From: a virus | Length of the DNA: 24,820 nucleotides | Reading direction: 5' to 3' (one strand) | IMG/VR virus record: IMGVR_UViG_3300035670_001184 | Coordinates: 1-24,820 of that record | Shown: in pieces, positions 1-24,820 of the stretch | Numbering within the stretch: position 1 is the stretch's first letter | Layout of the letters: every line of letters begins with the position of its first letter | Translations under genes and position numbers: made by a program | The notes under the pieces: generated by a model | What the model was told of the DNA's origin: nothing | What the model saw: the letters and a program-made list of their open reading frames with translations, nothing else | Database searches by the model: none

Positions 1-5
1 TTCCA

Positions 6-233
6 CTATTCGCACTCCTTACACTGTCGGTTGGGACATCGCATGCACTTGTCAATGACAGCTCTCAACCTCTCGATCTCCAGCCGGTCTGCCTCAAGCT
101 GCGGCCAGGGGCACCTCGGCAGGTGCACGGTGGACTCTGAGCTGAACCCATCGTGGCCGCAGTACGGGCACCGCCACCACGTCTGGTCGCCTGGGTCTGC
201 CGGTGCTCCTCGGAAGTAGCGGCTGTACTGCAC
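6..233 (-). CDS. Small Cys-rich (zinc-finger-like) protein
   Basis: A 75-residue protein that I do not recognise as a named family. It carries an early CPYCGHDG knuckle (about residues 19-26), a later CP pair, and a C-terminal CMRCPNRQCKEC cluster, so zinc binding is likely. A short charged segment, EADRLEIERLRAVI, lies between and could form a helix or coiled coil. I chose the GTG at 231-233 because GGGAGG and AGGAG stand just upstream and the reading frame above it is the 3' end of the neighbouring gene, whose stop is at 236-238. It is the last gene of a compact leftward cluster of three (568 to 6). A role in nucleic-acid or protein binding is only inferred. Confidence 0.6.
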   Translation of the reverse strand: MQYSRYFRGAPADPGDQTWWRCPYCGHDGFSSESTVHLPRCPWPQLEADRLEIERLRAVIDKCMRCPNRQCKECE

Positions 234-235
234 TC

Positions 236-466
236 CTAATCCTCCCGATCGGACATCCCAAGTCCGCGACGGCATTGCCGCAGCACGTCGAATGCGTCCA
301 GCAACAGGTCCTCGCTGTCGGTTGAGCCACATTGCGCATCGAGCTTTGCCCAGACGCTGATGACCCGCAAGGCGGTCTGCATCCGCTTGACAGCCCTCCG
401 CAACGAAAGGCACTCCGTCCGTGACTTACGAAGCTTCAGCCGCATCTCCTCCATGCTGCGGGTCAC
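236..466 (-). CDS. Small Arg-rich helical protein, unknown function
   Basis: A 76-residue protein starting with GTG (464-466); an in-frame ATG four codons later (452-454) is an alternative start. The first half is strongly basic and helical in character (EEMRLKLRKSRTE, LRRAVKRM), and the second half is more acidic (DSEDLLLDAFDVL). No known motif is visible. The upstream stop TAG and the AGGAA that may serve as its ribosome site overlap, which implies translational coupling with the 31-residue peptide gene at 473-568. Its own stop lies two bases from the next GTG start, so the three genes look like one transcript. Function cannot be assigned. Confidence 0.55.
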   Translation of the reverse strand: MTRSMEEMRLKLRKSRTECLSLRRAVKRMQTALRVISVWAKLDAQCGSTDSEDLLLDAFDVLRQCRRGLGMSDRED

Positions 467-472
467 ACGTTC

Positions 473-568
473 CTACTTTCTAAAAAGCTGGATGATCCAG
501 ATCACGATGCTCGACCACAGGCAGCCAACGACCACTCCCCAGCAGAAGGTTCTGGTTTTCGGTTCCAT
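473..568 (-). CDS. 31-residue single-span membrane peptide
   Basis: A short reading frame from ATG (566-568) to TAG (473-475) encodes MEPKTRTF, then a hydrophobic stretch rich in V, W, I and L (about residues 9-28), then LFRK. This is a textbook small single-pass membrane peptide with charged ends. GGAGAG about 12 bases upstream may be the ribosome site. The stop runs into the start region of the next gene (466), suggesting coupling. Its position directly before two co-oriented genes, and the uninterrupted membrane-span composition, argue that it is real despite its length. Phage small membrane peptides often act in lysis, superinfection exclusion or membrane signalling; none of these can be chosen here. 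Confidence 0.5.
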   Translation of the reverse strand: MEPKTRTFCWGVVVGCLWSSIVIWIIQLFRK

Positions 569-640
569 GGAAAATGCCGTCTCTCCGGCTGCCACGTCTG
601 TCTCAGGCCGACGTTCGCCTCCCCTGGAAGGCAGGGACGA

Positions 641-859
641 TCACCAGCACTTGCCACCGACGCACTTGAACAATCGGCTCGGCACGTAGTTGGGCCAAAT
701 TACTGCACGACGCACAGGGGCCACCGGGCGGACGACCACGCGCTCGCGGACCACAAGCCGCTGGGTGGCGACGACACGAGGGCTGCGCCACGCAAGCCGG
801 GCGTCGGCCGTGGCCGGAAGAGACGCAAGAATCGCGAGGCAGAGCAAAATCCGTTTCAT
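641..859 (-). CDS. Small secreted basic protein
   Basis: A 72-residue protein with a clear Sec signal peptide: MKR, a hydrophobic core ILLCLAILASLPA, then TADA as a likely cleavage site near residue 20. The mature part is short, very basic and repetitive (RLVVRERVVVRPVAPVRRA), ending in CVGGKCW, which could form one disulfide. The ATG at 857-859 is preceded by GGAG at a spacing of about 9. Small exported RVVVR-type proteins of this look are common in planctomycete genomes, which is one reason for the host inference. It reads leftward from beside the tRNA-Val fragment, so it could be a phage-borne conversion gene. Function unknown. Confidence 0.6.
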   Translation of the reverse strand: MKRILLCLAILASLPATADARLAWRSPRVVATQRLVVRERVVVRPVAPVRRAVIWPNYVPSRLFKCVGGKCW

Positions 860-886
860 AATCTGAACTCCATGTAAAGAAACCGA

Positions 887-938
887 GAGCGCCGCACTCA
901 CATTGCGGAGGTCACAGGTTCGAAACCTGTATCGCCCA
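887..938 (+). pseudogene. 3' part of tRNA-Val(CAC), probable attachment-site core
   Basis: These 52 bases match tRNA positions 22-73: D-stem 3' strand GAGC, anticodon stem CCGCA/TGCGG around loop CTCACAT (anticodon CAC, valine), variable loop AGGTC, T-arm ACAGG-TTCGAAA-CCTGT, acceptor 3' strand ATCGCCC and discriminator A. The 5' acceptor strand (expected GGGCGAT) and the D-stem 5' strand are absent upstream, so no functional tRNA can be made from this locus. Such 3' fragments are the usual att core of phages that integrate into tRNA genes. The 5' side is flanked by the small leftward genes and the 3' side by phage genes, which fits an attP better than an integrated junction. Confidence 0.75.
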
Positions 939-990
939 CTTGGCGGGTGGCCCTACCCGTAAGGAAGGGCAACGTCTGGTTCGCCAGCGG
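939..990 (+). other. Structured segment with UUCG hairpin beside att core
   Basis: Immediately after the tRNA fragment there are nested complementary arms: TGGCG near 941 can pair with CGCCA at 982-986, and GCCCT near 950 with AGGGC at 966-970. CTGG-TTCG-CCAG at 976-987 is a small hairpin with a UUCG tetraloop. No T-tract follows, so this is not a standard terminator. It could be an integrase arm or accessory region of attP, or an RNA element. This is a weak call based only on visible complementarity. Confidence 0.25.
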
Positions 991-1009
991 TCATAACACA
1001 CCCGCCTAT

Positions 1010-1038
1010 TTGACTAGGCCTATCGTATTCGCTAAACT
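1010..1038 (+). promoter_or_regulatory. Repressor promoter containing operator O1, leaderless start
   Basis: TTGACT (1010-1015) and TAAACT (1033-1038) are separated by exactly 17 bases, a good sigma70-type promoter. The spacer and -10 are covered by an imperfect inverted repeat, CCTATCGTATTCGCTAAA (1019-1036), which matches operator O2 at 1308-1325 in 14 of 18 positions. The expected transcription start falls about 7 bases after the -10, at or next to the repressor ATG (1045). The repressor mRNA would then be leaderless, like lambda cI made from PRM. The site predicts negative autoregulation. Confidence 0.6.
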
Positions 1039-1044
1039 AAGGGC

Positions 1045-1287
1045 ATGTCAACCGTGACTGACGAGCAAGCCCTGCGTACGATCGCCGACAACCTGAGGAG
1101 GTTGCGAGGCGAAATGTCATATTCTGAGATAGCCAGACGGTGCAGCACGTACCCCGCCGTCATCTCTCGCATCGAGAAACAGGTCCACATGCCAGGTGCT
1201 GGTCTGCTATCACGCATCGCGGACGCCCTTGGCTGCAGCACCGAAGACCTGCTGTCGACGCCTCTTGCGTCATCTCGAAAAAAATAG
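1045..1287 (+). CDS. XRE/Cro-cI family HTH transcriptional regulator
   Basis: An 80-residue single-domain DNA-binding protein. An HTH_3 fold covers most of it: IADNLRRLRGEM (helix 1), SYSEIARRC (helix 2), YPAVISRIEKQ (recognition helix, about residues 36-46), then GAGLLSRIADALGCSTEDLL. It has no C-terminal peptidase domain, so unlike lambda cI or LexA-type repressors it cannot self-cleave; induction would need another signal or an antirepressor. There is no convincing ribosome site before the ATG, which fits the leaderless transcript expected from the promoter at 1010-1038. The same 18-bp dyad occurs in its own promoter and in the next promoter (1299-1327), so it is probably the lysogeny regulator that controls both. 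Confidence 0.85.
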   Translation: MSTVTDEQALRTIADNLRRLRGEMSYSEIARRCSTYPAVISRIEKQVHMPGAGLLSRIADALGCSTEDLLSTPLASSRKK

Positions 1288-1298
1288 TGCGACAGGGG

Positions 1299-1327
1299 TT
1301 GCACTACCTTATCGTATCCGATAAGAT
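1299..1327 (+). promoter_or_regulatory. Rightward early promoter containing operator O2
   Basis: TTGCAC (1299-1304) and TAAGAT (1322-1327) are spaced by 17 bases. Inside lies a perfect dyad, CTTATCG-TATC-CGATAAG (1308-1325), overlapping the -10. It is the perfect version of the operator in the repressor promoter, so the repressor probably shuts this promoter off. Transcription would start near 1334 and run towards the early genes from 1641. An ATG at 1338 at the predicted 5' end opens an 11-codon frame (to 1373), MTVGLLQREPF, a possible leaderless leader peptide, not certain. Both promoters point right, so the switch is tandem rather than divergent. Confidence 0.6.
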
Positions 1328-1340
1328 GGCCGACGTTATG

Positions 1341-1640
1341 ACCGTTGGCCTTCTCCAACGCGAGCCGTTCTGAAGGCCGTTGATTTCCAGATCCTCGTGC
1401 CCGCCGGCGGTGGCTGCGGCCCGTATTGCTGCTTCCGAGCCGCATGCTGCCGCCGGCTGTTTTGCTAATTCCTCCTGTTGCTGACCGCTTGGCTGTTTGG
1501 GACGGCATGGACCTGGCATGGATGCGCTGGGCGGTCGGCTACGGAGGATCGCGTGGCTGTTCTGGTAGGTGACGGAGAGCCGGTGATAAGATGACATGGT
1601 GTTGACACCCACACCACATCATTACGCTGGGAGACAGGCC
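1341..1640. other. Intergenic region, no confident gene
   Basis: About 300 bases downstream of the O2 promoter. Several short frames are open, including a Cys-rich one ending at TAA 1466-1468 and a 42-codon one from ATG 1444. None has a good ribosome site or recognisable product. A short palindrome, GGTGT-TG-ACACC, lies at 1598-1609. It may be a long 5' leader for the gene at 1641. Confidence 0.35.
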
Positions 1641-2015
1641 ATGTCCACTTACACCTACACCGACTGCAACGCGTGTGGCACCAGATACCAGATTACACGT
1701 GAGAACCTCGGGCGTGTGCTGCGATGCAGGAAATGCGGCAAAGAGTTTGAGACGCACGAAGTCGTGGCGGCACCCCCAGTCCCGCCACCTGTGCCAGCTG
1801 AAGTTGTGCCACCAGCACCTCCTGCGCCACAGCAGAAGCACGAGCAGCCGACATTTGTTGTGCTGCCTGTGATGAACAATGAAAACGTTTGGAACCGTAA
1901 TCGTGGCTGTGCGGATCTGCTGCTGCTCTCGATTTTCATTCCGCCGGCCATTTTCGTGATTGCCGCGGTGTTGAACCGTTTGCTGAGCTTGTTGTTCCCG
2001 AACAACTGGCCATAG
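1641..2015 (+). CDS. MJ0042-type zinc-ribbon membrane protein
   Basis: A 124-residue protein in three parts. Residues 9-37 form a zinc ribbon with C9-x2-C12 and C29-x2-C32 (CNACGTRYQI, then LRCRKCGKEFE), the pattern of the MJ0042 family. A Pro/Ala-rich linker (PPVPPPVPAEVVPPAPPAP, about 44-65) follows. The C-terminus is one strongly hydrophobic segment (LLLLSIFIPPAIFVIAAVL, about 94-112), a probable membrane anchor. ATG 1641 has GGGAG seven bases upstream; an in-frame GTG at 1596 adds nothing of note. This architecture is abundant in planctomycete chromosomes, so it may be a host-derived gene. Its function is unknown. It is the first clear gene after the O2 promoter. Confidence 0.7.
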   Translation: MSTYTYTDCNACGTRYQITRENLGRVLRCRKCGKEFETHEVVAAPPVPPPVPAEVVPPAPPAPQQKHEQPTFVVLPVMNNENVWNRNRGCADLLLLSIFIPPAIFVIAAVLNRLLSLLFPNNWP

Positions 2016-2058
2016 GAATCTCCAAGCAAGGACGCCCCGCACCCAGTGGGGCGCGGTG

Positions 2059-2310
2059 ATGGATTGCACCTCAGCATATTTGACGCCGCCTCAGATCGCG
2101 AAGCTGATGCGTTGCGGTCTGACAACCGTTTATCGATGGATCAGCTCTGGCGATTTATCTGCCGTGAGTATCGGTTGTGGCACGCAGCGAGCCAGATATC
2201 GCATCAGTCGCGAGTCACTGGATGAGTTTTTGCGACGTAAGCAGGTGATCCCGCTGCCACCGGTTCGAGGTCGCAGGTCGCAGCTTCCTGGGGTCACAGA
2301 GTTTGTCTAG
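2059..2310 (+). CDS. Excisionase-family (HTH_17) DNA-binding protein
   Basis: An 83-residue MerR/excisionase-type winged helix: YLTPPQIAKLMRCGLTTVYRWISSGDLSAVSI is the helix-turn-helix with the typical TVYRWI recognition helix and G-x-L turn, followed by RYRISRESLDEFLRRKQ, the wing and closing helix. The C-terminal tail is basic (PVRGRRSQ). The ATG at 2059 directly follows an alternative in-frame GTG (2056); GTGGGG upstream is the only ribosome-site candidate. In prophages such proteins act as excisionase (directionality factor) or as small regulators. Its place shortly after the operator region supports a role in the lysogeny or early switch, but no integrase is in view to pair with it. Confidence 0.7.
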   Translation: MDCTSAYLTPPQIAKLMRCGLTTVYRWISSGDLSAVSIGCGTQRARYRISRESLDEFLRRKQVIPLPPVRGRRSQLPGVTEFV

Positions 2311-2313
2311 TCG

Positions 2314-2538
2314 ATGGATTTCTCGATGAAACCGACAGTTGAAATACCACCAGGAATTGTCGAGCCGCAGCACCTGTACACGAAGGACGAGCTACTCCGC
2401 CGATTGCGTTGGGATGACGGATCACTAAGACGTGCCAGGCGTGCGGGACTTCGTTGCAGATATCACGGTCGCCAGCTTTTCTTTATTGGTCGCGATGTCA
2501 TCGAGTACATCGACCAGCACGGGAAGAACGAAAGATGA
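2314..2538 (+). CDS. Small HTH-like protein, possibly excisionase-related
   Basis: A 74-residue basic protein. LYTKDELLRRLRWDDGSLRRARRAGLRC reads as a helix-turn-helix with a degenerate second helix, and FFIGRDVIEYIDQHGKN resembles the closing helix of excisionase-like domains. This makes it a likely sister of the gene just upstream, which ends three bases before it. There is no good ribosome site before ATG 2314 or the second ATG at 2326, so translation may be coupled to the upstream gene. The stop (TGA 2536-2538) overlaps an ATG at 2535 that opens a short frame. It may be another early regulator. Confidence 0.55.
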   Translation: MDFSMKPTVEIPPGIVEPQHLYTKDELLRRLRWDDGSLRRARRAGLRCRYHGRQLFFIGRDVIEYIDQHGKNER

Positions 2539-2627
2539 ACCAAGATTTAGCACAGAAAGGCGAGGTGCCAAATGAAGCTGGAAGTAGTCGAGATGACGGA
2601 CGAACAGCTCAAGGAAGCGAACCTTAA
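2535..2627 (+). CDS. Possible 30-residue peptide, coupled start
   Basis: An ATGA overlap with the previous stop opens a 30-codon frame (MNQDLAQKGEVPNEAG...) that ends inside the next gene in another frame. It has no recognisable motif. It may be a short translated leader that carries ribosomes to the start at 2572, or chance. Low confidence. Confidence 0.2.
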   Translation: MNQDLAQKGEVPNEAGSSRDDGRTAQGSEP

Positions 2628-3261
2628 AGAGCTGGCATACATCGAGGACCGGATACGTGCTGAAGACCAGGAGGAACTGGAAGGGTCGCTTCGTAAGTCA
2701 CAACTAATTCGGCAATGCCAGGCGGGCGGGCTGTTTAAGGCTGGAGGATTCGCGACGGTCGACGCTTGGGTACAGAAGCGATTCGGGTACAGCAAGAAGC
2801 ACGTCTACCGATTAATCGGTGCCGGAGTCGCAAATGAAGTCCTATCTGAGCACATTGAACAAGTCGAGAACAAGGTCAAGCAGAAGGTCAAGGACTGCAA
2901 AGTGCTACGTAGCACTTTGCTTCCACAGACTCTCGGAGAGTTACATGCGTTTGGGACACAGCGGTGGATTAACGAGCCACATTGGACGCCGTTCGTGGAT
3001 GTCTACGCGGAGGCGTGGGCACAGCAACTTAACGCGCAAAAGGACTCACGTCCATCAGCAAGACTCGTGCAGAAGGTAGCCAAGAAGATGTTTCCGCAAG
3101 CCTACACGGACCCACGCACCAAGAAGAAGCATGCGGCTAAGGCTGTTGAGAAAGAGAGTGCCGTCAACCGGTTCAAGAAGTGGATTGCAGCGGAAGCATT
3201 CAACAAGCAACAGCTGCGAGCGATCATGCGTGAAATGCAAGACCTCATTAAGGAGATGTGA
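2572..3261 (+). CDS. ParB/DUF3102-like DNA-binding protein
   Basis: A 229-residue protein. The N-terminal 40 residues are acidic and helical. Residues about 60-85 (FATVDAWVQKRFGYSKKHVYRLI) form a helix-turn-helix of the kind seen in ParB-like and DUF3102-like phage and plasmid proteins, where a serine-lysine turn precedes a VYRLI recognition helix. A Lys-rich helix follows (VENKVKQKVKDCKVLRS), and later comes SRPSARLVQKVAKKM, a segment typical of such proteins. The C-terminus is basic and helical. ATG 2572 has GGCGAGG at a good distance. The GHKL ATPase gene starts four bases after its stop, so the two probably act together in DNA organisation, replication control or silencing. The family call is by eye. 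Confidence 0.55.
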   Translation: MKLEVVEMTDEQLKEANLKELAYIEDRIRAEDQEELEGSLRKSQLIRQCQAGGLFKAGGFATVDAWVQKRFGYSKKHVYRLIGAGVANEVLSEHIEQVENKVKQKVKDCKVLRSTLLPQTLGELHAFGTQRWINEPHWTPFVDVYAEAWAQQLNAQKDSRPSARLVQKVAKKMFPQAYTDPRTKKKHAAKAVEKESAVNRFKKWIAAEAFNKQQLRAIMREMQDLIKEM

Positions 3262-3264
3262 TCA

Positions 3265-4833
3265 ATGGGTATTAGCAAGACAAAGCGGAACGAGCCGCTC
3301 GCCAACATGATCCGGTCATATCAAAGCGACGGCCATATGGAGTGGCATATCGCCATTGCGGAAGTGATCGATAACGCGCTGGAGGAGTGTAAGGGAAATG
3401 CGAAGAACGTTCTTGTATTCATCGATGACGACACGGACATGATCACAATCGCTGATGACGGAAACGGAGTTGATGACATCAATAGATTGTTCCAGCTTGG
3501 CAACACCACGAGCTACGACATCAAGAACACTATCGGACTCTATGGGGTAGGTGTTACCAAGTCCGCGATATGGGCCGGCGAACAGATGTTTGTCCGCACC
3601 TTGCACAAGGGTAAATACTACCAACACATCGTCAACTGGACGGAGTGCTTGAAGCAGAACGAATGGCCCAAAGCTCACGACATGACTCCGGACCGCGGAC
3701 GTATGCCGGACTGGTGGCCGAGGGGAACGGTTGTGCAGATTACAGGCAGACGCAAGAGCCCCGCGCTGAACGAGCAGGGCATCAGGAACAAATTGACGCG
3801 GATGTTTCAGTCAGCCATTCGCGGAGGCGCTGTGATCTACGTTGGAAGACCGGTGAATGGCATGTTGTCAAATGACAAACAGCTGAAGGTACTTGACCCT
3901 CCGAAGATGTTGCAGGAGCAGATGTTTGATGGAGAGGTTAATGGCAAATCATTTACTGGTCGTGCGTGCGTGCTGGAGCGACACAATGATAACTTCGATG
4001 GCTGCTACTTTCACTTCATGCACAGGTTGCTGTTTCGCAATTACGAGCCGTTTGGCGACATGAGTACACAGCGTATGTACGTCGAGATATTCCTAGGGCC
4101 TGAATGGAAGTACGACTTATCGCAGGTCAAAGACCAGATAACCCGCGACCGGCAGGAACTCTACGACGCTGTGCACACGAAGATAAAGAGCCTACTGGCA
4201 GACAGTGTGCACTATGAGGAGGAAATTGAGTTTGAGGACTGTGCCGCAGCACTGAATGCGATGGCTGAGAAATTCGGGCTCCGTGATATCGACAATCGTG
4301 GAGGCGAAGGGCAATCAGGAGAAGGACACGGCGGGGATAGTTCAAGCGGAGATGGAGACAAGAAACCTAACAGGACCGGACCAGGTGATGAGGAGGGGAA
4401 AGGACATGAGCGCGACGATGGGACGGATCATGACAAGCGTGCAATGGGGTTGACGTTTGTTTTTAAGGGTGATGATGACATGGATGGCAAGATCGTCGAT
4501 GCAAGGCTGCAGTCAGACGGAAATAGCATGAAACTACTTGTGTTTTTCAATAAGTCTACCCCGGAGATAAACGCTGCTGCCGTCAATAAACCAAAAAACA
4601 ACTGGGGGCTTTGGGCACTCGGAATGGGTGCCGTCGGAGCATTGTTACTATCAGAACACGCGAAGTACGATCAGTGCGACAAGTCCCCATTTCCGAAGAT
4701 CATGCGAAAGCTACCGTCAATTAATGACAAGATGAAGGCATATGCGTTTACCGTGACTGAGTTGATGCGTAACTTTCAATCGACTGAGCGTAGGAAACAG
4801 AAGCGCAAGAGAGCATACAAGTCGGGGATCTAG
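3265..4833 (+). CDS. GHKL (MORC/HSP90-type) ATPase
   Basis: A 522-residue ATPase. The Bergerat fold is clear: N box EVIDNALEE (33-41), with the catalytic Glu and Mg-binding Asn; G1 box ADDGNGVDD (63-71); G2 lid GLYGVGVTKSA (91-101). PRGTVVQITG near 150 fits the far end of the domain and a second alpha/beta domain follows. It is not a histidine kinase (no H-box), and it lacks the rest of a gyrase or topoisomerase. The spacing is closest to MORC-type ATPases, which clamp DNA. About residues 336-393 are a Gly/Asp/Glu-rich flexible linker. Residues 447-462 are hydrophobic (WGLWALGMGAVGALLL) and the tail is very basic (RRKQKRKR). GGAG before the ATG supports the start. It lies directly behind a ParB-like gene. 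Role unknown. Confidence 0.8.
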   Translation: MGISKTKRNEPLANMIRSYQSDGHMEWHIAIAEVIDNALEECKGNAKNVLVFIDDDTDMITIADDGNGVDDINRLFQLGNTTSYDIKNTIGLYGVGVTKSAIWAGEQMFVRTLHKGKYYQHIVNWTECLKQNEWPKAHDMTPDRGRMPDWWPRGTVVQITGRRKSPALNEQGIRNKLTRMFQSAIRGGAVIYVGRPVNGMLSNDKQLKVLDPPKMLQEQMFDGEVNGKSFTGRACVLERHNDNFDGCYFHFMHRLLFRNYEPFGDMSTQRMYVEIFLGPEWKYDLSQVKDQITRDRQELYDAVHTKIKSLLADSVHYEEEIEFEDCAAALNAMAEKFGLRDIDNRGGEGQSGEGHGGDSSSGDGDKKPNRTGPGDEEGKGHERDDGTDHDKRAMGLTFVFKGDDDMDGKIVDARLQSDGNSMKLLVFFNKSTPEINAAAVNKPKNNWGLWALGMGAVGALLLSEHAKYDQCDKSPFPKIMRKLPSINDKMKAYAFTVTELMRNFQSTERRKQKRKRAYKSGI

Positions 4834-4851
4834 TCCAATAGGCCGCGACCT

Positions 4852-4891
4852 CCCGCCAATCGCGTAAGCCGGCTTCGCAACCGGCGGCGGG
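4852..4891 (+). other. GC-rich nested hairpin in gene 5' leader
   Basis: GCCGG (4868-4872) pairs with CCGGC (4881-4885) around an 8-base loop, and CCCGCC (4852-4857) pairs with GGCGGG (4886-4891) outside a 10-base one-sided bulge. No T-tract follows, so it is not a standard terminator. It stands just before GGAGG (4896-4900) and could modulate translation of the gene at 4920, or stabilise the 3' end of the ATPase message. Confidence 0.4.
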
Positions 4892-4919
4892 ACTTGGAGG
4901 AAAGGGTGCGTTAACCGTT

Positions 4920-5249
4920 ATGACACGCGTATGGGTGCAAGTTGAGTTGTATTTAGGTAAGCGGAATGGAGATCCAGATGCGACGGTCGGTCGATGGGCA
5001 ACAGTTGAGTTCATTCCACGGCCCGGCGATTGGGTCTTTTACAGCGACGACAACTGGCCTGCAGGTTCAGTGATAGTTCAGTGCGTGGAACATTACTTGA
5101 TGGAAGGGAACGAAGACGCACTTGTTCGTATTATCTGTAATGAGGAAGACCTAGATTTCTATGGCGATGAATCGCTAGGAGAACGTGTTAGCGAGTTATG
5201 TAAACACGGATTCATGGTTTCCAAGTTGTTATGGGAAGCTGACGGATAA
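4920..5249 (+). CDS. Hypothetical acidic protein
   Basis: A 109-residue acidic protein with no motif I recognise. The first half alternates hydrophobic and polar residues (VWVQVELYLG, RWATVEFIPRPGDWVFY), suggesting a small beta-rich fold. The middle (SVIVQCVEHYLMEGNEDALVRIIC) and the end (ESLGERVSELCKHGF) look alternately strand and helix. No upstream in-frame start exists after the preceding stop, so ATG 4920 is the natural start. GGAGG is unusually far (19 bases) from it. The hairpin at 4852-4891 sits in its leader. It opens a run of small accessory genes. Nothing suggests a signal peptide or membrane span. Confidence 0.6.
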   Translation: MTRVWVQVELYLGKRNGDPDATVGRWATVEFIPRPGDWVFYSDDNWPAGSVIVQCVEHYLMEGNEDALVRIICNEEDLDFYGDESLGERVSELCKHGFMVSKLLWEADG

Positions 5250-5321
5250 AGCTGAATCAACATGACTCACCTCAGTTTGCACGATTTTGTGTTTTCAATG
5301 TTTAACCCAGGGAGGACGAGT

Positions 5322-5558
5322 ATGAGTTTCGAGAATGCTGCACTTGCTCTAGAAAGCTTCACCACACTACATAGCCAGTACAAGCAAGCTTGCGACTTGG
5401 AAGCGATCCGAGCCGCTGAGAAAGCGTCGGCTGACGCGGAGCTGGCCTTGGCCGTGGCGTCGCGCGAACAAGCGGACACCGCAGCCGAATCTGCATTGGC
5501 TGTGCTGCTGCAAGAACTGGCGTCGATCGGCGTGACCGTGCCTCCGCCGAGTGCGTGA
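5322..5558 (+). CDS. Small Ala-rich coiled-coil protein
   Basis: A 78-residue protein, mostly one long Ala/Glu-rich helix (DLEAIRAAEKASADAELALA through to ALAVLLQELASIGV) ending in a Pro-rich tail. A coiled coil is likely. The frame is open from ATG 5262, but the ATG at 5322 follows GGGAGGACGAGT, a strong and well-placed ribosome site, so I take that start. Function is unknown; such small coiled coils are common in phage accessory regions. Confidence 0.6.
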   Translation: MSFENAALALESFTTLHSQYKQACDLEAIRAAEKASADAELALAVASREQADTAAESALAVLLQELASIGVTVPPPSA

Positions 5559-5642
5559 GTGGTCCGTGTGGGTGCCCCGGCATCGTGCTGCTTCCTGCCG
5601 TGTGGTGCGGTGCCGGGGATTTTCTTAGCTACAGGTTCAAGC

Positions 5643-5861
5643 ATGGAACGCTTTCGTACCTATCTCATCCGCGGTGGCACGTTCAACGGACTGCGGATCA
5701 CGTGTCAGAAATCTACGCGGCCTGGCACGGTGATTCTGTTCAAGAGGCGGTGCTGCGACGAAGCGATCCACGGCATCGACACCGGCGAACTGTACGAGCT
5801 GGACCGGCGTGGCGTGGAGTACGTGCTGCAAGAAGATGAAGAGGAAGAAGAGGTGGAGTGA
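5643..5861 (+). CDS. Small basic protein with acidic tail
   Basis: A 72-residue protein: a beta-like N-terminal part (ERFRTYLIRGGTFNGLRITC, PGTVILFKRRCC) followed by GELYELDRRGVEYVLQEDEEEEEVE, an acidic tail. I do not recognise the family. The frame stays open upstream to GTG 5559, but the translation there is unlike a protein start and ATG 5643 has ACAGG nearby. The stop TGA (5859-5861) overlaps the next ATG, so translation is coupled with the winged-helix gene. Confidence 0.5.
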   Translation: MERFRTYLIRGGTFNGLRITCQKSTRPGTVILFKRRCCDEAIHGIDTGELYELDRRGVEYVLQEDEEEEEVE

Positions 5862-6181
5862 TGGATCGCCAGAAGACTCTGTGGGACGACGAGTTCTTTG
5901 CTGATCTAGAAGCGAAGCGACTCGCGCGACGCACCGATCCGGCCACATCGCACCAAGCCGCAGCGGATCTGGTCAACAGCGGCCGGCTATCACGTCAGTG
6001 CGAGATCATCCTGCATCGTCTGCAGCAAGGACCAGCAACAAGTAGTGAGCTGGCTGCACTGAGTATCAAGTACACAGGCCGCATCAGCGACCTGCGGAAA
6101 CGAGGATTCAATATCCAATGTGAGCGTGGCGGGAGCGGTGAGTGTGGTGAATGGATGTACTTTCTCTACAGCAAGGACTGA
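5861..6181 (+). CDS. Phage winged-helix DNA-binding protein
   Basis: A 106-residue protein. Residues about 25-40 carry RTDPATSHQAAADLV, a phrase typical of a family of phage HTH proteins, followed by a winged helix: LSRQCEIILHRLQQGPATSSELAALSIKYTGRISDLRKRGFNIQCE. TSSELAALS is the first HTH helix and YTGRISDLRKRGF the recognition helix and wing start. The family usually sits in early or replication regions and its exact role is not known. The TGATG overlap with the upstream gene and GAGGTGGAG upstream set the start at ATG 5861 rather than GTG 5858. Confidence 0.7.
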   Translation: MDRQKTLWDDEFFADLEAKRLARRTDPATSHQAAADLVNSGRLSRQCEIILHRLQQGPATSSELAALSIKYTGRISDLRKRGFNIQCERGGSGECGEWMYFLYSKD

Positions 6182-6184
6182 ACA

Positions 6185-6385
6185 ATGGATCTGTTCATCG
6201 GCTTCACTGTCGGCATGACGTTTGGTTGCTACCTCTGGTGGCAGACGCTGCTGCAAGGAAATGAGCTGTACCAAGAACACATGAAGGTGCTGCGTGAGTT
6301 GCAGCAAGCACGTCGGCAGATATACGACGTCTGCGGCAGCCGCTTTGTAGAAGATGGACCGACAACAAGACCGTCAAGGAACTGA
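6185..6385 (+). CDS. Small membrane-anchored protein
   Basis: A 66-residue protein with one N-terminal hydrophobic segment (LFIGFTVGMTFGCYLWW, residues 3-19) and a cytoplasmic-type helical rest (NELYQEHMKVLRELQQARRQIYDVC) that may coil. The ATG is preceded by AAGGA at a good distance and starts four bases after the previous stop. No known family is apparent. The layout, a short anchor plus an amphipathic helix, is shared by many small phage inner-membrane proteins. Confidence 0.55.
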   Translation: MDLFIGFTVGMTFGCYLWWQTLLQGNELYQEHMKVLRELQQARRQIYDVCGSRFVEDGPTTRPSRN

Positions 6386-6387
6386 CC

Positions 6388-6750
6388 GTGCCAGGGAAAC
6401 TGTGGGAGGAGTGGGAAGACAAGGTGCTGGCGAACCTCTGGCCGATTCGTCAGGAGGCGCTAGTCATGGTCATTACGGGCCGGTCGATTTACGCGATCAA
6501 GATGCGTGCCCGAATAATGCACTTGCGGCGTCGTAATAGTGAACCTGTTGTCCACACTAATGCAATGTCCGCGGCAACTTTCGGTGCGTCATGGGAGCCG
6601 ACAAAGTGCTGTACGCCAACGGACGCACCGATCGGATCAACGGAAAAAGTCAACACGTTGCGGATGCGGCTGATGAATGGCGAGCCGCTCTGGCACGAAA
6701 ACGATAACCGGTGTGCAGTACACCATAACGGGCAGGACATGGACCTATGA
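6388..6750 (+). CDS. SANT/Myb- or GcrA-like HTH protein
   Basis: A 120-residue protein starting with GTG 6388, set by AAGGA eight bases upstream inside the end of the previous gene. WEEWEDKVLANLWPIR, then ITGRSIYAIKMRARIMHLRRRN (to about residue 50), fit the three-helix pattern W-x-(D/E)-E...GRS-x-x-A-I-x-x-(K/R)-A-x-x-L found in phage SANT-like and GcrA-like DNA-binding proteins. The C-terminal half (NEPLWHENDNRC, HHNGQDMDL) has no visible motif. It overlaps the next gene by ATGA. Probably a small regulator. Confidence 0.55.
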   Translation: MPGKLWEEWEDKVLANLWPIRQEALVMVITGRSIYAIKMRARIMHLRRRNSEPVVHTNAMSAATFGASWEPTKCCTPTDAPIGSTEKVNTLRMRLMNGEPLWHENDNRCAVHHNGQDMDL

Positions 6751-6962
6751 TCGATTACAGCAAACCAGTCTGCACGAAAAGCGGTAAGCCGGTCACCGTG
6801 CTGACTACGGACGCACCTGGCGTGTTTCCGGTGATCGGCTGGATGTTGGACAAGTACGACGACGCGATGCCGTATCGCTGGCAGATCGATGGCAGTTATT
6901 TACTGGATGAGCCTAGTTGGATGGACCTGATAGGAACGGACGAACGAAAGTCGCCAAAATGA
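6747..6962 (+). CDS. Hypothetical phage protein
   Basis: A 71-residue protein with a compact beta-rich look: SKPVCTKSGKPVTVLTTDAPGVFPVIGWML, then YRWQIDGSYLLD. The pattern of a small strand-rich domain with a PVIG turn followed by a W-x-x-DG is widespread among phage proteins of unknown function. Its start overlaps the preceding stop (ATGA at 6747) and its own stop overlaps the next ATG at 6959, so it belongs to a translationally coupled trio. No function assigned. Confidence 0.55.
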   Translation: MIDYSKPVCTKSGKPVTVLTTDAPGVFPVIGWMLDKYDDAMPYRWQIDGSYLLDEPSWMDLIGTDERKSPK

Positions 6963-7204
6963 CGGAATACCTGGCAATGACCAATAAGCGGCTGCTGAAC
7001 GGGCACCGCACGACGGTGACCCATGGGTCTGCAGACGGCAAAACGACGTACTGCGGCCGAGAAATTGATCGCTGGTATGTAACATTCCCCGCACTGGAAC
7101 GGTCGCGACTGTCGTGCTCTGGGTGCATCGCGGCCAAACTGAAAGGACTGAAGGACCATGGCGAAGACAACACAACTACAGGTGATTGCCCAGTATCTGA
7201 ATGA
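6959..7204 (+). CDS. Small putative zinc-binding phage protein
   Basis: An 81-residue protein. KTTYCGREID and, about 20 residues later, LSCSGCIAAKL give a C...C-x2-C arrangement, with HGSADGK before it possibly providing a histidine ligand. This resembles short phage proteins carrying a CGR...C-x2-C treble-clef knuckle. ATG 6959 overlaps the upstream stop. The C-terminus overlaps the recT start by 47 bases in another frame, an unusually long overlap; recT may be read by reinitiation or by its own ribosome site. Function unknown, but its position suggests a role close to recombination. Confidence 0.5.
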   Translation: MTEYLAMTNKRLLNGHRTTVTHGSADGKTTYCGREIDRWYVTFPALERSRLSCSGCIAAKLKGLKDHGEDNTTTGDCPVSE

Positions 7205-7994
7205 CAAGGTCGACAGGATCGGTGAACTGCTGCCGCGGAACGCACCGATTGACAAACGCACGTTGGTGCGTGTGGCGTTGATGGCGGTGAACGAAAACCC
7301 AGCACTACTGGCGTGTTCTCCGCAGAGCATTTACGCAGCGGTTCTTGAGTCGGCGAGGCTCGGACTTGAAATCGGCGGACCAGTCGCACAGGCGTATCTG
7401 GTGCCGTACAAGATGAGAGACAAAGTAACCAAGCAACTGGTTACGCGAGCATCTTTCCAGCCGTCATATCGTGGCCTAATCGATCTCGTGATGCGGAACG
7501 GAGGCGTACGCAAGGTAAATGTGCAGGCGGTCTATGTCGGCGATCTTTTCAAGCGTGACCTGGGTATCTTGGGCACGTTCATACACGAGCCGGGAGATGA
7601 CCCGGATCGTGAGTCGCGCGAAATAACGCACGTCTACTCTGAGTTCTTGTTTCCAGATAAGGAAGTGACGCGGTTCGTGATGACGACCAAGGAGATCAAC
7701 GAGCACGCTCGGCGATTCTCCAAGAGCTGGGGTGACCCTGACGGACCGTGGAAAACAGATTGGAAATCGATGGCGTCTAAAACGGTCATCAGGCTTCCGA
7801 TCATGCGTGGACTGGTTCCCGTCCATCTTCGTGACGACGTTAGGCAATACGTGGTTGCCGAAGACACCCAGCCAGGTTCACTCAAAGACTTGGCTGGTAC
7901 GTTCGGCGCCCCAGAGATCCCGTGCGACGCGGAAGGCGAGATCACGGAGGAAGAGAAAGCACAGATTCTGGCTCAGGAAGCGGCGGGAGAGTGA
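7158..7994 (+). CDS. recT: RecT-family single-strand annealing recombinase
   Basis: A 278-residue protein that matches RecT along its length: NPALLACSPQSIYAAVLESARLGLEIG (about 47-73), AYLVPYK, ASFQPSYRGLIDLVMR, then a W-x-x-x-MA-x-KTVIRLPI stretch (about 197-210), and an acidic C-terminus (EGEITEEEKAQILAQEA) as usual. It binds single-stranded DNA and anneals complementary strands, normally with a partner exonuclease. No RecE-, lambda-exo- or YqaJ-like exonuclease is visible in this window. AAGGACC just before ATG 7158 gives the start. The GTGNN array begins 20 bases after its stop, and rusA follows, so the three form a recombination block. Confidence 0.93.
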   Translation: MAKTTQLQVIAQYLNDKVDRIGELLPRNAPIDKRTLVRVALMAVNENPALLACSPQSIYAAVLESARLGLEIGGPVAQAYLVPYKMRDKVTKQLVTRASFQPSYRGLIDLVMRNGGVRKVNVQAVYVGDLFKRDLGILGTFIHEPGDDPDRESREITHVYSEFLFPDKEVTRFVMTTKEINEHARRFSKSWGDPDGPWKTDWKSMASKTVIRLPIMRGLVPVHLRDDVRQYVVAEDTQPGSLKDLAGTFGAPEIPCDAEGEITEEEKAQILAQEAAGE

Positions 7995-8013
7995 CGCTGT
8001 TAATTTAGACGGA

Positions 8014-8064
8014 GTGTCGTGGTGTGGTGTGGGGTGCGGTGCGGCGAACTGAACTGAAGTTTTT
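8014..8064 (+). repeat. GTGNN pentanucleotide array, block 1
   Basis: Reading from 8014 in steps of five: GTGTC, GTGGT, GTGGT, GTGGG, GTGCG, GTGCG, then GCGAA, CTGAA, CTGAA and a closing GTTTTT. The GTG is kept while the last two bases vary. A step of five cannot keep a codon frame, and this strand is between recT and rusA, so the order is not a coding effect. GGA precedes the first unit, as in block 2. Confidence 0.8.
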
Positions 8065-8086
8065 GCCATCATCCATAAATCACGCA

Positions 8087-8179
8087 GTGGAGTGTCGTGA
8101 CGTGCGGTGGGGTGTGGTGATGTGTCGTGATGTGAGGTGTGCTGGCGTGTTGTGTCGTGGCGTGAACTGAAGTGTTTTT
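8087..8179 (+). repeat. GTGNN pentanucleotide array, block 2
   Basis: Eighteen consecutive 5-base units from 8087 to 8176. Sixteen begin GTG and two begin CTG (8142 and 8167), with no insertion or deletion. Spacer pairs include GA, TC, AC, CG, GG, TG, AT, AG, GC, TT and AA. It ends GTGAA-CTGAA-GTG followed by a T-tract, almost the same ending as block 1 (GAACTGAAG then T5). The 22 bases between the blocks (8065-8086) are ordinary and AT-richer. It occupies the presumed 5' leader of rusA. Confidence 0.85.
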
Positions 8180-8207
8180 CCCACGCGTTTGCTGCATGGA
8201 TGCACCA

Positions 8208-8543
8208 ATGATTTCCTTCCGACTCGACTACCCGCCATCTGTCAATCACTACTGGAAGTCCTTCCGCGGCATTGTGACGCTATCCGCGGCTGCCAAGGCG
8301 TATCGGGCAGCCGCGGCCGACTACGCGTTACCTGCGCCACTGGAGGGCCGTCTGGCGGTCAGTCTGGAACTGACCATGCCTGACCGTCGGAAGCGGGACA
8401 TTGACAACACCGCCAAGGCGATTTTGGACGCGATCGGCCACGCTGGGATCTGGCGGGATGATTGCCAAATTGACCGGCTACTGATTCAGCGGGTTGGAGT
8501 GGAACCACCTGGGTGTGTGGATGTGGTCATTGAGGAGATGTAG
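8208..8543 (+). CDS. rusA: RusA-family Holliday junction resolvase
   Basis: A 111-residue endonuclease of the RusA family, which cuts four-way junctions as a dimer and helps resolve recombination or replication intermediates before packaging. The N-terminus FRLDYPPSVNHYW is the family signature. RKRDIDNTAKAILDAI (61-76) carries the first acidic pair (D64, D66) with a conserved Lys (K69), and WRDDCQIDRL (82-91) the third acidic residue (D85). Length is normal (RusA is about 120). The start is unsure: ATG 8208 matches the family's usual beginning, ATG 8196 adds four residues, and neither has a good ribosome site. The GTGNN array lies directly upstream and may affect expression. Confidence 0.88.
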   Translation: MISFRLDYPPSVNHYWKSFRGIVTLSAAAKAYRAAAADYALPAPLEGRLAVSLELTMPDRRKRDIDNTAKAILDAIGHAGIWRDDCQIDRLLIQRVGVEPPGCVDVVIEEM

Positions 8544-8545
8544 CC

Positions 8546-9331
8546 ATGGCAGGCGACTGGATCAAGGTGGAAGCGTCTACTCCCAATAAGCCCGAGGTGC
8601 TAAAGCTGGCCCGGCTGATGGGTATCACCAGGGATGATGCCTTCGGAAAAGCGATGCGGTTCTGGCTCTGGCTGGATGGGATTTCTGTAGACGGTCGTGT
8701 AGACGGTGTAGCGTCTCATGATGTAGACGCCGTTGTAGGCGCCGAGGGTGTTGCACGTGCGCTCGCGGATGTGGGATGGCTCATCATCGACGATGATCAG
8801 CAGACGATCGCGGTTCCGCACTTTGACCGCCATAACGGCGTAAGTGCAAAAGCTAGAGCAACTAAGGGAAATCGGCAGCGACGCTGGAGAGACGGTCGTG
8901 TAGACGGTCGTGTAGACGGTGAGGCGTCTACAAAACCGTCTCTAGAGAAGAGAAGAGAAGAGAAGAGTAAGAGAGAACTAAAGTTCTCTTCGTCTGACAC
9001 GGAGGTAGCTAACAAAATCTGGCAGAACGTGAGGGAGGCATTTCCGAATTCTCGTCCGCCTGCCATGGGGGATTGGGCAAACACGATCCGGCTGCTGGTC
9101 GAGAGAGACGGCCGGACGCACGAGCAGATCCTTGACCTGTTCACGTGGGCCAGCCGGAACGCATTCTGGGCGGCGAATATCAGGTCACCGGGCAAGCTCC
9201 GCGAGAAGTGGGATCAGTTGGAAGCTATTCGGACAGCAAAGCCGGAACCGAAGCGGCAGATGACTTTGGCAGAACGCAACCAACAGGCACTCGAAGCATG
9301 GAAACAGAACCGCAAGACCAAGTCGACCTGA
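8546..9331 (+). CDS. Lambda O-like replication initiator
   Basis: A 261-residue protein. The N-terminal domain (DWIKVEASTPNKPEVLKLARLMG, FWLWLDG) fits the winged-helix N-terminus of phage replication initiators. The C-terminal domain (IWQNVREAFPNSR, LLVERDGRTHEQILDLFTWA, FWAANIRSPGKLREKWDQL) is the usual helicase-recruiting end seen in O-like proteins. Between them are two low-complexity stretches, VDGRVDG (about 47-53) and DGRVDGRVDG (about 116-125), created by DNA iterons inside the gene (8686-8745 and 8887-8942) and followed by a Lys/Arg/Glu-rich linker from a purine tract. That is the lambda plan: O protein binds iterons within its own gene. GAGGAG sets the start. Confidence 0.75.
   Translation: MAGDWIKVEASTPNKPEVLKLARLMGITRDDAFGKAMRFWLWLDGISVDGRVDGVASHDVDAVVGAEGVARALADVGWLIIDDDQQTIAVPHFDRHNGVSAKARATKGNRQRRWRDGRVDGRVDGEASTKPSLEKRREEKSKRELKFSSSDTEVANKIWQNVREAFPNSRPPAMGDWANTIRLLVERDGRTHEQILDLFTWASRNAFWAANIRSPGKLREKWDQLEAIRTAKPEPKRQMTLAERNQQALEAWKQNRKTKST
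8686..8745 (+). repeat. 12-bp iterons, cluster 1 (probable replication origin)
   Basis: TGTAGACGGTCG at 8686, TGTAGACGGTGT at 8698, TGTAGACGCCGT at 8722 and TGTAGGCGCCGA at 8734 are all in register at multiples of 12; the slot at 8710 holds an inverted half (GCGTCTC). An isolated inverted half site (CGTCTAC) is at 8574. They lie inside the initiator gene. Confidence 0.6.
8887..8942 (+). repeat. 12-bp iterons, cluster 2 (probable replication origin core)
   Basis: Three head-to-tail 12-bp units, GAGAGACGGTCG (8887), TGTAGACGGTCG (8899) and TGTAGACGGTGA (8911), are followed by two inverted copies, CGTCTACA (8925-8932) and ACCGTCTC (8935-8942). The consensus equals that of cluster 1. The purine tract begins directly afterwards, as in lambda ori. 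Confidence 0.65.
8944..8989 (+). other. Purine tract plus dyad, probable unwinding region
   Basis: Four AGAGA pentamers (8944-8963) and AGAGT form an almost pure purine strand. It ends in a perfect dyad, AGAGAACT-AA-AGTTCTCT (8972-8989). Strand asymmetry next to iterons in an initiator gene is the arrangement of the lambda ori unwinding element. Confidence 0.5.
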
Positions 9332-9924
9332 TCGGCGCCATCGTGGCCAGACTCTGCACGGTCTACGGCGTGCCAGTCTCCGACGACCTGACGACCGGCT
9401 ACGTCAGCACGCTCGAAGACATCGAGCCTGAGTTCGTTGAAATCGCGGCAGACGAGCTGCTGAAGGAATCCACCTGGATGCCGAAGCCGGCCGAGATCCG
9501 CAAGACAGCCAAGCGGATTGCCTCCGAGTGTCCCGCCCAGCCTGCCGAACCGGATCACTGGCGGCGCGACGCCTACCGCTGCCAGACCTGCCGTGACACC
9601 GGCTACGTGACCGTCTGGCACCCGACCGCCATGCAGTCGGCAATCTGGCACACCCACGGCCTGATCGCACGAGAGCGGCTCAGGCTGCCCACCTGTGACG
9701 CACGCTGCAGCTGTGCCATCGGTGACCTGAAGCCCTCCGGCGTCCGCAAGCGGAAGTTTGCCAGCAGCACCGAAGCACAAGAGCCAGTCCGGTTCAAGTC
9801 TCCTCCAACGCTACGGGTCGATGCGGCCCTCTCACCAGCCGATCAGATCGCCGGTCTGCTGGCATGGGCCGCTTCCTGGCAGCCGAAGGAAAAAACCTAC
9901 GAATGGGATCCGAACAGGTTTTGA
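9298..9924 (+). CDS. Putative helicase loader (lambda P / DnaI-like role)
   Basis: A 208-residue protein directly after the O-like gene and overlapping it by 34 bases, the place of lambda P. Residues 40-75 are helical with the phrase ESTWMPKPAEIRKTAKRIA, seen in phage replication accessory proteins. A zinc-type motif follows: YRCQTCRDTGYV (C95, C98) and CDARCSC (C133, C137, C139), similar to the C-x2-C-x-DTG ... C-x-C knuckle of DnaI/IstB-type loader N-termini. No Walker A ATPase motif is present, so it would not be an AAA+ loader. The frame is open from GTG 9145 but ATG 9298 leaves a normal overlap. The role is inferred from position and motif. Confidence 0.5.
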   Translation: METEPQDQVDLIGAIVARLCTVYGVPVSDDLTTGYVSTLEDIEPEFVEIAADELLKESTWMPKPAEIRKTAKRIASECPAQPAEPDHWRRDAYRCQTCRDTGYVTVWHPTAMQSAIWHTHGLIARERLRLPTCDARCSCAIGDLKPSGVRKRKFASSTEAQEPVRFKSPPTLRVDAALSPADQIAGLLAWAASWQPKEKTYEWDPNRF

Positions 9925-9936
9925 CTGACCCCTAGC

Positions 9937-9952
9937 AAAGTGTCACTTTTTT
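9937..9952 (+). terminator. Weak intrinsic terminator-like hairpin
   Basis: AAAGT-GTC-ACTTT followed by further Ts (total T6) lies 13 bases after the loader stop. The 5-bp AT-rich stem is weak, but the T-tract and the gene boundary fit an intrinsic terminator ending the replication unit. Confidence 0.35.
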
Positions 9953-9968
9953 AGTTCTTTTCCTGGTA

Positions 9969-10205
9969 ATGGGCCAAAGCGGACACCCACTTTCGACTAG
10001 CGAACGGCTGCAGATTCTACGTGCAGTCGCTCACGTGTCCACGTTCGGCGATCACCGCGAACTTTCTGAAATCGCGCACCATTACAGCGTCAGCTTGACA
10101 ACTGTCAAACGCATAGTCCGCACCAGCCTGTCGCGGGCCTTTGCGATTCTCGACAGTGAAAGACGGGTCAGCGAACTGTTGGAGGACAAGGACCATGGAT
10201 CGTGA
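9969..10205 (+). CDS. Small helix-turn-helix protein
   Basis: A 78-residue protein. RLQILRAVAHVSTFGDHRELSEIAHHYSVSLTTVKRIV has a clear HTH: HRELSEIAHHY as the support helix and SLTTVKRIVR as recognition helix (about residues 30-51). The remainder is a charged helix. The size and HTH are compatible with a late-gene regulator or a small terminase-like DNA-binding protein, but it is far from the terminase large gene (18611). ATG 9969 has no strong ribosome site. It is the first gene after the terminator-like hairpin and overlaps the next gene by 11 bases. Confidence 0.5.
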   Translation: MGQSGHPLSTSERLQILRAVAHVSTFGDHRELSEIAHHYSVSLTTVKRIVRTSLSRAFAILDSERRVSELLEDKDHGS

Positions 10206-10554
10206 CATCAACGAGGTGATCAGGTCTCTGATCGCCAGGGTTCAAGCCAGGGATTTCGGCATCGGGTTTTTCCTGGATGTAATCACCGTCGCTTTCGCCG
10301 TGTTGTCGTGGATCGACAAAGATCCACCTGTGTTTGGCGATGACGGTGAAACGCTCGGTCTGATGATCGATCTGCACGAGGAGCTTACCGGTGAACCGGT
10401 TCCGGCTGGCGGGATGCTGTCTGGCATCCTAGTGAGCCTCGTCCTGCGTGTGTTGATCGAGAAGGCTCTTGAGGTGTTGGCAGAATCGGACTTGCCTGCT
10501 GCCGTGATCGAGATCCTGAAGAAACTTCTGGCCGATATCCAGGCGAAGCTATGA
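10195..10554 (+). CDS. Hypothetical protein with hydrophobic helices
   Basis: A 119-residue protein with two hydrophobic stretches, FGIGFFLDVITVAFAVLSWI (about 19-38) and GGMLSGILVSLVLRVLI (about 71-87), and an amphipathic C-terminal helix (IEILKKLLADIQAKL). It may be a membrane protein or a helical-bundle protein; both stretches contain charged residues, so soluble is also possible. GGAGGACAAGG before ATG 10195 sets the start. It is coupled by ATGA to the secreted protein gene. With the cysteine peptidase and the coiled-coil membrane protein nearby, a lysis or envelope role (holin-like) is conceivable but unproven. Confidence 0.45.
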   Translation: MDRDINEVIRSLIARVQARDFGIGFFLDVITVAFAVLSWIDKDPPVFGDDGETLGLMIDLHEELTGEPVPAGGMLSGILVSLVLRVLIEKALEVLAESDLPAAVIEILKKLLADIQAKL

Positions 10555-11315
10555 ACCCCATGTACCGCACCGTGCCGTTGCTGTGGCTGCTGCTGACGTG
10601 CCTCCCCGCGGGAGCCGCCGGGACGCGCGAGGTGGCGGTCGCTCCCGGTCTGGTGGTCCTACGGGTGGAAGCAGCGGCCGGTGCGGACATTTCCTGGGAA
10701 GCTAGGCAGCCAATGACGCTGCCGCTACAGACGTTCGAGGGTGCCACGGCCTGCGTGTTTTGTGAGCACACGGTAGGCCGGCAGGTGGTCGTAGTGAGCG
10801 ACGTCATCGACTGGGATGCGCGGAAGCGGGACAAGACGACTTGGATCGTGACCGTCGGCACGGGACCGACACCGGTTCCACCACCAGTACCGCCTCAGCC
10901 TGAGCCGGCTGACTTCGGGTTCGTCGAGTTCGCATCCAAACATGCCAGCCTGATCCAGTCGGCTGGCATCAAGCACATTCGGACAGTCGCCGGAAACTTT
11001 AGCCACGCTGCGGATGCCATCCGTGAAGGGAAGCTTCTCAGCCTGCAATCAGCCACCGACCATGCCTCCAGGCTGAACGCTGCCACGCTCGGGTCGGACG
11101 TGGTGGCATGGAATGGCTGGCTACTGAAGGTGGGCTACGCAGTCGACCGGCTGGAAGATGAAGGTACGGTCAAGACCGTGCAGCAGAAGGCACAGGTCTT
11201 CGACGAGATCGCTGCTGGGCTGATCAAGTTTGCTGACGCCCAGCGCGTAACGGTTAGTCGTAGTCTGCCTGCCATTGTCTGCGTGAATGGTACTTGCGTG
11301 GAGGTGGCACCGTGA
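10551..11315 (+). CDS. Secreted protein with Pro-rich linker, unknown
   Basis: A 254-residue protein with a good Sec signal (RTVPLLWLLLTCLPAGAAG, cleavage near residue 23). The first domain (about 25-104) is beta-rich with a C-x2-C pair (ACVFCEHT). A proline linker, PTPVPPPVPPQPEP (about 105-118), leads to a helical C-terminal domain, then CVNGTCVEV, which could form a disulfide. It overlaps both neighbours by ATGA/GTGA. I do not recognise the family. The layout suggests a periplasmic or surface protein expressed with the peptidase that follows, possibly in lysis or as a lysogenic surface factor. Confidence 0.55.
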   Translation: MNPMYRTVPLLWLLLTCLPAGAAGTREVAVAPGLVVLRVEAAAGADISWEARQPMTLPLQTFEGATACVFCEHTVGRQVVVVSDVIDWDARKRDKTTWIVTVGTGPTPVPPPVPPQPEPADFGFVEFASKHASLIQSAGIKHIRTVAGNFSHAADAIREGKLLSLQSATDHASRLNAATLGSDVVAWNGWLLKVGYAVDRLEDEGTVKTVQQKAQVFDEIAAGLIKFADAQRVTVSRSLPAIVCVNGTCVEVAP

Positions 11316-12208
11316 GCGAACGATTCGGCTGGCTCGGACCTGAATTAGCCATCGCGGCCTGGCCAGCCGTGGCCGATGAGTTTCGGCCGTTCCGCTGCTA
11401 TGGTGTTGGCGCGACGGAGATCAAGCGGACTTGTGCTTGGGATGCCTGGGACAAGATTGGCTGGGACATCAATAAATCGATTCTCTACGAGCAGCAGATC
11501 GGCGACTGTGTTTCATTCGGTGCTGCGATTGCAGTAGTAGCCGTGATCGCTCACGAGGTTGTTGCCCTTCAGGAACCGGAGCGATTCGAAGTCCCATTCC
11601 CGCCGTACCTCTACGGAATTTCACGTCTCATGAAAGAGGGTGGTAACGGACGGCTGCGGGGCGACGGATCGCTTGGTTCCTGGATGGCTGCCACGATCAA
11701 GAAGTACGGGGTTTTGAGAGCGAACTACCAAGGCGTGCCTGGCTATAGCGGCGCGGTCGCTAAGTCATGGGGTAGCAGTAAAACCGCCTGGTCGCAGTTC
11801 ATCGATGAGGCGGACGATCACTGCATCAAGACGATTGCCCCGATCAACAACAGCAACGATCTAGCCTGTGCGATTACCAACGGCTATTACGTGACGATCG
11901 CATCGACGCGTGGCTACGCGATGGACCTAAAGGACGACAAAGGGAAGTCCTGGTTCGTCGGACGTGACACATGGCCTCATCAGATGTCTATCATCGCAGT
12001 CGACACTGAGCCGGAGCTGTGTTTCTACCGTCGCAATCAATGGGCTAATGCTCACGGACCCCAGCTTGATGGACCGGCTGGCGGCGGCTGGGTACGTGCT
12101 GAAGACTTAGAAGCTGAACTGCGGGATGACGGAACGGAGTGTTTCGCTTTCAGTCAGTTCGACGGTTTTCCTTCGGAAGCAACCAAGCCACGGAACTGGT
12201 ACGCCTAG
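11312..12208 (+). CDS. Papain-like (C1-type) cysteine peptidase
   Basis: A 298-residue protein. The three papain-fold landmarks are present in order: Q-Q-I-G-D-C-V-S-F-G with Q62 (oxyanion hole) and C66 (nucleophile); WPHQMSIIAV with H223 followed by the usual small-hydrophobic strand; RNQWANAHG with N242 and the N-x-W...HG that orients the histidine. There is no signal peptide and no propeptide. GTG 11312, with GGAGGTG upstream and a GTGA overlap, is the likely start; a TTG at 11294 is also in frame. Substrate unknown: a peptidoglycan-peptide hydrolase (endolysin) or a virion/host protein protease are both possible. Its location between secreted and membrane genes favours envelope action. 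Confidence 0.7.
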   Translation: MSERFGWLGPELAIAAWPAVADEFRPFRCYGVGATEIKRTCAWDAWDKIGWDINKSILYEQQIGDCVSFGAAIAVVAVIAHEVVALQEPERFEVPFPPYLYGISRLMKEGGNGRLRGDGSLGSWMAATIKKYGVLRANYQGVPGYSGAVAKSWGSSKTAWSQFIDEADDHCIKTIAPINNSNDLACAITNGYYVTIASTRGYAMDLKDDKGKSWFVGRDTWPHQMSIIAVDTEPELCFYRRNQWANAHGPQLDGPAGGGWVRAEDLEAELRDDGTECFAFSQFDGFPSEATKPRNWYA

Positions 12209-12224
12209 CTGCAATGGAGTGTAA

Positions 12225-12689
12225 ATGCCAAACCTGGAAAACCTTGCTGAGGACGCAGGACGATCCGTAACACGTCAGGGTGCCTGGGCGACGCTTGCAG
12301 TGGCTCTTGTGCTGGCAATCTTAGCAGGCATTTGCTACGTCGGTGCTGCACTGATCCCTTTGATGCAGGATTTTATCCAGGCCAGCGCCGAATCAACCAG
12401 GCAGAATGCTGCGAGCGTAGCAAAGATGACGGAATCGATGCAGTCTGTGCACGATGCTCATCGAAACATGATGCAGTCACAAACGTCTACGTTAGATGCG
12501 GTGAAATCCAACGGCGATCTGATTGCCGAAACGCAAGAACAGATGCGGCGTGTCCTGGACCAGATGGATACAGCTTACAAGATGATGTCGAATGTCCCGA
12601 CAGAGCGTCAGGAACAAATCGAACTACTGCGAAAGATCGAAGCAGGAATAACAGCCCTGCGTAATGAATCTATGCAGGGAACTAACTAA
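12225..12689 (+). CDS. Membrane-anchored coiled-coil protein
   Basis: A 154-residue protein. A single transmembrane helix (WATLAVALVLAILAGICYVGAALIPL, about 21-46) follows a short cytoplasmic N-terminus. The rest is a long Met/Gln/Glu-rich helix (ASAESTRQNAASVAKMTESM through to LLRKIEAGITALRNES) predicted to coil. The topology resembles spanins or holin-associated proteins and also general phage membrane proteins. TGGAG before ATG 12225 supports the start. It follows the cysteine peptidase by 16 bases, so a lysis role is plausible but not shown. Confidence 0.6.
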   Translation: MPNLENLAEDAGRSVTRQGAWATLAVALVLAILAGICYVGAALIPLMQDFIQASAESTRQNAASVAKMTESMQSVHDAHRNMMQSQTSTLDAVKSNGDLIAETQEQMRRVLDQMDTAYKMMSNVPTERQEQIELLRKIEAGITALRNESMQGTN

Positions 12690-12757
12690 TGGACTGCGAT
12701 GACCACAGCGATTATGTGTTGAGTAATGCAGCAGCGTGGCAAACGTCAATAGACTGA
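12689..12757 (+). CDS. Possible 22-residue coupled peptide
   Basis: A TAATG overlap with the previous stop opens a short acidic frame (MDCDDHSDYVLSNAAAWQT...) that ends within the next gene. It may exist mainly to deliver ribosomes to the GTG start at 12736, which lacks a ribosome site. No motif. Confidence 0.25.
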   Translation: MDCDDHSDYVLSNAAAWQTSID

Positions 12758-13038
12758 CAAAACGGGAATACGATGTACTGCGGCTGATTGCACAGAGGTT
12801 GCCAAACAAGAAGATCGCCAAGCGGCTCAGCATTTCAATCTACACGGTCAAGAATCATGTTCATGCAATCCTAGAAAAGCTGCACGCTACAGACAGACGC
12901 GACGCAGTACGGATTGGGCTAGGGATTACACTGTCCGATGAGACGCGCTGCGATGCATGTCCAGTAATGGCAAAAGCGGTGGTGATCTCTCAAGAGCTAC
13001 GACACATAGCCGACGAAATTCACAAAGGAGAAAGCTAA
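12736..13038 (+). CDS. LuxR/GerE-type HTH regulator (single domain)
   Basis: A 100-residue protein. LTKREYDVLRLIAQRLPNKKIAKRLSISIYTVKNHVHAILEKLHATDRRDAVRIG (about 7-61) is a complete GerE domain: the LTKRE opening, NKKIAKRL, and the IYTVKNHV recognition helix. There is no receiver or ligand-binding domain. The C-terminal 40 residues carry CDAC and a helix. GTG 12736 is the only start after the in-frame TAA at 12724. The stop overlaps the next ATG (TAATG at 13036-13040), which couples it to the PEP-CTERM-like gene and suggests control of the late or surface genes, or of host genes. Confidence 0.8.
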   Translation: MANVNRLTKREYDVLRLIAQRLPNKKIAKRLSISIYTVKNHVHAILEKLHATDRRDAVRIGLGITLSDETRCDACPVMAKAVVISQELRHIADEIHKGES

Positions 13039-13592
13039 TGAACGGATTACGACAGTCGTTGCTGACGATCCTGGCGGTGGCGGCCGTGCTGGCCGTGGCA
13101 AGCCTGCTACCAGCCGGACAAGTGTGGAACATTGCGGGGACGTTCGGCACGTCATTTGTCAACGACAAGCCAGCAGACTTTTACGGTTCGCTGGTGTTCC
13201 CGGTGGATGGCACGATGGAGGTCGGCAAGGTCAATCTGATGATTGAAGGCGAGCCGCTGCTGCGTGAAGCGGACTTCGTGATGACGATGAATCTGCCGGG
13301 AACCCTGATGCAGCCATGGGATACGCGGCTGTACTCCGGCGTGTTTGAAGAGAAACCTTGGACGATGCTCACAATCGACTACGACCGCGAGGCAGGGGCG
13401 ATCATGGACCCCGCGACACTCGACGGTGGTGGCGGCTGGGATTCGTGGCTGGTCTCGTTCCCCGACTACACGGCCGGGTCAATCGACTACATGGGAGACA
13501 CGCCGCAGGTCAATGAGCCGAGCGCGATGGCCTTGGCAGCATTGGGGTTTGTGGTCGTGTTTGGGGTGTTACGAGACGCGCAACGGCGCTAA
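13038..13592 (+). CDS. Secreted protein with PEP-CTERM-like sorting signal
   Basis: A 184-residue exported protein. It has an N-terminal signal (LLTILAVAAVLAVASLLPAGQ), a beta-rich centre (GSLVFPVDGTMEVGKVNLMI and onward), and a C-terminal tail made of NEPSAMALAALG, a hydrophobic span ending VVVFGVL, then RDAQRR. An E-P-S followed by a membrane span and an Arg-rich end is the layout of PEP-CTERM signals, which exosortase cleaves on the cell surface in planctomycetes and some Gram-negatives. The gene starts by TAATG overlap with the LuxR-type gene, with AAGGAG upstream. Its presence among phage genes suggests a lysogenic-conversion surface protein that relies on the host exosortase. Confidence 0.65.
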   Translation: MNGLRQSLLTILAVAAVLAVASLLPAGQVWNIAGTFGTSFVNDKPADFYGSLVFPVDGTMEVGKVNLMIEGEPLLREADFVMTMNLPGTLMQPWDTRLYSGVFEEKPWTMLTIDYDREAGAIMDPATLDGGGGWDSWLVSFPDYTAGSIDYMGDTPQVNEPSAMALAALGFVVVFGVLRDAQRR

Positions 13593-13609
13593 CTGAAAGG
13601 AAATAGAAG

Positions 13610-14092
13610 ATGGCATTAACACCAGAACAACTGGCGACACTGGCGGCCGATATCGCGGCCGACCCGGTGTTGTCCTCTCTACCGCATACCAGCGATGGCG
13701 CGTTTGAAGTGGCAGCAGCCTACAACCTGGAGGCTGAGCCGGCGTTCTATGTCTGGCGTACCAGCGTCTCAGCACAGGAGTGGCGAGCCGCAATTGTCGG
13801 TGGAGGAGGTGCGACACAACTGGATGCACTAACAGCCTCTAAGCGAGACTCGCTGCTCTGGGCTGTTAACGACACACTTAACCCATCTGTGGCAGCCATT
13901 CGTGCCGCACTTGATGACTTTTGCGGTTCGCAGAACACGCTCAAGGCAGCCATCGCTGCCGTCGAAAAACGAACGGCGAACCGAATTGAAAAACTGTGTG
14001 CGATTGGAACCGGATCAAGTGCGTCTCCAGCGACGTTATCGTTTGAAGGTCAGGTGTCGTATCAAGACATCATGGCCGCCTGGAATAGCTGA
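13610..14092 (+). CDS. Conserved phage protein (tail-region type)
   Basis: A 160-residue protein matching a widespread phage family of unknown function: MALTPEQLATLAADIAADPVLSSLP, then EVAAAYNLEAEPAFYVWRTSVSAQEW, a KRDSLLWAV helix, ALDDFCGSQNTLKAAI, EKRTANRIEKLCA and a final GQVSYQDIMAAW. Members sit close to tail-fibre or structural genes in many prophages. AAGGAAATAGAAG before ATG 13610 is a good ribosome site. It marks the start of the virion-surface block. No catalytic motif is visible. Confidence 0.7.
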   Translation: MALTPEQLATLAADIAADPVLSSLPHTSDGAFEVAAAYNLEAEPAFYVWRTSVSAQEWRAAIVGGGGATQLDALTASKRDSLLWAVNDTLNPSVAAIRAALDDFCGSQNTLKAAIAAVEKRTANRIEKLCAIGTGSSASPATLSFEGQVSYQDIMAAWNS

Positions 14093-14124
14093 ACTGGCAA
14101 CTCGTCTGCACAAGGAGCGTAACA

Positions 14125-14646
14125 TTGGCCGCCGGTGACATAAAATTAAGCTACGGGTCTTCCACGTCATTTACCGTCACGAATCTACACTCCCTAGCAG
14201 CATCGCAGACGTGGGTGGCTGGATGGGAATCCAACGCTGTCGACAATACGTCGAACCTATACCAGGATTATCTGATCTCTGGACTGGTAAAGACAGCTGC
14301 ATCAAACAATCAGGTCGGATCGGTGCTGGTCTACATTGTGGCATTGATCGCCGATGCGGTGTGGCCTGGGGTCTTTGATGGCACAGAGTCTGCCGAGACA
14401 ATCAGCCTTGCTGGTCAGCGAGATGCCGTCTGTAAGCTCGGTGCTATGATCAGTGTGACGAACGCCGCGAGCACAGAATATGCGTTCGGCCCATTTTCCG
14501 TTGCTTCGTTGTTCGGAGGCGTTTGTCCTTCCAAGTTTGTTGTCTTCATCACAGGCAATGCGACGACAACGACAACCGCTCAGTTTGCAGCAGATACGAA
14601 TATAGTCACCTACAAAGGTGTCTACAGCACCGTCGCTCAATCCTAA
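14125..14646 (+). CDS. Putative virion structural protein
   Basis: A 173-residue Ser/Thr/Ala-rich, beta-rich protein (IKLSYGSSTSFTVTNLHSLAASQTWVAGW, VGSVLVYIVAL, NIVTYKGVYSTV) of the kind found next to phage tail-fibre genes. It starts with a TTG (14125-14127), an uncommon codon, but AAGGAG stands seven bases upstream and the frame has no better start. No signal peptide. The composition (few charged residues, many T/S/A/V) fits a capsid-surface or tail protein. The next gene starts three bases after its stop. Confidence 0.55.
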   Translation: MAAGDIKLSYGSSTSFTVTNLHSLAASQTWVAGWESNAVDNTSNLYQDYLISGLVKTAASNNQVGSVLVYIVALIADAVWPGVFDGTESAETISLAGQRDAVCKLGAMISVTNAASTEYAFGPFSVASLFGGVCPSKFVVFITGNATTTTTAQFAADTNIVTYKGVYSTVAQS

Positions 14647-14649
14647 GCC

Positions 14650-16350
14650 ATGCCGCGTCCATCACGCTTCACGCTGAACGCTTCGCACCCGCTTGCACAA
14701 TCGCTGGTGTTTGCTGGTCTGGCACCGCAGGGATTGGTAGGTAGCACTCACTACCACGACTCCTCGCCGTATGGCAATCACGGTGCACTGACCAGCATGG
14801 ACCCGGCAGTTGCGTGGGTCTGGTCGCCTGAGCTGAATCAGTTTGCCCTGGATTTCGATGGTGCGACTGACTTAGTTTTTGGTGCTATCCAGCATCTCAA
14901 CTTGCCAATTTCCTTCTCTGCGTGGATTTACCCGCACGACCTGACGTTTGGCTCGGCAGACAAATACATCCTATCAGTAGCCGATACGGCAAGCTCTACA
15001 AATTATATCGCGGTGTATGTCGTCGACTCAGACAGTAAACTGGCTGTTGCGACTAAAGACTCAACGCAAACAAGGTCATATAAAACGACAGCGGCAGTAC
15101 AGACAAACGTGTGGCAGCACGTTGCAGGTGTATTTGAGTCATCCAGTTCAATTACCGCCTACTTAAACACCGTCAGTACTGGTGCCGCATTATTAACAGG
15201 CACGCCATCTCCCGCCTGGATTGACACATTCTCTATCGGCGCACTCAAGCGAAGCACGACGGTTGCCTATTTCGACGGGATGATTGCGAACCCGATGATC
15301 TGGAATCGGGTATTGAGCACCGCTGAAATCTCCGCCCTCGCCGATCGCTCGAACGTGATGCTGAGCGGCTTGATCCTGCCGCCGCGACGGACACTTTGGA
15401 CCGGAGTGACGATCGGTGGTGGTGATGGAGGATCACACTCCGCATCAGCTAGTGAATCAGCATCCATCTCCGAAAGTGAATCGGAGTCCGCCAGCGAGTC
15501 GCATAGCCCATCAGCTTCGATATCGCAATCCGCATCGCCATCAGCCAGCGAATCAGCGTCCGCATCGCTTTCCGCATCGGCAAGTGAATCGGCATCCATC
15601 TCCGAAAGCACATCGCCATCGGCAAGTGAGTCAGTCAGCGAGTCAGCATCGATCTCACAGTCTGCTTCGCCGTCAGCGAGTGCGTCAGCGTCCGCATCGC
15701 TTTCTGCTTCCGCTAGTGAATCAGCTTCCATCTCTGAAAGCGAATCGGAGTCCGCCAGCGAATCACACAGTCCATCGGCATCGATCTCACAGTCTGCTTC
15801 GCCGTCAGCCAGCGAATCAGCGTCCGCATCGCTTTCTGCTTCCGCTAGTCAATCAGCATCCATCTCCGAAAGTGAATCGGAGTCAGCTAGCGAGTCACAC
15901 AGTCCATCGGCGTCCGTCAGCCAATCCTCCAGCGAATCCGCCTCAGAATCAGCCAGCGAGTCAGCGTCTGATCTGGGGTCTGGTTCAGAAAGTCGGTCTG
16001 AGTCGTCTTCGGTCTCGCAGTCCGCCTCGCCATCAGCGAGCCCATCCGCCTCGGAATCGGTTTCCGCTTCGGCCAGTGAATCCGCATCCATCTCGCAGTC
16101 CGCCTCGCCATCAGCGAGCGAGTCCGTCTCCGCATCGCTTTCTGCCTCAGCTAGTCCATCAGCGTCCGCCTCCATCAGCGGATCGGCCTCGATTTCACAG
16201 TCCCACAGTGAATCCACATCTGAAAGCAGCTCTGAGTCGACGTGGGAATTCGAGTTGTGCGAATGCACCATCACCACCAGGCAGCGGACGGTCTGCACGA
16301 TCACAACGACTAACATAATCGACTGCACCATATCGCTCATGCCTTGTTAG
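14650..16350 (+). CDS. LamG-domain adhesin/tail fibre with Ser-X repeat stalk
   Basis: A 566-residue protein in three parts. Residues about 30-240 form a LamG / concanavalin-like jelly roll: [68 protein letters not shown], a sugar-binding-type fold. Residues about 262-530 are nearly perfect Ser-X dipeptides (X is A, E, P, I, Q, V, L or H), an extended stalk. The end is a short Cys-rich cap with three CTI motifs ([23 protein letters not shown]) and a final C. All six Ser codons are used within the stalk, so the repeat is kept at protein level. There is no signal peptide, which fits a virion protein. It probably binds host-surface glycans. Confidence 0.75.
15434..16245 (+). repeat. Ser-X coding repeat region
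   Basis: A degenerate 6-bp-based repeat encoding Ser-X. Larger blocks recur, for example the protein phrase [19 protein letters not shown] occurs three times with small changes. The DNA copies differ in codon choice, which points to old duplications and continuing recombination. Confidence 0.85.
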
Positions 16351-16380
16351 AGGATATCTCTAGATCTGGGGTAGCGAATC

Positions 16381-16689
16381 ATGCCAGCGTACGACATTGG
16401 AAATAAAGTCAGGGTAACCGCCACGTTTACCGATCCGCTCAATAGTGATGCAAAGGTCGATCCAACGACCGTCACGTGCAGCGTCTACACGCCATCGAGC
16501 GAAAAAACGGACTACGAATACAGCACTGACGCGGAAGTCATTAAGAGCAGCACGGGCATCTACTATATGGATGTTCCGCTCGACGAGAGCGGCAACTGGT
16601 ACGTCAGGTGGTGGGGACTCGATGTCAATGACATTGCGACCGTAGCTGAGGAAGTGTTCATTGAGTGCATTGCACACAAGGCGGTATAG
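16381..16689 (+). CDS. Small Ig-like phage structural protein
   Basis: A 102-residue protein, all beta in character: YDIGNKVRVTATFTDPLNSDAKVDPTTVTCSVYTPS, then TGIYYMDVPLDESGNWYVRWWG and VAEEVFIEC. It reads as one immunoglobulin-like sandwich. The phrases DPTTVT, TGIY and DESGNWYVRW are typical of a family of small tail-fibre-region proteins in phages, often attached to surface structures. It stands 30 bases after the LamG gene. Its job could be decoration or fibre assembly. Confidence 0.65.
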   Translation: MPAYDIGNKVRVTATFTDPLNSDAKVDPTTVTCSVYTPSSEKTDYEYSTDAEVIKSSTGIYYMDVPLDESGNWYVRWWGLDVNDIATVAEEVFIECIAHKAV

Positions 16690-16718
16690 GAAACGGCGTA
16701 AACCGGGGCGAAATGTAA

Positions 16719-17189
16719 ATGTCAGCCAGTGGATCGAGCAGTGAGTCCTCCTCAGTCAGCCAGTCGCTGTCGCCATCCTCCAGTGCGTCAAGCAGCGAAT
16801 CGTCTAGCGAATCCGCGCAAACGACGTACATGCTCCTGACGGTCATCCTGGAAAGAGGCGATGAGCAGGACGTTACGGTTAGCAGCACTGATGTCGTGAC
16901 GATTGGTGGCGAGAGACAAGGTGGCATGATTACGGTGACGTCGACTGAACAAGAGATTCAGATTCAAAGTTCCATTGTTATTCCAGGCTTGATGTACGTG
17001 CGGAATTATTCCGACACGATCGGGCAGTATGCGGAAATCGGTTATCTGTCGGGGGCAACGAGCCATCGCATTTATAACGGAGAAACTGGGTTGATCCCGC
17101 TTAATCCTGCAGAGCGGTCAATCTTCGTACGATCTAGCAGCGGGACGCTGAAACTCGAATACGAAATCACGGAACGCGTAGGGGTGTGA
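16719..17189 (+). CDS. Ser-repeat surface protein, paralogue A
   Basis: A 156-residue protein. The first 33 residues are a short Ser-rich stalk ([20 protein letters not shown] and so on). The rest (about 37-156) is a beta-rich domain ending AEIGYLSGATSHRIY, NGETGLIPL, SIFVRSSSG and LEYEITER. The same domain recurs in the genes at 17965 (with a longer stalk) and 21458 (no stalk). It is probably a virion decoration or fibre-tip domain. A glycosyltransferase gene follows, overlapping or adjoining its stop depending on the start used. Confidence 0.65.
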   Translation: MSASGSSSESSSVSQSLSPSSSASSSESSSESAQTTYMLLTVILERGDEQDVTVSSTDVVTIGGERQGGMITVTSTEQEIQIQSSIVIPGLMYVRNYSDTIGQYAEIGYLSGATSHRIYNGETGLIPLNPAERSIFVRSSSGTLKLEYEITERVGV

Positions 17190-17218
17190 ATTCTAATGGT
17201 CGACGAGGTGTAGTAACG

Positions 17219-17968
17219 GTGGAGAAAAGACCGGAATTCAAACCGCAGATGGCCGTATGTACGCCGATGCGCGTGTTGAAAAACGACCAAGGCATGGAGT
17301 ACATGGAGCCAATTACCATGCTGTGGCATCGGGCCATGAAGATGTTAATGGTTCCGATGGGCTACAACTGCGGCGAAATCATAATCGACGGCCACGAGAT
17401 CGGAGAAGCCAGGAATCAGGCCATCGAGGAAGCCCTGTCGCTCAAGCTGAAGTACGTGTGTTTTATCGATGCCGACACAATCCCGCCGCAAAACGGATTG
17501 CAGTTGCTCACGTATCAGCTGGACAATAACCCGGAGTATGACATTGCTGGTGGCGTGTACACGCAGAAGGAAATCCCAGCCGTTCCGCTGATTTGGAAGG
17601 GCTGGGGCGACGGCGTGTTCTTAGACTGGACGCTGGGCGATGTATTGAAGGAGGGAATTGTCGGGTGTGGTACTGGTTGCATGCTAGTACGAATGTCGTT
17701 GTTCGAGCGATTGAAGCACACGGAGGACAATCCTTGGTTCTGTACGGCGACGGGATACCTGGAGGATGGTGGCGCACAGTTTGAATGGAACATGAGCGAT
17801 GACCTTTGGTTCTGCAAACGAGCGGTAGAAGAAGCCGGGGCCAAAATTCTGATCGACACGAACGTATACTGTCAGCACATCGATTGGCGTACCGGGACGA
17901 TCTACCAGTTGGCAAATGACGCGCTGCCCGTGCGTCGCTTAGCTGAGAAGCTGGGAGAGTCCGCATGA
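17219..17968 (+). CDS. GT-A fold glycosyltransferase (family 2-like)
   Basis: A 249-residue cytoplasmic enzyme. After MAVCTPMR (first Rossmann strand), ARNQAIEEAL precedes KYVCFIDADTIPP, with D84-A-D86 as the metal and nucleotide-sugar binding motif. GGVYTQK and GTGCMLVRMSLFERL follow, then SDDLWFCKRAVEEAG and VYCQHI, giving the acceptor-side acidic and metal-binding His region of GT-A enzymes. Length is normal for a single catalytic domain; no membrane span. GTG 17219 is preferred because GAGGTG lies at a proper distance; GTG 17186 overlaps the previous stop. It sits exactly between two Ser-repeat proteins and overlaps the second by ATGA, so O-glycosylation of the Ser stalks is an attractive inference. 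Confidence 0.75.
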   Translation: MEKRPEFKPQMAVCTPMRVLKNDQGMEYMEPITMLWHRAMKMLMVPMGYNCGEIIIDGHEIGEARNQAIEEALSLKLKYVCFIDADTIPPQNGLQLLTYQLDNNPEYDIAGGVYTQKEIPAVPLIWKGWGDGVFLDWTLGDVLKEGIVGCGTGCMLVRMSLFERLKHTEDNPWFCTATGYLEDGGAQFEWNMSDDLWFCKRAVEEAGAKILIDTNVYCQHIDWRTGTIYQLANDALPVRRLAEKLGESA

Positions 17969-18651
17969 GTTCTTCCGCCTCTACATCATCATCCGTATCG
18001 GGATCACTTTCCGTCTCAGTCTCTGAGTCAACTTCAATATCTCCATCTCTCAGTGAATCGAGCAGCGGGTCGCTTTCGGCATCCTCCAGCGAGTCGAGCA
18101 GCGAATCGTCTTCGGTATCGCAGTCAACGTCGCCATCTGCGAGTCAGTCCACTTCCGCGTCGCTTTCAGTCTCGTCCAGTGAATCAGCGTCCATCAGCCA
18201 ATCATCCAGCGAATCCGCCTCAATCAGTCAGTCGCTTTCAGCATCCTCCAGCGAGTCGAGCAGCGAATCGTCCGAGGATACGACGTTGACGCTGACGGTC
18301 GAAATGGTCCGCCGCGATACGCTGGAACGGATTGGACAAGAGGCAACGCTGACCGTCGGCGGAAACCAGCAGCGGCAGCGCATGCGAGTCTCTACGACCG
18401 AGATCGAGATTACCCTTGAGCCGAGCGGTGTTATCGGGCTCTGCTACGTCTGGCATGACGACGCTGACACGACCGCCACTTATCTGGACATCGGGTACAG
18501 CACTGGCGAGTATACGCACCGATTACTTCCTGGAGAGTGCGGGCTAATTCCACTGGCCAACACGACGGGATCGCTGTTTCTGTTATCAGATGCCAGCACC
18601 TACTTTGAGTATGAAATCAACCAGCGATCCATCAGCATCGTCGGCGACTAA
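17965..18651 (+). CDS. Ser-repeat surface protein, paralogue B
   Basis: A 228-residue protein. Residues 1 to about 107 are a Ser-rich stalk (patterns [22 protein letters not shown]). Residues about 110-228 are the shared beta-rich domain, with YLDIGYSTGEYTHRL, GECGLIPL, SLFLLSD and FEYEINQR at the same positions as in the genes at 16719 and 21458. Stalk length differs threefold from paralogue A, as expected of expandable repeats. The ATG overlaps the glycosyltransferase stop, so the two are co-translated. Its 3' end overlaps the terminase start. Confidence 0.65.
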   Translation: MSSSASTSSSVSGSLSVSVSESTSISPSLSESSSGSLSASSSESSSESSSVSQSTSPSASQSTSASLSVSSSESASISQSSSESASISQSLSASSSESSSESSEDTTLTLTVEMVRRDTLERIGQEATLTVGGNQQRQRMRVSTTEIEITLEPSGVIGLCYVWHDDADTTATYLDIGYSTGEYTHRLLPGECGLIPLANTTGSLFLLSDASTYFEYEINQRSISIVGD

Positions 18652-20734
18652 CGGACGACGCAGCTACCGGGATCATGTGGCCGCCGTGGCAGAGCGGCAG
18701 CATGCATTAACCCGTGAGGCTCAGGAAGTCGGCGAATTCCCGGCCATCGTCAACCCGGAACGTCGCCAAGCATGCGCCGACGATTTCCCTCTATTCTGTC
18801 GCACCTATTTTCCACGTACGTTCACGCTGGAGTGGGCACCGTTCCACTTAAGTGCCGCTGAGAAAATCACCCGCGTGATTCGCACCGGCGGTCAGTTTGC
18901 GTTTGCCATGCCGCGCGGTCAGGGTAAGTCAAGTCTCTGCGAATCAGCCGCCATCTGGGCGGTGCTCTACGGCTTCCGCAGTTACGTGGTCCTGGTCGGG
19001 GCGACGCAGGCCGACGCGGAGATTCGTCTGGCGAACATCAAGACGGAACTGGAGGGCAACCAGCTCCTGATGGAGGACTTCCCCGAAGCGTGCAAGCCCA
19101 TCTGGCATCTGGAACGTAGCACGCGCAGGTGCCAGGGCCAAAAATACCAGGGTCGCTCTACGGGTATCGAGTGGGGCAAGGACAGCATCCGGCTGGCGGA
19201 AATCGGAGACTATCCGTGCAGTGGAGCAATTATCGAGTCGGCAGGCATCACTGGCCGGATTCGCGGACGCGTCCATAAACTGCCGGATGGACGCTCACTG
19301 CGTCCGAGCGTCGTGATCGTGGATGATCCGCAGACGCGTGAGTCGGCAAAGTCTGAAACGCAGTGCCGGGACAGGGAGGCCACGATTGCCGGCGATATCG
19401 CCTATCTGGCAGGGCCTGACGAGCAGATAGCGATCATGATGCCCTGTACGGTGATCTATCGCGACGACGTGGCTGATCGAGTCCTGAACCGCATGCTCCA
19501 CCCAGAATGGCAGGGAGAGCGGACAAAAATGGTCCTGAGCTGGCCGACGAATGAGACTCTCTGGTCGGAGTACCAGCAGATCTGGCGAAACGACCTAATC
19601 AACGGTGGCGACGGTGCCTCGGCTACAGACTTCTATCTGGCACGGCAGCCGCAAATGGATGAGGGGGCGGTGGTCAGTTGGCCGCAGCGAACGGGCGGGC
19701 ATGCCTCAGCCATCGAGCATGTGATGCGGCTGCGAATGACGGACGAAGCTTCATTCCTCGCGGAGTACCAGAACGAACCGCTAGAGCAGGAACAATCCAG
19801 TCTTGCCACGACCGTCATGCACATCACGACGAAGCTCAACGGCATGGAACAGGACTCCGTGCCGCTGGATGCCGTGACGATCACCGCTGGCGTCGACGTG
19901 CAGCAGACCCTGCTTTACTGGTGCGTCGTGGCGTGGAGGACAGATTTCAGTGGGTACGTGCTCAATTACGGCACGACTCCGAAACAGCAATCCCGCGATT
20001 TCACCATGCAAACCGCGCGGCGGACGTTGACGAACGAGTACCCTGCGGCCGGACTGGAGGGCCAGCTGTATGCCGGACTGCAGGAGCTGAGCGAAACGGC
20101 GCTGAAACGGGAATGGATTCGTGACGGGGACAGCGCCAGGCTGCCGCTGGAGCGTGCGATCATCGACGCGAACTGGGCACAGAGTACGCAGTTGGTGTAT
20201 CAGTTCTGTCGGGAATGGAATCGGGCGGGAGTGCTGTACCCAGGGCACGGCAAAGGGGTCGGCGCCAATGCAACGCCGTGGAGCGACTACCAGCAGCGTC
20301 CAGGTGAACGACTCGGACACCACTGGCGAATCCCGCCCGTCAAGCGTACACGACCGACCCGCTATGTCGTATACGACACAAACTATTGGAAGTCATTCAC
20401 GCACACGAGATGGCTGACAGCACTCGGGGATCCAGGGTGCTTGACGCTCTACGGCAAGCGGGATGGTCGCAGCGTGGGCAGTCTGGAACACATCAACTTC
20501 GCAACCCATCAATGTGCGGAATATCCTGTGCGGACGGAGGGCCGGGGCCGCGTCGTCGACGAATGGAAGCTGAAGCCAGGCCGCCCGGACAATCACTGGT
20601 TTGACTGTCTGGTATCGGCTTCCGTTGCCGCCTCGATGGCGGGAATTTCGATGGTGGGGACGGAAGTGCCCAAAGTACAAACACGGTTGCTGCCCCGGAT
20701 CACTCGGGAGTATCTCAATGCGATTGGACGATGA
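18611..20734 (+). CDS. Terminase large subunit
   Basis: About 707 residues. This is the packaging motor, which cuts concatemers and pumps DNA into the prohead. The ATPase half has Walker A MPRGQGKSS (about 100-108), and Walker B VVIVDDPQT (about 234-242). The nuclease half carries the acidic positions expected of an RNase-H-like fold: ITAGVDVQQT near 425, RAIIDANW near 514 and NHWFDCLV near 660. The length and GQGKS motif fit the long gpA-like terminases. The start is uncertain: ATG 18590 and ATG 18611 both lie within the preceding gene and neither has a clear ribosome site; 18611 gives the shorter overlap. No convincing small terminase subunit is adjacent. Confidence 0.88.
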   Translation: MKSTSDPSASSATNGRRSYRDHVAAVAERQHALTREAQEVGEFPAIVNPERRQACADDFPLFCRTYFPRTFTLEWAPFHLSAAEKITRVIRTGGQFAFAMPRGQGKSSLCESAAIWAVLYGFRSYVVLVGATQADAEIRLANIKTELEGNQLLMEDFPEACKPIWHLERSTRRCQGQKYQGRSTGIEWGKDSIRLAEIGDYPCSGAIIESAGITGRIRGRVHKLPDGRSLRPSVVIVDDPQTRESAKSETQCRDREATIAGDIAYLAGPDEQIAIMMPCTVIYRDDVADRVLNRMLHPEWQGERTKMVLSWPTNETLWSEYQQIWRNDLINGGDGASATDFYLARQPQMDEGAVVSWPQRTGGHASAIEHVMRLRMTDEASFLAEYQNEPLEQEQSSLATTVMHITTKLNGMEQDSVPLDAVTITAGVDVQQTLLYWCVVAWRTDFSGYVLNYGTTPKQQSRDFTMQTARRTLTNEYPAAGLEGQLYAGLQELSETALKREWIRDGDSARLPLERAIIDANWAQSTQLVYQFCREWNRAGVLYPGHGKGVGANATPWSDYQQRPGERLGHHWRIPPVKRTRPTRYVVYDTNYWKSFTHTRWLTALGDPGCLTLYGKRDGRSVGSLEHINFATHQCAEYPVRTEGRGRVVDEWKLKPGRPDNHWFDCLVSASVAASMAGISMVGTEVPKVQTRLLPRITREYLNAIGR

Positions 20735-20918
20735 GGATCGCAAACGAATCACAGCCTCAGACGTTCCGCGGGGTCTGGTTTGTCCTCATTGTGGCTGCAG
20801 CCATTTCTGGACAACGCACACACGCTACCCCGAGCTGGGCGTGATCAAACGGCATAAAACGTGCCGCATGTGCGGAGAACGGATTGTCAGTTACGAAAAA
20901 ATTCGCAAAGAGTGCTAG
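20718..20918 (+). CDS. NrdR-like / Com-like zinc ribbon protein
   Basis: A 66-residue protein that is essentially one zinc ribbon: LVCPHCGCSHFWTTHTRY, then VIKRHKTCRMCGERIVSYEKI. The C-x2-C ... RHKTC-x2-CG-x-R-x-x-(S/T)YE phrase is the signature of the NrdR N-terminal ribbon, without its ATP-cone. Similar short ribbons appear in phages (for example Mu Com). It overlaps the terminase end by 17 bases, with GGGAG at a good distance from ATG 20718. It may regulate translation or transcription, or assist the terminase; the DNA-binding role is only analogy. Confidence 0.65.
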   Translation: MRLDDEDRKRITASDVPRGLVCPHCGCSHFWTTHTRYPELGVIKRHKTCRMCGERIVSYEKIRKEC

Positions 20919-21001
20919 ATATAGCACCAATAGATAGGCATGCGTCTTGAATTAGCTCAAAGCGTTTGAAATAACCAACATAGGAGCGGCGGAGACATAG
21001 A

Positions 21002-21235
21002 GTGCGGTTGACCCTCAAGGAAATCGAAAATGCGATTTCTACGCTGCGAGCTGGGTTCTGGCCAAGCAGCTTGGGTCCACCGCCGGACGCATGGGACGCA
21101 GATCCTGAGCGGCAGCAGCGGATCGCCCGCCGGATGATGTCCGAACTGGAACAACTGATGGAGGGCGAGGGCGTCGCAGACGTGACGCACCATACCGACA
21201 CGATCAGCATTCTGAGGGGAACTCGGCATGACTAG
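21002..21235 (+). CDS. Small head-region protein
   Basis: A 77-residue protein starting with GTG 21002, with GGCGGAGA upstream. LTLKEIENAISTLRAGFWP and QQRIARRMMSELEQLMEG suggest two helices separated by a Pro/Gly loop (SSLGPPPDAWDADP). I do not recognise a named family. Its place between terminase and portal is where small head-completion or scaffold-associated proteins sit. It is coupled to the next gene by an 8-base overlap. Confidence 0.5.
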   Translation: MRLTLKEIENAISTLRAGFWPSSLGPPPDAWDADPERQQRIARRMMSELEQLMEGEGVADVTHHTDTISILRGTRHD

Positions 21236-21461
21236 CACTGAGGTGCTTGCGGCATTGAATTCGCTTCTGACGCAGCCGCAGTCGATCAAGAACGACAGAA
21301 TCAGCGTTCGCAGCCACTCACTTAAGGACATGCAGGCCATTTATGAATTGCTGCTTTCGCTCGAAGCAAGCGAGGCGGCGCAGGCCGAAGCCACTGCCAC
21401 CACGGCCGTCATGCCCGGCGGCATTCAAACCAATACGCTCACGCCATCAGGGACCGTATGA
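21228..21461 (+). CDS. gpW-like head-tail joining protein
   Basis: A 77-residue protein. VLAALNSLLTQPQSIKNDRISVRSHSLKDMQAIYELLLSLEA has the helix - beta hairpin - helix plan of lambda gpW, including the S-L-x-D-(L/M)-x-x-x-I-x-x-L second helix. A flexible Thr/Ala-rich tail follows. In lambda, gpW closes the packaged head and lies between the terminase and portal genes, exactly as here. ATG 21228 overlaps the previous stop and its own stop overlaps the next ATG. Call by eye, supported by gene order. Confidence 0.6.
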   Translation: MTSTEVLAALNSLLTQPQSIKNDRISVRSHSLKDMQAIYELLLSLEASEAAQAEATATTAVMPGGIQTNTLTPSGTV

Positions 21462-21829
21462 GCACGACGCTCGAAACTACAATCAAGCTGCTGCGTGATG
21501 ACACCCGGACGACGACCGGCCGCACTGTGGAGCTGACGATTGGTGACTATCGTCAGGCCGCCACGATTCCCGTGGGCACAGGCGAAGTCACAATTACCGT
21601 TGACTCCGCCATTACGGACGCTGGGTTTATGTACTGCCGGAACCACACGGATCCGGACGACGATCCTGACAATTACGTGGACATCGGCTACACCAGCGGC
21701 GTCTATCCGAATCGTCTCTATGCCGGCGAGTCAGCCTTGATCCCGCTGGCTACGACCACTGCGGCGATCTACGTCGTGGCCAGTGATGCTGCCACCAAGT
21801 TTCAGTACGAAATCACGGAACGCGCATGA
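21458..21829 (+). CDS. Decoration-type protein, paralogue C (no Ser stalk)
   Basis: A 123-residue protein consisting only of the beta-rich domain shared with the genes at 16719 and 17965: VTITVDSAITDAGFMYCRN, YVDIGYTSGVYPNRLYAGESALIPL, AIYVVASD, FQYEITER. Identity with the other two is visible all along the second half. Without a stalk and placed between the gpW-like and portal genes, it may be the basic head-surface version from which the Ser-repeat forms derive. It overlaps both neighbours by ATGA, so it is made with the head proteins. Confidence 0.6.
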   Translation: MSTTLETTIKLLRDDTRTTTGRTVELTIGDYRQAATIPVGTGEVTITVDSAITDAGFMYCRNHTDPDDDPDNYVDIGYTSGVYPNRLYAGESALIPLATTTAAIYVVASDAATKFQYEITERA

Positions 21830-23286
21830 CAGAATCGACACAAAGTGCGATCCTCGGGCCTGACGGCCGGCCGTTCCTTCGCGTGCGCGAAGCCAGAACG
21901 ATGGTGCGCGCGGGGTTTGACTCCGCCAGTGCCTCGCATCCGGACAACGTACGGCATTGGACTAACGCGGACGCTCTGTCGCCAAACAACGCGGCAAATG
22001 CGGACGTGCGGAAAGTGCTGCGGAACCGGGCGCGGTACGAGTGCAAAAACAACTCGTATTGCCGCGGCATGGTGAGCACGTTGGCAAACGATACCGTAGG
22101 CAGAGGTCCGCGATTACAAATGCGGAGTCGCGAAAGCCAGCAGAACAAAGACATTGAAGCAGCCTGGACGCAGTGGACGCGGGACGTGCGGCTGGCGGCG
22201 AAACTGCGGCAGATGCGGCTGGCGAAAGCAGTTGACGGGGAGGCCCTGGTTCTCCTGGTGGAAAATCCACGGCTGCCGCTGGTGACACTCGATCTGCGAT
22301 TGCTAGAGTGCGACTACCTGGCGAGTCCCGCAGCGTACCTGTACGAAACGGAAAACCGCGTTGATGGCGTCGAACTCAATGAGATCGGGCTGCCCTATCG
22401 CTATTACATCCTGGATACCCATCCTGGGGCCAGCGACGGCGCGATGCTACCGACTGAAGGCAGCTGGTATCCTGCCAGTCGCGTCATCCATTATTTCTAC
22501 GCAGACCGTGCAGGACAGGCCCGTGGCGTTCCTGAGATCACGCCAGCTCTGGACCTGTACGCCATTCTGCGACGTTACACGTTGGCGACACTGGGGGCGG
22601 CAGAAACGGCTGCCGATGTGGCGGGCATTCTAAAAAGCCCGGCTCCGCCGGATGCTGCTGCCCAGGCGGTAGATCCGTTCCTGCCGATCAACTTTGAACG
22701 TCGCAGCCTGTTGACCATGCCGATGGGCTGGGACATGCAGCAACTGCGCTCAGAACAGCCGACAACGGCTTACAGTGACTTCAAGCACGAAATCATCAAC
22801 GAGATTGCCCGCTGTCTGCACATGCCATTTAACGTCGCTGCGGGCAACTCCAGTAACTACAACTACGCCTCAGGCCGGCTCGATCATCAGCTCTATTTCC
22901 GCGTCATAGAAATCGAGCGGAACAATCTGGAAGTGGAAATGCTCAGTCGCGTATTTTCACTTTGGCTGATGGAATACCTGCTGGTCACGCGGGGAACGCG
23001 TCCGCGCACATTTCGGATGGACGACTGGCCGCATGGCTGGGTGTGGGATGGTTTTCGGCATGCCGACCCGGCAAAGGAAGCCAATGCAGTCAACACCCTG
23101 TGGCAGACCGGACTGCTGACTGATTATCAGTACCTGATGCGGGAGGGCTACGATCCCGAGGAGCACTACGAACAACTGGAAGAGCAGAACGAACGGCGAC
23201 GACGTCTCAAACTGCCTTTGCCAGGTGTCGCTCAGCAGATGATCGAGGTCGATGACGAAGACAAGGAACCGGTGCCGGAACAGTAG
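21826..23286 (+). CDS. Portal protein (lambda gpB family)
   Basis: A 486-residue protein that forms the dodecameric portal at one head vertex, the docking site for terminase. Family phrases are in the right order: RNRARYECKNNSYCRGMVSTLANDTVGRGPRLQ (about 65-97), the AWTQWTRD and KAVDGEALVLLV region (about 112-150), PASRVIHYFYADRAGQARGVPEITPAL (about 217-245), SEQPTTAYSDFKHEIINEIARCLHMPFNVAAGN (about 308-340) and LEVEMLSRVFSLWL (about 365-378). Length is usual for the lambda-type family. It begins by ATGA overlap with the decoration-type gene. Confidence 0.92.
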   Translation: MTESTQSAILGPDGRPFLRVREARTMVRAGFDSASASHPDNVRHWTNADALSPNNAANADVRKVLRNRARYECKNNSYCRGMVSTLANDTVGRGPRLQMRSRESQQNKDIEAAWTQWTRDVRLAAKLRQMRLAKAVDGEALVLLVENPRLPLVTLDLRLLECDYLASPAAYLYETENRVDGVELNEIGLPYRYYILDTHPGASDGAMLPTEGSWYPASRVIHYFYADRAGQARGVPEITPALDLYAILRRYTLATLGAAETAADVAGILKSPAPPDAAAQAVDPFLPINFERRSLLTMPMGWDMQQLRSEQPTTAYSDFKHEIINEIARCLHMPFNVAAGNSSNYNYASGRLDHQLYFRVIEIERNNLEVEMLSRVFSLWLMEYLLVTRGTRPRTFRMDDWPHGWVWDGFRHADPAKEANAVNTLWQTGLLTDYQYLMREGYDPEEHYEQLEEQNERRRRLKLPLPGVAQQMIEVDDEDKEPVPEQ

Positions 23287-23298
23287 GAGAGGAACGAC

Positions 23299-24820
23299 AT
23301 GGACGCAATGGATGCGGGGCAGGAGGCCGATCTGCGGCAGCAACTTCGACTCAATGGATCCGTCGAGTTCCGACAGTTGGAGGCTGGGCCGGACGGATCC
23401 GCCCAGCTGCCGCAGATTTCAATCGTCGCCTACAGCGGCGGCACGATGCGGCCCAGCGGCGGATGGGGCAACACGATCGTCGATTTAAGCGGCGTCGCCG
23501 TGCCGACCCCTGGCGGTGCGGTGCCGATCCTTCTGAACCATGATCACGCGAAGATCGTCGGTCATGCGATCGTGACGATCGATCGATCCATTACGGCGCA
23601 CGGCGTCGTCAGTGGCACGGGAACCGCGGCGCAGGAATTCCTCGGGAGTGCCCGCAACGGCTTCCCCTGGAAATCAAGCATTGGCCTCTCCGTCGCAAAA
23701 ACCGTGTTCTTGAAAGAGTCCGAAACGGCAACGATCAACGGTGCTGCCGTCAGCGGGCCAGTAACCGTCGTCGAGCGAAGTCTGCTCGGCGAAATCTCTG
23801 TTTTACCCTGGCCGGCTGACCAGACATCGCGTGTTGATGTCCTGGCGGCGGCGATAGATCACACCGTGTGCAGGAGGCACAGAAGCATGGAGCCGAAGTT
23901 TGTCCAATGGCTAGAGGCGAGTGGGTTCGATGTCGAGCAACTCACCGACGCCCAAGTTGATACGCTGAAAGCATCGTACACTGCGATGCAATCAACCAAG
24001 CCCGTCCCGAAGGTCGAGGCCGAGCCGAATCTACTGACGGCTCGTCGCGAACAGGAAGCGGCTGAAACGCTGCGAGTCGCCGAGATTCGCAAGATCTGTG
24101 CCGGAGATCACCCGGAACTGGAAGCCCAAGCGATCCGCGAGGGCTGGGGTCCGGAAAAGGTGGAATTGCAGGTGCTCAGGGCGGAGCGGGAAAAAGCGCC
24201 GGCCGTGCACACGCCTTCCAGGGAAGTGCCGAATCTGCAAGTGCTCGAAGCGGCCGCGGCTCGCACCGGCGGACTGCAGAATCTGGAGCGAGCCTACGAC
24301 GAGAAGGTTCTCGATGCGTCCGACCGACTGTTTCGGCATGGGATCGGCCTGCAGCAGCTACTGATGGAAGCGGCCTCGATGTCGGGCTGCCACCAGCGAT
24401 ATTTCCGCGGCAACGAAGAGGAGATCTTGCGGGCGGCGTTCAGCACGAAGAGCCTCTCAGGCATTCTGTCGAACACTGCCAACAAGTTCCTGCTGGAAGG
24501 CTTCATGCACGTGGAGGACGCGTGGCGACAGATTGCCGAACGTCGCTCGGTGACCGACTTCAAGACGGTCACCAGTTACCGGATGACGGGCGACCTGCAG
24601 TTTGAAGAAGTCGGCCCAGGCGGCGAAATCAAACACGGCACGATCGACGAGGAATCCTATACGAACCAGGCCAAGACGTACGGCAAGATGTTCGCGATCA
24701 CGCGGACGGATCTTGTCAACGATGACCTGGGGGCATTGACAGCGGTTCCGCGACGGATCGGTCGGGGAGCGGGCTTGGCCTTGAACCACGTCTTCTGGAC
24801 GGCGTTCATGGACAACTCGG
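23299..24820 (+). CDS. Prohead protease - major capsid protein fusion (3' end cut)
   Basis: An open frame of 507 codons runs off the window. GAGAGGAACG sets ATG 23299. Residues about 15-195 are a prohead-protease domain: VPILLNHDHAKIVGHA (about 73-88) supplies the catalytic His and GFPWKSSIGLSV (about 124-135) the Ser, as in S78-type HK97-like proteases. Residues about 197-330 are helical and charged, like a scaffold. From about residue 400, RSVTDFKTVTSYRM, EVGPGGEIKHG, TYGKMFAITRTDLVNDDLG, FWTAFMDN are the Mu gpT-like major capsid pattern. A second start, ATG 23887, lies in frame with AGGAGG nine bases upstream, so a scaffold-plus-capsid form can probably be made separately. Confidence 0.85.
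   Translation, partial: MDAMDAGQEADLRQQLRLNGSVEFRQLEAGPDGSAQLPQISIVAYSGGTMRPSGGWGNTIVDLSGVAVPTPGGAVPILLNHDHAKIVGHAIVTIDRSITAHGVVSGTGTAAQEFLGSARNGFPWKSSIGLSVAKTVFLKESETATINGAAVSGPVTVVERSLLGEISVLPWPADQTSRVDVLAAAIDHTVCRRHRSMEPKFVQWLEASGFDVEQLTDAQVDTLKASYTAMQSTKPVPKVEAEPNLLTARREQEAAETLRVAEIRKICAGDHPELEAQAIREGWGPEKVELQVLRAEREKAPAVHTPSREVPNLQVLEAAAARTGGLQNLERAYDEKVLDASDRLFRHGIGLQQLLMEAASMSGCHQRYFRGNEEEILRAAFSTKSLSGILSNTANKFLLEGFMHVEDAWRQIAERRSVTDFKTVTSYRMTGDLQFEEVGPGGEIKHGTIDEESYTNQAKTYGKMFAITRTDLVNDDLGALTAVPRRIGRGAGLALNHVFWTAFMDNS
23872..23889 (+). promoter_or_regulatory. Internal ribosome binding site and start in the capsid gene
   Basis: AGGAGG (23872-23877) stands nine bases before an in-frame ATG (23887) that begins MEPKFVQWLEASG. 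It lies at the protease/scaffold junction, like the Nu3 start inside lambda C. It would allow excess scaffold-capsid over protease. Confidence 0.5.

What the first reader, a model, noticed from the sequence alone, without database searches (positions are those of the whole stretch)
8014..8179. Non-coding array with invariant GTG every 5 nt between recT and rusA
Seen: two blocks, 8014-8064 and 8087-8179, in which GTG (twice CTG in block 2) recurs at exactly 5-nt steps, 18 units in block 2 without an indel, while the two spacer bases vary widely. Both blocks begin GGA-GTGTC and end GAACTGAAG(TG) plus a T-tract. A simple microsatellite would keep all five bases; keeping only three with strict spacing suggests selection for a protein that reads one triplet per subunit. 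Known analogy: TRAP rings bind (G/U)AG triplets spaced by 2-3 bases in RNA. Inference: a ring or filament protein, possibly RecT itself or an unknown phage protein, binds the GUGNN RNA or the GT-rich single strand to control rusA translation or to load the annealing machinery. I know of no described element like this.
Basis: partly seen in the sequence, partly recalled or inferred. Interest (0 to 1): 0.85.

Follow-up and report, generated by a model that had tools for sequence, protein, structure and literature searches.

The report
Orphan VIPR-type guide-RNA arrays in phage
The strange run of GTG every five bases looks like a pair of genes for guide RNAs of VIPR, a newly described CRISPR-like phage weapon: the GTGs would be the protein's grip and the variable pairs between them would spell the DNA target, although this phage fragment carries no copy of the VIPR protein itself.

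Summary
In detail: 8014-8058 and 8087-8176 hold phase-locked 5-nt units (18 consecutive [GC]TGNN in block 2; at most 7 in 5000 local shuffles). The same kind of array, GTG constant and NN variable, occurs in 65 of the 115 viral stretches that match (GTGNN)8. In 47 of these a ~190-aa Cas7/Csm3-like RAMP protein lies beside it (0 of 50 monotone microsatellites; p=2e-17), mostly with a second small gene. Both proteins are homologous to Vipr and Vap1 of phage SUSP1, the published VIPR system (PMC13142463), whose guide RNAs are (GGY)NN arrays. I therefore read the window's blocks as two vrRNA genes, one possibly decayed. The GTG triplets would be the footprint of Vipr subunits and the NN pairs would spell a gapped DNA target. 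Supporting this, across 123 GTG guides the NN pairs carry natural dinucleotide correlations, while pairs across units carry none. A related phage (TerL 48%, portal 49%) has a Vipr-like gene and a (GGC)NN array beside its rusA. Not shown: a Vipr gene in this truncated 24.8-kb record, transcription, which strand is the RNA, or a target (none found). RecT binding and control of rusA are not supported.

The parts
8014..8058 (+). Block 1: short GTG/NN array (6 GTGNN + GCGAA CTGAA CTGAA), candidate decayed or minimal vrRNA repeat tract; guide part GT GT GG CG CG
   Evidence: strand of the RNA inferred
8059..8064 (+). T-tract after block 1 (GTTTTT), candidate RNA 3' end
   Evidence: no terminator hairpin found
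8087..8176 (+). Block 2: 18-unit [GC]TGNN array, candidate vrRNA
8097..8161 (+). Inferred guide portion of block 2: 13 units AC CG GG TG AT TC AT AG TG GC TT TC GC; predicted 1-nt-skip target ACxCGxGGxTGxATxTCxATxAGxTGxGCxTTxTCxGC
   Evidence: boundaries inferred from the ends shared with block 1; no target found
8162..8179 (+). 3' end shared with block 1: GTGAACTGAAGTG + TTTTT, candidate vrRNA tail
   Evidence: no stable structure
7158..7994 (+). recT (ssDNA annealing protein), upstream neighbour
   Evidence: phrog_148 9e-50, PF03837 6.8e-34
8196..8543 (+). rusA (Holliday junction resolvase), downstream neighbour (ATG 8196 or 8208)
   Evidence: phrog_34 6.8e-39, PF05866 2e-16

Best explanation
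The two blocks are vrRNA-type guide-RNA genes of the VIPR kind, in a GTG/NN version. Transcribed RNA would be coated by oligomerised Vipr (a Cas7-like RAMP), one subunit per 5-nt unit. Each subunit would hold the GUG triplet out of pairing and expose the NN pair. The concatenated NN pairs would recognise double-stranded DNA with one skipped base between pairs (NNxNNx), so that the complex sits on a gene of a competing phage, satellite or prophage and represses it. The phage fragment shows only the guides; Vipr would come from the missing part of this genome, or in trans from a resident or co-infecting element. Shown here: the array anatomy; the association of such arrays with a RAMP homologous to Vipr and with a Vap1 homologue in other phages; NN statistics of a guide; a VIPR-type locus beside rusA in a related phage. 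Inferred: transcription, the GTG strand as the RNA, loading on Vipr, the skip rule for GTG arrays, the target.
For: Published VIPR: vrRNAs of 9-16 (GGY)NN units, 'or a related consensus', plus a 3' tail, bound by a ~20-kD RAMP, 1-nt skip on dsDNA, phage-borne (PMC13142463). Variable-NN GTG arrays: 47 of 65 viral loci carry the RAMP family versus 0 of 50 monotone arrays, p=2e-17; 8 more have it elsewhere in the same record. The family matches SUSP1 Vipr (2e-12; phrog_4652 up to 3e-13) and folds as Cas7/Csm3 (pLDDT 92; Foldseek 1e-8, VIA Z 12.6). A Vap1-like gene is present in 44 loci and matches SUSP1 Vap1 (5e-11). NN pairs within units have natural dinucleotide correlations (MI 0.036 bits, 0 of 1000 shuffles, r=0.82); pairs across units do not (661 of 1000), as expected if only N1N2 are adjacent in the target; they fit codon positions 1-2 best. 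L300, related to the window (TerL 48%, portal 49%, RusA 37%), has a Vipr-like gene and a (GGC)NN array right upstream of rusA. Orphan GTG array beside recT also in L048.
Against: No Vipr or Vap homologue in the window (best E about 1 with all filters off). The 3' end differs from the common GGAAAA tail, and no other viral contig has the searched tail pattern. No exact target: 13 units and 10 units in viral contigs, 11 units in genome contigs; no skip-rule excess in about 2 Mb of held DNA. Tail and arrays show no stable fold (z about +0.6 and +1.1) and no promoter or terminator was found. In all 47 vipr loci the GTG reading lies on the strand opposite to vipr, unlike SUSP1, so the RNA strand is open. 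Block 1 is shorter than any published vrRNA.
Confidence: 0.8

Rival explanations
1. Decayed relic: the locus once held a complete VIPR cassette; vipr was lost and the arrays are drifting remnants without function.
For: No vipr in the record; block 1 has only 6 GTG units and degenerate GCG/CTG units; a related phage has vipr exactly between its array and rusA.
Against: Block 2 keeps the phase over 18 units with 2 of 54 triplet changes and no indel, which drift would not spare; the record is truncated at the capsid gene, so vipr may lie outside.
Confidence: 0.12
2. A protein-binding RNA or ssDNA element for RecT or a TRAP-like ring that controls rusA translation or loads the annealing machinery.
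For: Position between recT and rusA; a second orphan array next to a recT (L048).
Against: RecT detected in only 13 of 45 array-bearing records, often kilobases away; the RAMP, not RecT, tracks the arrays; NN statistics are unexplained.
Confidence: 0.03
3. Pentanucleotide microsatellite that has diverged.
For: Monotone (GTGNN)n repeats are common: 50 of 115 viral stretches here and nearly all of the 119 cellular ones listed.
Against: NN positions nearly saturated while triplets are almost invariant (p=3e-10) and no indels; variable arrays are tied to Vipr, monotone ones never.
Confidence: 0.03
4. Protein-coding repeat on the minus strand (His/Thr-rich ORF 7878-8249).
For: An open frame spans both blocks on the minus strand.
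Against: CAC-rich repeats lack stops by composition; array steps elsewhere (59, 69, 65 nt) are not kept as multiples of 3; the ORF overlaps recT and the rusA start in antisense.
Confidence: 0.02

Closest known systems
VIPR (Viral Interference Programmable Repeat) vrRNAs, SUSP1 / type II clade (PMC13142463)
   Same: 5-nt units with a constant triplet and hypervariable NN, about 9-16 units, phage-borne, constant 3' end after the repeat tract; GTG arrays of this kind accompany homologues of SUSP1 Vipr and Vap1 in other phages
   Different: Triplet is GTG, not GGY (the preprint speaks of 'a related consensus', its fig. S17 could not be read); vipr lies on the opposite strand to the GTG reading in 47 of 47 loci; the window has no vipr or vap; tail GAACTGAAG + T-tract instead of the SUSP1 pseudoknot tail
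Class 1 CRISPR RAMP filaments (Cas7, Csm3; type III-A and type VII)
   Same: Fold of the array-associated protein; periodic kink of the guide by each subunit
   Different: No CRISPR repeats or spacers, no cas operon, interrupted recognition code
TIGR-Tas (PMC12045711)
   Same: Phage-borne tandem guide arrays for DNA targeting
   Different: From the abstract and prior knowledge: longer spacers and a Tas protein with another RNA-binding domain; nothing like this was found beside GTG arrays
TRAP ring on (G/U)AG repeats
   Same: Protein reads one triplet per subunit at about 5-nt spacing (prior knowledge)
   Different: TRAP spacers carry no information; the protein here is a RAMP

Membership tests
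VIPR vrRNA | Tandem 5-nt units, constant triplet, hypervariable NN, 9-16 units | tested here: met
   Block 2: 18 units, 13 as inferred guide; constant vs variable p=3e-10. Triplet is GTG, not GGY; block 1 is too short
VIPR vrRNA | vipr (RAMP) gene belonging to the system | tested here: inconclusive
   Absent from the window, but the record is a fragment ending at the capsid gene; present beside the same kind of array in 47 other loci
VIPR vrRNA | vap gene | tested here: inconclusive
   Not in the window; vap1-like gene in 44 GTG-array loci
VIPR vrRNA | Invariable, structured 3' tail | tested here: inconclusive
   Both blocks share GAACTGAAG + T-tract, but no stable structure
VIPR vrRNA | NN pairs match a DNA target with a 1-nt skip | tested here: inconclusive
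   No exact target for block 2; for 123 GTG guides as a class, within-unit NN look like contiguous natural DNA and between-unit pairs do not
VIPR vrRNA | Expressed ~100-nt RNA bound by Vipr | not testable with these tools
   needs small-RNA sequencing and pull-down
Vipr (proteins beside GTG arrays in other phages) | RAMP fold with G-rich loop, homologous to SUSP1 Vipr | tested here: met
TRAP-type element | TRAP (MtrB) protein and (G/U)AG triplets | tested here: not met
   triplet is GTG; no window protein named as TRAP among those scanned
CRISPR array | Repeats of about 20-40 nt with unique spacers | tested here: not met
   5-nt units only

The most novel reading that the evidence does not exclude
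Some phages carry only the guide RNAs (orphan GTG/NN vrRNAs, often beside recT) and borrow the Vipr protein of a resident prophage or co-infecting phage in trans, i.e. guide RNAs travel separately from their effector in phage-phage conflict.
Probability: 0.25. Interest if true: 0.8.

Novelty: new variant of a known kind. Interest (0 to 1): 0.6.

Why it matters
VIPR was described only in 2026 and is proposed as an ancestor of CRISPR. This locus points to a large GTG/NN branch in environmental phages, with vipr antisense to the arrays, arrays of up to about 68 units, and guides without a Vipr gene nearby. If orphan guides work in trans, the guide and effector of an RNA-guided system evolve and spread separately. 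A simple DNA pattern, (GTGNN)n with variable NN, finds such loci directly.

Tried and rejected
Rfam: no hit in the window or in 13 array loci at gathering thresholds, so no hammerhead was found there. RecT relatives by close-homology scan of viral contigs: none. Window DNA against phages (recT-rusA stretch) and plasmids (whole window): none. L034 Vipr against named phages by tblastn: none, so the GTG branch seems confined to uncultivated phages at that sensitivity. Tail-specific pattern: none. Target scans of block 2: none. Skip-rule test on about 2 Mb of held loci: swamped by repeats, no excess for 1-nt skip; apparent hits such as the L018 guide in the vipr gene of L017 match only 24 of 48 bases overall and were dismissed. 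Folding of the arrays on both strands: not better than shuffles. Obligate link to recT: tested and dropped. Supplementary figures S16-S22 of the preprint could not be read, so whether GTG/NN is already listed there is unknown.

Full report
OBSERVATION. The array is there as described. Block 2 is 18 units of [GC]TGNN without an indel, 16 of them GTG; block 1 is 6 GTGNN followed by GCGAA CTGAA CTGAA. Both blocks begin with GGAGTGTCGTG and end with GAACTGAAG plus a T-tract. Local dinucleotide shuffles never exceed a run of 7. The triplet is nearly invariant while NN is close to saturated (2 of 54 against 23 of 36 deviations, p=3e-10), which is not how a decaying microsatellite looks. The window is a 24,820-base IMG/VR virus record. 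It runs from early regulators through recT, rusA and a replication gene to terminase, portal and a capsid/protease gene that reaches the right end, so tail and other genes are missing.

WHERE ELSE IT OCCURS. A scan of viral contigs for (GTGNN)8 gave 115 stretches. 65 hold arrays with variable NN; 50 are monotone microsatellites. In 47 of the 65, and in none of the 50, the held DNA encodes one protein family of about 190 aa (p=2e-17); eight more of the 65 have it elsewhere in the same record. Arrays flank this gene or lie between it and a second small gene, found in 44 loci. In 47 of 47 loci the gene is on the strand opposite to the GTG reading (two extra same-strand counts there are secondary short runs in L059 and L064).

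WHAT THE PROTEIN IS. The alignment A1 (25 sequences) ends in a conserved G-rich loop (FIGxGQFRPxNGGxxGRF). AlphaFold2 gives pLDDT 92. The closest solved structures are Cas7-type subunits of type VII and Csm3 of type III-A complexes (Foldseek E 1e-8; VIA Z 12.6, rmsd 4.1-4.9 over 162-165 residues). The preprint PMC13142463 describes VIPR: Vipr, an ancestral phage RAMP, with vrRNAs of 9-16 (GGY)NN units 'or a related consensus' whose NN pairs read dsDNA with one skipped base. In phage SUSP1 (L123) I located the RAMP (28474-29061, minus), the small neighbour (28031-28471) and GGY arrays in the flanking intergenic stretches on the same strand. The GTG-associated family matches this Vipr (2e-12; phrog_4652) and the second gene matches its Vap1 neighbour (5e-11). 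So GTG/NN arrays belong to VIPR-type systems.

A RELATED PHAGE. TerL relatives of the window include L300/L333 (TerL 48%, portal 49%, capsid 40%, RusA 37% identity). There a Vipr-like RAMP (1e-13) lies directly upstream of rusA, and upstream of the RAMP is a short (GGC)NN array followed by CAACTGAAAGG; the window's blocks end in GAACTGAAG. A second relative of that RAMP, L335, has a 12-unit (GGC)NN array followed by a T-tract, as in the window. In L300 the array and RAMP are on the same strand as rusA. So in this wider phage group the rusA region can hold VIPR-type loci. The window has the arrays at that place but no RAMP, and no Vipr-like or Vap-like ORF anywhere.

ORPHAN ARRAYS. L048 and L024 carry vrRNA-like GTG arrays in records of 30-32 kb without a Vipr match. 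In L048 the array, with the common GGAAAA tail, lies next to a RecT-family gene. In the L046/L041 contig an array lies about 30 kb from vipr. Arrays can thus be separate from the protein gene. RecT itself is found in only 13 of 45 array records and at very different distances.

DO THE NN PAIRS CARRY A MESSAGE? I could not find a target for the window's 13-unit guide, and local searches were uninformative. As an indirect test I pooled interior units of 123 distinct GTG guides. Within a unit, N1N2 has the neighbour correlations of natural DNA (mutual information 0.036 bits, 0 of 1000 shuffles as high; correlation 0.82 with contiguous dinucleotides of the same loci). N2 and the next N1 show none (661 of 1000 shuffles as high). 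The spectrum fits codon positions 1-2 better than the other two phases in every bootstrap over loci, as expected if the skipped base is the wobble position. Mutational neighbour effects inside the array could mimic part of this, so it is support, not proof. Read as a gapped target, block 2 gives, on the reverse strand, GCxGAxAAxGCxCAxCTxATxGAxATxCAxCCxCGxGT, which has no forced stop.

MECHANISM, SHOWN AND INFERRED. Shown: anatomy, association, homology, fold, NN statistics for the class, synteny with a VIPR-type locus in a related phage. Inferred: the blocks are transcribed (T-tracts suggest the GTG strand, as in L335, but vipr is antisense to GTG in the other loci), the RNA is bound by Vipr with one subunit per unit, GUG is held away from pairing, and NN read a target with one-base skips to repress a competitor. 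Block 1 may be too short to work.

VERDICT. An orphan, GTG-consensus vrRNA pair: works like VIPR guides (0.8). Formal membership stays open because vipr, target and transcript could not be shown for this record.

Noticed in passing
L041:5974-6278 (+), L035 (minus strand reading) 664-1003: GTG/NN arrays of about 61 and 68 units, far longer than the 9-16 units reported for vrRNAs; possibly staggered or overlapping guides.
   Followed up: no
L300:1-1016, L333, L334, L335: A divergent Vipr-like RAMP with a single short (GGC)NN array just upstream; a rusA homologue lies immediately downstream in L300/L333/L334 and about 2 kb upstream in L335.
   Followed up: partly
L050:9011-10194, L075, L079: The vap-like gene is divergent from vipr, so arrays there share strand with vap but not with vipr.
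   Followed up: no
window 2572-4833: Adjacent genes for a 229-aa protein without family match and a GHKL ATPase-domain protein (HATPase_c_3, 4e-13); function in the phage unknown.
   Followed up: no
window 15448-15908: 132-bp tandem repeat (3.5 copies) inside a long ORF (14650-16350) without a PHROG match, rich in Ser/Ala/Glu.
   Followed up: no
L012-L121 array loci: Common array ends: 5' TTGTCGTGTCGTG or similar and 3' GGAAAA; in tandem sets the 14-nt joint GGAAAACTGTTGTC repeats between guides (L034).
   Followed up: partly
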